From the NCBI RefSeq assembly GCF_030019085.1, contig NZ_JASEFJ010000007.1, positions 1-64,000 of the forward strand: DNA of 64,000 nucleotides. The letters are read 5' to 3'. Numbering within the stretch: position 1 is the first letter of the stretch; each line of letters starts with the position of its first letter. The DNA comes from Methanoculleus sp. (lineage in GTDB: Archaea > Halobacteriota > Methanomicrobia > Methanomicrobiales > Methanoculleaceae). This document shows positions 1-64,000 of this stretch, one piece after another. Below the pieces are notes generated by a model. The model was given only the letters and a program-made list of their open reading frames with translations, did no database searches and was not told where the DNA came from. The translations under genes were made by a program, and so were the position numbers.

Positions 1-76
1 TATTTATCGCTCATTATATAAAGATCTAACGGTTGTATGGGCGTATTTTCAGAAATGGGGGATTTTGATGTGGTGG

Positions 77-106
77 GTAAGAGCAACGTGTGTAAGAGCA
101 ACGTGT
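77..106 (+). repeat. 15-bp perfect tandem duplication at a gene start
   Basis: The 15-mer GTAAGAGCAACGTGT occurs twice head to tail (77-91 and 92-106), directly before or overlapping the start of the first gene. A TATA-like element, TTATATAA, lies near 14-21. Being five codons long, the duplication keeps reading frames intact, so it could shift the initiation site without destroying the gene. Confidence 0.8.
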
Positions 107-887
107 GGTGAAGGGGGTCCTGACCTGTTACAAATCGCTTTTGAAAGAGCGGCTCGCGAACTTCAATGGAGAGGATGAAGGCACCGAAAACCTCCAGAGG
201 GCCAACCTTGAGATCGTGGAGAGGGTCGCCGGGATCACCGCCGGGATAATGGAACAATACCAGCCGGGCGATCCTCTACCCAGGACGGGTTTTCCCGTGA
301 TGGGCGGGGAGACCGTACAGCCGCCTCCCTGGAAGGATGAGATGCAGTGGTTCATAGTAATCTCGACGCTGAAGGGGAACGGTCTGGCCGGAGAAGAGGG
401 CGGCAGGGTGATCCTGCAGAAGCGTGCAGACCCGGACAGCCTCTTGATGGCTCTTCCGGAGGATATCATAGATGGTATCGACCCCGAGATCCTCAAAGAG
501 CGCGGAATAACTGCGAACATGACCGTCTCTTCGGTTCCAGAATACCGGCTGCTGTTCGATCCTGAGGCGGTCCTTGAAGCGGATCTCGAGGATATCGACG
601 ATCTTGCATTGCAACTCGATCTCGATCCTGACACCCACGCAACGTTTCGCGAGACGGTCTTCCTGAAACAACTTGTTGCCACGAGAGTGCAGGAGGCCAT
701 CGAGGATCGCGGAACCCTGACTCCGGAAGAGGTTGCCGAGATCCTGAAAGAGAGCGTTATAGAAGATCCCGACGGAATATGGACGATATCACTGAATCTT
801 TCCCCGGAGTTTGTGAAAGGCGTCCTTGAAGACCTCAGGAAAATCGGCCTGCTGAGTAAGAAGGGCACCGAATTCCGCAGAGTATAG
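105..887 (+). CDS. Conserved-looking protein of unknown function
   Basis: This 260-residue protein is soluble, acidic and largely helical, and I do not recognise its family. There is no signal peptide or membrane segment. The last 60 residues (TPEEVAEILKESV, then FVKGVLEDLRKIGLLSKKG) look like a winged-helix or other small helical domain, which is only an impression. The start is uncertain: two GTG codons at 105 and 108 sit at the end of the 15-bp tandem repeat and no clear ribosome binding site is visible. Coding quality is good across the middle, and the antisense frame of similar length has an arginine/serine-rich shadow composition. Confidence 0.6.
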   Translation: MVKGVLTCYKSLLKERLANFNGEDEGTENLQRANLEIVERVAGITAGIMEQYQPGDPLPRTGFPVMGGETVQPPPWKDEMQWFIVISTLKGNGLAGEEGGRVILQKRADPDSLLMALPEDIIDGIDPEILKERGITANMTVSSVPEYRLLFDPEAVLEADLEDIDDLALQLDLDPDTHATFRETVFLKQLVATRVQEAIEDRGTLTPEEVAEILKESVIEDPDGIWTISLNLSPEFVKGVLEDLRKIGLLSKKGTEFRRV

Positions 888-1133
888 GTGTGCCGGTGCC
901 CTGACCGAAAATTTCGTTATGGTGTCGCCTGATCATGGGTTCCTCCCATGAAGGATTCTCCGATACGCGTCCAGGGAGGCCATCAATCCAGTTCCTTCAG
1001 GCGATGCCCCGGTTTGATGAGCGTCGCCCGGGAGTGGTAAGACCTCACAGACACTCTTATTTATCACCAGAGAGCGAAGATCTCTCCTCATGTTGCGGCC
1101 GTGGAAACGCTCTGATCGCTTTATAGGGGTGAG

Positions 1134-1742
1134 GTGAGCGTGATCGAGGCTACCCTTCGCGGATGGACGAACGGCATGCTGACATGGCTGGCAGCCCTCA
1201 TCGGCCGAACAGGGGTTAGCCCAAACGCACTCACGGTGACAGGGTTTCTCGGGATGGCGGTCGCAGGTCTCCTCTGTGCACGGGGATCTTTTGTCGCCGC
1301 TGGCCTCTTCGTTGCAGCATCCAGTCTCTTTGACGCCCTGGACGGGGCACTTGCCAGGACTACCGGTGCCATCTCCCCTTTCGGTGCCTTCCTCGACTCA
1401 TTCCTGGACCGCTACGCTGAGGCCGTGGTATATGCGGGGCTGCTCGTCTACTACGCCGGCGCCGCGAACGCGTGGGGTGTAGAGGCTGCGTTTGCCGCCG
1501 CTATAGGCTCACTGATGGTGAGTTACGCCCGCGCCAGGGCGGAGGGGATCGGGATAGACTGCCGGGCCGGTCTCTTTGCCCGTGCGGAGCGGATCGTGGT
1601 CATCATCATTGGCCTCCTGACCGGCCTCATCCTCCCGGCGCTCGTAGTCCTGGCGATCGCGACGAATGCCACCGCGATCGAGCGGCTCATCCGTGTCAGG
1701 CGGGCTACGCTCTCCCCGCCACGGTCGCCGGGGTCATCCTGA
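1134..1742 (+). CDS. CDP-alcohol phosphatidyltransferase (archaetidylinositol phosphate synthase type)
   Basis: Membrane enzyme of archaeal polar lipid synthesis, probably joining CDP-archaeol to an inositol-phosphate head group. The CDP-alcohol phosphotransferase signature DGx2ARx8Gx3Dx3D is complete: D70, G71, A74, R75, G84, D88 and D92. It is followed by hydrophobic segments at about 95-135 and 155-185. At 202 residues it has the normal family length. GTG start after a GGGGTGAG ribosome binding site. It is monocistronic as far as can be seen, 100 bp before purA. The head-group specificity (inositol phosphate versus serine or glycerol) cannot be fixed from sequence alone. Confidence 0.85.
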   Translation: MSVIEATLRGWTNGMLTWLAALIGRTGVSPNALTVTGFLGMAVAGLLCARGSFVAAGLFVAASSLFDALDGALARTTGAISPFGAFLDSFLDRYAEAVVYAGLLVYYAGAANAWGVEAAFAAAIGSLMVSYARARAEGIGIDCRAGLFARAERIVVIIIGLLTGLILPALVVLAIATNATAIERLIRVRRATLSPPRSPGSS

Positions 1743-1871
1743 GCGTTTCAGGCATTTTTCCCATCGGGGAAAGACGCAAACAAACGCGAAAAGTGCAATT
1801 AAACCCGGCACAGGCCAGGCACATTCGATGTTTTTATCAGCATGTATCGCTCTATCCTACTTGATAGAAGA

Positions 1872-2882
1872 ATGAGTTGTAGTATTATCGTCGGCGGGTT
1901 CTTTGGTGACGAGGGGAAAGGAAAGATCGTGGCCCACATCGCTCACCACGATAGACCATCCATCATCTCCAGGGGCGGTGTCGGTCCAAATGCTGGGCAT
2001 ACCGTTAGAATAGGAGAGAAAGAATACGGTGTCAGGATGGTCCCATCGGGGTTCGTATACCCGGGCGCAACCCTCATGATCGGGAGTGGCGTGCTCGTCG
2101 ACCCCCGGGTCTTCCTTCATGAGATCGACCTGGTCGGTGTTCGTGACAGGATCTTCGTCGACGGCCGCTGTGGCGTCATCGAGGAGGAACATATTGCACG
2201 CGACAGGGGAAGCGAGCATCTCAGGAACAGGATTGGGAGCACCGGGACGGGATGCGGCCCTGCAAACGCGGATCGTGTCCTCCGACTGGCGAGGCAGGCA
2301 AAAGACCTCCCAGAACTCGCAGATTTTGTCACCGACGTTGCCGAGAGGATCAACCGCGCCCTGGATAATGACGAGGTGGTTCTCCTGGAGGGGACCCAGG
2401 GATTCGGGATCTCGCTCTACTTCGGGACTTACCCATTTGTAACGAGCAAGGACACCTCCGCCTCGCAGATCGCCGCCGACAATGGTGTCGGCCCCACCAG
2501 GATCGACGACGTCATCGTCGTCTTCAAGGCCTACCCGACCCGGGTCGGTGAAGGGCCGTTCTCCACCGAGATGCCAGCAGAGCGGTCGCATGAACTCGGG
2601 ATCGAGGAGTTCGGTACAGTCACACACCGTCAGCGGCGTATCGGCACCTGGGATGGAGAGATGGCACGCTACTCGGCGATGATCAACGGCTGCACCCAGG
2701 CGGCAATCACAGGCATAGACCGTATAGACCCGGCCTGTTTTGGCGTAACGGAGTATGAGCGGCTGACAAAAACGGCGAAGGCGTTCATCGAGCAGGCAGA
2801 AGAGGATATTGGCAGGCCTGTCACCCTGATCTCGACCGGGCCTGAACTATCCCAGATCATCGATCTACGGGGTGAAGTATGA
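1872..2882 (+). CDS. purA: Adenylosuccinate synthetase
   Basis: GTP-dependent ligase converting IMP and aspartate to adenylosuccinate in AMP synthesis. The N-terminal P-loop GDEGKGK (residues 12-18) follows IIVGGFF, and the HT of NAGHTVR and the TGCGP, EGTQGFG and KAYPTRVGEG blocks are all present. The ATG at 1872 gives 336 residues, typical of the short archaeal form. An upstream in-frame ATG at 1842 would add ten residues before the P-loop strand and is less likely. A TATA-like TTTTTATC at about 1830 would put transcription start close to 1858. The stop overlaps the next gene in an ATGA. Confidence 0.95.
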   Translation: MSCSIIVGGFFGDEGKGKIVAHIAHHDRPSIISRGGVGPNAGHTVRIGEKEYGVRMVPSGFVYPGATLMIGSGVLVDPRVFLHEIDLVGVRDRIFVDGRCGVIEEEHIARDRGSEHLRNRIGSTGTGCGPANADRVLRLARQAKDLPELADFVTDVAERINRALDNDEVVLLEGTQGFGISLYFGTYPFVTSKDTSASQIAADNGVGPTRIDDVIVVFKAYPTRVGEGPFSTEMPAERSHELGIEEFGTVTHRQRRIGTWDGEMARYSAMINGCTQAAITGIDRIDPACFGVTEYERLTKTAKAFIEQAEEDIGRPVTLISTGPELSQIIDLRGEV

Positions 2883-3064
2883 GAAGAAGCCTGATGGAGA
2901 TCCTCTGCTGTCCTGTCTGCAAGGGTGAACTCACACTCTCCGTGACCGAAGAGAGAGAGGAGGAGGTGCTTGAGGGCAGCCTCAGGTGTACAGCGTGCGG
3001 CGTTGATTACCCCATAAGCGAGGGTATCCCGAACCTCCTCCCGCAAACAGGATGCGAGGACTGA
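2879..3064 (+). CDS. Trm112-family small zinc protein
   Basis: A 61-residue protein with two CxxC knuckles (C11/C14 and C37/C40) in the pattern LCCPVCKGEL...LRCTACGVDYPISEGIPNLLP, the hallmark of Trm112/YcaR-like proteins. In eukaryotes and archaea, Trm112 binds and activates SAM-dependent methyltransferases acting on tRNA, rRNA or release factor. It is translationally coupled to purA (ATGA overlap), a placement that may only be for co-expression. Archaea can carry more than one member, so the methyltransferase partner is not deducible here. Confidence 0.85.
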   Translation: MRRSLMEILCCPVCKGELTLSVTEEREEEVLEGSLRCTACGVDYPISEGIPNLLPQTGCED

Positions 3065-3074
3065 AAGATAGCAG

Positions 3075-3599
3075 ATGCCTGAGATTCATCTAAACCGTCG
3101 GGGGATCAATTCCATTGAGGTGCCGCATGAGGTTGAGGTAACAGCGGGGAGTGATCTCGTTCTGAATCTCATAAACCACGGTTCGCCGCTGCACATCACA
3201 CTCGCCTCGACGAACTCCTCGACCTTCACCGGATTCTTCCACGAGAATCTCTACGTGAACGGGACAGAGGAGTTTCGCATCCCCATCAGGGAGAACGCCT
3301 CCCCCGGCGTCTTTACAGTTCAGGTTGTCACCGGATACGGCACCCGACGACAGGAGTTCCGGGTCGTCGTCAGGGGACGGCCGGTACCGGCCCCCGAACC
3401 GGCAAGGACACCCGCTCAGGCTGCCGAACTTGCTACATCGAGGAGTTTGAATTACTCTCTCCCTGTAATCATTCTCGTTATTGCTGCCGCTGTACTCTAC
3501 GGGCTCTGGGTTGTCTACAGGGCTGATATCCTGAACGCCGCTGCTTTCGTGGCGCTGCTCCTCGGAGTCATCCTTGCATGGCTGCGGCAGCGTTCGTAG
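3075..3599 (+). CDS. Membrane-anchored beta-domain protein, unknown function
   Basis: A 174-residue protein. Residues 1-100 look like a beta-sandwich (alternating short strands such as HEVEVTAGSDLVLNLINHGSPLHITLAS). A proline/alanine-rich linker follows at 103-122, and two hydrophobic helices lie at about 128-146 and 151-170. There is no N-terminal signal peptide, so the soluble domain is probably cytoplasmic unless an unusual topology applies. The architecture resembles a family of uncharacterised euryarchaeal proteins (DUF7524-like, from memory). It overlaps cbiB by 22 bp. Confidence 0.65.
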   Translation: MPEIHLNRRGINSIEVPHEVEVTAGSDLVLNLINHGSPLHITLASTNSSTFTGFFHENLYVNGTEEFRIPIRENASPGVFTVQVVTGYGTRRQEFRVVVRGRPVPAPEPARTPAQAAELATSRSLNYSLPVIILVIAAAVLYGLWVVYRADILNAAAFVALLLGVILAWLRQRS

Positions 3600-4498
3600 T
3601 TGCCGCGGCGCTGCTGGTGGACCGTCTGGTCGGTGATCCGCAGTCCCGATACCACCCGGTGGCGCTCCTGGGCCGGTTCATCGGCTTTTGGGGTGTTCCG
3701 ATGCGTTACCCACGGGGCCTTCAGCGAGCAGCGGGGGTCGCCGGAGCCGTTCTGACCGCTGCGCTATTTGCCGCTCCGTTTGCCCTCGTCCAGGTTGCGG
3801 CGCCGATGTGGGTATACCTAATCATCGCACCCTTCCTGCTGAAGGTCTGCCTTGCCTGGCGAGCGCTCGAGGAGCATACCACGGCCGTGGTTCGGGCGCT
3901 CGAGGAAGGGGGGGTCGATGCCGGCCGGGCACGGGCCGGGATGATGGTGAGTCGGGATACGGCGCACCTCGACCAGGAACACGTCCTCTCGGCCGCCTAT
4001 GAGTCGATGACCGAGAACCTTGTCGACAGCATCATCTCACCGCTCTTCTACTTTGGTCTATTCGGACTTACGGGCGCCGCGGTATTCCGGGCGATCAACA
4101 CCATGGACGCGATGCTGGGTTACCGGGACGAACGGCTCCGACTGGGATGGTTTCCGGCCCGTGCCGATGATATCGCAAACTTCATCCCTGCGCGGCTGAC
4201 GGGGCTGGTCCTTCTCGCCTACTTTGGGGCAAAAGGCCGGTTCACGCCGGCGCTGGAGGTGCTCCGCCGGGATGCAAAGAATCGACCCGGGTTCAATGGG
4301 GGGATCCCGATGGCCATCATAGCCGGCGGGGTTGGGATCAGGTTCGAGAAACCCGGTGTCTACACCATAGGTAACCCCGAGAAAACACTTGAGGAAGCAG
4401 GTGCCGATATCGTCTCTGCGGTCAGGGCAGCGGTGATCGTCTTTACCATCCTTGAGATCGCCACACTATTTTTATTGTGGTTAATGAACCATACATGA
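3578..4498 (+). CDS. cbiB: Adenosylcobinamide-phosphate synthase
   Basis: Integral membrane enzyme attaching the aminopropanol(-phosphate) arm to adenosylcobyric acid in cobamide synthesis. The family N-terminus is clear: VDRLVGDPQSRYHPVALLGRFI. Further hallmarks are MVSRDT, ESMTENLVDSIISPLFY and INTMDAMLGYRDERLRLGWFPARADDIANFIPARLTG. At 306 residues with several membrane helices it has the usual length. It overlaps the preceding gene by 22 bp and sits 3 bp before pdxS, so several cofactor genes may be co-transcribed. A methanogen needs corrinoid for methyl transfer, which fits. Confidence 0.93.
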   Translation: MAAAAFVVAAALLVDRLVGDPQSRYHPVALLGRFIGFWGVPMRYPRGLQRAAGVAGAVLTAALFAAPFALVQVAAPMWVYLIIAPFLLKVCLAWRALEEHTTAVVRALEEGGVDAGRARAGMMVSRDTAHLDQEHVLSAAYESMTENLVDSIISPLFYFGLFGLTGAAVFRAINTMDAMLGYRDERLRLGWFPARADDIANFIPARLTGLVLLAYFGAKGRFTPALEVLRRDAKNRPGFNGGIPMAIIAGGVGIRFEKPGVYTIGNPEKTLEEAGADIVSAVRAAVIVFTILEIATLFLLWLMNHT

Positions 4499-4501
4499 AC
4501 A

Positions 4502-5398
4502 ATGAAACTGGAGGAACTCAGATTTGGCACCGAGCTCATCAAGCGCGGCTTTGCGTCGATGCAGAAGGGAGGCGTCATCATGGACGTGGTCAACGCAGAG
4601 CAGGCGCATGTCGCTGAGGATGCCGGTGCCGTCGCCGTCATGGCACTTGAGCGCGTCCCGGCCGATATCAGAGCAACCGGTGGCGTGGCCCGCATGGCCG
4701 ACCCACAGAAGATAATCGAGATCATGGATGCGGTCTCCATCCCGGTTATGGGGAAAGTCCGGATCGGCCATTTCGTCGAGGCGCAGGTTCTGGAGGCCCT
4801 CGGCGTGGATATGATCGACGAGAGTGAAGTGCTGACCCCGGCAGACGAGCAGTTCCATATCGATAAGACCAGGTTCTCGATACCGTTCGTCTGCGGAGCC
4901 CGCGATCTCGGAGAGGCGCTGCGCCGGATCAACGAGGGAGCGGCGATGATCCGGACAAAGGGAGAGGCAGGGACCGGCAACGTGGTTGAGGCAGTCCGCC
5001 ACATGCGGGCGATCATGGGCGGGATCCGGGCGCTGAAAGGGATGGACAACCAGGAACTCATTGCCCGTGCCCGCGAGATCGAGGCGCCGGCGGACCTGGT
5101 CATCGAGTGTGCGAAACTCGGCAGACTCCCGGTGGTGAACTTCTCCGCCGGCGGTATCGCGACCCCTGCTGACGCCGCGTTGATGATGCAGCTTGGGGCT
5201 GACGGGGTATTCGTCGGGTCGGGGATCTTCAAATCCTCAAACCCGGAGGCGACCGCCAGGGCGATCGTGGAGGCGGTGAACCACTACGACGACCCGAAGG
5301 TCATCGCCGGGGTGAGCAGGGGTCTTGGCGAGGCGATGAAGGGCCTCGACGTCCACACGCTCAGGGAAGAAGAGGTGCTGCAGACCCGTGGGCGTTAA
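4502..5398 (+). CDS. pdxS: Pyridoxal 5'-phosphate synthase, synthase subunit
   Basis: TIM-barrel subunit that builds PLP from ribose 5-phosphate, glyceraldehyde 3-phosphate and ammonia. Near-complete family match: [31 protein letters not shown], the lysine in [11 protein letters not shown] (K85), [16 protein letters not shown], and the phosphate-binding [27 protein letters not shown]. 298 residues, full length. It overlaps pdxT by 11 bp, which fits a stoichiometric complex in which ammonia is channelled from PdxT. Confidence 0.97.
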
Positions 5399-5966
5399 GG
5401 TTGGCGTTCTCGCGCTCCAGGGCGATGTCGCCGAGCACATCGCGGCATTTCGAGATGCTCTCAGCGATAGACCGGGCTCTTCTGTTGTCCCCCTCCGAAA
5501 GGCTGCAGACCTGGCAGGGCTTGACGCGCTCGCGATACCGGGCGGCGAGTCGACCACCATCTCCCGACTGATCGTGAAGAACGGGCTGTACGAGGCACTC
5601 AGAGAGTTTGAGGGCGGCGTATTTGCGACCTGCGCAGGCATGGTCCTTACTGCGGATAGGGTTGACGACACCCGTGTGCGGCCTCTCGGCCTCATTCCCA
5701 TGCGCGTCGAGCGCAACGCCTTCGGGCGGCAGGTGGACTCCCGCGAGGCGCTGCTGGAGGTGAAGGGGCTTGCAGAACCATTCAGGGCTGTCTTCATCCG
5801 GGCACCGGTGGCAACGGAGGTAGGCCCCGGTGTCGAGGTGCTCGCCCGCATCCCTGAGGGGATCGTCGCCGCAAGAAGCGGGCGGCATATGGCGTTTGCC
5901 TTCCACCCAGAACTCGGCGGGGATCTTCGACTGCACCGGATGTTTCTTCAGGGGCTCGAGGTATAA
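5388..5966 (+). CDS. pdxT: Pyridoxal 5'-phosphate synthase, glutaminase subunit
   Basis: Class I glutamine amidotransferase that supplies ammonia to PdxS. Visible are [18 protein letters not shown] (52-57), the nucleophile C82 in ATCAGMVL, and the His/Glu pair in [10 protein letters not shown] (about H173 and E175). 192 residues, normal length. The start is GTG at 5388 inside the end of pdxS, preceded by purine-rich sequence (GAAGAGGTG). Confidence 0.96.
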
Positions 5967-5992
5967 GGCATGCCGCGCTCGCGGCCCTATTT

Positions 5993-6379
5993 TCAACCCT
6001 CGCCGAGATCTATCCGCCGGCCAAGGACCCTACGCCCCATCTCAGTGAGGCTGTAGATGATCCAGTTACCCTGGGCCTCGCCAGCGATAAGCCCGGCCCT
6101 CTTCAGGACGCCGAGGTGGTAGGAGAGTTTTGAGTCAGATATCCCGAGCACCACCCTGATTACGCAGACGCAGAGAGGCTGGATGGCAAGCATCACCAGG
6201 ATCTTGAGCCTGATGGGATCGGCAAGTGCGCGGTAAAGAGCGCTCTCCCGCTCCAGCGCCTCATCGCGCGGAAGGCTTCCGGTCAGCCCCATGATCCCGC
6301 CGCACCGCTCCAGCGCCTCCGCAACCTCCTGAGGAAGGGGTAGGGGCTCTTCCACGGACTCTCGTTTCTTTGCCACCAC
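5993..6379 (-). CDS. arsR: ArsR-family transcriptional repressor
   Basis: Winged-helix repressor, probably releasing DNA when arsenite or antimonite binds. The core reads LADPIRLKILVMLAIQPLCVCVIRVVLGISDSKLSYHLGVLKRAGLI. The C70-x-C72 pair in helix 3 matches the classic ELCVC arsenite-binding site of ArsR, and SDSKLSYHLGVLKRAG is the recognition helix. 128 residues, with a non-conserved N-terminal tail. The start is one of two consecutive GTG codons (6379/6376). It is divergent from the ars operon, and the intergenic region carries TATA boxes and a TTTCATAC motif (listed separately). Confidence 0.9.
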   Translation of the reverse strand: MVAKKRESVEEPLPLPQEVAEALERCGGIMGLTGSLPRDEALERESALYRALADPIRLKILVMLAIQPLCVCVIRVVLGISDSKLSYHLGVLKRAGLIAGEAQGNWIIYSLTEMGRRVLGRRIDLGEG

Positions 6380-6401
6380 TGTAATCTTCCCGATTCACAG
6401 T

Positions 6402-6426
6402 GGTATGAAAAGAGGCAGTATATACC
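6402..6426 (-). promoter_or_regulatory. arsR promoter with overlapping TTTCATAC half-site
   Basis: On the minus strand a TATA element GTATATAC (6418-6425) lies about 40 bp upstream of the arsR GTG. The sequence CTTTTCATAC (about 6402-6411) follows it, between the TATA box and the expected transcription start near 6396. The same TTTCATAC half-site forms part of the inverted repeat before arsC, so this is a candidate autoregulatory site. Confidence 0.45.
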
Positions 6427-6499
6427 TTCGCCAGGACAGTTCGCCGATCTACACCCACGGTCCTCCGGTGAGGCAAAAACCCTATCCGGAGACACTCCC

Positions 6500-6508
6500 T
6501 TATAAAAA
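6500..6508 (+). promoter_or_regulatory. TATA box for the ars operon
   Basis: TTATAAAAA in an otherwise GC-rich region, 88-96 bp before arsC. Archaeal spacing would put transcription start near 6530, leaving a leader of about 65 nt that contains the inverted repeat at 6560. Confidence 0.5.
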
Positions 6509-6559
6509 CCACATGATGCCCGTTAGAGCTACAGGCATACCGGATGAAAATCAGGGGTC

Positions 6560-6575
6560 ACTTTCATACGAAAGT
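6560..6575 (+). promoter_or_regulatory. Perfect inverted repeat ACTTTC-ATAC-GAAAGT, candidate ArsR operator
   Basis: Six-base arms with a four-base spacer, 20 bp before the arsC ATG and downstream of the predicted transcription start. The TTTCATAC half is repeated in front of arsR. Imperfect dyads of this size are typical ArsR/SmtB operators. The assignment rests on position and symmetry, not on a known archaeal consensus. Confidence 0.5.
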
Positions 6576-6595
6576 AGGTAAGAGGTGAGTATGCG

Positions 6596-7006
6596 ATGAA
6601 GAAGAGAGTGCTCTTTGTCTGCACCCACAACGCCGCCCGTTCACAGATGGCGGAGGGCTACCTTAACGCCAGGTACGGCGACCGTTATCAGGGCTTCTCC
6701 GCCGGCACCAAACCCGGAAGACTGAATCCTTACGCCGTCAGTGCCATGGCCGAGATCGGGATCGATATCTCCGGCCACCGCGCAAAAGACATCTCCGAGT
6801 TCGATGGAGAGGAGATGGACTACCTTGTGGCCATATGCGAAGGCGGTCTCTGTCCGGTGTTTCCATGGGCAAAGGAAGAGATTCACCGTGAGTTCCCTGA
6901 CCCCTCGAGACTTTCCGGCACCGAGGAGGAGATAATGGCTGGAATCCGGCGTATCCGGGACGATATCACCGCATGGATCCATTCGACATTCGGGGCATCA
7001 GGATAG
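6596..7006 (+). CDS. arsC: Arsenate reductase, low-molecular-weight phosphatase type
   Basis: Reduces arsenate to arsenite for export. The P-loop CTHNAARS (C9 to R15, CX5R) opens the protein, and the redox-relay cysteines C81 and C86 in AICEGGLCPVFPW resemble C82/C89 of the thioredoxin-coupled enzymes. The spacing is shorter than in those bacterial enzymes. The PDP motif near 103 (REFPDPSR) supplies the general acid. 136 residues, normal length, with RBS GAGGTGA. First gene of a seven-gene arsenic operon. Confidence 0.9.
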   Translation: MKKRVLFVCTHNAARSQMAEGYLNARYGDRYQGFSAGTKPGRLNPYAVSAMAEIGIDISGHRAKDISEFDGEEMDYLVAICEGGLCPVFPWAKEEIHREFPDPSRLSGTEEEIMAGIRRIRDDITAWIHSTFGASG

Positions 7007-7120
7007 CAGTTTCGCAGTTCAACTTTTGTTGAAATAGCAACCTTGATATCCATGTGCCGCACAATTAATTCAAACAAAATTGAAACACCCGGTAAACCTG
7101 CCGGAGCGGACGGGATAATC

Positions 7121-7273
7121 ATGACAGACAAAAATGAGAATAAAAATACTGGCGGAATCGGATCAAGGCTGAAGACCATTTTTTCATCCGAATGTGGCTG
7201 CGGCGAGGGCTGCTGCGGCACCAGGATCGTCCCGAAGGATAAGAAGGAAGGCCCGGCGACGAAAGAAGAGTAA
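7121..7273 (+). CDS. Tiny cysteine-rich protein of the arsenic operon
   Basis: A 50-residue hydrophilic protein (MTDKNENKNTGG...) with a central cluster CGCGEGCCG that looks like a thiol metal or arsenite ligand site. An in-frame ATG at 7043 would add 26 residues, but ATG 7121 follows an extended gap and gives the more natural polar N-terminus. It lies 22 bp before the permease gene. Function unknown; a metallochaperone or arsenite-binding role is a guess from context. Confidence 0.55.
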   Translation: MTDKNENKNTGGIGSRLKTIFSSECGCGEGCCGTRIVPKDKKEGPATKEE

Positions 7274-7295
7274 ACACCCGGCAGCGGAGTCACCT

Positions 7296-8201
7296 GTGGA
7301 CATCCTGACCACACTTGCCATCGCCGGACAGTTCTTCGTTGAGATAGCCGCCGAACTTATCCTGCTCTTTATCGGCATCACCTTCCTCGTCGGGCTGCTT
7401 CAGGCCTACATCCCTGAAGAGCGGATACGGCGTGCCCTTGCCGGAAGGCAGCAGGGTGTGGGGAATATCGTCGCTGCAGGGTTCGGGGCACTCACCCCGT
7501 TCTGCTCCTGCTCGACAATCCCCATCCTGCTGGGGCTCCTTGAGGTTGGGATCCCGTTCGGGGTCTGCATGTCGTTCCTCTTTGCCTCCCCGCTCTTAAG
7601 CCCGGTGATCCTGGCGCTCCTGCTCGCGCTTGTGGGAGTGGTCCCGACGGTGATCTACTGCGCCGTCACATTTACCTCCGCAGTCATTATAGGCCTGCTC
7701 CTGGAGCGGTTCGGCTACGGGAGTTACGTCAAGGACGTGATGGTCGAAGGACGCCCGGAACCCTGCGATTGTGCAAGCAGCCACGGCGTCCGGATCCGGA
7801 GAGCATTCTCATTCGCGGTCAACCTCTTCAAACAGGTCTTCCCCTACCTCATCCTGGGCGCCGGGATCGGAGCGTTCATCTACGGGTTCATCCCCGGCGA
7901 CCTGATCGTCGCGCTTGCTGGACCTGAGAACCCCTTTGCCATCCCGGTGGCGGCTGTTATAGGGATACCGATGTACATCCGGGTTGAGACGCTCATACCG
8001 GTGAGCGCTGTCCTCCTTGAAAAGGGGATGGGAACCGGCGCTGTGATGGCACTGATCATCGGCGGCGCCGGGGCGAGCATTCCGGAGGTGACGCTTATTG
8101 CGGCAATCTTTGAGCGGAGGCTGGTCGCCGTCTTTGTGGCGACGATCCTCACGGTCGCCATCTTTGCCGGTGTCCTCTTCCAGTTACTCAGCATGATCTG
8201 A
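7296..8201 (+). CDS. ArsP-type (DUF318/UPF0718) permease
   Basis: A roughly 301-residue membrane protein with eight or more hydrophobic segments. The permease signature GALTPFCSCSTIPILLGLLEVGIPFGVCMSFLFASPLLSPV is present, with the paired cysteines of FCSCS. Members of this family include ArsP, which exports trivalent organoarsenicals. The ars context supports export of an arsenic species or related metalloid. GTG at 7296 is preferred because the longer upstream reading (from 7194) is arginine-rich and overlaps the previous gene. A central loop with EPCDCASSHG adds another cysteine pair. Confidence 0.8.
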   Translation: MDILTTLAIAGQFFVEIAAELILLFIGITFLVGLLQAYIPEERIRRALAGRQQGVGNIVAAGFGALTPFCSCSTIPILLGLLEVGIPFGVCMSFLFASPLLSPVILALLLALVGVVPTVIYCAVTFTSAVIIGLLLERFGYGSYVKDVMVEGRPEPCDCASSHGVRIRRAFSFAVNLFKQVFPYLILGAGIGAFIYGFIPGDLIVALAGPENPFAIPVAAVIGIPMYIRVETLIPVSAVLLEKGMGTGAVMALIIGGAGASIPEVTLIAAIFERRLVAVFVATILTVAIFAGVLFQLLSMI

Positions 8202-8222
8202 TCAGGTTGTGGAGCAGATAGA

Positions 8223-8480
8223 ATGAATCCGGAAAGAGACGGTATAACCTGCTGTGCCGCAGACTCACTGCAGCAGGCCAGGATGGTCGAAGTAGGCGGG
8301 GTCAGGCTAAAGATGTTTGACGAGGTCTTCGCAGAGGTCGCTGCCCTTGAGAACAGAGACGACACCGCTCTCGGCGCGGAACTGGTTTCGAGGGTGAGGG
8401 AACATAACTGCATCCCACCCGGTGCCATGGGGCTGTATGCCACCGCACCCATGAAGGAGTTTCACTCCGGCCAGAGGTGA
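8223..8480 (+). CDS. Small arsenic/permease-associated protein
   Basis: 85 residues. The N-terminal part contains a CC pair (ITCCAADSLQQ). The rest reads VEVGGVRLKMFDEVFAEVAAL...ELVSRVREHNCIPPGAMGLYATAPMKEF. This resembles small methanogen proteins encoded beside DUF318 permeases, which are sometimes labelled NAC-family transcription factors; that is my recollection, not a search. It sits 21 bp after the permease and 6 bp before acr3. Biochemical function unknown. Confidence 0.6.
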   Translation: MNPERDGITCCAADSLQQARMVEVGGVRLKMFDEVFAEVAALENRDDTALGAELVSRVREHNCIPPGAMGLYATAPMKEFHSGQR

Positions 8481-8486
8481 TGACCG

Positions 8487-9611
8487 ATGATGAGCGACCG
8501 TAGCCAGATACAGTCGGAGGCTGCCGCCGGTTCCCGGCTTTCCCTCCTCAACCGCTACCTGACCCTCTGGATCGTCCTTGCGATGGGCGTTGGCATCGCA
8601 ATCGGCTACTTCTTCCCGGGGGTGCCTGCAGCAATCACCGGGTTCTCCGTCGGGACAACATCCATCCCGATCGCCATCGGGCTTATCCTGATGATCTACC
8701 CGCCGCTTGCAAAGGTCCGTTACGAGGATCTGGGACGGGTCTTTCGGGACAGAAAGGTGCTCGGTCTCTCCGTCGTTCTGAACTGGGGCGTCGGCCCGGT
8801 GTTGATGTTCCTCCTGGCAGCGGTCTTCCTTGCAGACCGACCGGAGTTCATGTACGGTCTGATCCTGGTGGGACTTGCCCGGTGCATCGCGATGGTGATC
8901 GTCTGGAATGACCTTGCATGCGGCGACCGAGACTACTGCGCCGCGATCGTGGGTGTGAACTCTATCTTCCAGGTATTCTTCTACGCCCTCTACGCTTACG
9001 TCTTCATCACCGTTCTCCCGCCGCTTCTCGGTATAGCGGCAGGAACGGCAGTGCCGATAACGATCGCAGGCGTCGCGACAACAGTCTTTGTCTTCCTCGG
9101 CATCCCATTCATCGCCGGGATTCTGACACGTTTTACGCTCCTGCGGCTGAAAGGGCACGTCTGGTATGATACACGGTTTATCCCCAGTATATCGCCGATC
9201 ACGCTCTTTGCCCTCCTATTTACAATCGTCGTGATGTTCTCAACCCAGGGCGGGAACATCGTCGCACTCCCCGTGGATGTCCTGCGGATCGCCATCCCGC
9301 TTGTGATCTACTTCCTGTTGATGTTCTTCGTCTCGTTCTGGCTCTCATGGAGACTCAAGGTAGATTACTGTAGAGCAACAGCGCTATCATTTACGGCGGC
9401 GAGTAACAACTTCGAACTCGCCATCGCTGTTGCAATCGGGATCTTCGGGATCGGGTCAGGCGTGGCTTTTGCAACCGTCATAGGACCGCTGATCGAGGTT
9501 CCTGTGCTCATTTCCCTGGTGAACGTGGCACTCAAGATCCGCGATCGGTGGTATGGTGAGGAGACGACAGAAAGATGTCCCCTCGATGCCAATGGAGGAG
9601 ATGCACCATGA
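8487..9611 (+). CDS. ACR3-family arsenite efflux transporter
   Basis: Ten-helix arsenite/antimonite exporter driven by ion gradients. Recognised by [46 protein letters not shown], and the essential-cysteine block [34 protein letters not shown]. The C-terminal block is [42 protein letters not shown]. 374 residues, full length. The downstream DUF2703 gene starts inside its stop codon (ATGA). Confidence 0.95.
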
Positions 9612-10000
9612 AGAAGGAACTCGTCATCGAATGGAGACACGTGGGAGAAGATCTTGATACCACCTGTGACCGGTGCCACGATACCGGAACGGCTCTCAAA
9701 GCAGTCATCTCGGAGATCAGCACCCTCCTTGAGATGGAGGGGGTCAGCGTCAGGCTGGTCGAGAAGGTGCTCCCACCAACGGCCGTCGAGGAGTCAAACT
9801 CCCTCCTCTTCAACGGTATCCCGATCGAGGATCTGCTGGAAGGCGTCGAGGTGATCTCGACACCCTGCGCTTCCTGCGCCTGCATAACCTGTGAAGAGGA
9901 CACAGAGTGCCGGGCGCTCCGCTACAACGGGGAGGACTACGAGGCAATCCCACCGGAACTGATCGGGCTGGCGGCCGCGAGAGCACTCGAGATGGAGTGA
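9608..10000 (+). CDS. DUF2703 protein of arsenic operons
   Basis: A 130-residue soluble protein. It has a CDRCHDTG motif near the N-terminus and a C-terminal cysteine cluster [15 protein letters not shown] (Cys-x2-Cys-x-Cys-x2-Cys), suggesting a thiol or metal-binding fold. The family is often found in ars operons without a known activity. The start at 9608 is supported by GGAGGAG seven bases upstream and by ATGA coupling to acr3. Confidence 0.8.
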
Positions 10001-10012
10001 TGGTGCTGCGCT

Positions 10013-10366
10013 ATGGAGCCCATAACCCTGGTCACATGCTCCGGGCTCTCCAGCACGGGGAAGGTGACCGCCAGGGCCGGGATGGTGGTCATGCAGCGGT
10101 TTCCAGATAGCGTGGAGGAGTGTATCCCGGCAACCCGGCTCCAGGGACCGCCATGCGGCAGAGTTCTCGCTCTGGACGGCTGTGAAGATACCTGTGCGCT
10201 TAAAAAACTCCGGGAGACCGGGGTGGAACCAGACCTCCACATCGTCGCGACCGAGTGCGGGATCGTGAAAAACGGAATGGAAGAACCGCGGTTCGACGAG
10301 ATAGAGCGGCTGGCGGGTGTGGTGATCGGGGCGATACGGGACGGACGGCCAACCCCCTCGAGGTGA
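10013..10366 (+). CDS. DGC-domain putative zinc-binding protein
   Basis: A 117-residue protein. It shows the CSGLSSTGKVTARAG start and the ALDGCEDTCALKKLRETG motif (the D-G-C of the DGC domain). Further cysteines are at about 37, 49 and 82. Proteins of this type are predicted zinc-binding and commonly accompany metal and redox genes. It closes the arsenic operon; a T-rich stretch (TGTTTTTAATCC) near 10453 could serve as terminator. Confidence 0.8.
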   Translation: MEPITLVTCSGLSSTGKVTARAGMVVMQRFPDSVEECIPATRLQGPPCGRVLALDGCEDTCALKKLRETGVEPDLHIVATECGIVKNGMEEPRFDEIERLAGVVIGAIRDGRPTPSR

Positions 10367-10581
10367 GGCTTCCACTACTACGGTGGCCTGACAGAACCGG
10401 AGGATACGGGCATGCCCCCGGTCCCCCGTCGACATTACCGGGGCCAGGAAGACTGTTTTTAATCCATACTTGTTAACACCATCACTTAGTTAAGCAGGTG
10501 TCTTTAATATAGACCGCTCCCAAATTTATGATAACAAACACCTCCAGGCCTCCCAAACAGAGGCCTATCGGAGAAGACAGA

Positions 10582-11673
10582 ATGGATGTGGTTATTATTA
10601 CAAAACAGGGTCATCTTCTGCTCGTCATGCTTGGTGTCTGTGCAGTTCTCCTCTGCGCTTCCGCCGCGTGCACAACAACCGCCCCCGAAACGCCCTCCAC
10701 CGCTGAAACCCGCGCGATAACCGATATGGTGGGCCGGACCGTCGTTGTCCCGTCAGAGATTGAGAGCGTCCTCTGCACCTCGCCGCCGTCGACGATGCTC
10801 GTCTACATGGTCGCACCCGATCGACTTGGGGGCTGGAACTTCCTGCCCGAGATAGAATACATCCCTGATGAGTATGCAGCGCTCCCGGTCGTCGGGGGAT
10901 GGTTCGGGAAAGAGACCGGGAACTACGAGACCTTCATATCGATGCACCCCGACATCGTAATCGAGGGCTACACCACCGATGGCGGGGCGGCGCGTGCCAC
11001 CATCGCCGAACGACAGGAGAAGATGGGTTCCATCCCTGTCGTCGCCGTCGAGGATACCACCAACGCCACCGGCTACTCCAAGCCCATCAGGTTCATGGGC
11101 GACCTCCTCGGTGAGGAGGAACAGGCCGAAGCGATGATCGCGTTCTACGAAGGGGTGCTTACCATCGTGACCGAACGGGTGGCCTCGATCCCGGACGACG
11201 AGCGGGTTCGGGTCTACTACGCCGAGGGTCCGAAAGGGCTCGCGACAGATCCCACGGGCTCGCAACACTCCGAACTCATCGAACTCTGTGGTGGGACAAA
11301 CATTGCAGACTGCGCACTCACACCCGGGATGGGGATGACCGAGGTCTCGATGGAGCAGATCATCTCCTGGGACCCTGACGTCATACTGGCAGGCGACCCC
11401 GCATTCTACGCCACCGTCTGGACAGACCCGCTCTGGCAGGATATCACCGCCGTGAAGACAGAGCGGGTCTATCTCATCCCGCGGACGGCGTTCTGCTGGT
11501 TTGACCGCCCACCAGGGATCAACCGGATCATCGGCATCCCCTGGACCGCGAAAGTCCTCTATCCCGACCTCTTCGGGGATATGGACTTAGAGGGGCTTGT
11601 CAAGGAGTATCACGACCTCTTCATCCATGTATCGCTCTCCGACGACCAGATCCAGGAGATCCTGAACCCCTGA
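10582..11673 (+). CDS. ABC transporter substrate-binding lipoprotein (iron/corrinoid type)
   Basis: Extracellular binding protein of the FepB/BtuF class. The signal peptide is hydrophobic (HLLLVMLGVCAVLLCASAAC), with a lipobox-like Cys followed by a Thr-rich linker. Residues from about 50 are the N-lobe (ITDMVGRTVVVPSEIESVLC...), then the backbone helix (FMGDLLGEEEQAEAMIAFYEG), then the C-lobe (VRVYYAEGPKGL...LIELCGGTNIA...VSMEQIISWDPDVILAGD). ATG 10582 has RBS GGAGAAGA. It is followed at 13 bp by the methyltransferase gene. The ligand (Fe chelate, corrinoid or other metal complex) is not deducible from sequence. Confidence 0.88.
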   Translation: MDVVIITKQGHLLLVMLGVCAVLLCASAACTTTAPETPSTAETRAITDMVGRTVVVPSEIESVLCTSPPSTMLVYMVAPDRLGGWNFLPEIEYIPDEYAALPVVGGWFGKETGNYETFISMHPDIVIEGYTTDGGAARATIAERQEKMGSIPVVAVEDTTNATGYSKPIRFMGDLLGEEEQAEAMIAFYEGVLTIVTERVASIPDDERVRVYYAEGPKGLATDPTGSQHSELIELCGGTNIADCALTPGMGMTEVSMEQIISWDPDVILAGDPAFYATVWTDPLWQDITAVKTERVYLIPRTAFCWFDRPPGINRIIGIPWTAKVLYPDLFGDMDLEGLVKEYHDLFIHVSLSDDQIQEILNP

Positions 11674-11686
11674 GGCCTGATCTGGC

Positions 11687-12328
11687 ATGGAACATGAAAT
11701 GGGCAGGTTCGACCGTGAGGGAGCAGAGCGTATGGACCGGATCGCAAAGACCGCTTTCGCCCCGGTCTACCCCGTGATCGCGGAACAGATCCTCGATCGG
11801 TGCGGGATCAGAAGTGGTCGGTGCCTCGACGTCGGCAGTGGCCCGGGGTCACTCGGGATCGCGCTTGCACAGGCAAGCGACCTTACGGTCACGCTCCTCG
11901 ACTCATCTCCGGATATGCTCGAGGTCGCCAAAGAGAACATCAGGAAGAACGGGCTTTTGGGCCGCGTCTCGCTCCTCGCAGGCGATGTCCACGACATCCC
12001 GCTCCCTCCGGACTCCGTTGACCTTGTGGTCAGTCGCGGCTCGCTCTTCTTCTGGGAGGACCTCGCCCGGGCATTCTCCGAGATCTACCGTGTTCTCGCG
12101 CCCGGCGGGAAGACCTACATCGGCGGCGGGTTCGGGACCGCTGAACTCAGAGACTCGATCGCGGCCACAATGACAGAAGAGAACCCAGACTGGAAGAGTT
12201 TCCGGGATAGAAATCTCGGCCCTGGCAACCGGACGCGGATCGCCGGGGTCGTCGCAGGCCTCGGGCTCCCTCACCGGATCATCAGCGACGATTCAGGGTA
12301 CTGGGTCATGATGGAGAAGAGTGAGTAG
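11687..12328 (+). CDS. Class I SAM-dependent methyltransferase
   Basis: 213 residues with a standard Rossmann methyltransferase layout. Motif I is CLDVGSGPGSLGIALA (about 45-60), the acidic motif II LTVTLLDSSPDMLEVA, then GDVHDIPLPPDSVDLVVSRGSLFFWEDLARAFSEIYRVLAPGGKTYIGGG. The family cannot give the substrate. It lies in an operon between the binding protein and the radical SAM gene (2 bp apart), so a role in modifying the transported ligand or its cofactor is plausible but inferred. Confidence 0.85.
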   Translation: MEHEMGRFDREGAERMDRIAKTAFAPVYPVIAEQILDRCGIRSGRCLDVGSGPGSLGIALAQASDLTVTLLDSSPDMLEVAKENIRKNGLLGRVSLLAGDVHDIPLPPDSVDLVVSRGSLFFWEDLARAFSEIYRVLAPGGKTYIGGGFGTAELRDSIAATMTEENPDWKSFRDRNLGPGNRTRIAGVVAGLGLPHRIISDDSGYWVMMEKSE

Positions 12329-12330
12329 GC

Positions 12331-13392
12331 ATGCAGTGTTCCATCTGCGAGAACCGTTGTGCCATCCCACCCGGCAGGACGGGGCGGTGCAGGATGTACG
12401 CAAACGAGGGCGGGAAGATTGTCGAACGGTTCCCCGACCATTACATCGCGACGATGCCGATATCTATCGAGACGATGCCGATGTGCCACTACCATCCCAG
12501 GGAGACATTCCTGCAGGCGAGCGGTATCGGGTGTACTTTCTCCTGTGGTGGGTGCATATCAGAGACGGTTGCCCACCACGCAGAGGCCGTCTCAGGTGCT
12601 CTCAAGCATGTTCCACCCGATGTGCTGGTCAGGCGTGCCCGGGAGTGGGGGTGCCGCGGGATCGCATTCTGCCTCAACGACCCGACCGCCATGCACCAGA
12701 CCTTCCTCCGGGTTGCCAGGGCGGCGCACGATGCCGGGCTCCTCGTCGGATGCGCGACAAACGGTTACTACACCGAAGAATCCCTCCGCGATCTTGCACC
12801 CGCAATCGATTTTGCAAACATCGGGCTGAAAGGAGTCTCCGATGCATGCTATCGCGCATGCGGTGCGATCTCAGCCGAACCGGCCTTCAGAACGGTGCGG
12901 ACGCTTTTTGAGGCGGGTGTCCACGTCGAGGTATCCTGCATCTACGCCCGGGGTTCCGAAGACGAACTTCGCGCCGCTGCCGCCCGGATTGAGGAGATAT
13001 CTCCAGATATACCGTTCCTCGTTATGCGGTTCATACCGTTCGGCGACGAACCGCCGGAGAGGGAACCGACGATCGCCGAGTCGGAGCGGATCTGTGATGA
13101 ACTACGTGAGACACTTCGCTACGTCTACCTCTTCAACTCGCCTGGAACAGAATACCTCAATACAGTATGCCCCTCCTGTGGGGGGACGGTCGTCAGACGT
13201 GAGTTCTTCGGGCCGATGGGGGCACGGACAATCGCGATCCCGCCTGACGCCCGGTGCTCCTGCGGTTTTTCACTCCCTGTAACTGGAAGTATCGGCGAAA
13301 GGCCCTACGCCGAGCCCGGTATGATGGGCGGCTACCGGTTCACCAGGGCGCTTGAGATGGTCCACGCCATCCTGGTCTGCCTCGGCGTGTAA
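12331..13392 (+). CDS. AmrS/PflA-like radical SAM protein
   Basis: A 353-residue radical SAM enzyme. The cluster motif is CTFSCGGC (CX3CX2C, about 65-72). It is preceded by an N-terminal CSICENRC...GRC zinc-like knuckle and ended by a CPSCGG...CSCG ribbon, the arrangement of AmmeMemoRadiSam and pyruvate-formate-lyase-activating-enzyme relatives. The reaction is unknown. It is embedded in an ABC uptake locus. The TAA stop is in the same frame as the following binding-protein fragment, with only 33 bp between that stop and the next GTG. Confidence 0.85.
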   Translation: MQCSICENRCAIPPGRTGRCRMYANEGGKIVERFPDHYIATMPISIETMPMCHYHPRETFLQASGIGCTFSCGGCISETVAHHAEAVSGALKHVPPDVLVRRAREWGCRGIAFCLNDPTAMHQTFLRVARAAHDAGLLVGCATNGYYTEESLRDLAPAIDFANIGLKGVSDACYRACGAISAEPAFRTVRTLFEAGVHVEVSCIYARGSEDELRAAAARIEEISPDIPFLVMRFIPFGDEPPEREPTIAESERICDELRETLRYVYLFNSPGTEYLNTVCPSCGGTVVRREFFGPMGARTIAIPPDARCSCGFSLPVTGSIGERPYAEPGMMGGYRFTRALEMVHAILVCLGV

Positions 13393-13425
13393 TCCGACAC
13401 CGAACTCGCCAGGATCTGGGCAGAC

Positions 13426-14067
13426 GTGATAAGGGACGACTTTATCCACGACCTCCACGGGAAGATCCAGCGGATAGACGGATACCTCGGTCTCGTCAGG
13501 GAACTCGGGGAGCGTGCCGGCCGCCCCGAAGCGGCAGAGAGGCTCACAACCTACATCGGCGACCGTCTGGCGGCGGTCTCGTCGGCAGTCGAGGGTTGCC
13601 GCCGCCCCAGGGTTTACTACTCGATGGGGACGCCGCTCTTTGCCCTGAACGCCGAACGGTTCGAGATGGACCTTGTGGAGGCAGCAGGCGGCGACCCGGT
13701 CAACCGCAGGATCGAACGTGCCGGAAAGCCCGGCGTCAACATAACCCCGGAAGAGTTTGCCGCGCTCAACCCCGAGTATATATTCATATCCGGGTTCCTC
13801 TCGGCACCGGTCTCAGACTATCTTGCGGCATGCCGGAGACAGGGGCTATCTGCCGATGCCATCGAGAACCACCAGGTCTACACCATGCCGCCAGGCTGGG
13901 ACTTCGGAAACCCACGCTGGGTTCTTGGTCTCTCCGCCATCGCCAGCACCCTCCACCCTGAGCGTGCCAGATTCGACCTCGCTGCAGAACAGGAGGGGTT
14001 CTACCGGACGTTTTACGGGACCGACGCCACCGCGGTGTTAGGGAACCGGTCGTTCTACCGGCCATAG
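13426..14067 (+). CDS. Half substrate-binding protein (C-lobe only), possibly truncated
   Basis: 213 residues matching the linking helix and C-lobe of FepB-type binding proteins: RPEAAERLTTYIGDRLAAV, RPRVYYSMGTPLFAL, LVEAAGGDPVNR, NITPEEFAALNPEYIFISGF, QVYTMPPGWDFGNPRW. The N-lobe, signal peptide and lipobox are missing. The frame is open back to the radical SAM stop, giving SDTELARIWADV before the GTG. It could be a decayed gene, a cytoplasmic ligand-handling domain, or the C-terminal part of a fusion interrupted by TAA. Coding quality stays high to the end, which argues against old decay. Confidence 0.6.
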   Translation: MIRDDFIHDLHGKIQRIDGYLGLVRELGERAGRPEAAERLTTYIGDRLAAVSSAVEGCRRPRVYYSMGTPLFALNAERFEMDLVEAAGGDPVNRRIERAGKPGVNITPEEFAALNPEYIFISGFLSAPVSDYLAACRRQGLSADAIENHQVYTMPPGWDFGNPRWVLGLSAIASTLHPERARFDLAAEQEGFYRTFYGTDATAVLGNRSFYRP

Positions 14068-14092
14068 ACGGCAGACCGCGGTGCCGGGGTCA

Positions 14093-14896
14093 TTAAGCCG
14101 CTCCCCTGCCGCGGCCGCTGCAAGGGTTCATCGGGACGCAGACCATTCGATCTGCCTCTTCGATGTAGTGGACACAGATATCGACACCGTAGGCTTCACG
14201 GAGGTTCTCCTTCGTGATGACGTCCTCGGCCGGACCCTGCGCGATCAGCCTGCCGCCCTCGAGGATGGCGACCGAGTGCGAGACCATGAATGCATGGTCG
14301 GGAAAGTGAGTGCTCATCAGGATGGCGATCCCATCGACGGCGAGGCGGTCGATCGTCGCAATCACCTTCATCTGGTTGCCGATGTCAAGGTGCGACGTCG
14401 GTTCGTCGAGGATGAGAAGCGAGGGTTGCTGGGCGAGCGCACGGGCGATCATCACCATCTGCGACTCCCCCCCAGACATCTCCGAGATGGGTTTATCCCG
14501 AAGATGAGATATCCCGATCCGCGCAAACGCCTCCTCCGCCTTCTCGTAATCTTCCTCTTTTGGGACGGAGAAGGTCGAGATATGGGGTGCCCTCCCCATG
14601 AGGACGAAATCAAGCGCCGAAAAAGGGAAGACGGAACGGTGGCCCTGGGGGACGTAGCCGACCTCCCGCGCGACCTCGTTGGGCCGCATTTCGCTGACCC
14701 GACGGCCGTTGATCTCCACATCCCCACTCTGGAGTGTGAGGATGTTAAGGATGCACTTGATCAGGGTCGATTTTCCGGTGCCGTTCCTCCCGAGGAGAGA
14801 GAGAACCTCTCCTCTCCCGAGTGAGAAGGAGACGTCTTCAAACTGCTTTATTAAGCCGTCGTATGAGAACGAGGCGTGCTTGACGTTCAGGATCAT
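14093..14896 (-). CDS. ABC transporter ATP-binding protein (FepC/BtuD type)
   Basis: 267-residue ATPase. Walker A GRNGTGKS (36-43), Q-loop VGYVPQGH, signature EMSGGE, Walker B LLILDEPTSHLD and switch His in MSTHFPDHA are all intact. The order and C-terminal features match the metal-siderophore/cobalamin uptake class. The start overlaps the permease stop by 4 bp (ATGA), so the two are coupled. It faces the binding-protein operon tail to tail. Confidence 0.93.
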   Translation of the reverse strand: MILNVKHASFSYDGLIKQFEDVSFSLGRGEVLSLLGRNGTGKSTLIKCILNILTLQSGDVEINGRRVSEMRPNEVAREVGYVPQGHRSVFPFSALDFVLMGRAPHISTFSVPKEEDYEKAEEAFARIGISHLRDKPISEMSGGESQMVMIARALAQQPSLLILDEPTSHLDIGNQMKVIATIDRLAVDGIAILMSTHFPDHAFMVSHSVAILEGGRLIAQGPAEDVITKENLREAYGVDICVHYIEEADRMVCVPMNPCSGRGRGAA

Positions 14897-16095
14897 GCCC
14901 AGCCGACCTTCTTTTGTGTTAAGAGGTATGCAAAGAACGGCGCCCCCACGAGCGCTGTAAGGATGCCGAGCGGGATCTCAGTTGCGGTCAGGGTTCTCGC
15001 GATATCATCGACTACCAGGAGGAACGAAGCCCCGAGAATGGCTGACACCGGGATAAGCTTGCGGAAATCAGGGCCGACGAGCATTCTCCCAATATGCGGA
15101 ACAACAAGGCCCACCCACCCGATAATCCCGCTGATGCAGACCGCGGAGGCGGTGATGATGGTTGAAGCGACTATGAGCACCACGGTCATCCTCTTCGTGT
15201 CGAGGCCGAGCGCCTGCGCCTCCTCTTCGCCGACCGAGAGGAGATTGATCCGCCACCTGATGAGGTAGAGGCAGAGACTCCCGAGAAGGATCGGCGGGGC
15301 AACCGCGATGATATCGGTGTTTGAGACCGATGAGAGGCTTCCCATCAGCCAGAAGACGATCGCGGGCAAGGTGTCGTAGGGGTCAGCGACATATTTGGCG
15401 AGGGATAGAAGGGCGGAAAAGAGGGAACCGACGATGATTCCAGCGAGGACAAGAATGAGGGTCGAGGAGTTGTGGTAGACGCGGCCGATGCCGTAGGTGA
15501 CAGCGACTGCGACGATCCCGAAGACGAAGGCCGATACCTGGATGACCCAGGGATTGCCCGAGACGAGGATCCCTAGGGCCGCCCCGAACCCGGCGCCAGC
15601 TGCCACACCGAGGATATCGGGTGAGACAAGAGGGTTTCGGAAGAGACCCTGGAACGATGCGCCGGCGAGGGAGAGACCTCCCCCGACGAGCATCGCCGCT
15701 ATCACCCGCGGAAGCCTGATCCGGAAGACGACCGTCTGCTCTGACACCCCCCACGTCTGCTCGAAGGATGGGAGGAGGACCTGATGACCCGAGAGTGTCG
15801 AGAGCAGGGTTGATGTCCAATCGAAGAACGTGTTCGCCGACCCTATTACAAGGATCCGGAAGGTCTCCACCGGGTCCATCATGTACCTCCCGAAGAAGAG
15901 GGAGATGAAGAAGAGGACGATCGGGAGGAGGTAGATCACCCTCTCCAAGGGGATGAAACGGAAGATGGTCTCAGAGATCAGTGCCTCGCTGCGGGAGACT
16001 AAATGCGGAGGATTGATCGTGACGTTCCTTCTTGACTCCTGCCCCGTTTCTGTGATCGTTTCTCTCCCGCAGGTCATCTCACGCACCGACCCCAT
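14893..16095 (-). CDS. ABC transporter permease, FecCD/BtuC family
   Basis: 400 residues with about ten membrane helices. FecCD hallmarks are RLPRVIAAMLVGGGLSLAGASFQGLFRNPLVSPDILGVAAGAGFGAALGI and the C-terminal GWVGLVVPHIGRMLVGPDFRKLIPVSAILGASFLLVVDDIARTLTATEIPLGILTALVGAPFFAYLL. The N-terminus has about 45 extra polar residues before helix 1. The upstream TATA box places transcription start almost on the ATG, so the message is probably leaderless. That supports this long start. Confidence 0.92.
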   Translation of the reverse strand: MGSVREMTCGRETITETGQESRRNVTINPPHLVSRSEALISETIFRFIPLERVIYLLPIVLFFISLFFGRYMMDPVETFRILVIGSANTFFDWTSTLLSTLSGHQVLLPSFEQTWGVSEQTVVFRIRLPRVIAAMLVGGGLSLAGASFQGLFRNPLVSPDILGVAAGAGFGAALGILVSGNPWVIQVSAFVFGIVAVAVTYGIGRVYHNSSTLILVLAGIIVGSLFSALLSLAKYVADPYDTLPAIVFWLMGSLSSVSNTDIIAVAPPILLGSLCLYLIRWRINLLSVGEEEAQALGLDTKRMTVVLIVASTIITASAVCISGIIGWVGLVVPHIGRMLVGPDFRKLIPVSAILGASFLLVVDDIARTLTATEIPLGILTALVGAPFFAYLLTQKKVGWA

Positions 16096-16096
16096 A

Positions 16097-16155
16097 TCAT
16101 ATTTGTATATGAGGTTTATTTAATTCTGGGTTAATGTAAATGATGTAACATTTAC
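16097..16155 (-). promoter_or_regulatory. ABC operon promoter with two inverted repeats
   Basis: An AT-rich island in GC-rich DNA. On the minus strand TTAAATAA (about 16116-16124) is a TATA box about 25 bp before the ATG. TCATAT-TTGT-ATATGA (16097-16112) is a dyad between TATA and start. GTAAATG-ATGTAA-CATTTAC (16136-16155) is a perfect 7-bp-arm dyad upstream of the TATA region. Two dyads bracketing the core promoter suggest repression by a metal- or ligand-sensing regulator, for example of DtxR or ArsR type; the regulator is not identified. Confidence 0.5.
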
Positions 16156-16503
16156 TTCTATGGTAAAAGTGTTTGGTTGAAACCCGTTCCGGGCGTGATG
16201 TAGAACCATGCATACCCGGAGGCATCACCTCCAGCCACCGGTGCACAGGCTACTGGAGCGAGGGTGGTCAGCGCGGCCGGACACGATTGCCATCCACGGC
16301 CCGTCGCTACATCGGCAGGTCGGATCTCTCCTCCGAACCACCTGCGATCGATAGACTGCATTAATGCTTGCAGCCTCTTCACAACACCTTATGCGCGACC
16401 AAAATAGGGGAAAAAAGAGCGGTATGCCCAGCAGCAGTCATTGTTGCCACCTGCGCTCTCTAGCGTGACACGCGAGTGGCCAGGGGGAAACCCCCACCAC
16501 CCC
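16156..16503. other. Intergenic stretch without supported gene
   Basis: Between the ABC promoter and the end of the THEP1-like gene. Short frames here have no recognisable composition. A G5-AAA-C5 hairpin (16483-16495) lies just past the stop of the minus-strand NTPase gene and may terminate it. A purine run GGGGAAAAAAGAG lies near 16406-16420. Confidence 0.5.
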
Positions 16504-17193
16504 TTATGGGCTATAGCATCTCCGGAGAATTATCGGGCTGTTTTGCGAGGCTCCAGCGGCGGCCGCATCCGCGAGCACCGGAGAACCACCGGCGATACAA
16601 TCCGCCTGCGGTGCTGCTGGCATTACTCTGGAAAACGCCTGCGCCTCCCGCCACTCCCATACAGCATCCATCACGGCATCGGCCGTAGCCATGACGCTCG
16701 CTGACCCCACGTCCACCACAACGGCGTTCTGGATGTTCCAGCGCTCGACAACCGTGTGGAGTAACCTGCGCCGGACAGTCCAGATCATCGGTGGATGGGG
16801 ATGACCGACAAGTCGATCGAGCTGATCCGCCCAGACCGCACCCTGCAGCTCGAACCTCCCAACCTCGTCGACTACCAGCAGATCGGTAGACCGTGGATCG
16901 GGCGGTGCGAGCGCTCTCCGCCCGAACGCGAGTGCTTCCGGCCGGAAGTAGAAACGGCCGTGAACCTCGCAACGAGGGTCAGGGTCGATCGAACAGAGTT
17001 CCTCATGCTCACCGGTGGCCAGGTCGACCAGCGTGAAACCAGACCTCAGACCATCCCGCACATGGCCGGGGGCGATGATCCCCCGAACCCGAACGTTTGC
17101 GCCGACGGTAAGCCCCAGAACATGGTGCAGGAACGTCGTCTTGCACTGGCCCTGCTCGCCGGTGATGATGAAGACCGGCGCCCGGCCGCTCAT
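16504..17193 (-). CDS. THEP1-like P-loop NTPase with altered Walker A
   Basis: Roughly 229-residue nucleotide-binding protein of the nucleoside-triphosphatase THEP1 class. Visible are FIITGEQGQCKTTFLHHV (Walker A, 12-20), RGIIAPGHVRDGLRSGFTLVDLATGE, and Walker B LLVVDEVGRFELQG. The Walker A has Cys where GxxGxGKT has its last glycine (GEQGQCKT), which is unusual. ATG 17193 is preferred over 17250 because the fold begins there. The last 45 residues (after WEWREAQAFSRVM) are low-complexity Ala/Ser and may be a frame-drifted tail. The substrate is unknown. Confidence 0.7.
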   Translation of the reverse strand: MSGRAPVFIITGEQGQCKTTFLHHVLGLTVGANVRVRGIIAPGHVRDGLRSGFTLVDLATGEHEELCSIDPDPRCEVHGRFYFRPEALAFGRRALAPPDPRSTDLLVVDEVGRFELQGAVWADQLDRLVGHPHPPMIWTVRRRLLHTVVERWNIQNAVVVDVGSASVMATADAVMDAVWEWREAQAFSRVMPAAPQADCIAGGSPVLADAAAAGASQNSPIILRRCYSP

Positions 17194-17394
17194 CCGGGAC
17201 GCCTCCTCTGCCGGATGCAGGAGTAGACGTTCGCTCCAGAATACATACATATGTTTTTGGGCTGCTTGTATAAATCAGTTTTACTCACCAATGTTGTTTA
17301 AGGTGTGTCATTAACAAACTCAACCAGCCCTGCCTCAATATCACCCGCCAGCAGTATAAGGAGTGGCGGACAATATCATACGGAGTTAATGGCT

Positions 17395-17883
17395 ATGGCA
17401 GAGAAGAGAGTCGTGCTCCACACGACAATGGGCGATATCACTATCCGGCTCTACGAAGATATGCCGGTGACCGCCGGAAACTTTGAAAAATTGGTACGTT
17501 CGGGCTTCTACGACGGCACTATATTTCACCGTGTGATCGACGGGTTCATGATCCAGGGTGGCGATCCCACCGGCACCGGGACCGGCGGGCCGGGCTACAC
17601 CATCCGCGACGAGTTTGTAAAGGGTCACTCGAACGTCCGGGGGACTGTTGCGATGGCAAACACCGGCCGCCCGAACACCGGCGGTAGCCAGTTCTTCATC
17701 AACCTTGTCGACAACACCTACCTCGACTGGGACAACCCCGGGACGCCGAGCGCCCACCCGGTCTTCGGCGAGGTGGTCAAGGGGATGGACGTCGTTGACA
17801 GGATCGGGAAGGTGAGGACGGACTCCAACGACAGACCCAGGGTCGCCGTCCGGATAACGAAGGCCGAAGTCGTGGAGCAATGA
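17395..17883 (+). CDS. Cyclophilin-type peptidyl-prolyl cis-trans isomerase
   Basis: 162-residue cytoplasmic single-domain cyclophilin. Active-site blocks are visible: VTAGNFEKLVRSGFYDGTIFHRVIDGFMIQGGDPTGTGTGGPGY, the F/M/Q triad in FHR...FMIQGG, and RGTVAMANTGRPNTGGSQFFINLVDNTYLDWDNPG and HPVFGEVVKGMDVVDRI. The start at 17395 is chosen for GGAG nine bases upstream. Its stop overlaps the RNase III-like gene (ATGA). Confidence 0.95.
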   Translation: MAEKRVVLHTTMGDITIRLYEDMPVTAGNFEKLVRSGFYDGTIFHRVIDGFMIQGGDPTGTGTGGPGYTIRDEFVKGHSNVRGTVAMANTGRPNTGGSQFFINLVDNTYLDWDNPGTPSAHPVFGEVVKGMDVVDRIGKVRTDSNDRPRVAVRITKAEVVEQ

Positions 17884-18350
17884 ATCAGAGAGAGAGCGGC
17901 AACCGCCACCTGCGGACGGTCGAGGAGCGGATCGGCTACACATTCCGCAAACCATACCTGCTTGACCGTGCGCTAACCCGCCTTGCCTACACCCTGGAGA
18001 CCGGTCTCCCCCCGGAGATGCACATGGACGCCCTTGCAACCCTCGGCGACGCCGTCATTAACGTCGTGGTCGTGGATGCTATTGTGGCGGCGGGAGTGCA
18101 CGATAAAGGCGCGATCACCAACCGGAAGATGAACATGGTGAACATGTCCAGGCTCCGCGCCCTTGCAGAAGAGATCGGTCTTGCCGACCACGTCCGATGG
18201 GGAAAGGGTGAGGGCGCCCAGAGGGTCTGGACATCCGGCCGGGTTCTCGCCGAGTGTCTGGAAGCGCTCATAGGCGCTGTCTACCTGGACGGCGGTATGG
18301 AGATGGCCGCGGATGTGCTCCGACGGCTCGGGTTCATTGGAAAGATTTAA
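17880..18350 (+). CDS. RNase III-fold protein with altered active site
   Basis: 156 residues. An RNase III domain is recognisable from VEERIGYTFRKPYLLDRALT, ATLGDAVINVVVVDAI, KGAITNRKMNMVNMSRLRALAEEIGLADHVRWGKGE and LAECLEALIGAVYLDGG. The catalytic signature ERLEFLGD is DALATLGD here, so the acidic residue equivalent to E40 of the Aquifex enzyme is Ala. The later Asp (LADVFEA in family) is Glu (LAECLEA). No double-stranded-RNA-binding domain follows. It may be an RNA-binding or processing factor with weak or no cleavage. Coupled to the cyclophilin gene by ATGA. Confidence 0.8.
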   Translation: MNQRESGNRHLRTVEERIGYTFRKPYLLDRALTRLAYTLETGLPPEMHMDALATLGDAVINVVVVDAIVAAGVHDKGAITNRKMNMVNMSRLRALAEEIGLADHVRWGKGEGAQRVWTSGRVLAECLEALIGAVYLDGGMEMAADVLRRLGFIGKI

Positions 18351-18353
18351 AGG

Positions 18354-19637
18354 TCATCCCCTTTTTCCTTCCCTGGCGCCGGCAACCCCGGTCGGAGGGC
18401 GCATCAAGAGCCAGGCAATGATGAAACCGATGACGGCGAGGGCTGCAACCAGCGGAAAGACACCAAGGTATGTCCCGCTCACCGTCCGGATGAAACCGGC
18501 AACCTGTGGCCCGGCGATGGCCCCCGCCCCGTAGGCCAGGAAGACGACCCCGTAGCAGCGCGAGTAGTCGCACGTCCCGAAGTACGAGGCCGTCGCCGTC
18601 GGCGCGATGGCGAGCCAGCCGCCAAGACATCCCCAGAGTATGGCGAACGCAACGATGTAGGATGGCACCCCCGGCACAAGCCAGATCAGGAGAGATGCCA
18701 CCGCTATGAGCGCAAACGTCAGCATCGCGGTCTTTTGAGGGGTTATACGGTCAGTGAGGCTCCCGAAGACCGGGCGGCCAAGACCGTTGAATATGGCGAA
18801 GAACCCGACGAGAGCCGTCGCAAGTGCGGCGCTGACCCCGGCAACCTCCGTTCCAACCGGCTGCGCTATCGAGATGGCCATCAACCCGGCCAGACAGCCG
18901 ATGAAGTAACAGGCAAAGAGCCCGTAGAACGTCCCCGTCCTGAGCATCGTGCCCCGGTCGCACTCGCAGACCGGTGCGCTCCCACTACCGGGCGGTGGAG
19001 GCGTCCAGCCCATGGGTCGCCAGCCCGCCGGCGGGAAACGTAGCGGCAGGGCCGAGATGACCAGCAGGACGATGAAAGCGAACCCGAAGATCCGGAACGT
19101 CGTCATAACACCGTAGGCAGCGATCAGGGCCCCCGCAATGTTTGCGGTGATAAAGGCCGAAAACCCGAACCCGAGCAGGGTGAGCCCGACAGCAAACCCC
19201 CTGCGGTCAGGGAACCACTGGGTGGCCACGGCGACCGGCACACCATAGGTGATACCCACCCCGACGCCACCGATCACCCCGTAGACTATGTAGAGGGCCT
19301 CGACCGAAGAGACCGTAGATGCCAGGAGCCAGCCGAAACCGGTGAGGATCCCGCCGACTATCGTCACGTTCCTTGGGCCGTAACGTTCGATGTACTTCCC
19401 GGCAAGTGGCATCGCTATCGCAAAGAAGGCCAGGAAGACAGAGAATGGGAGGAGGACCTCCCCGGCCGTCACATGCCGGCCGAGCACCTCCGTGAAGTGC
19501 GCGGCAAGGGGCGCTGTGAAGACACTCCAGGCGTATATGCTCCCGAGACAGAGGTTAATGATCAGCCCCAGAGCGACGAGTCCCCACCGTCCCTTCTCTG
19601 CGGGCATGCCAAAGATCGCTGGTACTGTATCAGGCAT
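18354..19637 (-). CDS. MFS transporter, oxalate/formate antiporter (OFA) family
   Basis: 427 residues with twelve membrane helices. OFA features are NLCLGSIYAWSVFTAPLAAHF, YGPRNVTIVGGILTGFGWLLAS, GGVGVGITYGVPVAVATQWFPDRRGFAVGLTLLGFGFSAFI and NGLGRPVFGSLTDRI. The family moves small carboxylates. It lies 6 bp downstream of acetyl-CoA synthetase, so acetate (or another monocarboxylate) is the likely cargo. That assignment is contextual. Confidence 0.88.
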   Translation of the reverse strand: MPDTVPAIFGMPAEKGRWGLVALGLIINLCLGSIYAWSVFTAPLAAHFTEVLGRHVTAGEVLLPFSVFLAFFAIAMPLAGKYIERYGPRNVTIVGGILTGFGWLLASTVSSVEALYIVYGVIGGVGVGITYGVPVAVATQWFPDRRGFAVGLTLLGFGFSAFITANIAGALIAAYGVMTTFRIFGFAFIVLLVISALPLRFPPAGWRPMGWTPPPPGSGSAPVCECDRGTMLRTGTFYGLFACYFIGCLAGLMAISIAQPVGTEVAGVSAALATALVGFFAIFNGLGRPVFGSLTDRITPQKTAMLTFALIAVASLLIWLVPGVPSYIVAFAILWGCLGGWLAIAPTATASYFGTCDYSRCYGVVFLAYGAGAIAGPQVAGFIRTVSGTYLGVFPLVAALAVIGFIIAWLLMRPPTGVAGAREGKRG

Positions 19638-19643
19638 GTATAC

Positions 19644-21533
19644 CTACTCCTCCAGTGTGGAGATGTCACCCGGGTCCATGCCGAGTTCACGGGCTTTCAG
19701 GACACGGCGCATGATCTTGCCGCTACGGGTCTTCGGGAGCCTATCCACATACTCGATCTCGGCCGGTACAGCGATCGCTCCCAGAGTCTTCCTGACATGG
19801 CGTGCGAGTTCGTCCGTGAGGCCGTCTCCGGGATTCACCCCCACACAGAGAGTGACGAAGGCCTTGATTACGTTTCCTTTAAGGGGATCGGGTTTTCCGA
19901 TGACCGCAGCCTCGGCCACAGCGTCGTGAGAGACGAGCGCACTCTCGACCTCGGCCGTCCCGATGTTGTGCCCGGCAACGACTATCAAGTCGTCTGCACG
20001 GCCAAGGACCATGATGTAGCCTTCCTCGTCCTTCACCGCCAGATCGCCTGTGGTGTAGCACCCGGGGATGGTATTCCAGTAGACACGGTAACGCTCATCG
20101 TTCCTGTGGACCGTCCGGAGCATCGCAGGCCACGGTTCCTTTATGACCAGGAACCCGCCGGTGCCGGGAGCGACCGGGTCGCCGTGGCGGTTGACCACGT
20201 CAACCACAGCGCCGGGGATTGGTTTTCCAGCAAACCCGGGTTTCATAGGTTCGCCGATCATCGTGGTGACCATGTGCATTCCGGTCTCTGTCTGCCACCA
20301 GGTATCGACGATCGGGCACCTGCCACCACCGATGACGTGGTAGAACCATTCAAACGCCTCAGGGTTGAGCGGTTCCCCGACCGAGCCCAGGACGCGGAGC
20401 GATGAGAGATCGTATTTCTTAGGCCACCCCTCGCCGTAGCGCATGAACATCCTGATGGCTGTGGGCGCGGTGTAGAAGATCGTCACCCCCAGATCCTGGA
20501 TAATCCGCCAGTAGATGCCGGGATCGGGGTAGTCGGGCGTGCCTTCAGCGATAACGACTGTTGTGCCAACCGCAAGCGGGCCGTAGACGATGTAACTGTG
20601 GCCGGTGATCCAGCCGGTGTCAGCGGTGCACCAGTAGATATCGTTCTCCTTGATGTCGAAGACGCATTTCGTCGTGTAATACGTCCCCACCGCATAACCG
20701 CCGCAGGTATGTACAATCCCTTTAGGTGCGCCGGTCGAACCGCTTGTGTAGAGGATGAAGAGCGGATCCTCCGCGTCCATCACCTCCAGGGGGCATTCTG
20801 GCGCGGAGCGGGCCATAAGTTCGGCATAGTCGACATCCCTGACTGGGTCAAGTTCTACGGCCGGACTCGCACGCCGGAGGACGACAACACGCTCGATTGA
20901 GGGTGTCCGGGCGATGGCTTCAAGCGCGATCTCCCTGAGGGGGACGGTCTTTCCCCGCCGGTAACCGACGTCAGCGGTGATCAGAACCTTCGCCTCGGCA
21001 TCGTTGATCCGCATCGAAAGCGCCTCCGGTCCGAATCCACCGAAGACAACCGAATGAACGGCACCGATACGGGCGCAGGCGAGCATCGCGATCATCTGCT
21101 CGGGGACGAGCGGCATGTAGATGCAAACACGGTCGCCTTTTCTGATCCCGAGGCTCAAAAGCCCGTTTGCAAACCGCATCACCTCACGATAGAGGTCTTC
21201 GTATGTGAGGACACGATTCTCTCCGCTCTCTCCATGCCAGATGATCGCCGGTTTATCCTTCAGACCGCCGGCTACGTGCCGGTCCAGGCAGTTATAGGTG
21301 ATGTTTAGTTTCCCATTGACAAACCATCTGGCGTAGGGATATTTCCATTCCAGGACGCGATCCCAGGGCTCAAACCAGGAGAGGTCACGGGCGATCCCGT
21401 CCCAGAACCCCTCCGGGTCGCGCAGGAACTCCTGGTATGCCTGCGTGTAGTCAGGCACCCAGGCGCCAGCCTTGAGTTGCGGGTCCGGGTAGTACTTCTT
21501 CTCTTCCAGTTTCACGGCGAACGAATCAGCCAT
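19644..21533 (-). CDS. acs: Acetyl-CoA synthetase (AMP-forming)
   Basis: 629 residues, full length. Activates acetate with ATP and CoA, releasing AMP and PPi, and feeds acetate carbon into biosynthesis. Motifs: YTSGSTGAPKGIVHTCGGY (P-loop), YWCTADTGWITGHSYIVYGPL, DTWWQTETGMHM, YYTTGD-type CYTTGDLAVKDEEGYIMVLGRADDLI, and PKTRSGKIMRR with the catalytic, acetylatable lysine. RBS GGAG. A 270-bp AT-rich upstream region separates it from hppA, and the OFA transporter follows at 6 bp. Confidence 0.96.
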   Translation of the reverse strand: MADSFAVKLEEKKYYPDPQLKAGAWVPDYTQAYQEFLRDPEGFWDGIARDLSWFEPWDRVLEWKYPYARWFVNGKLNITYNCLDRHVAGGLKDKPAIIWHGESGENRVLTYEDLYREVMRFANGLLSLGIRKGDRVCIYMPLVPEQMIAMLACARIGAVHSVVFGGFGPEALSMRINDAEAKVLITADVGYRRGKTVPLREIALEAIARTPSIERVVVLRRASPAVELDPVRDVDYAELMARSAPECPLEVMDAEDPLFILYTSGSTGAPKGIVHTCGGYAVGTYYTTKCVFDIKENDIYWCTADTGWITGHSYIVYGPLAVGTTVVIAEGTPDYPDPGIYWRIIQDLGVTIFYTAPTAIRMFMRYGEGWPKKYDLSSLRVLGSVGEPLNPEAFEWFYHVIGGGRCPIVDTWWQTETGMHMVTTMIGEPMKPGFAGKPIPGAVVDVVNRHGDPVAPGTGGFLVIKEPWPAMLRTVHRNDERYRVYWNTIPGCYTTGDLAVKDEEGYIMVLGRADDLIVVAGHNIGTAEVESALVSHDAVAEAAVIGKPDPLKGNVIKAFVTLCVGVNPGDGLTDELARHVRKTLGAIAVPAEIEYVDRLPKTRSGKIMRRVLKARELGMDPGDISTLEE

Positions 21534-21679
21534 TTCTCCTCATTCCGTTCTTATTCATCTCCCGGGTCCCTCCCGGGACTCGTAGTTGCCTTCATCATGC
21601 ACAGGTCACCGGAACATGCCGGTTTCCATCGGTTTAACCACCCACCGGCCTTCAACCAGCCGGGCGCGAACGCTACGGA

Positions 21680-21725
21680 TTTTACATGATTAATAATGAA
21701 TATTATGGAGGATAAAGTTTTTGAT
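21680..21725 (-). promoter_or_regulatory. AT-rich island upstream of acs
   Basis: An AT-rich block with TAATA-ATGAA-TATTA symmetry (21691-21705) and a TTTATC element about 180 bp before acs. It stands out from the flanking GC-rich DNA and is the only promoter-like sequence between hppA and acs. This would imply an acs leader of roughly 150 nt. Confidence 0.35.
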
Positions 21726-21807
21726 CTTCAGAAGGGCAAACCCCTGCCCGGCCAATTGCCGGCTAAACGATGGCGATGATAACGCCGTGAAAAAAATAAA
21801 GATTAGG

Positions 21808-23832
<2,025 letters not shown>

Positions 23833-23878
23833 CTCTCAGCATTCCTCCGATTGAGTACCATATAGAGAGGAATTCAAC

Positions 23879-23888
23879 GTTTTTAAAG
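23879..23888 (-). promoter_or_regulatory. TATA box of hppA
   Basis: CTTTAAAAAC on the minus strand, 47-56 bp before the hppA ATG, with a GGAGG ribosome binding site between (CCTCC at about 23844 on the plus strand). Confidence 0.5.
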
Positions 23889-23926
23889 ATGTGGAAAAAA
23901 AACTCCCTGAAGATGGAGTAAAATGT

Positions 23927-25336
23927 TTAGCTAAAATCGATCACTTCGGGCTGGAGCGTCTGGAGGTCAACGACAAAGGCCCGCGCGGGGGTGGGGTGGA
24001 CGTTCATCTGTTTCTGAAACGACGTCTGCGACTGCCAGGTGCCGGCGTTTAAACCGAGAACGCCCCGGTAACGGGTGACACCGCAGATGTGGATGTGCCC
24101 CGTAAGGAGGATCTCGGGAAGCGGGTCGATGACAAGCCTGTCGGTCTTCATCGCGGCGATGGGTGTCCGCATTCCATAAGGGGCAGCCAGAAGCCTGCGT
24201 TTGAGCATCTCAACCATGATCTCGCCGGGGCGCTCGTAACTTGCGCCGGGAATGAGCCCTATCATATCGTCTATCGACCGGCCGTGATACATCAGGACGC
24301 GGACGCCCTGGAGGTTCAGCAGGCAGGGGTTCTCGACAAGGGTGCAGTTTGACGGGAAATTCGCTGCAAATTCCGGGGGGATCGCAGGCTGCGGCTCGGC
24401 CATCCTGACTACATCGTGGTTCCCGGGTGCGGCGACGATCCGGATCCTTGAGGGGAGGTCGCGGAGCATCCCGGCAAATACGTCATACTGCTCATAGATG
24501 TTCTTTATCGTCAGTTCGTTCTCCTGTCCGGGGTAGATGCCGATGCCATCGACGAGGTCACCGGCGATCAGGAGGTAGGAGGCATCGGAGTCCTGGAGCC
24601 AGTCGGCAAACCTGTTCCAGGCATCCAGGAGGAAGGTGTTGCTCCCGACATGGACATCGGAGATCAGGACAGCCTTTCCCGGACGATCGCTCTTGAAAGG
24701 GGCGTTGTTGATGGGGACGTCCGGACGAAAGAGTTGCTCAGCAAAGAGGAGGCCGCCATCAACTGAGAGTTTCCCCTTGACCCCGATCACATCGTCAGGG
24801 AGTATACGTTCGGCCTCCTCGAAAACCTCGTCCCGCCCCCTGTTAAAGAGCACCCGTATCACCCCGCTGGGGTCCTCCACCTCAACGAGCCTGTGGCCTT
24901 TCGGGGTCGTCCGCACCTCTATAACCATCCCGATGATGCTGCACTCCTCTTCGCGGTAACGGCCGGGGGACTTCAGCAACGCCTCGATCGGCATCGCGGT
25001 CATCCGGGTTCGGATCATCGAGGAGAGGGTGTTGTAGCGGTTCCGGAAGTAATGAACGGCGTCCTCATGACCGCAGACGCTCCCCGTGCTTCCGGCGCTC
25101 CCCATGATTACCTCAAGTTCGGGATCGACCAGGAACCTGGTCCCATCCCTGACCTTCTTTAGTCCCGGAATATGCTCCGTGGAGACCACCAGAGCGTCGC
25201 CGGCCACCGCCGCAATCCGGTCGATGAGCGAGGGATCGTCCTGCTCCCGGATGTAGTTCACCACGTCGGGGTGGACCTGGTGTTTCGTCTCAAGGAACCG
25301 GCGTACGATCTCGGCGTTAGCGAGCATGGACTTCAT
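23927..25336 (-). CDS. polB: DNA polymerase D small subunit (DP1)
   Basis: 469 residues from ATG 25336 (RBS GGAG six bases upstream; the longer reading to 25474 is not protein-like). An OB-type domain at about 150-230 is followed by the Mre11-like phosphoesterase: LISDVHVGSNTF, LLIAGDLVDGIG, APGNHDVVR, LTGHIHICGVTRYRG and NAGTWQSQT supply the metal ligands of a 3'-5' proofreading nuclease. An archaeal helical N-terminal segment (AEIVRRFLETKHQVHPDVV) precedes them. It partners the large catalytic subunit DP2, which is not in the window. Confidence 0.95.
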   Translation of the reverse strand: MKSMLANAEIVRRFLETKHQVHPDVVNYIREQDDPSLIDRIAAVAGDALVVSTEHIPGLKKVRDGTRFLVDPELEVIMGSAGSTGSVCGHEDAVHYFRNRYNTLSSMIRTRMTAMPIEALLKSPGRYREEECSIIGMVIEVRTTPKGHRLVEVEDPSGVIRVLFNRGRDEVFEEAERILPDDVIGVKGKLSVDGGLLFAEQLFRPDVPINNAPFKSDRPGKAVLISDVHVGSNTFLLDAWNRFADWLQDSDASYLLIAGDLVDGIGIYPGQENELTIKNIYEQYDVFAGMLRDLPSRIRIVAAPGNHDVVRMAEPQPAIPPEFAANFPSNCTLVENPCLLNLQGVRVLMYHGRSIDDMIGLIPGASYERPGEIMVEMLKRRLLAAPYGMRTPIAAMKTDRLVIDPLPEILLTGHIHICGVTRYRGVLGLNAGTWQSQTSFQKQMNVHPTPARAFVVDLQTLQPEVIDFS

Positions 25337-25507
25337 GTTATTCTCCTGTGGCAATATGGGCTTTACCCTTCCACACACACGGGGTGATAGAGACAGGAAC
25401 TGAGATTTAACACCAGATCCGCAAAACGCCGGTGGCTGCGGTCGAATCCATGCAACGTCCCCTCTCCATTTCACGCCGCAGAACCGATGAGACCACCCGG
25501 GGAACCT

Positions 25508-25516
25508 ATGTATATT
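25508..25516 (+). promoter_or_regulatory. TATA box of the signal peptidase gene
   Basis: ATGTATATT about 30 bp before the ATG at 25543 implies a nearly leaderless message. A small dyad GGAG-GGTTAAT-CTCC (about 25519-25533) lies between. Confidence 0.45.
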
Positions 25517-25542
25517 AAGGAGGGTTAATCTCCATATAACAG

Positions 25543-26211
25543 ATGGCGGCTACAAATGGGCTGCAGCGTGCAGCAAATGCCGTGCGGGCGTTCCGCGAGA
25601 GCGAGCACCCTGTGGTCTCTCTCGCAAGGGACATCCTCTGGGTCGTTGCGGTGGTTGGGGGCATCGCTCTTCTCCTCTACCTCCTTGCCGGTACCTGGCC
25701 GGCGGTGGTCACGATAGAGTCGGAGAGCATGGTCCCGCACATGAACGTCGGTGATCTGGTTTTTGTCGTCGACCAGAACCGGTTCGGAGATCCCGTCACC
25801 TGGGTCGAAGGTCAGATGATCGGATACTCGTCTTTCGGGGACTACGGTGACGTGATCGTCTACCGGCCAAACGGTGCCGACTCCGTCCACCCGATCATTC
25901 ATCGGGCGATGATCTACCTTGATACCGACGACGTGATCGAATCGGGACTCGGCGCATACTACGATGAACCACATGCTGGTTACATCACCAAAGGCGACAA
26001 CAACCCCTACACCGACCAGCCAAACCTCAGGATCTCCGGCATCGGTGTGATCGAACCTGTGAAGGAGGAGTGGGTCGTTGGAAAAGCCCTGGTAGCGGTG
26101 CCGCTCATAGGTTACCTCCCGCTCCACCTGCCAGAGTTTGCCGTTGCCGTCATCCTGGTCATCCTCGTCCACGATCTCATCCTTGAACGCCGCAAAGGGA
26201 AAGAAGAATAA
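25543..26211 (+). CDS. Archaeal type I signal peptidase (S26B)
   Basis: 222-residue membrane protease removing signal peptides from secreted proteins. One membrane helix at about 30-50 precedes the nucleophile in VTIESESMVPHMNVGDLVFV (S62). A second block, HPIIHRAM (H120), supplies the His that replaces Lys in the ER/archaeal S26B type. GDNNPYTDQPN is the box E region. A C-terminal hydrophobic helix (YLPLHLPEFAVAVILVILVHDLIL) gives a second anchor. It is 18-27 bp before cofH copy 1. Confidence 0.93.
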   Translation: MAATNGLQRAANAVRAFRESEHPVVSLARDILWVVAVVGGIALLLYLLAGTWPAVVTIESESMVPHMNVGDLVFVVDQNRFGDPVTWVEGQMIGYSSFGDYGDVIVYRPNGADSVHPIIHRAMIYLDTDDVIESGLGAYYDEPHAGYITKGDNNPYTDQPNLRISGIGVIEPVKEEWVVGKALVAVPLIGYLPLHLPEFAVAVILVILVHDLILERRKGKEE

Positions 26212-26238
26212 CCCTGAACCACAAAAGAAGTGTTTAAG

Positions 26239-27345
26239 ATGGCATATCCGCTGCATGACCTCCTTGACGACGTGCTTGCCGGCCACCGGCTAACCGAGGA
26301 AGAGGCTGTCCGACTGCTCTCCACGCGCGGGCGGGACGTCTGGAAGATAGCCGCTGCCGCAGACGAACTCCGCGAGCGAAAAGTCGGAGACGTTGTAACC
26401 TACGTCAGGAACCAGAACATCCACGTCACCAACATCTGCAAGAACCGTTGCGGGTTCTGCGGGTTCGGACGGCGGGCTGGCGACCCCGGCGCGTTCCGCG
26501 ACGACCTTGATACTGTGCGGGAGAAGGCCAGGATCGCACGCGATCATGACGTCACCGAGATCTGTATCCTCTCGGGCGTCCACCCCGACTACACCCTTGA
26601 CTCCTACATCGACCTCATCAGATGTGTGCGGGAGGAGGCACCCGGTGTGGATATCCATACCGCAAGCCCTGACGAGATCGCCTGGGCGGCGGAACGAAGC
26701 GGCGTCTCGACAGAAGAGGCGCTCGAAAGACTGCGTGATGCGGGTCTTGGCACACTCCAGGGGACAGCGGCTGAGATCCTTGTTGACGACGTCCGGCGCG
26801 TGATCTGCCCGAACAAGTGCGACACCGCAACCTGGGTCCGCGTCATAAAGGAAGCACACAGGATGGGCATCCGGTCGACCGCGACGATCATGTACGGTTC
26901 CTGCGAGAGCGAGGCTGACCGCGCGAGACACCTTGGGATCCTCCGCGAGATACAGGACGAGACCGGCGGGTTCACGGAACTTGTGCCGCTCTCCTACCTC
27001 TATGAGAACACCCCACTCTACCGCCAGGGACTTGCGCCCGCCGGCGCCACGGGACGCGAAGACCTGCTGCTCTTTGCGGTCGCGCGCCTCTTCCTCGACA
27101 ACTTTGACCACATCCAGATCTCCTGGGGCAAGGTCGGAACGAAGATGGCAGAGCTCGGGCTGCTGGCGGGCGGCGACGATCTTGGCGGGACGATGTTCTG
27201 CGACGACGTCTCGGTCGATGCCGGGGCTGAGGATGCAGACTACCTTGACCCCTCGGAGATGCGCAGGATCGCAGAGGACCTCGGCAGGACTCTGCGACAG
27301 CGGACGACAAGATATGAGATTGTTGCGTCAACTACCCCCGACTGA
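26239..27345 (+). CDS. cofH: F420 biosynthesis radical SAM enzyme CofH, copy 1
   Basis: Part of FO synthase: transfers the hydroxybenzyl moiety of tyrosine to 5-amino-6-ribitylaminouracil. The radical SAM motif is CKNRCGFC, followed by TEICILSGVHPD, LGTLQGTAAEILVDDVRR, TATIMYGSCES, PLSYLYENTPLY and DHIQISWGKVGTKMAELGLLAGGDDLGGTM. The ATG at 26239 is preferred over GTG 26230. About 368 residues. Its first third is identical at DNA level to copy 2 over 156 bp. CofG is not nearby. Confidence 0.9.
   Translation: MAYPLHDLLDDVLAGHRLTEEEAVRLLSTRGRDVWKIAAAADELRERKVGDVVTYVRNQNIHVTNICKNRCGFCGFGRRAGDPGAFRDDLDTVREKARIARDHDVTEICILSGVHPDYTLDSYIDLIRCVREEAPGVDIHTASPDEIAWAAERSGVSTEEALERLRDAGLGTLQGTAAEILVDDVRRVICPNKCDTATWVRVIKEAHRMGIRSTATIMYGSCESEADRARHLGILREIQDETGGFTELVPLSYLYENTPLYRQGLAPAGATGREDLLLFAVARLFLDNFDHIQISWGKVGTKMAELGLLAGGDDLGGTMFCDDVSVDAGAEDADYLDPSEMRRIAEDLGRTLRQRTTRYEIVASTTPD
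26266..26421 (+). repeat. 156-bp perfect repeat, copy in cofH 1
   Basis: Base-for-base identical to 27521-27676 (offset 1255), covering codons for DDVLAGHRLTEEEAV to YVRNQNI. The reading frame is conserved in both genes. Confidence 0.95.
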
Positions 27346-27354
27346 ATCTGGAGG

Positions 27355-27381
27355 GGGGCACCACGCTCTTCACGGTGCCCC
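27355..27381 (+). terminator. Hairpin after cofH copy 1
   Basis: GGGGCACC...GGTGCCCC forms an 8-bp perfect stem with an 11-nt loop, 10 bp past the stop codon. There is no long T tract, so terminator function is only suggested. Confidence 0.4.
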
Positions 27382-27493
27382 TGAAACGCTCTTACTATAG
27401 TTATCACCACCGAGACCCACCGGGAGACCCGAAAGTTCTTCTCCTGACCCCGCCAGATCAGTCCAATCATATAGTGGAAGGCGAATCTGGAGC

Positions 27494-28588
27494 ATGACAC
27501 AACCACTGCAACAGGTGCTCGACGACGTGCTTGCCGGCCACCGGCTAACCGAGGAAGAGGCTGTCCGACTGCTCTCCACGCGCGGGCGGGACGTCTGGAA
27601 GATAGCCGCTGCCGCAGACGAACTCCGCGAGCGAAAAGTCGGAGACGTTGTAACCTACGTCAGGAACCAGAACATCAACGTCACCAACATCTGCGTGAAC
27701 GCCTGCGGGTTCTGCGGGTTTTCGCGGAAACCAGGAGACACCGATTGTTTCTGTCACGACGAGACCGTGGTGAGAGAGAAAGCCCGCGCTGCACGCGAAC
27801 GTGGCGTCACCGAGATCTGCACGGTTAGCGGTCTCCACCCCGACTTTGACGTAGAGTCCTACGCCAACATCTACTCCTGGATAAAGGAAGAGGCCCCTGA
27901 TGTCCATATCCATGCAAGTAACCCGATGGAGGTTGCCTACGCCGCGAGGAGGAGTGGCATCACCACCCGGGAGGTGCTGGAGATGATGAGGGAGGCAGGG
28001 CTATCGACTCTCTGCGGGACGGCGGCCGAGATCCTTGTCGATGACGTTCGGCGGGTGATCTGCCCGGACAAGATCGATACTGCGACATGGATCCGGATCA
28101 TAAAGGAGGCGCATGGGATGGGCATCCGGTCGACCGCGACGATCATGCACGGATCCTTTGAGAGCGAGGCTGACCGCGCAAGACACCTTGAGATCCTCCG
28201 CGAGATACAGGACGAGACCGGCGGGTTCACGGAGTTCGTCCCGCTCTCGTTCGTCCACCCTAATACGCCGCTCTACCGTGCGGGGATTGCCCGGCCGGGT
28301 GCAACAGGCAGGGAGGATCTGCTCTTGTTTGCGGTATCCAGACTCTTCCTTGACAACTTCGACCACATCCAGGCATCCTGGGTGAAGATAGGGACAAAGA
28401 TGGCGGGTCTGGCGCTTCTTGCAGGTGCCGACGATCTGGGTGGAACACTCTTTGAGGAGAGCATCTCGCGAGAGGCAGGCGCGAAGGACACCGACTACCT
28501 TGACCCGGTGGAGATGCGCAGGATCGCAGAAGACCTGGGCAGGACGCTCCGGCGACGGACGACGACTTACACCCTTCTTGCAGATTGA
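27494..28588 (+). CDS. cofH: F420 biosynthesis radical SAM enzyme CofH, copy 2
   Basis: 364 residues, same fold and motifs as copy 1: CVNACGFC, TEICTVSGLHPD, LSTLCGTAAEILVDDVRR, TATIMHGSFES, LSFVHPNTPLY and DHIQASWVKIGTKMAGLALLAGADDLGGTL. A TATA-like TCATATAG (about 27467) 25 bp upstream suggests a leaderless start at 27494. The middle has diverged from copy 1 (for example FSRKPGDTDCFCHD versus FGRRAGDPGAFRDD), while the 5' block is identical. Two-copy cofH is known in methanogens; which copy makes FO is not evident. Confidence 0.9.
   Translation: MTQPLQQVLDDVLAGHRLTEEEAVRLLSTRGRDVWKIAAAADELRERKVGDVVTYVRNQNINVTNICVNACGFCGFSRKPGDTDCFCHDETVVREKARAARERGVTEICTVSGLHPDFDVESYANIYSWIKEEAPDVHIHASNPMEVAYAARRSGITTREVLEMMREAGLSTLCGTAAEILVDDVRRVICPDKIDTATWIRIIKEAHGMGIRSTATIMHGSFESEADRARHLEILREIQDETGGFTEFVPLSFVHPNTPLYRAGIARPGATGREDLLLFAVSRLFLDNFDHIQASWVKIGTKMAGLALLAGADDLGGTLFEESISREAGAKDTDYLDPVEMRRIAEDLGRTLRRRTTTYTLLAD
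27521..27676 (+). repeat. 156-bp perfect repeat, copy in cofH 2
   Basis: Identical to 26266-26421, including all synonymous positions. Flanks diverge immediately on both sides. Confidence 0.95.
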
Positions 28589-28819
28589 ATCATCCAAGGA
28601 AGGGATTAACCCCGGAAGACCCTGCTGATACCGATGAAGGAAGAGGGAAAATCAGGCTACATTGCCCCTGCAGGCTGTAACTCATCAACAGAGTTCGCCG
28701 ACGGCTTGTTCCGAGAGCGGGATACACGGCAGGGTTGCAAACGTGGCCTCGAATCATTCCGGATCCGGGGATACCACCGCAGTCTCGCTCAAATCCGATG
28801 TGGAAGTGACAGCTGGACC

Positions 28820-29371
28820 TCAATCCTCCGGGCGGATGTAGCGGACTATCGTATCCGCAACCTCTCTTGCCCGCGTCATTGCCCGCTCGTCATTACGGAC
28901 ATCGCCCGCGGCATACCCCCTGCCACAGACGTAGCCGAGATACGAGAACTCGTGAGCGTTCAGGAACCCCTCTATTGTCTCCAGAGTGCGCTCGCATCCC
29001 CGGTCAGCACAGACCGCAACCGCAACCGCTCTCCTTCCTGAGAGTTTCCTGTCGTGGAAGAGAGAATACGTACGGTCGATCAGGTTCTTCGTCTGGCCGT
29101 TGATGTCGTAGTAGTAGGTTGGAGCGCCGAGAACAAGCACCTCACACGCGACCATCCTCTGCGCGACAAAACCCCAGTCATCGTCCTCTGTCACACACCA
29201 CTTCGTCTCCCTGCAGGTCTCGCACCCGGTGCAGGGTCGGATCTCCATACCGGCAAGCGATATGTACTCCGTCTCGACACCCGCCTCCCGCACGCGCTCA
29301 AGGATGGTGTTGACGAGCGTCGCGGTGTTGCCGCTCTTGCGCAGGCTTCCGGAGATTCCAAGAACAGTCAT
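28820..29371 (-). CDS. Iron-sulfur flavoprotein / NADPH-dependent FMN reductase family
   Basis: 183 residues. A flavodoxin-like start, VLGISGSLRKSGNTATLVNTIL (FMN phosphate loop), is followed by a compact CTGCETCRETKWC cluster (CX2CX2CX5C, about 48-60) as in methanogen iron-sulfur flavoproteins that bind 4Fe-4S. GAPTYYYDINGQTKNLIDR continues the flavin site. Isf proteins reduce O2 or H2O2 in methanogens. Translationally coupled (ATGA) to the GIY-YIG gene downstream. Confidence 0.9.
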   Translation of the reverse strand: MTVLGISGSLRKSGNTATLVNTILERVREAGVETEYISLAGMEIRPCTGCETCRETKWCVTEDDDWGFVAQRMVACEVLVLGAPTYYYDINGQTKNLIDRTYSLFHDRKLSGRRAVAVAVCADRGCERTLETIEGFLNAHEFSYLGYVCGRGYAAGDVRNDERAMTRAREVADTIVRYIRPED

Positions 29372-29823
29372 ACCCTATGCTTATCCCCCGTGTTCTTGAT
29401 TCTTCTGATCAGGGCATCCAGATCGAGACCCCGGAAAGCCGCCAGGATCTCGGGGAGTGGGTCATCCGGGCGATGGAAGAGGTGGGAGGAGCAGTTGCAG
29501 TCACTGCACCCGAACCCCGGAACGGATGGGTCACCCAGCGCGGTTGCAAGGTCACACTCGCAGTCACGCCCGGTGACAGCGGTGATAACAGCGACAGGGC
29601 TAAAGTGCGGGTCGAGGAGGAGGTGGTCGATATGCCAGCGGGGAGGGCGGTCGCGCCTGAACGCCAGGTTGACGTGCCGGTCTGCGCGGGCAAGGCCCCC
29701 ACTCCCCTGCGCCGATCCTATGTAGATGTGGTAACCCGGCGCGAACTCCCGCACCCCCAGGGCGCCGATCCGAGCCCTGCAACAGAGGTTCTCAAGGACG
29801 AGGGCGTATACACCCCTATCCAT
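29368..29823 (-). CDS. GIY-YIG-like protein (DUF123)
   Basis: 151 residues. The N-terminus, GVYALVLENLCCRARIGALGVREFAPGYHIYIGSAQGSGGLARADRH, carries the modified GIY-YIG core (GVY...YIGSA). RWHIDHLL and a CDLATAL...PVPGFGCSDCNCSSHLF cysteine region follow. DUF123 proteins stand alone or fuse to endonuclease III in archaea. A DNA-repair or nuclease role is inferred from the fold. It overlaps both neighbours. Confidence 0.88.
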   Translation of the reverse strand: MDRGVYALVLENLCCRARIGALGVREFAPGYHIYIGSAQGSGGLARADRHVNLAFRRDRPPRWHIDHLLLDPHFSPVAVITAVTGRDCECDLATALGDPSVPGFGCSDCNCSSHLFHRPDDPLPEILAAFRGLDLDALIRRIKNTGDKHRV

Positions 29824-30418
29824 ACAACCGGAGCGCCTCCCGTGCGGCTGCTATATGCCGCCAGCCGTCATGCTGGACGGGCTCGCCGTGCCCAGGGTAG
29901 AGAGCCTCGACCTCCAGGGTGCTGAGGCGCTCGACGGATGCCGCAAGTGCATTGAGGTCGCCTCCCGGGAAGTCGTAGCGGCCAAACGAACCTCCGGTAA
30001 ATACAGTGTCTCCTGAGAAGAGTGACCTCGCCTCCTGGTCGTAGAGACAGATCCCCCCGGGGGTGTGACCGGGGGTGTGAATCACAAGGAGGTCTCCAAC
30101 CCGGTCGCCGTCTGCGAGGGTGACGTCCGGGACTATCCCGGGCGACCGGGCACCGAAATACATCGCAAGACTCCTGGAGTCATCGATCAGGCCCTGCGCG
30201 TCCGCGTGGTGGATGCATACGGTGGCATCACCGCACATGGCCGCGATCTCCGCAAGATGGGCGATATGGTCGTAATGAGCGTGGGTGATGACGATCGTAT
30301 CGATAGCAGCGGCATAGGGCTTTACTGCCATCGGGAGAACCCCGGCATCGATCAGGATATTTCCGTAAACAAACGAGTTTGCATAGGTCATGTCGCCTGT
30401 GATCCACCGGACATGCAT
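29816..30418 (-). CDS. Metallo-beta-lactamase-fold hydrolase (glyoxalase II-like)
   Basis: About 200 residues. The metal motif THAHYDHIAHL (HxHxDH), HTPGHTPGGICLY, the bridging Asp in LFSGDTVFTGGSFGRYDFPGGD and the last His in YPGHGEP are all present, so it should bind two metals. The order matches hydroxyacylglutathione-hydrolase-like thioester or sulfur hydrolases. ATG 30418 (MHVRWITGDMTYAN) is preferred over 30460, which would run into thiC. Last-8-bp overlap with the DUF123 gene. Confidence 0.88.
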   Translation of the reverse strand: MHVRWITGDMTYANSFVYGNILIDAGVLPMAVKPYAAAIDTIVITHAHYDHIAHLAEIAAMCGDATVCIHHADAQGLIDDSRSLAMYFGARSPGIVPDVTLADGDRVGDLLVIHTPGHTPGGICLYDQEARSLFSGDTVFTGGSFGRYDFPGGDLNALAASVERLSTLEVEALYPGHGEPVQHDGWRHIAAAREALRLYG

Positions 30419-30452
30419 GCAGACTAATATGGCCTCCGGACAAATGGTTCTT

Positions 30453-31733
30453 ATGCACACCCTTGTTCAAGCGTGCCTGCGCGGGGTTCCTCCCGAGGTA
30501 GAGACGATCGCCCGCGACGAGGAACTCACCCCTCACAACGCGGCACGGGCTGTCGCCCGCGGCCGGATCGTCATCCCGGCAAATCCCGCCAGGCCGCACC
30601 GGCTCTGCGCTATCGGAGAGGGGTGCAGGGTGCGGGTAAACGTGAACGTCGGGACGTCGGGCATTCGATGTGACGGGGATCTCGAGGTTGAGAAGGCGAA
30701 GGCCGCCCTCCGGGAGGGCGCAGACACCCTGATGGACCTCTCGACCGCCGGAGACCTTGCCCGCATCCGCCGCCGGATACTCGAGTTTGATGCGCCTGTC
30801 GGGACTGTCCCGGTCTACGAGGCTGTCCGGCGGGCTGGGAACGCTGCGGACGTGGATGCCGACCTCCTCTTTAACGTCATCCGGGAACACTGCAAACAGG
30901 GCGTCGACTTCCTGACGCTGCACTGCGGCGTTAACCTGGACGCTCTGGCATCGCTCAAGGCTGATCCAAGGGTGATGGGCGTCGTCTCCCGCGGCGGGGC
31001 GTTTCATGTGGCGATGATGGCGGCGACCGGTGAGGAAAATCCCCTCTACGCCGAGTATGACTACCTCCTCGAGATCCTGGCGGAACACGACGTTGTCGCG
31101 AGTCTGGGGGACGGTATGCGACCGGGCGCACTCGTGGACGCCGGTCGCCTTGCGAAGTCAGTAGAGTACCTGACGCTTGGACACCTTGCAAAACGGGCGC
31201 TCGCTACCGGGGTACAACGGATGATCGAGGGGCCGGGGCATATCCCGGCCGATCAGATCGGCTACAACGTCAGGATGCTCAAAGAACTGACCGGCGGTGC
31301 GCCGCTCTACCTGCTCGGGCCGCTCGTGACCGACGTGGCACCGGGTTACGACCACCTGGTCGGAGCGATCGGTGGCGTTATCGCCTGTATGAACGGCGCC
31401 GACTTCCTCTGCATGGTCTCACCAAGCGAGCACCTGGCACTGCCAGATCTCCGTGATATCGTGGAAGGGACGCGGGCAGCGAGGATCGCGGCGCATGTGG
31501 GGAGTCTCTCCCGCGCCACCGCGCGCACAAAGAACCGCGAGATCCGGATGGCTGAGGCACGTAGGGCGCTCGACTGGGAGAAACAGTTTGAACTGGCCCT
31601 CATACCGGATGAGGCCCGGCGGATCCACGAGCGGGACGGTGGGCTTGAGACCTGCTCGATGTGCGGCGACCTCTGCGCCGTGAAGATGATGAAAGAGATC
31701 CTCCCCCTACCAGAAGAGCGGCTGGAACCGTAG
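30453..31733 (+). CDS. thiC: Phosphomethylpyrimidine synthase
   Basis: Radical SAM enzyme turning aminoimidazole ribotide into the HMP-P moiety of thiamin. Blocks: IPANPARPHRLCAIGEGCRVRVNVNVGTSG, DTLMDLSTAGDLARIRR, GVDFLTLHCGVNL, SRGGAFHVAMM, SLGDGMRPG, MIEGPGHIPADQIGYNV, PLVTDVAPGYDHLVGAIGG, and the unusual C-terminal cluster CSMCGDLC. About 426 residues, the shorter archaeal type. The start is uncertain (ATG 30429, 30444 or 30453); ACTAATAT at about 30422 would suit a leaderless start at 30453. Confidence 0.95.
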   Translation: MHTLVQACLRGVPPEVETIARDEELTPHNAARAVARGRIVIPANPARPHRLCAIGEGCRVRVNVNVGTSGIRCDGDLEVEKAKAALREGADTLMDLSTAGDLARIRRRILEFDAPVGTVPVYEAVRRAGNAADVDADLLFNVIREHCKQGVDFLTLHCGVNLDALASLKADPRVMGVVSRGGAFHVAMMAATGEENPLYAEYDYLLEILAEHDVVASLGDGMRPGALVDAGRLAKSVEYLTLGHLAKRALATGVQRMIEGPGHIPADQIGYNVRMLKELTGGAPLYLLGPLVTDVAPGYDHLVGAIGGVIACMNGADFLCMVSPSEHLALPDLRDIVEGTRAARIAAHVGSLSRATARTKNREIRMAEARRALDWEKQFELALIPDEARRIHERDGGLETCSMCGDLCAVKMMKEILPLPEERLEP

Positions 31734-31738
31734 AGGGT

Positions 31739-31788
31739 CTGGATCGATCCAGGGGTGTGGGCGAGCCCGTGATAGCCCCCAACACCCC
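31739..31788. terminator. Dyad symmetry between convergent genes
   Basis: Two elements in the 84 bp between thiC and the oppositely oriented lipoprotein gene. One is the perfect palindrome CTGGATCGATCCAG (31739-31752). The other is GGGGTGT (31752-31758) pairing with ACACCCC (31782-31788). Plausible bidirectional terminator; no poly-T. Confidence 0.35.
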
Positions 31789-31817
31789 GGGAAGTTTCAG
31801 AGAAGGCTAAGGAGAGG

Positions 31818-32552
31818 TCAGTGGGTCTCCCGGTAGTATTCCCACTCCTCGATCTCGGTGCCGTTCTCAAAGATGCAGACACCGTATTCACTGCCGTCTG
31901 GGTTCTTACGGATCTCGTATTTGTGCCCCTGCTCCACGCACCAGACCGCAGCAGGGTTTGCGATACCGGTGCTCCCGCCACATTTGGCGCACGCCCAGGG
32001 AATGTCGATGATCTCAAGCGGTGTTCCCCACTGCTGGATCGTCGCGGTATCCCTCTTCACCTCTCCGACGAAGGTAAGGCGCATTCCGTCAACCCGGTAG
32101 GACTCGTTCAGGTTGAGCGGGAGATAGCGACCCCCTTTATCAGCGATGATCCCGTAAAACCCGCCCTCAAGGTCGATGTAGGTCACGGTCCCGCTCCCGG
32201 TAACCACCTGCCTGGAGTCATCAATCCTCTCGATCTCGACAATCTCCACAGGTGTCCCCCACTGCTGGATCGTCGCCGTATCGTTCGCAACATCGGCAGA
32301 GAACCGGACGCGAAGACCATCATTCCGGTAGTCCGCAGGAAGGTCAAGGGGAAGGTAACGTTCACCGTCGTCGGTAACTATCCCGTAGAAACCACCCTCA
32401 AGGTCGATGAAGACGATCGTGCCATTACCAGAGGCACGAACGTTAACCGTCTCATCACCCCCGGTAGCCATGCACCCGCAGGCCAGGATGGCCCCAAAGA
32501 GGGTGACCAGAACAACCAGGTATTTTGTACTTGATTCCGTCATAGGCATCAA
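31818..32552 (-). CDS. Secreted lipoprotein with duplicated domain and DUF333-like tail
   Basis: 244 residues. A signal peptide (YLVVLVTLFGAILACGC) ends in Cys. Two tandem copies of a domain of about 75 residues follow (GTIVFIDLEGGFYGIVTDDGERYLPLDL... and GTVTYIDLEGGFYGIIADKGGRYLPLNL...), each ending DTATIQQWGTP. The last 45 residues (NPAAVWCVEQGHKYEIRKNPDGSEYGVCIFENGTEIEEWEYYR) match the DUF333 type. The repeats share long DNA identity, so the duplication is fairly recent. Probably cell-surface; function unknown. Confidence 0.75.
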   Translation of the reverse strand: MMPMTESSTKYLVVLVTLFGAILACGCMATGGDETVNVRASGNGTIVFIDLEGGFYGIVTDDGERYLPLDLPADYRNDGLRVRFSADVANDTATIQQWGTPVEIVEIERIDDSRQVVTGSGTVTYIDLEGGFYGIIADKGGRYLPLNLNESYRVDGMRLTFVGEVKRDTATIQQWGTPLEIIDIPWACAKCGGSTGIANPAAVWCVEQGHKYEIRKNPDGSEYGVCIFENGTEIEEWEYYRETH

Positions 32553-32671
32553 CAGGGATCCATTCTACCCCTCCAGGTAAGTAGATTGCCTTAACTACGA
32601 AGAAATTCGGACCTATTCGCCAGCAGAGATATGATGGAGTGGTTCCAGGATTTTGTGTGGCTCCGGGGGTC

Positions 32672-34498
32672 TCACCGTCCCCCGACGCCGCCGCCACCAA
32701 AACCGCCACCACCACCGAACGACCCGCCACTTCCGCCAAACCCACCACCGCCTCCGCCTGATGGCGGGGCGAAGAAGAGTATCGGGGAAAAGATCACCGG
32801 CACGCTCGAGTAGAGCGGGACCCCAACGTCCTGGAGGTTCACATTCAGACTCTTCATCGCCGCTTCTACCTTATCCCCGAGACCAAGCGCTGTCCCGTAG
32901 ACCAGCCACTCCCCCCACATGGAGAGGTCCTCTGGCGAGTAGTCTCCGATCAGTGCAAGATCGGAGAGGAACCGGGCAAACGCATCCCACTCGAGTTTCT
33001 CCCGATAACCGTCGCCCCTCCAGTGCCCGAAGAGGGTTGATGGGAAGAGGGCCGCGATCCCGACCTGGACGGCAGCTATGAGCGAGAGGACAGCGGCGGG
33101 TACCAGGAGATAGGCCGCACCGGGTGCGAGGAGGAGCAGAAGGATGGACAAACCACAGGGTATGGCGCCGAGGAAGGTGAGCGGCAGGATCAGCGTCCTG
33201 CCATCTTTGATGTAGCGGTAGGCAAACGAGGGATCCACATCGCGGGTCAGTGCCGCAAGCGACTGTTGGTACTTCACGATACGGTGCTGGTAACCCGGAC
33301 CCCCCCGGGCGGCTCTGGCAAGGTCCTCAAGGTCGGCGGTGTCAACAACATCGTCGTCGGCGAGATTTGCAAGGAAGTTTAAAACCCGCTGCTCGTAAGG
33401 GTCGGTGGACTCGGTCGAGAGTATCCTGACCGTAACCCCCTTGCCCTCAGGTTTTTCGGTCACCAGGATCTTCTTCTGCCGGTGAAGGTCAAGGAGCGTC
33501 GCGTAGAAGCCATCCTCATCGAACTCAAGTGCGTCCCCTTTGAAGAGAAGGTTCACCTGCCAGGGCTTTAGCGCGGTGTTCGGCGTGAAACTGAGATACT
33601 CCGGGACGGTGAAGGACCTCTCCCTGCCGTAACGGAGGTATACTCCAAGGAGGATGAACGGCATCAGGAGCACGAGAACGCTCGAAAGATCGTAAAAGAG
33701 AGCCGCGACCTTATACAGGATCGGTGGCCAGCGGTTGGCGTCGGCCGCCTGTTGCCGCACGTCACTGAGATATGTCGGGAAACCGCTGATCCCCTCCATG
33801 AACACCGGATCGAGGATCATCTCGATGTTCAGGGCATCGTTCTCAGGAGCGCTCCCGGTTATGACGACAGCCTCTCCCGTCCGCTCTACCACGAGGGTCG
33901 GGGGATGAGTGTAGACCTCCTCGATCATATCGGCAAACGGCAGCGTGATCTGGATGTCCCGGAATGGAACGTGTTCATCCAGAAGTTTCAGGTTCAGGTG
34001 CGCCCATTCTCCGTCGTATTCGATTGGCGGCCGGACAACGTAGCGATACTCCACCGTGTAGGTGCCGGGAGCGAAGTAATTCGGGTTGAAGATGCCGACC
34101 TCGTTCTCGAGCGCAAGGCTACGGATCGTCTCGATCTCGCCGATAAGCGGGGTCCCTGCGGCCGTCCTGACCTCTCCCCGATAATCCCTGACGTAGCCGA
34201 TGGTTCCTGGAGGAGCGCTCAACCCGGCAAACTCGATATGTGGCTGGTCGATGGAAGCAAAGGAAAGCGGCGCGTCCCAATAGCGGAAGAGCATCCGGTA
34301 TTCCCCGGGCTCGCGGACGTGGTAGGTATAACGCTCGATTAGGGTTCCGTTCTCGTAGAAGACAGCGTCGTAGTGCTCAACCTCCAGACCCCCCGCAAAG
34401 AAGTCCGGGAGCGCGTTCGCTCCAACGGCCGCCATGACCCCTATTAAGAGGGTGATGACGACCAGGGTGAATATCTGCTGTCGTTCGGTCATCCGCAT
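32672..34498 (-). CDS. DUF2207-type membrane protein with glycine-rich tail
   Basis: 608 residues. A signal/TM segment at about 10-30 (IFTLVVITLLIGVMAAVGANAL) precedes an extracellular beta-rich domain with EHYDAVFYENGTLIERYTYHVREPGEYRMLFRYW. A TM at about 265-290 (LSSVLVLLMPFILLGVYLRYG), a cytoplasmic region and a TM pair at about 445-490 follow. The C-terminus GGGGGGFGGSGGSFGGGGG is typical of DUF2207 proteins. Such proteins are regularly encoded next to LemA, as here (12 bp downstream). Role unknown, possibly envelope stress. Confidence 0.85.
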   Translation of the reverse strand: MRMTERQQIFTLVVITLLIGVMAAVGANALPDFFAGGLEVEHYDAVFYENGTLIERYTYHVREPGEYRMLFRYWDAPLSFASIDQPHIEFAGLSAPPGTIGYVRDYRGEVRTAAGTPLIGEIETIRSLALENEVGIFNPNYFAPGTYTVEYRYVVRPPIEYDGEWAHLNLKLLDEHVPFRDIQITLPFADMIEEVYTHPPTLVVERTGEAVVITGSAPENDALNIEMILDPVFMEGISGFPTYLSDVRQQAADANRWPPILYKVAALFYDLSSVLVLLMPFILLGVYLRYGRERSFTVPEYLSFTPNTALKPWQVNLLFKGDALEFDEDGFYATLLDLHRQKKILVTEKPEGKGVTVRILSTESTDPYEQRVLNFLANLADDDVVDTADLEDLARAARGGPGYQHRIVKYQQSLAALTRDVDPSFAYRYIKDGRTLILPLTFLGAIPCGLSILLLLLAPGAAYLLVPAAVLSLIAAVQVGIAALFPSTLFGHWRGDGYREKLEWDAFARFLSDLALIGDYSPEDLSMWGEWLVYGTALGLGDKVEAAMKSLNVNLQDVGVPLYSSVPVIFSPILFFAPPSGGGGGGFGGSGGSFGGGGGFGGGGVGGR

Positions 34499-34510
34499 GG
34501 TCTATCTGTA

Positions 34511-35074
34511 TCAGAACGTTATCTTCGGAACCCGTTCGGTCTCCTCGCCAAACTCCAGGTAATCAACCTTCGTGAAGCCCATCATCCTGGCGATAAGGTT
34601 CGAAGGGATCGTATCGATCATGGTGTTATACTGCTGGGCGATGTTGTTGTAGGTGTAACGGTGTCGTGCGATCTCGTCCTCGACACCTTTCACCGCGCCC
34701 ATCAGGTCCTTCACCGTCTGTGAGGTCTTGAGGTCTGGGTAGTTCTCCGCAACAGCGATAAGCCGTCCCAGAACCGAGCGGGACTCCTGGTCAAGTTCGC
34801 TCAAATCCCCGGGGCCGGCACTGCCGATACGCGCCCGCATCCCGGTCACACCGGTAAGGGTCTCCTTCTCGAACGTCGCATAGCTCTTTACAGCGCCGAG
34901 GAGCTGCTCGATCATGTCCAGTCGCTTCTTCATCGCGACCTTTACCTGCCCGAGCGTCGCCTCAGCAGAGTTTTTCAGGGAGAAGAACCGGTTGTAGATG
35001 CTGATTGACGCCGCGACGACGCCAATGACGAGCACCACCACCACGACAATGAGGATTATGGAGATTATATCCAA
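34511..35074 (-). CDS. LemA family protein
   Basis: 187 residues. An N-terminal membrane helix ([25 protein letters not shown]) is followed by the helical-bundle core: [110 protein letters not shown]. Full-length. Operon with the DUF2207 gene, a widespread pairing. Confidence 0.93.
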
Positions 35075-35178
35075 AGTCTGCCACCACTAAACTGTGTGCC
35101 CTGCAGCGTATTTAAGGGATAACCATTACTGTTGCGTAAATATGCAGTAATACCGCCGGTGTAAAAGATGAGACCGGG

Positions 35179-36888
35179 TCAGGCGTATGAAGCATGCTCC
35201 CGGTAATCCAGACCTTCTACGATCTCCTCGCCGGAACTCACCATCGCCACGACCCTGCCATCCGTATCGCGGAGGAGGGCGTTGTGCCAGAGGATCTGCA
35301 GTTCCCGACCATCACGGCTGACTACCGGACTCTTCTCAGATGGAGGAGGCTCGATCCCGCCGGCCACCAGACGCTGGAAGTTCCGCTCGAGCCTCTCGCG
35401 CAGACGCTCCGGAACGACCGTCGCAAACCAGTTCTTCCCGGTGAGTTCCCCCTCGGCATAGCCCAGGATCTCGTTTCCCTTCCTGTTGACGAGATCGATT
35501 GTCCCATCCGCCCCGATCACAGCGATCATAACACCCGCAGCCTCAACGTAACCCTTGGCCCTGTCGCGCTCGGTGACAAGGCGGTTCTCGGCGGCTACGC
35601 GATCTGTGATATCCTCGGCGATCCCGAGAATGTACCTCAGCACACCCCGCGAATTGTAGACCGGGATCCTCTTCAGCAGGAGTGTCCGGCCACTGGAGAG
35701 AGAGACCCGCCCCTCCAGGGGCACAGAACGCTCAGCGATCTCGCGGTCACCGCCCGCAAAGAACGCCGCTATCTCGTGCGGGAAGATCTCATCCGCCCGT
35801 TTTCCTGCCATCTCCTCCTGCGTAACCCCGAGGAAGAACTCGGTGGCTTTGTTTGCAAAGACGAACCTGTCTCTCTCGATCTCCCGGACAAAGACCATGC
35901 TCGGGATGTTGTTGACCACAGAGTAAAGGAATGACTTCCACTGCGCTACCTGCTTTAAGGCACGCGCCCGTTCGGTTACGTCGCGACAGACCATCCTGTA
36001 ACCGGTGAAGTCCCCGATCATATCGTAGATCGGTGTCCCGCTCACCTCAAGAACTACAGGGTTCCCGTCACGATGGAGCATCGTCCACTCAAAGAGAACA
36101 CGTGGCCTCGGATCGGCGAAGATGGCATCAAACTGCTCTCTTACCTTTCTGGCGTCCTCCGGCGTCATGAAATCGAATGGCATCTTCTGGAGCATCTCTT
36201 CCGGGGTGTAGCCGAGGATCTCCATGCTTTTTGGGCTGACGTAGGAGAAGGTGCGGTCGCCGTCAACGTTCAGGATCAGGTCGCTGATGTTCTCAACCAG
36301 GCTGCGAAAGAGTGACTCGCTCTCGCGCAAAGCGTCCTCGGCACGCCGCGCATCGGTGATGTTCTCAAGGATGATGGTGACGCCGGGTGTGCCGTCGTTG
36401 AAGACCGTTGGTAGGAACTTGACCCGGAAGAAGAGTTCCTCGCTGTGCCGAAGGAACCGGAGTTCCTCCGTGGATTCGCGGCTGTTCAGGGCGTCGTTGA
36501 TCCGGCTCCGTATCAGGGGATGGTCAAACGCAGCAAGCGGTGACGTCTCGATGGGTTTTCCGATGATCTCATCCCGTTCTCTCCCGGCAAACGCACATAT
36601 GGCATCGTTTGCCTGTACCACTCTACGATCCCGGTCGAGCACCAGCACAAGATCCGAGGAGAAGTTGAGCATGGCGGCGATTGGAACCCGCTGAGAGGGG
36701 TAAAAGACCTTGGCCTTACCGTAGGTCTTCATCTCCACCTGCCCGGCCACCAGGAGGACGTCGAGGTAGCGGGAGACGGTGTTCCGGTTGATCCCGACGG
36801 CTGCTGCGAGGTCGGAGACCGACATCCCGCGGGGGTTCTCTTTGAGGGTGGCAAGCAGGAGAGAGAGTGGATCGGTAGTGGAGCCCAT
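35179..36888 (-). CDS. Multi-PAS regulator with N-terminal helix-turn-helix and no kinase domain
   Basis: 569 residues from ATG 36888. Residues 1-60 form a winged helix (LLLATLKENPRGMSVSDLAAAVGINRNTVSRYLDVLLVAGQVEMKTYGKAKVFY). Four PAS units then follow at about 70-175, 200-310, 325-435 and 455-555. Each ends in the typical VTIILENITDARRAE, GYRMVCRDVTERA, YILGIAEDITDR or MVSSGEEIVE. There is no histidine kinase, GGDEF or output domain after the PAS array, so it is probably a one-component sensor-regulator. A TATA-like CATAAAAC lies about 40 bp upstream. Confidence 0.88.
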   Translation of the reverse strand: MGSTTDPLSLLLATLKENPRGMSVSDLAAAVGINRNTVSRYLDVLLVAGQVEMKTYGKAKVFYPSQRVPIAAMLNFSSDLVLVLDRDRRVVQANDAICAFAGRERDEIIGKPIETSPLAAFDHPLIRSRINDALNSRESTEELRFLRHSEELFFRVKFLPTVFNDGTPGVTIILENITDARRAEDALRESESLFRSLVENISDLILNVDGDRTFSYVSPKSMEILGYTPEEMLQKMPFDFMTPEDARKVREQFDAIFADPRPRVLFEWTMLHRDGNPVVLEVSGTPIYDMIGDFTGYRMVCRDVTERARALKQVAQWKSFLYSVVNNIPSMVFVREIERDRFVFANKATEFFLGVTQEEMAGKRADEIFPHEIAAFFAGGDREIAERSVPLEGRVSLSSGRTLLLKRIPVYNSRGVLRYILGIAEDITDRVAAENRLVTERDRAKGYVEAAGVMIAVIGADGTIDLVNRKGNEILGYAEGELTGKNWFATVVPERLRERLERNFQRLVAGGIEPPPSEKSPVVSRDGRELQILWHNALLRDTDGRVVAMVSSGEEIVEGLDYREHASYA

Positions 36889-36990
36889 GCGTAGAGATCT
36901 GTTTATCGGCCGGGGATATAGCGTTTTATGATTTGCCATTCAACGATGTTAGCAGATAACGCCAGACCACAATGCATGGCAATAATAAAA

Positions 36991-37001
36991 AACTTTATAA
37001 T
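36991..37001 (+). promoter_or_regulatory. Promoter-like element in a gene-poor gap
   Basis: AACTTTATAAT preceded by AATAATAAAA is a good archaeal BRE/TATA match with no large gene downstream. Expected transcription start is about 37024, 16 bp before the small ORF at 37040. Confidence 0.4.
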
Positions 37002-37039
37002 GTGCTCGGATCAATATATGATCCCCAGGGTCAGGAGAA

Positions 37040-37183
37040 ATGGAATCTCTCCGACAGACACCGGGTCATGCGGGCACAGGTGATCCGGTCTGGCTGGGAA
37101 TGGTGAGCGGAAACATTCACCACGCTGACTGTATTAAAATCGGGTGCACCCGGAATCGGGTACACCAGGGCACACCTCTCTGA
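37040..37183 (+). CDS. Possible 47-residue small protein
   Basis: ATG 37040 sits just after GGAG (CAGGAGAAATGG) and downstream of a good TATA box. The product, MESLRQTPGHAGTGDPVWLG..., contains two Cys and is hydrophilic. A perfect 12-bp palindrome CGGGTGCACCCG (37141-37152) lies inside the frame. Coding status is doubtful; the element could instead be a small RNA. The rest of 36889-37346 shows nothing I can support. Confidence 0.25.
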   Translation: MESLRQTPGHAGTGDPVWLGMVSGNIHHADCIKIGCTRNRVHQGTPL

Positions 37184-37346
37184 ACACTAAACCTCCGTGA
37201 TGCCCGGCGGCAGCGGGGCGGACGGCACAACCGTCCCGGAAAACACCTGCAGGCATCGCATGGTTATCACACACCCTCCAATACTCCTTTTTTGCTCCTT
37301 GAAAAGAGGTAATCCTGAACATTGTACCCCTCCCGGCGCCCATGAC

Positions 37347-38192
37347 TCATGATTTGCCGGCACCTGATAGAAGGGAGCCCAGGGCGCGGGGGAGATCTTC
37401 TTTCGCCGTTACCACGTCTGCGGACTCTTCGAGCATCAGGTTGACCAGTTCGTGGTGCCCGGCAATACGAAAGTCGGTGCGGAGCGCGACGAGAGGTTTG
37501 TCATGGGCATACGCATACCCCATCTCCCAGGATGTACCCGAGTCTGCATCCGCACCGTCGATGACCGCAACGACGAGGTCAGCGTCGCGGAGCGCCGCAA
37601 GATGCCTTGAGAATATCGCCCTGTGCTCGTCCCGGCACCGGGTGTGACTGGTATCCCCCACCTCCTGAGGAAGGTAGACATCAAAGAGGTGTGTCTCGAG
37701 GAGATCGCGGAGCACCAGGTTGTACGCCCGCTCCGCTTCCGAGAAGAGAGGAGCGGCGAGGTAGATGCGGTAGCGTGCAAACTCCTTAACGTCGACTGCC
37801 CGGATATCCGGGAACCTGGCGATAAACGCCCCGCGCCCTGGCTCTTTTTCAGTGGATAGGTAGGTTGTATTGACCCCACAGACGGGTGAGGAGTCCACCC
37901 CCACTATCGCAAGCGGCGACTCCGCGCGTTCCCTGATCGCGCTACGAAGATCTGCCTCAAGCGCATCAAGGAGGGCTGAAAACTCATCGGTTGCGAGCCG
38001 CTCCATGAACGAGCCCGGTTCCCGGTCGGCGCCAAGGTATATCGTCTCAGGACAGGGGAATGGGACCATCTCGATCGAGAAACGTCGGCAGCGCTCTACG
38101 GCACGGCGGAAGGAGTGAATGTCCTCCCCGCTCGTTATTCCGCGGGCACGGCAGGCGGGATCAAGGATACAGGGAGCGAGAAGCACGTACAT
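37347..38192 (-). CDS. Fusion of a DUF523-like domain and a nucleoside 2-deoxyribosyltransferase-like domain
   Basis: 281 residues. Residues 1-120 (LLAPCILDPACRARGI, EMVPFPCPETIYLG, PLAIVGVDSSPVCGVNTTYLS) resemble the Cys-containing DUF523 fold. Residues 135-275 (YRIYLAAPLFSEAERAYNLVLRDLLE...VYLPQEVGD, DADLVVAVIDGADADSGTSWEMGYAYAHDKPLVALRTDFR) are the nucleoside 2-deoxyribosyltransferase fold. The E of SWEMGYAYA is the usual catalytic Glu. Likely acts on nucleosides or nucleotides; specificity unknown. Divergent from tsr3 with a 35-bp gap. Confidence 0.75.
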   Translation of the reverse strand: MYVLLAPCILDPACRARGITSGEDIHSFRRAVERCRRFSIEMVPFPCPETIYLGADREPGSFMERLATDEFSALLDALEADLRSAIRERAESPLAIVGVDSSPVCGVNTTYLSTEKEPGRGAFIARFPDIRAVDVKEFARYRIYLAAPLFSEAERAYNLVLRDLLETHLFDVYLPQEVGDTSHTRCRDEHRAIFSRHLAALRDADLVVAVIDGADADSGTSWEMGYAYAHDKPLVALRTDFRIAGHHELVNLMLEESADVVTAKEDLPRALGSLLSGAGKS

Positions 38193-38227
38193 TGATAGTA
38201 CCTTGGCGGCCTACCATAACAAGAGAG

Positions 38228-38719
38228 ATGATACCGCTCTACATCTACAGGGACAACACATGCGACCCGGGGAAGTGCACGGCAAAGAAACTTGGAAGGC
38301 GCGGACTTGTCCGGATCGTCCCGGCAATCGCAAAGATCCCGCGTTCGACCCTCCTCCTCGACCCTACCGCCGAGAGAGCACTCTCTCCCGCCGACCGTAA
38401 CCTCCCCTCGATAACAGCGCTCGACTGCTCCTGGGAGGTTCTCGATACAGGAGCGGTAGCCTCCTGGCGCAACCGCCGGGCTCTCCCTTTCCTGGTGGCC
38501 GCAAACCCGGTGAATTTCGGCCGACCTTTCCGGTTGACAACGGTGGAGGCGATGGCAGCGGCGCTCTACATCCTGGGGGAGAAGGAGCAGGCAAGGACCA
38601 TACTCGCGCCGTTTGGATGGGGGCTCCGGTTCCTTGAGGTTAACGCCGAACCCCTGGAAGAATACGCCGGGGCAAAGGACAGCGCCGAGGTCATCGCCAT
38701 CCAGGCGCTTTACATGTGA
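38228..38719 (+). CDS. tsr3: rRNA aminocarboxypropyltransferase Tsr3 (DUF367)
   Basis: 163 residues from ATG 38228; the longer frame upstream is antisense shadow. Blocks DNTCDPGKCTAKKLGRRGLV, LLDPTAERALSPADR, ITALDCSWEVL, RALPFLVAANPVNFGRPFRLTTVEAMAAALYILGEKEQA and FGWGLRFLEVNAEPLEEYA match Tsr3. Tsr3 adds the aminocarboxypropyl group to a hypermodified base of small-subunit rRNA. Confidence 0.92.
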   Translation: MIPLYIYRDNTCDPGKCTAKKLGRRGLVRIVPAIAKIPRSTLLLDPTAERALSPADRNLPSITALDCSWEVLDTGAVASWRNRRALPFLVAANPVNFGRPFRLTTVEAMAAALYILGEKEQARTILAPFGWGLRFLEVNAEPLEEYAGAKDSAEVIAIQALYM

Positions 38720-38837
38720 GACATCCCCTGCGCCCTTCAGATGAGGCTACACCTCATACATCGCTCAAGCAGTCACTTCGCTCACCAAAAAACGGAGAGA
38801 CAATTTTGAGCCGTCGCCGTCTTCCCCAAACAGCACC

Positions 38838-38848
38838 TTTTTATATAT
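38838..38848 (+). promoter_or_regulatory. Strong TATA box before the 615-residue protein gene
   Basis: TTTTTATATA 43-53 bp before ATG 38891, with GGAGG ten bases upstream of the ATG. This is among the clearest promoter and RBS arrangements in the window. Confidence 0.55.
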
Positions 38849-38890
38849 TCAACCATGATCTCGCAGTCAGAGATAGGAGGTTACCAGAAG

Positions 38891-40735
38891 ATGAACACCG
38901 AAAGGGAGAGGGTTATCCTGGCTGCAGCCCATGCGGCGACCTACAAACCCGATTACATGACCGTCGACAAACTTGAGGCGGCAACACGAGGACACGGGGC
39001 GCTTGTCATCCCGGCATTTGCCGCGGCGAACTCACTGGCCGAGGATATCTTCTGCAATGTCGGCGCACCCGAGATGCGCCTCATGAACATGACGCTGATC
39101 GATGCTTCGGTCCCCTACCTGCCGCTCGATGCGATCGTCGGGAAAGCGGTGGGCGAGGCGAAGCGGGGCGGGGCAGAACCGGCAAACGCAGCTCTGATTG
39201 TTGCGACGCTTGCCTACTTCTCCGGAAGCTGTGCCCGCGCTGGCGTGCCGCTCGGAAACCGCAAACTCGGCGCCATCGCGCGGATACACGCCGGCGCGGA
39301 CAGGACTAGCGCAATCGCCCTGACAACGAACAAGTTCACCCACCGTGTCCCGGCGTTTCCCGCCTACCTTGCGATCTACCAGGCCCTGATGAAGAAAGAA
39401 CTGACTCACCTTGATGGTGCAGTCCTGCCACCATTCGTCGCCGGTGGAGGTGTCATGGGCCACGCCTCGCTCGGAGAGGACTACAACATACCAGAACTCG
39501 CCAGAAACGCCGCAAAGATAGGGACCGAGGCGATGATGCGGAGCATGGAGGGTGCCGGAACAACGCCATACCCCCTCTGGCCAGCACTGATCGCCGCAGC
39601 AGTAACAATGGAACTCGTCCACCCCGACGCTCTCCTGGGTGAAGAGTTCGGGAAGTTCGGGGAGATTGACTCGGCCTACATGGCCGGGAAGGGGGCAGTC
39701 GAGGCGGCGAAACTCCCCGACAAACTCCATATGCGTGGTACCGGAGAAGAGTATGACACCGCCCGGATCATCGGTGATTTCGGGCTGATCTTAAAAGATG
39801 TCGGTGGCCCCTCGGTGATCGGGTCCATGGTGGTAAACGAGATCTTCGCAGGTTTCCAGGAGTCCGCCATCATCGGGGCTGGATTCTCTGGCGGGCCGGT
39901 GAACGTCCCGCTCGGCCACCTCGCCGGCGACATCCTCCCGGCACTGCGACTGCTCTTCTCGAACGGTGGCGACGTCGAGGCAACCGCGACCGCGATCCGG
40001 GACTACAAGATGCAGTCCTTCATCGACCCAGAACTCGCTCTCTGTGGCTTAAACACGATCGCCCGCAAGGCAGAGGTCGTGAACAGAGGAATGGTAACGG
40101 AGGCCTGCATCCGGGCGAGCGAACCGGTACGCGACCGCGCTGTCTACCGGCGGGCCGTGAAGGTCTACGAGATGCTCAAGGCAGGACGGTCAGTGGAAGA
40201 AGCGGCAAGAACCCTCGATGAGGAGCGCAGGGCTCTCGTTGAAGAGCGAGGTTCCGCAGCCCTCTCCGGGTTCACGGGGAAGGAGATCAGGTTCCGATTC
40301 ACGGAGATCGCACCCCATGCACGGAGAACAGACTCCTTTACTGCAAAATACTGGGGGTTTGACCCGAAGATCTCCTATGACATAACCATCGACGGGAAAG
40401 ATTACCATATCGAGAACCTCACCGCCAGGGTGGTTCCGGAGTATGCGCTCCAGGGGAAAGGCAGGGACGACCCGGATATGGGCACCGCCATCTTTGTTGG
40501 CGCTGTCCTCACGCAGGAACTACAGTATAGCGGCCAAACCATCATCAACATGACCGTACCTGCCGCGGTAGCGGCAGCGCTTGGCACCGATCCGACAGTA
40601 GCGGCAAAGAAGGCGGTAACTGGCGCGCGCCTGACAAACGCAATCCTCGGCGGCCAGAAGGTGGCAGAACAGGTCGCTAAACTTGCGCAGGAGATCTCTA
40701 AGGGCCTCAACGAGCCATCAACTGAAACATCTTGA
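38891..40735 (+). CDS. Large conserved-looking protein of unknown function, coupled to LarC-like gene
   Basis: 614-615 residues from the ATG with good RBS (GGAGG). Soluble, alanine/glycine-rich, with long helices. Distinctive stretches include GALVIPAFAAANSLAEDIFC, YFSGSCARAGVPLGNRKLGAIARIHAGADRTSAIALTTNKFTHRVPAFPAY, VGGPSVIGSMVVNEIFAGF and a C-terminal GKDYHIENLTARVVPEYALQG. Nothing I recognise, and no signal peptide. Single Cys residues recur in SGSCARAG and ALCGLN. It ends 14 bp before the LarC-like gene, so they are probably one operon. Confidence 0.8.
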   Translation: MNTERERVILAAAHAATYKPDYMTVDKLEAATRGHGALVIPAFAAANSLAEDIFCNVGAPEMRLMNMTLIDASVPYLPLDAIVGKAVGEAKRGGAEPANAALIVATLAYFSGSCARAGVPLGNRKLGAIARIHAGADRTSAIALTTNKFTHRVPAFPAYLAIYQALMKKELTHLDGAVLPPFVAGGGVMGHASLGEDYNIPELARNAAKIGTEAMMRSMEGAGTTPYPLWPALIAAAVTMELVHPDALLGEEFGKFGEIDSAYMAGKGAVEAAKLPDKLHMRGTGEEYDTARIIGDFGLILKDVGGPSVIGSMVVNEIFAGFQESAIIGAGFSGGPVNVPLGHLAGDILPALRLLFSNGGDVEATATAIRDYKMQSFIDPELALCGLNTIARKAEVVNRGMVTEACIRASEPVRDRAVYRRAVKVYEMLKAGRSVEEAARTLDEERRALVEERGSAALSGFTGKEIRFRFTEIAPHARRTDSFTAKYWGFDPKISYDITIDGKDYHIENLTARVVPEYALQGKGRDDPDMGTAIFVGAVLTQELQYSGQTIINMTVPAAVAAALGTDPTVAAKKAVTGARLTNAILGGQKVAEQVAKLAQEISKGLNEPSTETS

Positions 40736-40749
40736 GGTGCCGGCGGGGC

Positions 40750-41997
40750 ATGAAAATCCTCGTCATCGACCCTATGGTCGCAGGGGTTGCAGGGTATATG
40801 CTCCCTGCTGCCCTAATCGACCTCCTTGGTGAACCATCGGCTCTCGACCCGCTTGCGGATGTAATCCTGGATCTGGGGCTCTGCCGGGAGTTTGACTACA
40901 GCGCTGAGACTCTGAATATCGGCGGGACCAGAGCAACCAGGCTCATGGTCGAGGTTGAAGGGGGGAGATCAGGAGATCTCCCGGATGCGATGGCCACTGC
41001 CGCCGGTGCAGCAGGCCTCTCATCGACCGCTTACTCCAGGGCCCTCAGTGTCATGGGTGACCTCGGTCGGTCAGGGTATCCACCGGCGGAGACGGTCTTT
41101 TCAGTCGTCGGGACGATGCTCCTCCTCGATAGAGCGGCGTTTCTCGAGGGAACAATCGTCACGACGCCTCCGGTGCTTGGTTGCGGGGTGATCGAAACGG
41201 CATACGGCGAGATCCCGGCGCCGTCACCTGCCACCATCGAGATCCTGGCAAGACACCGTTTCCCCTTCACCACCGCGCCCATCGGGATGGAGATGACAAC
41301 GCCGACGGGGGCGGCGCTGCTCACCGCTCTTGCCGGGCGTGCGATACAACAATACCCGACCATGGTTCCAGTCAGGGTCGGCTACGGCAGCGGCGGCCGT
41401 GAGATTCCCGGACGGCCGGACCTGATCAGGGTTGTAGAGGGAGAGAGTCTCCCCGCCGGGGAGGAACACATGCTCATCCTCGAGACAAACCTCGACGACG
41501 CCTCGGGGGAGGTGATCGGGTATGCGGTCGAGCGCCTCTTCGCAGAAGGGGCGGTGGACGTCTTTATCACCCCGGCGCTCGGGAAGAAAAACCGGCCCGT
41601 CAGTGTCATCTCAGTGATGACAACGGCAGGGGAGGAGGGGAACCTGATCAGGGTTCTAATGGAGGAGACCGGTACTCTGGGGGTGCGGGTGTATGAGTTC
41701 CGGAAGGTTGTGGCCGCCCGTCAGAGGGAGACAATGCCAATCCAGGTCGGGGAGACGGAGCGTTCCATCCGGGTTAAGACCTCGACCATAGACGGTCACC
41801 TGATCGCCGAGAAACCTGAGTACGAAGATCTTGCAGCAATAGCACGGGAAGAGGGGATCCCTCTCCGGTTTGTGGATGAAGAGGTCAGACTGCGCTTATC
41901 GGAACGAAGAAGAAAGGGCTACGACCCCAGAGGGGGTGCAGGGGGTGGATGCCCGCCCGACCACCCGAACGCGGCGAACTCCGCACGCGACGAGTGA
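40750..41997 (+). CDS. LarC-like nickel-pincer cofactor protein (DUF111)
   Basis: 415 residues. The C-terminal two-thirds match LarC: MEMTTPTGAALLTALAG, LILETNLDDASGEVIGYAVERLFAEGAVDVFITPALGKKNRPVSVISVM, GVRVYEFRKVVAARQ, and KPEYEDLAAIAREEGIPL. LarC inserts nickel into the pyridinium dithiocarboxylate cofactor. The N-terminus DPMVAGVAGYMLPAALIDL replaces the usual FSGISGDM, losing the conserved Asp. The C-terminal tail (GGAGGGCPPDHPNAANSARDE) is low complexity. A different metal or substrate is possible. Confidence 0.85.
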   Translation: MKILVIDPMVAGVAGYMLPAALIDLLGEPSALDPLADVILDLGLCREFDYSAETLNIGGTRATRLMVEVEGGRSGDLPDAMATAAGAAGLSSTAYSRALSVMGDLGRSGYPPAETVFSVVGTMLLLDRAAFLEGTIVTTPPVLGCGVIETAYGEIPAPSPATIEILARHRFPFTTAPIGMEMTTPTGAALLTALAGRAIQQYPTMVPVRVGYGSGGREIPGRPDLIRVVEGESLPAGEEHMLILETNLDDASGEVIGYAVERLFAEGAVDVFITPALGKKNRPVSVISVMTTAGEEGNLIRVLMEETGTLGVRVYEFRKVVAARQRETMPIQVGETERSIRVKTSTIDGHLIAEKPEYEDLAAIAREEGIPLRFVDEEVRLRLSERRRKGYDPRGGAGGGCPPDHPNAANSARDE

Positions 41998-42003
41998 ATA
42001 CCG

Positions 42004-42024
42004 GCACGTCCCACCGGGACGTGC
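42004..42024 (+). terminator. Perfect 9-bp hairpin after the larC-like gene
   Basis: GCACGTCCC-ACC-GGGACGTGC, 6 bp past the stop codon. It is very stable, with a 3-nt loop and no following T tract. Terminator or mRNA 3' stabiliser. Confidence 0.45.
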
Positions 42025-42292
42025 GACACTCGCATCTACAGTTCTCTCATGTCACCGGGGTATTAGTTCCCCACGTAATTAGATGATCCACGCGATATTT
42101 ATACGATCCTATTCATATCGCCCATCAACCACCCTTTTCCAGCTCAATCCACTGCATCCGGCCTTCGAAAGATCTCGGAGTGATGGATCTTTCGCACAAC
42201 CTTAACCACCTATCCCATCGGGGCACTGAGATGATCCATGCTGATCCTCGCGATGCATCTTTTTTATAGGACACGCAAAACAAGAGAACTGT

Positions 42293-42967
42293 ATGCACCG
42301 GCGCTACAACATCCTGCTCCTGATCCTCCTGGTAGTCGCCACCATTGCCAGCGGGTGCATGACACCTGGTGAGGAGAGCGAGGAGACGCAACCGACCCCA
42401 ACCGCAACCGCTGCTACTCCACCAGATGAGACGCAGCCAGTTGGAGGGAGTCTGCCGGCACCAACACCTCCGGTACCTACCCGCGGGGAGGAGGTCCCTC
42501 GGAGTCTGGTATTCGTCGACCCCGCAACATACCGCATCCCGACCCCGACACCCATGCCAACGATGATGAGACCGCCAGACGATCTCCGTGTCTCCAGTAA
42601 TATGGTTGAGTATGCGGTGGTATCATGCGATTATCCGCCCCGCATTCTCGCCACCGAGGTCTACCATATCCCATTCCCATACTGGGCGATCAAGGTGAGT
42701 GCAACACCGATGAATGATTACCCCTGGCTCAAGATTGAGATCAGAGATGCAAACGACCCCAACAGGATGGTTGAGGAACTCCACTACTCGAGGGGCGATA
42801 TACTATCCAACTTCTCCGTTGATAACAACACCACAGAAAGTGAAGCAAGAAAGTCAGAGGAATTGACCATTCGAGAAGGGTATGGCGACTACTACTTCAT
42901 CATCCGCTCGGAATCGCTGAAAACCCTCGATATCAGGATCCTTGTCCCGGAGAAGTACCTGGTCTAG
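42293..42967 (+). CDS. Surface lipoprotein with Pro/Thr-rich linker
   Basis: 224 residues. A signal peptide (YNILLLILLVVATIASGC) with good lipobox IASGC is followed by a low-complexity Thr/Pro linker (about 25-95) and a compact C-terminal domain (about 105-220): MVEYAVVSCDYPPRILATEVYHIPFPYWAIKVSATP and YGDYYFIIRSESLKTLDIRILVPEKY. Members of this architecture are common in Methanomicrobiales; function unknown. A TATA element CTTTTTTATAGG lies about 30 bp upstream. It converges with the next gene, overlapping by 4 bp. Confidence 0.75.
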   Translation: MHRRYNILLLILLVVATIASGCMTPGEESEETQPTPTATAATPPDETQPVGGSLPAPTPPVPTRGEEVPRSLVFVDPATYRIPTPTPMPTMMRPPDDLRVSSNMVEYAVVSCDYPPRILATEVYHIPFPYWAIKVSATPMNDYPWLKIEIRDANDPNRMVEELHYSRGDILSNFSVDNNTTESEARKSEELTIREGYGDYYFIIRSESLKTLDIRILVPEKYLV

Positions 42968-43551
42968 GGGGAAGTGACCTCCCCTCCCTCCTCTGCTACA
43001 CGGAGTTCTGCCTCGTAGTCCCCGATCGCGGCTATGTAATCCCGCCACGCCTCATCGGCACGGGCGAGGTTCTGTTCGGCGGCGGTGTAGTCACGCATCT
43101 CGTAGGCGGTCGCCGCCGAAAGCCAGAAGGTGAACGCACGGTTGAGGTTATCGAGCGCCCGCAGGTAGGCGGCCTGTGCCCCTACGTAGGCCTCCGGGAC
43201 GGTATCGGCCGCAATGATCTGCTGATGGTAGGCTGTCACCGCTCTCCCGTAACTCGCGATGGCCGCAAACTCCCGCACGTAGGCATCGCATTCTGCGAGT
43301 GAGAGATCATCTATCGGGGTGCTCATGTGCGCGATGATCCTCGCAGAGACCTGGCCAAGATCTGCTTCTGACGCCGCGATATGGTCGCGGAACACCTCGA
43401 CCTGCCGCTCTTCGCTGTAACTCACAAACAGCGTCCAGCCAAAAACCAGCAGCAGCATCGCGACTATCACAACCCCGACCGCAAGGAACGCCTTCTTCCG
43501 GTCAGGGGCGATCTTCGGGATCTTTATACCTGGAAGCGCGGGTAGAGCCAT
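42964..43551 (-). CDS. Membrane-anchored helical protein, unknown function
   Basis: 195 residues. A short cytoplasmic basic segment, one membrane helix at about 22-43 (FLAVGVVIVAMLLLVFGWTLFV), then an extracellular all-helical domain with YRAFA-like alanine-rich repeats (DYTAAEQNLARADEAWRDYIAAIGDYEAELRVA). The acidic end (EEGGEVTSP) is unstructured. It lies 12 bp downstream of the transglutaminase-like gene and is probably its operon partner. Confidence 0.65.
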   Translation of the reverse strand: MALPALPGIKIPKIAPDRKKAFLAVGVVIVAMLLLVFGWTLFVSYSEERQVEVFRDHIAASEADLGQVSARIIAHMSTPIDDLSLAECDAYVREFAAIASYGRAVTAYHQQIIAADTVPEAYVGAQAAYLRALDNLNRAFTFWLSAATAYEMRDYTAAEQNLARADEAWRDYIAAIGDYEAELRVAEEGGEVTSP

Positions 43552-43563
43552 GCCCCTGGCACC

Positions 43564-44523
43564 TCACGCTCCCCCCGCCACCGGTAGCCTTGCCGGGCGG
43601 ATGTAGTGTTCTTTCGGTATGGGGAGGTAGCGGAGCGGGATGATCTCAGGGGTCTCTGTTCTCACGCTCGGGATAGAGATATCCCTGGTATTCCCGATCG
43701 GGTAGGGTCTCCCGATGACCGCTGTTGTGTTTTCCGAGACGTTCTCCACCTCAAAATCAGTCCCCTCCACGTAATAGTAATGCTTTCCCTTATACTCAAA
43801 GTAACTCGGTGAATAAGTCGCGTAGTAGGGGTTGAACTCATTCATCCGGATACCGAGGGCCATATGATCAGAGTATCTCAGCAGCACGGTATCGTAGCCA
43901 AGGGCATCGAGGAGCCCTCCCATCAGTATGGCGGCATCCTCGCAGTCTCCCCTCCCATCGACAAGCATCTCGGCGGGGTATTTGGGATACTCCAAGCCGC
44001 CCTTTAGATACATGACATGCGGCGGCAGGGTGCCCTCGATGTAGGAGGCCGCGTTGTCGTCCGTATCGTAGGGGATCTGCTGGACGAAGAAGACAAGGTT
44101 CATCAACCGTAAGTAGCCCTCCTCCGGGTTGGCGGTTGGTGGCACGATCCTGCGGGCAAGGTCTTCGAGGATCGGTCTGTCAGCGTCGGCCAGGGCGTAC
44201 CTTCCCCAGATATGGTAGTCGCTTAGCCGCGGCGTCTCCCGCTGTTCGTGGAACAACGCCTCCGGAATCCGGACAACTGTTGTCTGGACGCCGCCATCGA
44301 TCGCCGTCCACCGGAAACTCCGCGTATATACAGGACCGTCATCCGGGTATGGTGTCGGTGTCGCTACCGGATCCGGAGGAACGTAGACAGGGGGGTTTCG
44401 AACTACCACCGGTTCGGAACCGGAGGGGGTCTGCTCCCCGAGAAACGCGGGTTTCACTACAAATGCGACGACCAGGATTATGATCGCACCTGCAAGAACC
44501 GGGACGACGTCCTTCCACTCCAT
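43564..44523 (-). CDS. Membrane-anchored transglutaminase-like protein
   Basis: 319 residues. One N-terminal membrane helix (about 8-28), a proline-rich linker, then a transglutaminase-like core with GRGDCEDAAILMGGLLDALGYDTVLL (Cys) and SDHMALGIRMN (His). An Asp is expected after the YYYVEGTD block. Possible activities are peptide or isopeptide bond chemistry on surface proteins, or proteolysis. TATA on the minus strand TTATAAAC (about 44561-44570) suits the start at 44523. Confidence 0.82.
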   Translation of the reverse strand: MEWKDVVPVLAGAIIILVVAFVVKPAFLGEQTPSGSEPVVVRNPPVYVPPDPVATPTPYPDDGPVYTRSFRWTAIDGGVQTTVVRIPEALFHEQRETPRLSDYHIWGRYALADADRPILEDLARRIVPPTANPEEGYLRLMNLVFFVQQIPYDTDDNAASYIEGTLPPHVMYLKGGLEYPKYPAEMLVDGRGDCEDAAILMGGLLDALGYDTVLLRYSDHMALGIRMNEFNPYYATYSPSYFEYKGKHYYYVEGTDFEVENVSENTTAVIGRPYPIGNTRDISIPSVRTETPEIIPLRYLPIPKEHYIRPARLPVAGGA

Positions 44524-44560
44524 ACCCCAGACCCCGGACAGACGGTCTTCCGGTAGTGAT

Positions 44561-44570
44561 TGTTTATAAC
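44561..44570 (-). promoter_or_regulatory. TATA box of the transglutaminase-like operon
   Basis: GTTATAAACA on the minus strand, 38-47 bp before the ATG at 44523. An ACCTTT...AAAGGT small dyad lies farther upstream at about 44612-44626. Confidence 0.45.
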
Positions 44571-44643
44571 CGGCGCATAGAAAACGTTAACCCCACGGGG
44601 CTGAGGGATTGACCTTTCAGAAAGGTTCAATGACGGGTAGAAC

Positions 44644-44661
44644 GGGGGGGCAGCACCCCCC
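44644..44661 (-). terminator. G7/C6 hairpin after glgP
   Basis: On the minus strand C-run and G-run arms (7 and 6 bases) with a 5-nt loop lie about 70 bp past the glgP stop. Very stable; no T tract. Confidence 0.3.
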
Positions 44662-44732
44662 TCATCAAAGTGCATGCCCTTCAAAGGCTCCTTTCAGACG
44701 CATCCCGGCCGCTGTGCGTCGCCGACTCCAGA

Positions 44733-46958
44733 TCACTTCTTTTCGGGCGCCGGACCCGGCGGACATACCCCCCCAAGCCCTGCCATCTGCCCCCGCGACC
44801 CGACCGCAAACCTGCAGACGGTAGGGTAGTACCTGGTAACGTACTCCTTGAGCATCCGGAGGGCGCAGTACTGCGGCGCGATGCTTTTCATCGATTCTTT
44901 CATCATCTTGACCCACCTGTGCGGAACGTCGTCCATCGTCCGCGAGTAGTAGAGCGGGGCGATCTCGTTCTCGATCAGGTCATAGATCATCGCCGCGTCC
45001 TCACGGTTATCTCCGGACGCGGTCGCGCGGCTCTCAAACGCCCAGCCGTTCCAGCCGTTGTAGCCCTCGACCCACCAGCCATCCAGAACCGAGAGGTTCA
45101 GCACCCCGTTCATCCCCGCCTTCATTCCGCTCGTGCCGCACGCCTCCATGGGCGGGATGGGTGTGTTTAGCCAGATGTCGACACCCTGAACCATGTAATG
45201 TGCAACCTGCTCGTCGTAATCCTCGACGAATGCTATCCTGCCGCCGAACCTTGGATCCTGGGAATAGCGGTAGATCTTCTGGAGGATCCGTTTACCCTGC
45301 TCGTCAGCTGGGTGAGCCTTCCCGGCAAAGATGAACTGCACCGGCCTCCAGCGATTATTCACAATCCTTTCAAGCCGGTCAGGGTCCGTGAAGATGAGAT
45401 CCGCGCGCTTATACTCGGCAAACCGGCGGGCAAACCCGATCGTAAGCGCCGCGGTGTCAAGCATGAGCCCCTCAGCCGCGAGGTTAGCGGGTTCGTCCCG
45501 GTGTCCTGCCCACTTGAGGCGTTTCCGCTCTCTTATACGGGCAAAGAGTTTCATCTTCAGCCACTGGTGTTCACGCCAGAGGTCTTCATCCGGGATCTCG
45601 TCGACAACCTCCCAGATGATCGGATTGTCGTAGTTCTCCCGCCAGTCGGGGTAGACTGGATCCACATACTTGTCAAAGAGCGATTCGATCCGGTGGTTCA
45701 GCCAGGTCGGGAGGTGAACACCGTTCGTGATGTAATCGATCGGGACCTGTTCAACCGGTAGATCCGGCCAGAGGGGCTGCCACATCTCCCTTGCAACCTC
45801 GCCATGACGCCGGGAGACGGCGTTGTGGAACTGGCTCATCCGGAGCGCAAACGCCGTCATGTTGAAACCTGCTCCAGGCTGACATGGGTCTCTCCCTAAC
45901 GCCATGAAATCACCCCAGGATAATCCGAGCGACTCAGAATAACCGCGGAAATACTTCGCCATCAGACTGTCTGGAAATACATCATGGGCAGCAGCGACAG
46001 GGGTATGGGTTGTGAAGAGTGAGGTGTCCCGGACCTGTTCACGTGCCTCTTCAAACGACATGCCAGCTTCGAGCCGCTCCCTGAGCCGTTCGAGGAGGGC
46101 GAATGCAGAGTGCCCCTCGTTTAAGTGCATCGCCGAATACTCCGCACCCAGCGTGTGGAGGACCTTTCGCCCACCGAGTCCGAGCACCAGTTCCTGCCGG
46201 AGGCGTTGCTCCAGATCGCTGGTATAAAGCCTGGATGATATGCTACGGTTCTCAGGCACGTTCTTGTCGATATGGGTATCGAGGAGGTAGAGAGGGACCC
46301 GCCCTACCTGTACCTTCCAGACGGCGACGTAGATCGGCGGATCAATCAGGGGAACCTGCACCACAACCTGCTTACCGTCATCATCGAGCACCCGGAGAAC
46401 CGGGGCGGCATCACGGTCCAGGATCTCGGCGACGTTCCTCTGCCAGCCGTCCGCCTCGATGTGCTGGTGGAGATACCCCTCCGCATACATGAACCCGGCG
46501 GCTACCGTCGGGACGCCGAGATCGCTCGACGCCTTTATGTGGTCGCCAGCCAGGACGCCGAGCCCCCCCGCGTAGAACGGCAGCGACTGATGCAGTCCGA
46601 ACTCACTTGAGAAATAGGCGATCGTGAGGGGCTCCCGCAGAGGGTAGTGTTGTGCAAACCAGCTTGTCCCTGGAGTCATGTACTCCCGAAACCGGTTCAG
46701 TATGATATCGTAGCGGCGGAGGAATTCAGGTGTCGCCGCGGCCCGTTCAAGGAAACTCGGCGGGGTATCCAGGAGCATCCTGACCGGGTTGTGACGGCTC
46801 ATCTTCCATTCCGCCCGGTTCAACATCTTGAATAACACGCTGGCCGAGGAGTGCCAGCTCCACCAGAGGTTGTAGGCGAGGTCGACAAGACCGAAGATTC
46901 GCTCCGGGACATGGGCGAACCGGTCATAGGGTATCTCCGTCTTCATCTCGTGAGGCAT
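44733..46958 (-). CDS. glgP: Alpha-glucan (glycogen) phosphorylase
   Basis: 741 residues from ATG 46958 (RBS AGGTG; the longer frame to 47186 is not protein-like and invades the promoter). Releases glucose 1-phosphate from stored glucan. Motifs include NLWWSWHSSASVLF, YFSSEFGLHQSLPFYAGGLGVLAGDHIKASSDLG, HLNEGHSAFALLERLR and the PLP lysine in ACGTSGMKAGMNGVLNLSVLDGWWVEGYNGWNGWAF. This is the archaeal/bacterial short-type maltodextrin phosphorylase family. Confidence 0.94.
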   Translation of the reverse strand: MPHEMKTEIPYDRFAHVPERIFGLVDLAYNLWWSWHSSASVLFKMLNRAEWKMSRHNPVRMLLDTPPSFLERAAATPEFLRRYDIILNRFREYMTPGTSWFAQHYPLREPLTIAYFSSEFGLHQSLPFYAGGLGVLAGDHIKASSDLGVPTVAAGFMYAEGYLHQHIEADGWQRNVAEILDRDAAPVLRVLDDDGKQVVVQVPLIDPPIYVAVWKVQVGRVPLYLLDTHIDKNVPENRSISSRLYTSDLEQRLRQELVLGLGGRKVLHTLGAEYSAMHLNEGHSAFALLERLRERLEAGMSFEEAREQVRDTSLFTTHTPVAAAHDVFPDSLMAKYFRGYSESLGLSWGDFMALGRDPCQPGAGFNMTAFALRMSQFHNAVSRRHGEVAREMWQPLWPDLPVEQVPIDYITNGVHLPTWLNHRIESLFDKYVDPVYPDWRENYDNPIIWEVVDEIPDEDLWREHQWLKMKLFARIRERKRLKWAGHRDEPANLAAEGLMLDTAALTIGFARRFAEYKRADLIFTDPDRLERIVNNRWRPVQFIFAGKAHPADEQGKRILQKIYRYSQDPRFGGRIAFVEDYDEQVAHYMVQGVDIWLNTPIPPMEACGTSGMKAGMNGVLNLSVLDGWWVEGYNGWNGWAFESRATASGDNREDAAMIYDLIENEIAPLYYSRTMDDVPHRWVKMMKESMKSIAPQYCALRMLKEYVTRYYPTVCRFAVGSRGQMAGLGGVCPPGPAPEKK

Positions 46959-47145
46959 TGCGTGTTGCACCTGATAAGATCTTCTGTCTGTGAGACCGGC
47001 GCGCATGGATAAAGAGCCGCTAAAAATCGTCTGACTTGTGAAGCGCCTGGAATGAATGGTACCATCAGAGAGCGGAAAGGTATTGGAAGATTTATAGATA
47101 TCTCCACCAGAAGTTCTTTTCACTGAAAAGCCAGGTGGTGCACAA

Positions 47146-47880
47146 TTGAGCATGCGGAATATGATCGAGGCAGAGAACCTCACCAAGGATTACGGTAACA
47201 CCGTAGCTGTGAACAGCGTCTCGCTCTCCGTTGTGGAGGGGGAACTCTTCGGGCTTCTCGGGCCGAACGGTTCGGGGAAGACGACAATGATCCGGATGCT
47301 GACCGGGCAGATAAAGCCGACATCCGGTTCGGCCAGAGTGATGGGGATCGATGTGACGAAATATCCAGTAGAGATCAGGAGACTGGTCGGGATCATCCCC
47401 GAGCAGGAGACTCCGCCGAGTTTCCTCACCGCGGAGGAGTACCTCCATTTCGTCGCCCGCATCCGCAACCTGGATTCAATCGAGGAGCGGTGTGATCGCT
47501 GGTTTGACCTGCTGGAGTTCGGGGATAAGCGTGACGTCCTGTGCAAGGACCTCTCGCGGGGAACCAGGCAGAAACTGATGTTTGCGCAGGCCTTCCTCCA
47601 CGAACCGCCGCTCGCCCTCATCGACGAGCCTCTGATCAACCTTGACCCGATCATGCAGCGGACGGTAAAGGACTTCCTGCGGCGTTACGTCCAGGACGGG
47701 GGGACGATCTTCTTCTCCACCCATATCCTCGAGATCGCCGAAGAGATCTGCGACCGTGTCGGGATCATCCACAACGGCAAGCTCCTCCAGACCGGTCGTG
47801 TCGACGAGATCACGGCGTCTGGAGGCAGGAGCCTGGAAGACTTCTTCCTTGAACTGGTTCGGGGTGGTGCCGGTGCATGA
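47146..47880 (+). CDS. ABC transporter ATP-binding protein (exporter type)
   Basis: 244 residues. Walker A GPNGSGKT in LFGLLGPNGSGKTTMIRML, signature LSRGTRQK (a Thr-containing C-loop), Walker B LALIDEPLINLD, and switch His in FSTHILEIAEE. The TTG at 47146 has RBS AGGTGGTG; ATG 47152 is an alternative. The family exports lipids, drugs or lipoproteins. Coupled to the membrane subunit by overlap, and divergent from glgP. Confidence 0.9.
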   Translation: MSMRNMIEAENLTKDYGNTVAVNSVSLSVVEGELFGLLGPNGSGKTTMIRMLTGQIKPTSGSARVMGIDVTKYPVEIRRLVGIIPEQETPPSFLTAEEYLHFVARIRNLDSIEERCDRWFDLLEFGDKRDVLCKDLSRGTRQKLMFAQAFLHEPPLALIDEPLINLDPIMQRTVKDFLRRYVQDGGTIFFSTHILEIAEEICDRVGIIHNGKLLQTGRVDEITASGGRSLEDFFLELVRGGAGA

Positions 47881-49267
47881 ACTCTTTGTCGCGATGATGA
47901 AGGAAGAATGGCGGATCCACTCGACGATCTTCGGGAACCTGGGGTTTGCGCTCTTTCCAGCGGTGGTTGCGGTCTTTGCATTCCTGGGGTCGCTCACCCT
48001 CCCGATCTTTGCAGACGTTCTCCCCTATGACGCCGTCGCGCTCCTTGCGCACATTGTCTTCCTGCTAATGGGCGTGATGGTGGGATCGTTTGGCCTCATG
48101 GGCCGGGAGTTTATGAACCGCAGGTTCGGGCAGGCCAGTCTGGTTGCCTACGCATCCCGGAGCCTGCCAGTCTCGGATAAACGGATATTCGCTGCTTTCC
48201 TGGCGAAAGACACGTTATACTACATCCTGCTCTACGTCCTTCCGTTCTCGATCGGGTTTGCAGCAGCGACACCGTTCATCTCGCTAGACCCCGGCTACGC
48301 TATCCTGGCATTTCTCTCGCTCGCGCTTGCCTTCCTCCTCGGTCTCGCTCTCGTCTGTCTCCTCTCAACGCTCTATGCACGCTCTGTTGCAATCCTGGCC
48401 GGAACGGTGGCGGTGCTCACCGTAGTGGGGGTGGCAGCCTCGCGGTTCGGGGTGCCCCTCCTCCCGCCATACGCCTTTTTCCTCGATCCGGCACCGGAAC
48501 CGCTCATTCTCTCTCTGATCCTCATCCTGGTTCCAGCAGCCATATCGGTGCTCTTTGTCACAGTGGAGTACCCGGACCGGACAAAACGTTTCAGAAACCG
48601 GTTTGAACCCATGGCTGAAGACCTGAACGGCCTTGGAAGCGCGCACTTCATCGCAAAGGACGTTCTCGACCTCATCAGGAGCGAGGGGGGCGTCGGGAAG
48701 GTGGTCTTCTCGTTCCTCCTCCCGCTCGCCCTGATCTGGGTCTGCCTCCAGGTACTGATCCGGTTCATCCCGGGGATCGATCCCCTGGTGGTCTTTGCCG
48801 TTCTGCTCGGGGTGTTATCGGCCACCATCTACAACTGGCTGACCGAGTTTGACTCTTTAACGTCCTACGCCTTCCTTCCGGTGGAGGTCCGCGAGGTGAT
48901 CGATGCAAAACTGAAGACCTACGCCCTTGCAAACCTGCTCCCGCTGGCGGTGCTCGTGATCGCAGCGGCGACAACGAGATGGACGGCGGCATTCCTTCCC
49001 GCCCTCGCTACATTCGTCTCGGTCTCGGCGTACACCCTGGCGGTGACGGTCTATCTCTGTGGACTCCACCCGAACGTGATGCTCTACTCCGCCGGCGTCT
49101 TCCTCCGTTACATCCTTGCTATAAGCCCGGCACTGCTGCTCCTGATCTTCGCCTCGATCCTCGACCCCTCATACGCGTTTGCAGCCCTCATCCTCATACC
49201 GGCAGCGGCGCTACTCCTCTCCAGAGCGCGGAAAAAGTGGCAGACCTGGGACATGCCAGGATCATGA
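47873..49267 (+). CDS. ABC transporter membrane subunit (two-part exporter type)
   Basis: 464 residues from GTG 47873 (overlaps the ATPase stop, GGTGGTG just upstream). Starts VHELFVAMMKEEWRIHSTIFGNLGFALFPAVVAVFAFLGSLTLPIF. About twelve membrane helices in two halves, with a cytoplasmic loop at about 235-280. The substrate is unknown. Its organisation resembles ABC-2-like permeases. Confidence 0.82.
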   Translation: MHELFVAMMKEEWRIHSTIFGNLGFALFPAVVAVFAFLGSLTLPIFADVLPYDAVALLAHIVFLLMGVMVGSFGLMGREFMNRRFGQASLVAYASRSLPVSDKRIFAAFLAKDTLYYILLYVLPFSIGFAAATPFISLDPGYAILAFLSLALAFLLGLALVCLLSTLYARSVAILAGTVAVLTVVGVAASRFGVPLLPPYAFFLDPAPEPLILSLILILVPAAISVLFVTVEYPDRTKRFRNRFEPMAEDLNGLGSAHFIAKDVLDLIRSEGGVGKVVFSFLLPLALIWVCLQVLIRFIPGIDPLVVFAVLLGVLSATIYNWLTEFDSLTSYAFLPVEVREVIDAKLKTYALANLLPLAVLVIAAATTRWTAAFLPALATFVSVSAYTLAVTVYLCGLHPNVMLYSAGVFLRYILAISPALLLLIFASILDPSYAFAALILIPAAALLLSRARKKWQTWDMPGS

Positions 49268-49644
49268 TATCTTTTATCCTGCCACGCTTGATATGCCCGA
49301 TCTCGGGAGAGGAGGATCCTGCTCGAGCGCGCCAGCGGTTGATCCCCGACGTCGCGAAACGCCCGTGCGACGTTGCCGCTGCCTGTGGGAACGCCCAAAA
49401 CCATGCTTTCTGAAGAGAGCGAGAAGCACCCGTCCGGGTCGACCGACCTCGCCATCGTTCTTGAACTCCTCGACGTCCCCACACCTTATGGGCGGCACAG
49501 TGGTGTGCGGCATTCCGGTATGCATCCCTATGACGACCCCGCGAAAATGGGGCCGAGGCCATCCGGCCCTTCGACCAGGGATAGGTGGGCGTAGAACCGC
49601 GATCGCCGGACTCCGAACACGGCAAGCGCCCGGCGATTCGGCGG
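49268..49644. other. Gap with weak, unassignable coding signal
   Basis: No recognisable gene. Both strands have several short frames of arginine-rich shadow composition. Part of a minus-strand frame (MVLGVPTGSGNVARAFRDV, about 49410 downward) looks more protein-like, and the frame opened by the phosphatase frameshift continues through here. It may be eroded DNA. Confidence 0.4.
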
Positions 49645-50073
49645 TCACGTTGTAGCCCCCTTCCTGCATAATCGTCCCGGTGCGCCTCCATAAACCCCCT
49701 GATCCCGGCGACAGGGCCTGTATGGCGGGTATATCCTGCGGTGTGCCTCCTCTGCCTCGGCCAGACTCCCGCGGGGCAGGACATCGGTGTATGCCACCAG
49801 GTAGAGAAGTCCGATCGCCGCCGAGCGGGATACCCCGAACCCGCAGTGGACAAGCACCGGCCGCCCTTCCTGGAGGCAACGGTGAACGAAATCCAGGGCG
49901 GCGTCGATCGCCTCCTTCGGTATATCGGCGGGATTCCGGGAGTCGACCAGGTTGAGCATCAGGCGGTTTCCCCGGCGGGCAACCAGGTGTTCGAGGTGGT
50001 CAGGAGGCACCGTGCCGAGCGGGGAATGGGTGACTGCCAGGCAATGATAGGGGTTCGGGTAGATCTCGATCAT
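49645..50073 (-). CDS. Dual-specificity phosphatase-like protein, frame broken near the C-terminus
   Basis: About 142 residues as read. The active-site loop HCGFGVSRSA (HCX5R) and IPKEAIDAALDFVHRCLQEGRPVLV identify a protein-tyrosine/dual-specificity phosphatase. After IYPPYRP the open frame becomes CRRDQGVYGG..., while the neighbouring frame gives VAGIRGFMEAHRDDYAG, the expected family end. So there is a one-base shift near 49711-49716. ATG 50073 has RBS GGGGAGAG; GTG 50091 is the alternative start. Downstream of the ROK kinase gene with at most 18 bp gap. Confidence 0.7.
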   Translation of the reverse strand: MIEIYPNPYHCLAVTHSPLGTVPPDHLEHLVARRGNRLMLNLVDSRNPADIPKEAIDAALDFVHRCLQEGRPVLVHCGFGVSRSAAIGLLYLVAYTDVLPRGSLAEAEEAHRRIYPPYRPCRRDQGVYGGAPGRLCRKGATT

Positions 50074-50091
50074 TCTTCTCTCCCCGAACAC

Positions 50092-51018
50092 TCAGAGCGC
50101 CTCAAGCGCGTATACCGCTGCTCCAAAGAGCGGTGCCCTGCCCCCCAACGTGGAGACGACAAGTTCAGGAAGAGGGAGGTAACGGTCGATGTGCGGTTCC
50201 ATGTAGCGGATCACGATATCCCCATGGTAACGTGCGAGCGGGCCGTCAAACACGATTATCTCAGGGTTGTAGGCGACGATGACCGCAGAGACTCCACGGG
50301 CGTTAACCTCGCCGAGAGCCTCCATGAAAGCAAGGGCAACCGCGTCCTCCTCCCTGGCCGCCGCAAATATCGCCCGCGTAGAGGAGGCGTCGAAACCAAC
50401 CCGCCGGAGATCTACCGCCTCCCTCCAGGCCGCAAAGAACGCAGGTATATTCTTTGCGGAGGCGTAGGCCTCCCAGTGGCCGGCAAACCCGCACCCACAG
50501 ATCAGGTTATAGCGGGTATCGACGGGTATATGTCCGATCTCCCCGGCGTTCCCGCCCATCCCGAGGATGAGGGATCCGTTCACCACAGCACCGCCACCGA
50601 TGCCGGTCGAGAGGGTGATATAGACGACGTTCTCAGACCCCCTGGCGGCACCCGCCCACCGTTCGCCCAGGACACCGGCCCGTGCGTCGTTGATAAGGGT
50701 GACGGGTAACCCGAACCGCTTCCTGAGCGGCTCGACTACCTCGACGAGAGGGAAGGCGATGTTCGGCGAGTTGACGATCCGTCCGTGAACGGTGTCCAGC
50801 GGGCCTGCCGATGCAACACCGATGGCCAGAACATCCTTCCCCTCCGGCAACGCGAGGAGATTCTCCACCAGCGCCGTGATCGCGTCGGTGATCACCTCAC
50901 CTGAAAGCCCGGCCACCGGCGTTGGAGCGGTTTCGTGGGCAAGGATCTCCGCATCGGAGTCCACCAGGGCGGCGCGCAGGTTGGTTCCGCCGAGGTCAAC
51001 GGCAATCACGGTCGTCAC
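50092..51018 (-). CDS. ROK-family sugar kinase (glucokinase type)
   Basis: 308 residues. ATP site DLGGTNLRAALVD; YITLSTGIGGGAVVNGSLILGMGGNAGEIGHIPVD holds the phosphate/sugar loop. CGCGFAGHWEAYAS is the zinc region, with His replacing the last Cys of the usual CXCGXXGCXE. The final third, IVAYNPEIIVFDGPLARYHGDIVI, is typical. Likely phosphorylates glucose or a related hexose, pairing with glycogen phosphorylase nearby. Family-level specificity only. Confidence 0.9.
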   Translation of the reverse strand: MTTVIAVDLGGTNLRAALVDSDAEILAHETAPTPVAGLSGEVITDAITALVENLLALPEGKDVLAIGVASAGPLDTVHGRIVNSPNIAFPLVEVVEPLRKRFGLPVTLINDARAGVLGERWAGAARGSENVVYITLSTGIGGGAVVNGSLILGMGGNAGEIGHIPVDTRYNLICGCGFAGHWEAYASAKNIPAFFAAWREAVDLRRVGFDASSTRAIFAAAREEDAVALAFMEALGEVNARGVSAVIVAYNPEIIVFDGPLARYHGDIVIRYMEPHIDRYLPLPELVVSTLGGRAPLFGAAVYALEAL

Positions 51019-51211
51019 GGGGTTTTCAACTCCTCTCGATGAGTCTGCTACACTTTTCGCATTACGCGAACAACCGGCATAAACCTTACTTCAGGCCTGC
51101 CGAGGATGATTTGAGGCGTTCCAGACGGCCCGGCAACGAGGGAATAGGGCGGATACCTTTTCCGTCAGGCTCTTAACACTGCGAAGAGATCATTCGAGAT
51201 GGAGATACCCA

Positions 51212-51493
51212 ATGGCACGAAGAGACGTAACACTGGACGAAGCAAAGGCGATGGGCGAACGCCTCGGCATCACATGGGACGAGTTCGACGTAGAGGAGTT
51301 CCGGCGGGGGATGGTAGTTGAACTCGAGCACGGTCTCCACGACCCGGTGACAAACGTCACCAACGACGACCTCCTGACGACGGCAAAGATCGCGCTCGCA
51401 CACTTAAACGAGTTCCCGGACTACTACGAGAGACTCGAAGAGATGGAGGAGGAGGCGGAGGCCTACTGGGCTGAGAAAAAGGCAAACCGTTAG
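51212..51493 (+). CDS. DUF5661-like small protein
   Basis: 93 residues, acidic, helical: LDEAKAMGERLGITWDEFDVEEFRRGMVVELEHGLHDPVTNVTNDDLLTTAKIALAHLNEFPDYYERLEEMEEEAE. Recognised as the DUF5661 type common in archaea and cyanobacteria (from memory). Function unknown. RBS GAGATGGAG in front. Confidence 0.82.
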   Translation: MARRDVTLDEAKAMGERLGITWDEFDVEEFRRGMVVELEHGLHDPVTNVTNDDLLTTAKIALAHLNEFPDYYERLEEMEEEAEAYWAEKKANR

Positions 51494-51555
51494 ATCCGGG
51501 GGATATACCGCGGATGCGCAACATCTATCACCTTTTCGCCGATAACAACTAAAAG

Positions 51556-51774
51556 ATGAATCGAGGCTCGAAGGCAGAGTGGATCCGTATACGGCAGCGG
51601 CGGGTAATCGACGGGCAGGACTACTACGCCGACAGGCTCTATGAGACCCAGCAGGCCGCATGGGCCTACGCCAGGCAACTGGAGATGCGGGGTGCTAAAG
51701 ACGTCCGTGTCTTTAGAACCGCCACCGAAGGTGGTTACCACGGTTACGCCGCTTTCGTCAGACGGGGGCCGTAA
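51556..51774 (+). CDS. Small protein of unknown function
   Basis: 72 residues, basic. MNRGSKAEWIRIRQRRVIDGQDYYADRLYETQQAAWAYARQLEMRGAKDVRVFRTATEGGYHGYAAFVRRGP reads as a compact alpha/beta fold with aromatic residues, in the manner of small nucleic-acid-binding domains, but I recognise no family. It is only 62 bp after the DUF5661 gene. Confidence 0.5.
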   Translation: MNRGSKAEWIRIRQRRVIDGQDYYADRLYETQQAAWAYARQLEMRGAKDVRVFRTATEGGYHGYAAFVRRGP

Positions 51775-52059
51775 AGCCACCTGCGCCACAGTGGTTCGTC
51801 AGGCGGCGGTCAATCCAGCGAAAGGACCTGGTTTGAAGATAGGAGCAGCCTTTTGAGTCAGGAGTGAAAGAGCGAGGATGTGAACCCACCCTGTCCACAT
51901 TCCCCCACACCTCTTCGAACAGCAGTGTGATACATCTTCAGGATGGCAGGAGTGCACTGATTGAACCGGCAGGATCAGGCCATCCTTGATCCACCAGAAA
52001 CCGAAGACCCCACACTTTCCATCAGAAGTGTCCCGCCTTCTTCCTCGCGGAAGAGCAAC
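51775..52059. other. Intergenic region before gap
   Basis: No gene supported. Short frames have no recognisable composition. It ends at the gap promoter. Confidence 0.5.
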
Positions 52060-52068
52060 CTTTATTAA
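52060..52068 (+). promoter_or_regulatory. gap promoter
   Basis: CTTTATTAA about 27 bp before ATG 52093, giving a leaderless or nearly leaderless message. Confidence 0.5.
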
Positions 52069-52092
52069 TTCTTGTTCTGTATTCCCTCTTGC

Positions 52093-53118
52093 ATGATCAA
52101 AGTCGCTATCAACGGTTACGGCACCATCGGCAAACGGGTCGCCGATGCAGTCGCCGCACAACCCGATATGGAGGTTATCGGGGTCTCCAAGACCAGCGTC
52201 TCCGCCGAGGCATACATCGCAAAAGAGCGTGGTTACCCTCTCTACGTCGCAGACCTCAGCAGGAAACCGGCATTCGAGAAGGCCGGTCTTGATGTGGCCG
52301 GAAATGTCGAGGCCATGATCGGGGCCGCCGATATCGTTGTGGACGCCACTCCTGGAGGAGTCGGAGCGAAGAATCGGCCGATCTATGAACGTCTCGGCAA
52401 AAAGGCGATCTTCCAGGGTGGCGAGGAACACGAGGTCGCCGGGTTCTCCTTCAACGCCCACGCAAACTACGGGGAGGCCAGAGGAAAACAGTTTGCCAGG
52501 GTTGTCTCGTGCAACTCCACCGGGCTCATACGGCTCATCCACGCCCTGGATCAGGCCTTCGGTGTCGAGCGCGTCCGGGCGGTGATGGTTCGGAGGGCTG
52601 CTGACCCTGACGATGTGAAACGGGGACCTGTTGATGCCATAGTTCTCAACCCGGCAACCATCCCGAGCCATCACGGTCCCGACGTTAAGACCGTCCTGCC
52701 GCACATCGATATAGTCACCCTGGCGATGATCGTCCCCACGACGTTTATGCACATGCACATGGTACAGATGGACCTCAAATCCGCGACCACGCGAGAAGAG
52801 GTACTGAAGGTCTTTGAGGGACACAACCGGATCGGGATCGTCCGCAAGACAACCGGGATCACGAGCAACGCCCAGCTCCGGGAGTACACCCAGGACCTTG
52901 GCCGGCCAAGAACCGACCTCTGGGAGAACGGCGTCTTTGAGGAGTCGGTCGCCGTTCTGAACGGGAAAGAGTTCTACTGCTTCCAGGCGATCCACCAGGA
53001 GGCCGATGTCGTCCCCGAGAACATCGATTGCATCCGTGCGATGCTCGGAACGGTGAAGGATCCAGAAGAGTCCATCCGGATGACAAACGAGGCGCTCGGT
53101 CTCGTTCCCATCGGCTGA
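52093..53118 (+). CDS. gap: Type II glyceraldehyde-3-phosphate dehydrogenase
   Basis: 341 residues from ATG 52093. Archaeal-type GAPDH: MIKVAINGYGTIGKRVADAV (NAD(P) site), DATPGGVGAKN, the catalytic Cys in VVSCNSTGLIRLIHALDQ, and VMVRRAADPDDVKRGPVDAI. HMHMVQMDL and the C-terminal HQEADVVPENIDCIRAM complete it. Works in gluconeogenesis or glycolysis, close to the glycogen genes on the map. Confidence 0.96.
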   Translation: MIKVAINGYGTIGKRVADAVAAQPDMEVIGVSKTSVSAEAYIAKERGYPLYVADLSRKPAFEKAGLDVAGNVEAMIGAADIVVDATPGGVGAKNRPIYERLGKKAIFQGGEEHEVAGFSFNAHANYGEARGKQFARVVSCNSTGLIRLIHALDQAFGVERVRAVMVRRAADPDDVKRGPVDAIVLNPATIPSHHGPDVKTVLPHIDIVTLAMIVPTTFMHMHMVQMDLKSATTREEVLKVFEGHNRIGIVRKTTGITSNAQLREYTQDLGRPRTDLWENGVFEESVAVLNGKEFYCFQAIHQEADVVPENIDCIRAMLGTVKDPEESIRMTNEALGLVPIG

Positions 53119-53175
53119 ACAGCAGAACCCGGGGAGAGAAGAAGGATTAACTCCACGGCAAACCAATCTTTTTTA

Positions 53176-54123
53176 ATGGATCCATACGAACTGGCGACCC
53201 GTAACACTGTTGAGGTCGTAACCGAGGAGGAACTTCGTGCGCTCCTCGACCGCCCGGCAAAACAGGTCTACACCGGCTACGAACCAAGCGGGGAGATTCA
53301 CCTCGGCCACATGGTGACGGTGAACAAACTGATGGACCTGCAGCAGGCGGGGTTCGAGGTAACCGTGCTTATAGCCGACCTCCATGCGTTCCTGAACCGC
53401 AAGGGGACGATGGAGGAGATCCGGGAGATAGCCGAGTACAACCGCCGATGCTTTGAGGGTCTCGGACTTTCAGGCGCAAGATACGTCCTGGGCTCGGCGG
53501 TGCAGTTGACACCGGACTACGAACTTGCCGTCCTCGAACTCTCCCAGAGGGTCACCCTTAACCGCGCAAAGAGGAGCATGGACGAGGTCGGGCGGCAGAT
53601 GGAGAACCCGATGGTCTCCCAGATGATCTACCCGATCATGCAGATGGTCGATATAGCGACCCTGGGGGTGGACACCGCCGTGGGCGGGATCGATCAGCGG
53701 AAGATCCACATGCTAGCGCGGGAGCACCTACCAGCGATCGGGTATCCGGCACCCGTATGTATCCATACACCGATCATAAGCGGCCTTGATGGGAAGAAGA
53801 TGTCATCATCGGCCGGGAACGTGATATCGGTCGCCGACTCCGAGGAGGAGATTCGGCGGAAGATGAAGAAAGCGTTCTGCCCGCCCGAGATCGAGAACAA
53901 CCCGGTGCTTGAGATCCTGCGCTACCACGTCTTCCCGCGGAGCGGGAGGGTCACCATCCAGCGGCCAGCGAAGTTCGGCGGCGATCGGGAGTTTGCCACC
54001 TACGAAGACCTCGAACGCGCCTACGCCGCCGCGGAGATCCATCCCCTGGACCTCAAGACGGCCGCCGCCAACCACCTCATAGAGATCCTCGCCCCCGTGC
54101 ACGATTACGTCTGTAACAGGTGA
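53176..54123 (+). CDS. tyrS: Tyrosyl-tRNA synthetase
   Basis: 315 residues. Class I motifs: YTGYEPSGEIHLGHMVTVNKLMDLQQAG (HLGH as HIGH) and KMSSSAGNVISVADSEEEI (KMSKS region). The domain is the short archaeal/eukaryotic type with no S4 extension. Starts a run with rio1, KH, hel308 and cgi121. ATG follows a T-rich stretch, with no obvious RBS. Confidence 0.95.
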   Translation: MDPYELATRNTVEVVTEEELRALLDRPAKQVYTGYEPSGEIHLGHMVTVNKLMDLQQAGFEVTVLIADLHAFLNRKGTMEEIREIAEYNRRCFEGLGLSGARYVLGSAVQLTPDYELAVLELSQRVTLNRAKRSMDEVGRQMENPMVSQMIYPIMQMVDIATLGVDTAVGGIDQRKIHMLAREHLPAIGYPAPVCIHTPIISGLDGKKMSSSAGNVISVADSEEEIRRKMKKAFCPPEIENNPVLEILRYHVFPRSGRVTIQRPAKFGGDREFATYEDLERAYAAAEIHPLDLKTAAANHLIEILAPVHDYVCNR

Positions 54124-54130
54124 TCCGGCC

Positions 54131-54901
54131 GTGAGCCGCAACGAAGAGTTTGAACGGTTCGACCGCGAGATCGCGGAGATGGGCGTCAAAATAAAAGACG
54201 CAGACTCACTGAAGGTACGGGACGACGTCTTCGACGAGGTCACCCTGATCGCGCTCTACAAACTCGTCCACAGGAAGTTGATCTCGGCCATCGGCGGGCC
54301 GATCAGCACAGGGAAGGAGGCAAACGTCTTCTATGGCGAACGTGACGGTCAGGGGATAGCGATCAAGATCTACCGGATCCAGACAGGGAATTTCAAGGCG
54401 ATGACCGATTACCTTGCAGGAGACCGCCGGTTTTCCAGCGTGCGAGGGACACGCAAGGGTATAATCTTCGCCTGGACGAAGAAGGAGTTCAGCAACCTTG
54501 CCAGGGCACACGAAGCCGGGGTTCCGACCCCGGAACCGCTGGCGTTCGACCGAAACATACTCCTGATGGAGTTCCTCGGCGAAGACGAGATACCATACCC
54601 GCAACTCCGGAACGCTGAGGTCGGTGATTACGGGGCGGTCTACAACGAGATACTCGGGTATGTGGATCGACTATACAGAGAGGCCCGCCTGGTTCACGCC
54701 GACCTCTCCGAATACAATATCCTGTACCACGTGAAACCATACCTGATCGATATGGGGCAGGCGGTAACCCTGGATCACCCGCAGGCGCACACGTTTCTGG
54801 TCAGAGATATCAGAAACCTGAATCGCTACTTCTCCCGCTACTGTGATGTGCGGGATGAAGGGGAGATCATCGCGACATTGGTCGGTAGAGAAGAGGTGTG
54901 A
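54131..54901 (+). CDS. rio1: RIO1-family serine protein kinase/ATPase
   Basis: 256 residues. N-terminal helix region (SRNEEFERFDREIAEMGVKIKD), P-loop ISTGKEANVFYGE, the Lys in IAIKIYRI, catalytic loop VHADLSEYNILY, and metal-binding LIDMGQAVTLDHPQAHTFLVRDI. Participates in small ribosomal subunit maturation. GTG start, 7 bp after tyrS. Confidence 0.93.
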   Translation: MSRNEEFERFDREIAEMGVKIKDADSLKVRDDVFDEVTLIALYKLVHRKLISAIGGPISTGKEANVFYGERDGQGIAIKIYRIQTGNFKAMTDYLAGDRRFSSVRGTRKGIIFAWTKKEFSNLARAHEAGVPTPEPLAFDRNILLMEFLGEDEIPYPQLRNAEVGDYGAVYNEILGYVDRLYREARLVHADLSEYNILYHVKPYLIDMGQAVTLDHPQAHTFLVRDIRNLNRYFSRYCDVRDEGEIIATLVGREEV

Positions 54902-54924
54902 AGACCTGAGGACGGATTGATACC

Positions 54925-55467
54925 ATGGCAACACAGGAGATAAAAGTTTCAACATCAAGGATCGGTGCGCTCATCGGCAAGGGGGGGTCCACGAAACGTG
55001 AGATAGAGGAGAGAACCGGAATAACACTCCTGATCGACAGCGAGGAGGGGTTGGTGAAGATCGAGGGGGATGACCCGGTCGGGGTAATGACGGCAACGAA
55101 CGTTGTCGCCGCGATCGGCCGGGGCTTCTCACCTGAGCGCGCATTCAAGCTCCTCGACGATGAAGATATGATCCTCGATCTCATCGACCTCACTGACATG
55201 GCGGAAACAACCCGACACCTCGAACGGTTGCGGGGCCGGATCATAGGGAAGTCTGGCACCTCCCGCGCCCAGATCGAGGATATGACCGGGACAGAGATCT
55301 CGGTCTACGGCAAGACGGTGGCGATTATCGGGCCTCCAGAACAGGTTGAGATCGCGAGGAAAGCGGTGGAGATGCTGATCCAGGGCGTGCCTCACGAGAA
55401 TGTCTATAATTTCCTCGATCGGAAGAAGAAGGAAGCCCGGCAGGCGATGCTGGAGTACTACTCATGA
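54925..55467 (+). CDS. KH-domain RNA-binding protein (Pno1/Dim2-like)
   Basis: 180 residues with two KH units. The first has the GxxG loop in ALIGKGGSTKREIEERTGITL (about 12-32) and the second in GRIIGKSGTSRAQIEDMTGTEISVYGKTVAIIGPPEQVEIARKAVEMLIQGVPHENVYNFLD. The last phrase is typical of the archaeal Dim2/Pno1 family, which acts in rRNA processing. It follows rio1 by 24 bp, matching the functional link of those two proteins in 40S biogenesis. Confidence 0.9.
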   Translation: MATQEIKVSTSRIGALIGKGGSTKREIEERTGITLLIDSEEGLVKIEGDDPVGVMTATNVVAAIGRGFSPERAFKLLDDEDMILDLIDLTDMAETTRHLERLRGRIIGKSGTSRAQIEDMTGTEISVYGKTVAIIGPPEQVEIARKAVEMLIQGVPHENVYNFLDRKKKEARQAMLEYYS

Positions 55468-55553
55468 TGATGGGGTGTGGATGACCCGTCTCCGTCCGGG
55501 GTTGTAACGATACGGGAAATTATACCGTTTGCAGTGGAAATGAAGGGGTACAC

Positions 55554-57695
55554 ATGGAGATAGCCGACCTCCCTCTCCCGGGGCAACTTGCGGCCATTTA
55601 CATCGAACGCGGGATCAGGGAGTTATACCCGCCGCAGGCGGCCTGCGTCGAGGCAGGGCTTTTTTCGGGCAAAAATCTCCTCATCGCCATACCCACGGCA
55701 AGCGGCAAGACCCTGGTGGCCGAGATGGCGATGCACCAACAGGTGGCAAAGGGCGGTAAATGCCTCTACATCGTCCCCCTCCGGGCTCTGGCAAGCGAGA
55801 AGTTTGAGGAGTTCTCGGGTAAAGGGCTCCGGGTCAGTATTGCCACAGGGGACTTCGATCGGCGGGACGAGTATCTGGGGCGAAACGATATCATAGTTGC
55901 AACAAGCGAGAAGGTCGACTCACTACTGCGGAATCAAACGCCGTGGCTCTCCGAGATCAGCCTCCTGGTTCTTGACGAGGTTCACCTGATCGACGACCCG
56001 TCCAGGGGAGCTACGCTCGAGATGGTTATTACAAAACTCCGGCACAAAAACCCGGGGATGCAGATCATCGCCCTCTCAGCGACCATCGGCAACCCGGAGG
56101 CCCTCGCCGGGTGGCTGGATGCGGAACTCGTCGAGAGCGACTGGCGGCCGGTCGACCTCCGGGAGGGGGTCTTCTTTCTTGACTCAATCCAGTTCGCCGA
56201 CAACACCATCCGCCAGATCGAGCGTCGGAGCAAATACGAAGACCTGGACCTTGTCCTCGACACGGTTGCAGAGGGAGGGCAGTGCCTGGTCTTTGTCAGT
56301 TCCCGCAAGAACGCCGAGGCGTTTGCAAAACGTGCCGCATCAGGACTGAAACTTGCAAACCCGATCCTTGCTGGATATGCAGACAGGATCCGCTCTAATG
56401 CCACGACCGATATGGGGAGGGCCCTGGCTGCCTGCGTTGCAGCTGGTGCAGCGTTCCATCATGCAGGGCTTGCGCGAGAGGAGCGACAGAGCGTCGAGCA
56501 GGGGTTCAGGGAGGGGCATATCAAGGTGATCGCCTCCACCCCGACGCTAGCCGCCGGGCTGAATCTCCCCGCGCGGCGGGTGATCGTCCGCGACTACCTC
56601 CGGTTCAACGCCGGCGAGGGGATGGTTCCCATCCCTGTCCGGGAGTACCGGCAGATGGCCGGCCGGGCCGGACGACCGCGCCTGGACCCGTATGGCGAGG
56701 CTATCCTGATCGCGAAGTCCGAGGAGATGGTCGACGAACTCTTTGACTGCTACATCGAGGCCCCCCCGGAGGACGTCCGGAGTCGCTGTGCTGATGAGGC
56801 TGTCCTCTGCACTCACATACTCTCACTTATCGCGACCGGTTTTGCGCGCGAGCGGGATGAGGTCAAAGGGTTCATGGACGGGACGTTCTACGCACACCAG
56901 GGCGAGAACCCTCTCGCATTGAATAGGGTCATCGACCGGGTGCTCGACTTCCTGCTGGAAGTCGAGATGGTCACAGATGTTGGTGGATGGCTCGAGGCCA
57001 CCGACTATGGTTCTCTCGTCTCACGGCTCTACATCGACCCAAGGAGCGCCGAGTTGATCGTGACGGTGATGACCGGCCAGAAGGACTACACCGATGTTGG
57101 GCTTCTGCATCTCCTCTGCTCGACACCGGATATGCCGACGCTCTATGTCAGGCGAAACGATATCCACCTCCTCGACCGGTTCCTGACCGAACATCTGGAC
57201 GAACTCTGGCTGGAGATACCATGGAACGCCGGGGAAGAGTTCGAGCGGAGCCTCAAGACCGCGCTCCTCCTCGCCGACTGGGTCAACGAGACGGGAGAGG
57301 ATCTGATCTGCGAACGCTACAACGTTGGCCCGGGGGACATCCACGGAATGGTGGAGAGTGTGACATGGCTGGTCCACGCCGCCAGACGCCTGGCGGGCCT
57401 CTTTGCCCCACACCTTGTGCGCCCTATCGAGGAGATGGAGCTCCGCGTCCAGCACGGAGTCAGGAGGGAGCTCCTCCAGCTCATTAGCCTCCGCGGGATC
57501 GGCAGGGTCCGCGCCCGGCGACTTTTCAACAACGGGATCGACTCGATCGACGTGCTCCGTGCGGCGGGACCAGAGAAGGTTGGAAAGATCCTCGGAATGG
57601 GAATCGCCGCCCGGATCTTCGAACAACTCGAGGGTGGGAGTGAGGAGATCAAGGAGCCGGCTGAAACGCAGTCGACCCTCTCACGGTTCAGGTGA
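55554..57695 (+). CDS. hel308: Hel308-type ATP-dependent DNA helicase
   Basis: 713 residues, superfamily 2 3'-5' helicase restarting stalled forks. Motifs: [15 protein letters not shown] (I), [11 protein letters not shown] (II, DEVH), [15 protein letters not shown] (III), and [20 protein letters not shown] (VI). The C-terminal helix-hairpin-helix region is [35 protein letters not shown]. Near the expected 700-720 length. Eight bp before cgi121. Confidence 0.93.
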
Positions 57696-57702
57696 GGGTA
57701 TA

Positions 57703-58218
57703 ATGACAGAGATGATATGCGAGATCTACACGGCGGTCTTCACCATCGAGGATAAAAGAGAGTTCTTAAACGAGGTTCGGAGGATTGCCTCTGATTACAG
57801 GACGCACATCATCCTCTTTGACGCCGGGCGCCTGGCGGGCCGCGAGCACGTGAAGACAGCGCTCCGGCACGCCTGGAGGGCATGGAGTAGGGGTGAGGGG
57901 ATATCAAACTCGTTTGAGATGGAAGCGCTCCTCTACGCCGCAGGGACACGGCAGTGTCATCTGGCCGGGTCCTGTGGTGTACACACGGGGGAGAACCGCG
58001 CCTATCTTGCTATCTGCCCCCCTGCACCCGGTGTCAGGGAGAGGCTTGCCGATCTTGTAGAGTTTGTTGACACCGACCTGGAGGAGATCAGTCCCGAGAA
58101 AAGGGAGTCCCTTGCGGAACATTTCGGGATCACCCCCGCAGAGGTTGCTGTGGTCGGGGAGGAGAGGTTCCGCGAACTGGTGCTGGAGCGGGTGGCACTC
58201 CTTGAGGTCTACCGGTGA
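57703..58218 (+). CDS. cgi121: KEOPS complex subunit Cgi121
   Basis: 171 residues from ATG 57703 (RBS GGTGAGGG). Cgi121 binds tRNA 3' ends in the KEOPS complex that makes t6A. The stretch IILFDAGRLAGREHVKTALRHAWRAWSRGEGISNSFEMEALLYAAGTRQCHLAG is typical. The end (ITPAEVAVVGEERFRELVLERVALLEVYR) fits. Its last 10 bp overlap the converging MoaB-type gene. Confidence 0.88.
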   Translation: MTEMICEIYTAVFTIEDKREFLNEVRRIASDYRTHIILFDAGRLAGREHVKTALRHAWRAWSRGEGISNSFEMEALLYAAGTRQCHLAGSCGVHTGENRAYLAICPPAPGVRERLADLVEFVDTDLEEISPEKRESLAEHFGITPAEVAVVGEERFRELVLERVALLEVYR

Positions 58219-58709
58219 GGGGTGCTCGAGGCGTGAGTGAGGATATGCCTGATCTCGGGGATGATGATCTCCCGCGCGGCAAGCGTCGCGGCTCTGGTCG
58301 ACCCGGGAATACAGAAGACCGCGCAACCGTCAACAACTCCAGCGATCGCACGGGATAAGATCGCTGCCGTCCCGACCTCCTCGTAACTCTTTAGTCTGAA
58401 AAGTTCGCCGAACCCGTCGATCGTCTTCTCAAGCAGCGGTGCGACGGCCTCTATGGTGACATCGTCCGGGGAAAGACCGGTCCCCCCCGTAACAATAACA
58501 CAGTTTGCACGCGATAGCGCTATGCTGACCTCTTTGTGGATCCGTTCCCGGTCATCCGGGATCAGAGCATAGTGAGTCACCTCAATGCCTGCGCTGGTAA
58601 GGAGGTCCTTTAGAGCCTTTCCACTGGTATCAGTCTCGGGATTCCGGGTCGAAGAGACTGTTATCACTGCCCCGGTTACTGGGACTGCTTTATAGTGATT
58701 CTCGTCCAT
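58209..58709 (-). CDS. MoaB/MogA-family molybdenum cofactor protein
   Basis: 166 residues. The family core is VITVSSTRNPETDTSGKALKDLLTSAGIEVTHYALIPDD, VIVTGGTGLSPDDVTIEAVAPLLEKTIDGFGELFRLKSYEEVGTAAILSRAIAGVVDGCAVFCIPGS. The GGTG loop binds the pterin phosphate. MoaB and MogA adenylylate molybdopterin for metal insertion; archaea use MoaB-like members for tungsten. Formate or CO2 reduction needs this cofactor, which suits a methanogen. Confidence 0.93.
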   Translation of the reverse strand: MDENHYKAVPVTGAVITVSSTRNPETDTSGKALKDLLTSAGIEVTHYALIPDDRERIHKEVSIALSRANCVIVTGGTGLSPDDVTIEAVAPLLEKTIDGFGELFRLKSYEEVGTAAILSRAIAGVVDGCAVFCIPGSTRAATLAAREIIIPEIRHILTHASSTPHR

Positions 58710-58805
58710 CTGATTCTATTTTATCCCGGAACGTTAATTTAACTTCTTTCATTCTTCTCCTGGTTACCAGGAGAAAAGGATCTGGATGGCCCGGACCTGG
58801 AGGAA

Positions 58806-58834
58806 CCCCGACCCCTTAGTTTCGACTGGAAACC
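58806..58834 (-). other. Origin recognition box-like sequence A
   Basis: On the minus strand TTTCCAGTCGAAACTAAGG followed by GGTCGGGG, the archaeal ORB pattern CCAGTGGAAACAAAGGGGT with Cys-to-C and insertion changes. It points toward the opposite strand from boxes B and C. Confidence 0.7.
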
Positions 58835-59106
58835 GGATCGCCCACACGGATCGCCCACAGAAGAGTTGAATGACGGAGAGACCAGAAGAAAGAAAACCTT
58901 GACGGGCAGAAGGACTTGAGAGGGGTGGTTCAGTGGAGAAAGGAAGACTTGAAAGGAAGTTGCCGGGGCCAGAGCAGGGAAGACCCGAAGATCGGTTTTC
59001 AGGGGTTGAAGATCTCTTAGCTAACTGATGAACTCGTCCAGGAGGCTCGTCTGACAAAGAGAAAATCAACATTTTTTTATACTTTTACTGGTAGAGGTAC
59101 ACATGA

Positions 59107-59154
59107 GTATTGGCATCATTTTTCCAGATGATACACCCTGGTGTATTGGCATCA
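59107..59154 (+). repeat. Pair of 12-bp direct repeats GTATTGGCATCA
   Basis: Copies at 59107-59118 and 59143-59154, 36 bp start to start. The second runs directly into ORB B (CTCTCCAGTC...). The first is followed by TTTTTCCAG, as though it were a decayed copy of the same unit. Confidence 0.85.
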
Positions 59155-59157
59155 CTC

Positions 59158-59189
59158 TCCAGTCGAAATAAAGGGGTAGGGGTTCGGGG
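59158..59189 (+). other. Origin recognition box-like sequence B
   Basis: TCCAGTCGAAATAAAGGGGT followed by AGGGGTTCGGGG. Full-length ORB with a G-rich extension, the same form as box A but on the plus strand. Confidence 0.75.
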
Positions 59190-59274
59190 CAACAGGGAGG
59201 AAACTTCTACAGGGAGTATCATCCCTGCAGCCGCTTTTTTTTGGCCTGGCCACAGGAGGTCTCTTAGAGCATAG

Positions 59275-59297
59275 TTCCAGTGGAAACAAAGGGGTTA
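59275..59297 (+). other. Origin recognition box-like sequence C
   Basis: TTCCAGTGGAAACAAAGGGG then TTA. This is the closest match to the canonical archaeal ORB (TTCCAGTGGAAACRAAGGGG, as I recall it), 75-97 bp before the orc1/cdc6 start. Confidence 0.8.
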
Positions 59298-59315
59298 TCT
59301 TCTCGCGGGACGATC

Positions 59316-59324
59316 GTATTAATA
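59316..59324 (+). promoter_or_regulatory. TATA box of orc1/cdc6
   Basis: GTATTAATA, 48-56 bp before ATG 59372, with RBS GGTGAG five bases ahead of the ATG. Box C sits just upstream of it, so Orc1 binding could control its own transcription. Confidence 0.45.
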
Positions 59325-59371
59325 GTTCTGAACACGAAAACTCCCATCCCTGGCAACCTCCCGGTGAGAAG

Positions 59372-60655
59372 ATGTCTGACGATAAATCCAGCCCTATGGG
59401 GTTATTCAAGAAATATCTGGCCAATAAACGGATTTTTAAGAACCGGGAGGTTCTCCGTCACAACTATCGTCCACAGATCCTCCCTCACCGGAAGCCCCAG
59501 ATCGACGAACTGGCTTCAATCCTTGCACCAGCCCTCACAAACGAGACCCCTTCCAACATTCTGATCTACGGCAAGACGGGAACAGGGAAGACAGCGTCTG
59601 TTCGGTATGTGGGATCGGAACTCGAGAATGCCAGTTCTCTCTCGGGAACAAAGTGCAGGGTCGTTCATCTCAACTGTGAGGTGATCGACACTCAGTACCG
59701 CGTTCTTGCGCAGATTGCAAACAGCCTGGATGATCTCGATGGACACCCGAGCGACAGTCCCAGAAATATCATCCCGATGACGGGTTGGCCAACCGATCAG
59801 GTCTACGCCGAGCTAAAAAAACAGCTTGAGAGCAATGGCGGGGTTGTGGTAATAGTTCTGGACGAGATCGACAAACTTGTCAAGAAGAGCGGTGATGACA
59901 CCCTGTATAACCTCACCCGGATCAACTCTGACCTCAGATTTGCAAAGGTGAGCATCATCGGGATCTCAAACGACCTCCGGTTCACCGATTTTCTCGATTC
60001 ACGAGTTTTATCCTCTCTCTCAGAGGAGGAGATCGTCTTTCCCCCATACAACGCCCCCCAGCTCTGCGATATCCTCCAGCAGAGGGCGGATCTGGCTTTC
60101 GTCGACGGGGTACTTGAAGGCACGGTCATCCCTCTATGCGCGGCGCTTGCTGCGCAGGAGCACGGTGATGCACGGCGAGCACTTGATCTCCTCCGTGTCT
60201 CGGGCGAACTTGCGGACCGTGAAAACGCGGACCGGGTGACCGAGAAGCATGTCCGGATGGCCCAGGAGAGGATCGAGACCGACAGTATGGTCGAGTGCAT
60301 CTCAACCCTCCCAACGCAGAGCAAGGCGGTTCTCTACGCCATGCTGATCCTGGAGCGGATGGGCAAACGGATATTCACAAGCGGGGAGGTCACCGTGGTC
60401 TACCGTGAGATCGCCAGGATCATCGATCTCGATGTCCTTACGCACCGAAGAATCACGGATCTCATATCCGAGCTCAATATGCTTGGGGTGATAAACACCC
60501 GGGTCGTCTCGCGTGGGCGTTATGGCAGGACGAAGGAGATGTGGTTTGATGCAGCGGCAAGCAAGATCGAGGAGGTCGTTACGCGTGACCCGAGGCTTTA
60601 TGACGAGAGGCTAAAAGAACTCGATACCAATCGACTCAGAGTAATGTTCAGGTGA
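59372..60655 (+). CDS. cdc6: Orc1/Cdc6 replication initiator
   Basis: 427 residues. AAA+ ATPase: NILIYGKTGTGKTASVRYV (Walker A 67-74), VIVLDEIDKLVKKSGDD (Walker B), sensor ISNDLRFTDFLDSRVLSSLSEEEIVF, and the winged-helix domain in the last 120 residues (SGEVTVVYREIARIIDLDVLTHRRITDLISELNMLGVINTRVVSRGRYGRTKEMWF). Its N-terminal insertion is short. Binds ORB boxes and loads MCM. It overlaps the Lrp-type gene by its stop. Confidence 0.96.
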   Translation: MSDDKSSPMGLFKKYLANKRIFKNREVLRHNYRPQILPHRKPQIDELASILAPALTNETPSNILIYGKTGTGKTASVRYVGSELENASSLSGTKCRVVHLNCEVIDTQYRVLAQIANSLDDLDGHPSDSPRNIIPMTGWPTDQVYAELKKQLESNGGVVVIVLDEIDKLVKKSGDDTLYNLTRINSDLRFAKVSIIGISNDLRFTDFLDSRVLSSLSEEEIVFPPYNAPQLCDILQQRADLAFVDGVLEGTVIPLCAALAAQEHGDARRALDLLRVSGELADRENADRVTEKHVRMAQERIETDSMVECISTLPTQSKAVLYAMLILERMGKRIFTSGEVTVVYREIARIIDLDVLTHRRITDLISELNMLGVINTRVVSRGRYGRTKEMWFDAAASKIEEVVTRDPRLYDERLKELDTNRLRVMFR

Positions 60656-60660
60656 AACTA

Positions 60661-61152
60661 ATGGACGAGAAAGACCGTACACTCCTCCATCTCCTGGAGG
60701 AGAACTGCCGCACTCCGATAAGCGAACTTGCGGTGCTGGCTGAGATGAGCGAGCAGGATGTGAAGAAAAGGATCGCCTGGCTGGAATCTACCGGCGTCAT
60801 ACGTCGTTACGGGGCGGTAATCGACTGGGAACGGGCAGGCAATGGGAACGTCACCTCGGTGATCGACCTGAAGGTCTCGCCCGAGCGGGACTTCGGGTAT
60901 GACAGGATCGCCGAACGGATCGCGCGGTTCCCCCAGGTCCGCTCGCTCCGACTGATGACCGGTACATACGACCTCCAGCTCCTTGTAACGGGATCGAGCA
61001 TGCACGAGATCGCCAGGTTCGTGGCCGAGCAGATCGCTCCGATGGACCGGATCCGGGAGACTGCGACGCACATCACCATGAAGACCTACAAGGAGAACGG
61101 TACCACCTTCGCCGAACGCGAAGAGGTCGAACGCCTCCCATACTCCTTCTGA
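60661..61152 (+). CDS. Lrp/AsnC-family transcriptional regulator
   Basis: 163 residues from ATG 60661 (RBS AGGTGA). N-terminal HTH (TLLHLLEENCRTPISELAVLAEMSEQDVKKRIAWLESTGVIRRYGAVIDW) and C-terminal RAM-like ligand domain (VIDLKVSPERDFGYDRIAERIARFPQVRSLRLMTGTYDLQLLVTGSSMHEIARFV). Coupled to orc1/cdc6 and 11 bp before an aminotransferase gene, which suggests amino-acid-linked control. Confidence 0.92.
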   Translation: MDEKDRTLLHLLEENCRTPISELAVLAEMSEQDVKKRIAWLESTGVIRRYGAVIDWERAGNGNVTSVIDLKVSPERDFGYDRIAERIARFPQVRSLRLMTGTYDLQLLVTGSSMHEIARFVAEQIAPMDRIRETATHITMKTYKENGTTFAEREEVERLPYSF

Positions 61153-61163
61153 GGTGAGGGGCG

Positions 61164-62348
61164 TTGCGGAGTTTCGTCTCGGAACGGGCCAGCGCCATAC
61201 CGCCATCGGGTATACGTAAGTTCTTTGATATAGCCCAGACGATGGAGGACGTCATATCACTTGGCGTCGGCGAACCGGACTTTGTGACACCCTGGTGCGT
61301 CTGCGAGGCTGCTATCTACTCTATCGAGCAGGGGTCTACCACCTACACTTCGAACAAGGGGACGCCACAGCTGCGTGGGGCAATCAGCCACTACCTCGGT
61401 ACCAGGTTCGGTACCCCCTACGATCCGGAAGAAGAGGTCATCGTGACCTGTGGTGTCTCGGAGGCGGCCGATATCGCCATCCGGGCCGTCGTTGACCCTG
61501 GTGATGAGGTGCTTGTCGCCGAACCCTGTTACGTCTCCTACATTCCGTGCGTCACACTCGCCGGCGGGACGCCGGTGTCCGTTCCATGCCGGGCGGAAGA
61601 TGAGTTCCGGTTGACGGCCGATGCGCTCGCAGAGAAGATCACACCGCGGACAAAGGCTCTGGTCGCAAACTTCCCGAACAACCCGACCGGCGGGGTGATG
61701 GGCGAGTCTGACTGGCGTGCGGTTGCCGATCTCCTGGTCGACCATGACCTCCTCCTGATCAGTGATGAGGTCTACGCCGAGCTAACCTATGATGGCGACC
61801 ACTTCTCGCCGGCCAGGATACCAGAGATCCGCGATCGGACGATCACCTTGAACGGGTTCTCGAAGGCCTTCGCCATGACAGGCTGGAGGATCGGTTATCT
61901 CTGCGCCCCCCGGGAGATCACCGCAGCGGCGCTGAAGATCCACCAGTACGTCGCGCTTTGTGCCCCGATCATGGGGCAGGTCGCGGCCTACGAGGCGCTC
62001 CGGATCGGGGAGGAGGAAAAGGACGAGATGGTCAGGGAGTATCGTCTCAGGCGGAACCTCTTTGTTGACGGACTTAACAAGCTCGGTCTCTCCTGCCACC
62101 TCCCGAAGGGTGCGTTCTATGCCTTCCCCTCGGTGGAGAGCACCGGTATGAGCGACACGGAGTTTGCGGAGGCGCTTCTGCGTGAGCAGCATGTAGCGGT
62201 AGTCCCCGGTAGCGTTCTTGGCCCCTCCGGTCTCGGCCACGTGCGGTGCGCCTATGCGGTCTCCCGTGACCACCTCAAGGATGCTCTCTCCAGGATGGAA
62301 GCCTTCCTCGAGTCACGTAAATTATCGGAACAGATCTCCTCAAACTAA
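61164..62348 (+). CDS. PLP-dependent aminotransferase class I/II
   Basis: 394 residues. TTG start with RBS GAGGTGAGGGG. Fold-type I motifs: ISLGVGEPDFVTPW, SNKGTPQLRGAISHYLG, FPNNPTGGVMGESDW, ISDEVYAELTYDG, the PLP Lys in LNGFSKAFAMTGWRIGYLCAP, and YAFPSVESTGMSD. Resembles archaeal aspartate/aromatic aminotransferases; substrate not resolved. Adjacent Lrp-type gene may regulate it. Confidence 0.93.
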   Translation: MRSFVSERASAIPPSGIRKFFDIAQTMEDVISLGVGEPDFVTPWCVCEAAIYSIEQGSTTYTSNKGTPQLRGAISHYLGTRFGTPYDPEEEVIVTCGVSEAADIAIRAVVDPGDEVLVAEPCYVSYIPCVTLAGGTPVSVPCRAEDEFRLTADALAEKITPRTKALVANFPNNPTGGVMGESDWRAVADLLVDHDLLLISDEVYAELTYDGDHFSPARIPEIRDRTITLNGFSKAFAMTGWRIGYLCAPREITAAALKIHQYVALCAPIMGQVAAYEALRIGEEEKDEMVREYRLRRNLFVDGLNKLGLSCHLPKGAFYAFPSVESTGMSDTEFAEALLREQHVAVVPGSVLGPSGLGHVRCAYAVSRDHLKDALSRMEAFLESRKLSEQISSN

Positions 62349-62426
62349 AATCAAAACCCTTTTTAAGAGATATCCGTGTATCTGCAATCGCCGTTCTGTT
62401 GTCTGACGTGGGAATGACTCCCGCGG

Positions 62427-62448
62427 AACCCCTTTATTTCCACTGGAG
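62427..62448 (-). other. Origin recognition box-like sequence D
   Basis: CTCCAGTGGAAATAAAGGGG then TT on the minus strand, a full ORB. Confidence 0.75.
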
Positions 62449-62645
62449 ATGTGAATTTATTCCTGGATCCCGGTGGGTGGGGTTCGCGCTGTAGTCTTAC
62501 CCGAAGTATGCCTTCTGGTTGCAAGACCGCGGATAGAACTCCGATCTTTTATTGGTATATCTGGCCGGTGATCTTGCTACAATTCTGTCTTCCGACCGGG
62601 GCGGGAAGTCCCCGCATCTGCTCAGCGCCTGGCGCAGGGAGGATA

Positions 62646-62664
62646 TCTCCAGTGGAAACAAAGG
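62646..62664 (+). other. Partial origin recognition box E
   Basis: TCTCCAGTGGAAACAAAGG on the plus strand, then CATC instead of the usual GGG continuation. A mini-ORB, inverted relative to box D. Confidence 0.65.
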
Positions 62665-62705
62665 CATCATTACAGCGCAGGCAATTGTGCGGAAGTGAAA
62701 AAGAG

Positions 62706-63281
62706 TTATCGCTTGATCTCCTTTCCGACAGAGAAGGCTTTTCCAAGAGTTTTCCCGGAACCGTAGTACTCCTGCCGCATAGAGTCATATGCAAACGGTC
62801 GGACCTTCGCGATCTCGGGCCTGCCATCATCCCCGAGGACATCTTCGTCCATCTTCACGTCCAGGATCTCGCCGATGAACTGGGTGTGCACGCCGATCTC
62901 GACCGACTGGAGCAGGCGACACTCAAGGATGACAGGGAACTCCCCCACGTATGGGGCGTTCACCAGGTCACCTTTAACCGGTGTGAGCCCTGTAGCGGCG
63001 AACTTGTCCTCATCCCGGCCGGAGACGATACCGAAGTAGTCGGCCTCCCTGAGATGGTCTGTGGAGGGGATACTGATCGTGAACTCGCGCTGCTCGACCA
63101 GGTTTGTGTAGGTCTGCCTGCTCTTCTGTACCGAGACCGCCACCGATGGTGGGCGGGATGAGCAGATCCCGCCCCAGGCCGCGACCATGGCGTCAGGCCG
63201 GCCGCTGGCATCGTAGGTTCCAATCACCAGCACCGGGTGGGGGTACAGGACTGTCCTTGGACCGATTGATCTCTTGGCCAT
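62706..63281 (-). CDS. Flavin reductase-like FMN-binding protein
   Basis: 191 residues. Split-barrel flavin reductase family: VLVIGTYDASGRPDAMVAAWGGICSSRPPSVAVSVQKSRQTYTNLVEQREFTISIPS, READYFGIVSGRDEDKF and LECRLLQSVEIGVHTQFIGEILDVKMDEDVLGDDGRP. Methanogen members reduce FMN or serve redox partners; no specific substrate is evident. Confidence 0.9.
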   Translation of the reverse strand: MAKRSIGPRTVLYPHPVLVIGTYDASGRPDAMVAAWGGICSSRPPSVAVSVQKSRQTYTNLVEQREFTISIPSTDHLREADYFGIVSGRDEDKFAATGLTPVKGDLVNAPYVGEFPVILECRLLQSVEIGVHTQFIGEILDVKMDEDVLGDDGRPEIAKVRPFAYDSMRQEYYGSGKTLGKAFSVGKEIKR

Positions 63282-63359
63282 GGGAATATGGTTCGTCTCC
63301 CGGCCTGGATAAACCTTTTTGAACTGCGGTAGGTGTGCCTGGTGGTGAACGGTCTCATC

Positions 63360-64000
63360 TCACGTGCTACCTATCGCTCCTTTCTTCTGCTGCTGCACCG
63401 AGCGGAAGAGGAAAAATCCTACGATTATGAACGTTGCTATAGGTGAGAGCCAGGTGGGGATACGGAACCCGAAACTGTCTGCGAGCATGATCGTCCCGAG
63501 CACCAGGATGGAATACATCGCCCCGTTTTTGAGGTAACAGAATTTCCTGATCTGGTCGACGCCCCTGACGGTAAGTTCCCTTACCACGAATGCCCCGACA
63601 CCGTTTCCTATCAGGATAAGAGGGACAGAGAGAGTGAAAGCAAACGCCCCGATGACTCCATCGATTGAGAACGTTGCATCAAGTATCTCGAGGTAGGCAA
63701 GTTTCGAGACATCAGACATATCTGACCCCATCATACGTGCCTCCTGCACCTCGGCATTCTTTCGGAAACCGTGGACGATGAAGAAGACGGTGGACCCGAG
63801 CACGGCCGCAAAACCCATCATGGTGTCGATCTGGAGGGCAAACCAGACTATAACCGAGAGCAGGACCGAGGCGACGGCATAGAACCAGACAGCCTGCCGG
63901 GAGAAGAAACGCTCGCTCCTGAGGTAGCAGTTCTTCTCCTCCGCAAAGAGCCAGTGAAAGAAGAGGAGAATAAGGAACATCCCACCAAATATCAGGAGGA
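63360..64000 (-). CDS. DUF475/TerC-like membrane protein, 5' end outside the window
   Basis: At least 213 residues visible; the frame stays open to the right edge (LLIFGG precedes the first visible ATG at 63980), so the N-terminus lies beyond. Several membrane helices (VWFYAVASVLLSVIVWFALQIDTMMGFAAVLGSTVFFIVHGF). The TerC-like motif LEILDATFSIDGVIGAFAFTLSVPLILIGNGVGAFVVRELTVR contains the conserved acidic residues (E, D, D). Possibly metal ion transport. Confidence 0.85.
   Translation of the reverse strand, partial: LLIFGGMFLILLFFHWLFAEEKNCYLRSERFFSRQAVWFYAVASVLLSVIVWFALQIDTMMGFAAVLGSTVFFIVHGFRKNAEVQEARMMGSDMSDVSKLAYLEILDATFSIDGVIGAFAFTLSVPLILIGNGVGAFVVRELTVRGVDQIRKFCYLKNGAMYSILVLGTIMLADSFGFRIPTWLSPIATFIIVGFFLFRSVQQQKKGAIGST

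Follow-up and report, generated by a model that had tools for sequence, protein, structure and literature searches.

Gene pair and its upstream region

The window, i.e. the whole stretch of 64,000 nucleotides analysed here (NZ_JASEFJ010000007.1, positions 1 to 64,000, from Methanoculleus sp.), carries two adjacent genes, designated here as A and B, with the following features:

38838..38847, forward strand: TATA-box-like element (archaeal) of the A–B pair, T-rich TTTTTATATA, its core kept in 11 Methanoculleus-type loci
38876..38881, forward strand: Shine-Dalgarno sequence GGAGGT of gene A, invariant in 11 loci, 9 bp 5' of ATG 38891
38891..40735, forward strand: gene A, 614 aa, from ATG 38891 to the stop codon at 40733-40735
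40750..41997, forward strand: gene B, 415 aa, LarC-like, starting with ATG 40750, its LarC1 half decayed and its LarC2 half retained
40750..41454, forward strand: LarC1-derived half of B, residues 1-235, with AGVAGYM in place of AGIAGDM and the HxHE segment lost
41461..41883, forward strand: LarC2 domain of B (residues 238-378), which the partners of A in other lineages also have

An earlier note on this DNA, made from the sequence alone, had described a 615-residue protein behind a promoter and a ribosome-binding site, 14 bp ahead of a LarC homologue. The large open reading frame is real, its length being 614 rather than 615 residues; the two upstream elements, both conserved in Methanoculleus-type loci, and the intergenic gap of 14 bp were confirmed as described. 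An in-frame ATG at 38855, which would extend A to 626 aa, sits 5' of the conserved Shine-Dalgarno sequence, and the start at ATG 38891 is preferred to it, since this start fits the TATA element and the GGAGGT conserved in the 11 upstream regions. Directly 5' of A lies an open reading frame (38060-38719), which by inspection we take to resemble a Tsr3/DUF367-type protein; its end also precedes A in several Methanoculleus-type loci, and the neighbourhood of A seems to be partly conserved within the genus.

Protein A: sequence, predicted structure and constraint

The profile searches with A returned no family match in either Pfam or NCBIfam, and none of 18 relatives of A gave a credible match in Pfam; specifically, no credible match to the domain Lar_N (PF09861) was obtained for A or its relatives. 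Searching the PDB sequences yielded no match for the single protein and none that was credible for the profile, and nothing was found among phage records. The AlphaFold model, based on an alignment of 50 sequences, is mostly α-helical, with a mean pLDDT of 89.6 and a pTM of 0.90. Compared with PDB folds, it had no match at an E-value of 1e-3 or better, the best probability among the 50 best rows being 0.20 and no LarA being present among these rows; no fold match was obtained among viral models. The earlier note had left the protein unassigned, and the structure prediction proposed there as a check has produced a confident model that is unmatched among the PDB folds. With the maximum 19-residue hydropathy mean of 1.41 and no clear membrane span, A is predicted to be a soluble, mostly α-helical protein.

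Concerning the conserved residues, two histidines (H191 and H343), two lysines (K125 and K148), three arginines (R124, R131 and R138) and five acidic residues (E196, D197, E241, D246 and D303) are invariant across the 50 sequences, with no cysteine among the conserved positions. The top-conserved peptide, GVPxGNRKLG (residues 118-127), forms a low-confidence loop in the model and might behave like an active-site loop that becomes ordered upon ligand binding. The dN/dS of A against three relatives is 0.08-0.10, which means strong purifying selection.

Protein B: decay of LarC1 and retention of LarC2

That B is a LarC homologue with the altered motif MVAGVAGYM, as previously noticed, has been verified: it matches the Pfam family PF01969 (Ni_insertion; E 5e-78), the match beginning only at residue 114, as well as the NCBIfam model of LarC2 (NF052512; 120 bits at a cut-off of 50), its score with the NCBIfam LarC1 model being under the cut-off. 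The structural model of its LarC2 part matches the LarC2 structures 6bwo/6bwq (Foldseek, E 7e-12). An intact LarC1 half, defined by G-x-x-GDM together with HxHE(V/I), was not found in B. Most of the orthologues of B keep a recognisable G-x-x-G motif, many of them as AGIAGDM or AGISGDM and several with HxHE nearby, and the protein from the window adds the change of D to Y; other LarC1 halves have decayed each in a different way (loci L035, L036, L037, L040, L046, L052 and L059).

The whole of B evolves more loosely than A, with the dN/dS of 0.25-0.28 against three relatives. In the comparison with the two closest relatives, the value decreases from 0.35 in the N-terminal part of LarC1 to 0.17-0.18 in the LarC2 part; with L034, residues 1-100 give 0.35 and residues 113-235 give 0.23, and with L039 the gradient is weaker (0.34 to 0.30). 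Judging from the alignments of B to its orthologues and to the standard LarC, the LarC1 half decays repeatedly in Methanomicrobiales, while the LarC2 half is kept. Most of the residues invariant among the orthologues of B are found within LarC2, and this, together with the LarC2-only partners of A in clade II (see below), indicates that LarC2 is the part working with A.

Distribution of A and its linkage to lar genes

In the sample of the phylum Halobacteriota, A is present in 32 of the 295 genomes, and screening species of both Bacteria and Archaea revealed 75 loci with A homologues, although some of the bins may be mislabelled, e.g. that of L045. In the maximum-likelihood tree, rooted by midpoint, clade I contains the sequences from Methanomicrobiales, Archaeoglobi, Thermoproteota and Thorarchaeota, and clade II those from Methanosarcinales, Methanocella, Methanobrevibacter and most of the bacteria, two divergent bacterial sequences falling outside both clades. 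The bacterial groups bearing A are Synergistota, Chloroflexota, Thermodesulfobacteriota, Bacillota and Actinomycetota. Truncated or broken copies were seen in L100 (Methanoculleus chikugoensis), G208, G254 and L105, suggesting either repeated loss of A within archaea or assembly gaps. It should be pointed out that the A of L045, recorded under Desulfuromonadaceae (UBA6124) and followed downstream by LarC, groups within Methanomicrobiales in the tree, the contig being probably mis-binned or recently transferred.

A gene for LarC or LarC2 adjoins A in 67 of the 75 loci, both archaeal and bacterial, often accompanied by LarB and sometimes by LarE. Four of the remaining eight loci end at a contig edge soon downstream of A (L041, L057, L066 and L102); an adjoining LarC or LarC2 is missing from L042, L053, L069 and L079, two of which (L053 and L079) are from Thermoproteota. 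In Methanomicrobiales and Archaeoglobi, A is partnered by a B-type LarC, in clade II and Thorarchaeota by a LarC2-only protein of approximately 175 residues; in Methanosarcinales the LarC2-only gene is followed by LarB and a full LarC. LarB lies within 22 of the 75 loci and LarE accompanies A in three (L070, L084 and L095). LarA occurs in a single one, L045.

Sporomusa acidovorans exhibits a tandem duplication on the contig NZ_FNAM01000012.1 (L095 and L103), each copy standing beside genes for mandelate-racemase-like and MFS-like proteins; one comprises the full set LarC2-A-LarE-LarB-LarC1, the other LarC2 and a truncated A of 151 aa.

NPN genes at the genome level

Of the enzymes that make the nickel-pincer nucleotide (NPN), the genome of the window encodes LarB (contig C33), LarC and LarE (both on contig C22), i.e. 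all on other contigs, the LarC having the standard motif NGAAGDM. LarB and LarE are thus absent near the pair, as had been reported, and present elsewhere in the genome. No LarA was found there by the profile search; a single weak match to Lar_N was rejected, the protein being by inspection presumably a ferredoxin/DUF362-like one. The earlier note had held that a standard LarC with LarB and LarE elsewhere in the genome, along with a lack of conserved linkage between A and LarC, would refute its proposal; the former has been found, whereas the linkage is conserved.

Each of the 32 genomes with A in the phylum sample gave a LarB match. Of the 27 A genomes outside Methanomicrobiales, 24 have LarB over the cut-off, none being detected in the three others, which are probably fragmentary bins. 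The genome-level co-occurrence of A and LarB (Fisher p 0.02 in the phylum, 0.37 in Synergistota) is weak evidence, since LarB occurs almost throughout the groups sampled (260 of 295 genomes in the phylum, 167 of 188 in Synergistota), and it is therefore the gene clustering that carries the argument. All sampled genomes of Methanomicrobiales possess LarB, with or without A, and many lack both A and a clear LarA; a further user of the nickel-pincer cofactor besides A is therefore likely in this order.

A within one-carbon gene islands

In several lineages A is located among the genes of the one-carbon pathway linked to tetrahydromethanopterin (H4MPT). In L117 (Desulfobacteraceae) the order is LarE-LarB-LarC1-A-LarC2-MtdB-FmdD-FmdB-FmdA-Ftr-FmdC-Mch-RimK-type ligase, with a similar order in L118, L119, L120 and L121 and related clusters (L116 and L118-L123) in Thermodesulfobacteriota, Bacillota, Synergistota and Thermoproteota; A is also found within H4MPT/methanofuran islands of Chloroflexota. 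The related islands carry pterin-biosynthesis genes (RFAP-synthase-like, DHPS-like and GCHY-1/HPPK), the enzyme names beyond Pfam domains being our assignments from pathway knowledge. MtdB lies close to A in nine loci from four phyla (L053, L066, L074, L076, L079, L080, L084, L093 and L099). Any H4MPT pathway gene was counted once per locus, so that the counts are unaffected by one Mch query (MCH|120) being in fact Ftr-like, with Mch adjacent to it.

Mch, the methenyl-H4MPT cyclohydrolase, is encoded in 22 of the 27 A genomes outside Methanomicrobiales. Among the 188 genomes of Synergistota, 13 have A (one as a fragment) and 23 have Mch, 11 being shared, so that Mch accompanies A in 11 of 13 genomes versus 12 of 175 without A (Fisher p 5e-10, a value overstating independence since the genomes are related). 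Clustering and co-occurrence with Mch, Ftr, Fmd and MtdB were observed for A with the exception of divergent members: Mch is absent with the divergent A of L095 (Sporomusa), L096 and L097 and in the Synergistota exceptions G414 and G437. For 40 otherwise unannotated island genes, 25 of 54 families were listed, and these include none of Fae, MetF and Mer, an absence that is suggestive only. A family of approximately 350 residues recurs in the islands containing or accompanying A (L117:16382-17434, L125:2265-3341 and L122:16148-17173); it has no Pfam match, the L117 copy having no NCBIfam match either, and it is possibly a methanofuran or methanopterin biosynthesis gene.

Proposed role of A

Known here from methanogens and numerous further anaerobes, almost always beside a nickel-pincer cofactor gene and in bacteria within complete one-carbon operons, A recommends itself as a candidate for the second type of nickel-pincer cofactor enzyme that is still missing. 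The idea that A uses or builds a cofactor, raised in the earlier note, gains support as a hypothesis from its linkage to LarC or LarC2 in archaea and bacteria alike. Specifically, it is proposed tentatively, at somewhat less than an even chance, that A is an enzyme of a fold other than that of LarA, dependent on NPN or cytidylated NPN, loaded by LarC2 and acting in hydride transfer in H4MPT one-carbon metabolism. The ordinary LarB, LarE and LarC would make the NPN cofactor; a dedicated LarC2—in clade II the small separate protein, in the window the half of B that has been kept—would bind it as a nucleotide conjugate and load it onto A. The hydride transfer would most likely proceed at the level of methylene-H4MPT, next to MtdB, since these operons encode, with MtdB through Fmd, the enzymes for the steps that lead from methylene-H4MPT to CO2. 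What was observed is the family with its constraint and its unmatched predicted fold, the gene linkages, the full set of NPN genes without LarA in the genome of the window and the decay of LarC1, and from these we infer the NPN binding, the loading by LarC2 and the reaction. LarC has been described to cytidylylate the cofactor precursor with CTP (PMC11796402). The broader proposal that A stands for a second class of NPN enzymes without structural relation to the first, devoted to one-carbon hydride transfer on H4MPT and receiving the cofactor from a stand-alone LarC2, is rather doubtful; an F420-independent methylene-H4MPT reductase would be an example of such an enzyme.

Several other roles have to be weighed. 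A might be a factor for maturation, storage or insertion of NPN, passing the nickel-loaded cofactor, for instance, from LarC2 to LarA-type or other enzymes; its position next to cofactor-making genes and the presence of LarA in 23 of the 27 A genomes outside Methanomicrobiales agree with this. Yet the genome of the window has A without LarA, the two A genomes of Methanobrevibacter lack a Lar_N match, A sits in clusters of the one-carbon pathway instead of LarA loci and its many invariant charged residues suggest catalysis, which makes such a factor unlikely.

It is quite unlikely that A and LarC2 together form an enzyme of H4MPT/methanofuran biosynthesis or chemistry, with LarC2—taken to be a CTP-binding domain, as established for 6bwq—serving only as the CTP-binding subunit and NPN playing no part. 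The strong H4MPT linkage would be explained in this way, as would the LarC2-only proteins beside A in most members of clade II and the fact that LarB does not adjoin A in Acetomicrobium and Methanobrevibacter; however, LarB and LarC1 (with LarE in L084 and L095) belong to the same clusters in several phyla, where they would be superfluous for a role limited to CTP.

A 2-hydroxy acid or a sugar acid, i.e. a substrate of the LarA type, could also be converted by A, with the one-carbon neighbours handling a downstream C1 product. This is improbable, since the relevant arrangement, the set of A and lar genes beside the gene for the enolase-superfamily (mandelate racemase-like) protein and the MFS-like gene in the Mch-less genome of Sporomusa (L095), is seen in a divergent member alone and no hydroxy-acid gene recurs beside A elsewhere.

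Finally, the variant nickel-pincer chemistry suggested earlier from the N-terminus of B, with an altered LarC that would provide this organism with a nickel cofactor of another kind, hardly deserves credence: the changed motif AGVAGYM speaks for it, but the alignments of B to its orthologues, many of which retain AGIAGDM, the repeated decay of the LarC1 half, the pairing of A with LarC2 alone in many lineages and the standard LarC, along with LarB and LarE, elsewhere in the genome largely refute it.

Comparison with known systems

The LarA superfamily, defined in Pfam by Lar_N (PF09861), covers lactate racemase and other NPN-dependent racemases and epimerases of hydroxyacids. A resembles it in being linked to the genes for LarB, LarC and LarE in many loci and in having invariant histidine and lysine residues such as would be required in an NPN enzyme; it differs in its mostly α-helical model without any match to Lar_N, to another Pfam family or to a PDB fold, and in its neighbourhood, which is that of the H4MPT one-carbon pathway.

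LarC is the nickel-inserting, CTP-dependent cyclometallase with the C-terminal domain LarC2 (6bwo, 6bwq). B shares with it the LarC2 fold and the invariant residues, and in other lineages the gene beside A codes for LarC2 alone; unlike LarC, the LarC1 half of B lacks the aspartate of GDM and the HxHE segment, and the LarC2-only partners are devoid of any LarC1.

Approximately 15% of the surveyed genomes have been found to possess larBCE but not larA, and an NPN protein other than LarA, with a distinct fold, is expected (PMC11796402). The genome of the window, with LarB, LarC and LarE and without LarA, represents just this situation, and A, widespread, strongly constrained and of an unmatched predicted fold, offers a concrete protein candidate for the expected user. 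What appears new here is the protein family of A and its gene linkage, the novelty being judged against Pfam, NCBIfam and PDB and a literature coverage that is incomplete, so that A may already bear a name; the function given for it here is a proposal. Within the same incomplete coverage, the literature search found no paper joining 'nickel pincer' with 'tetrahydromethanopterin'.

The H4MPT/methanofuran islands of anaerobic bacteria have been described as containing Fmd/Fhc, Ftr, Mch and MtdB (PMC5020050). A is located in such islands in Thermodesulfobacteriota, Bacillota, Chloroflexota, Synergistota and Thermoproteota; in contrast to the islands as described, neither A nor the lar genes belong to the known components of the pathway, and their link to H4MPT, if true, would connect an organometallic cofactor containing nickel with one-carbon chemistry of the methanogen type.
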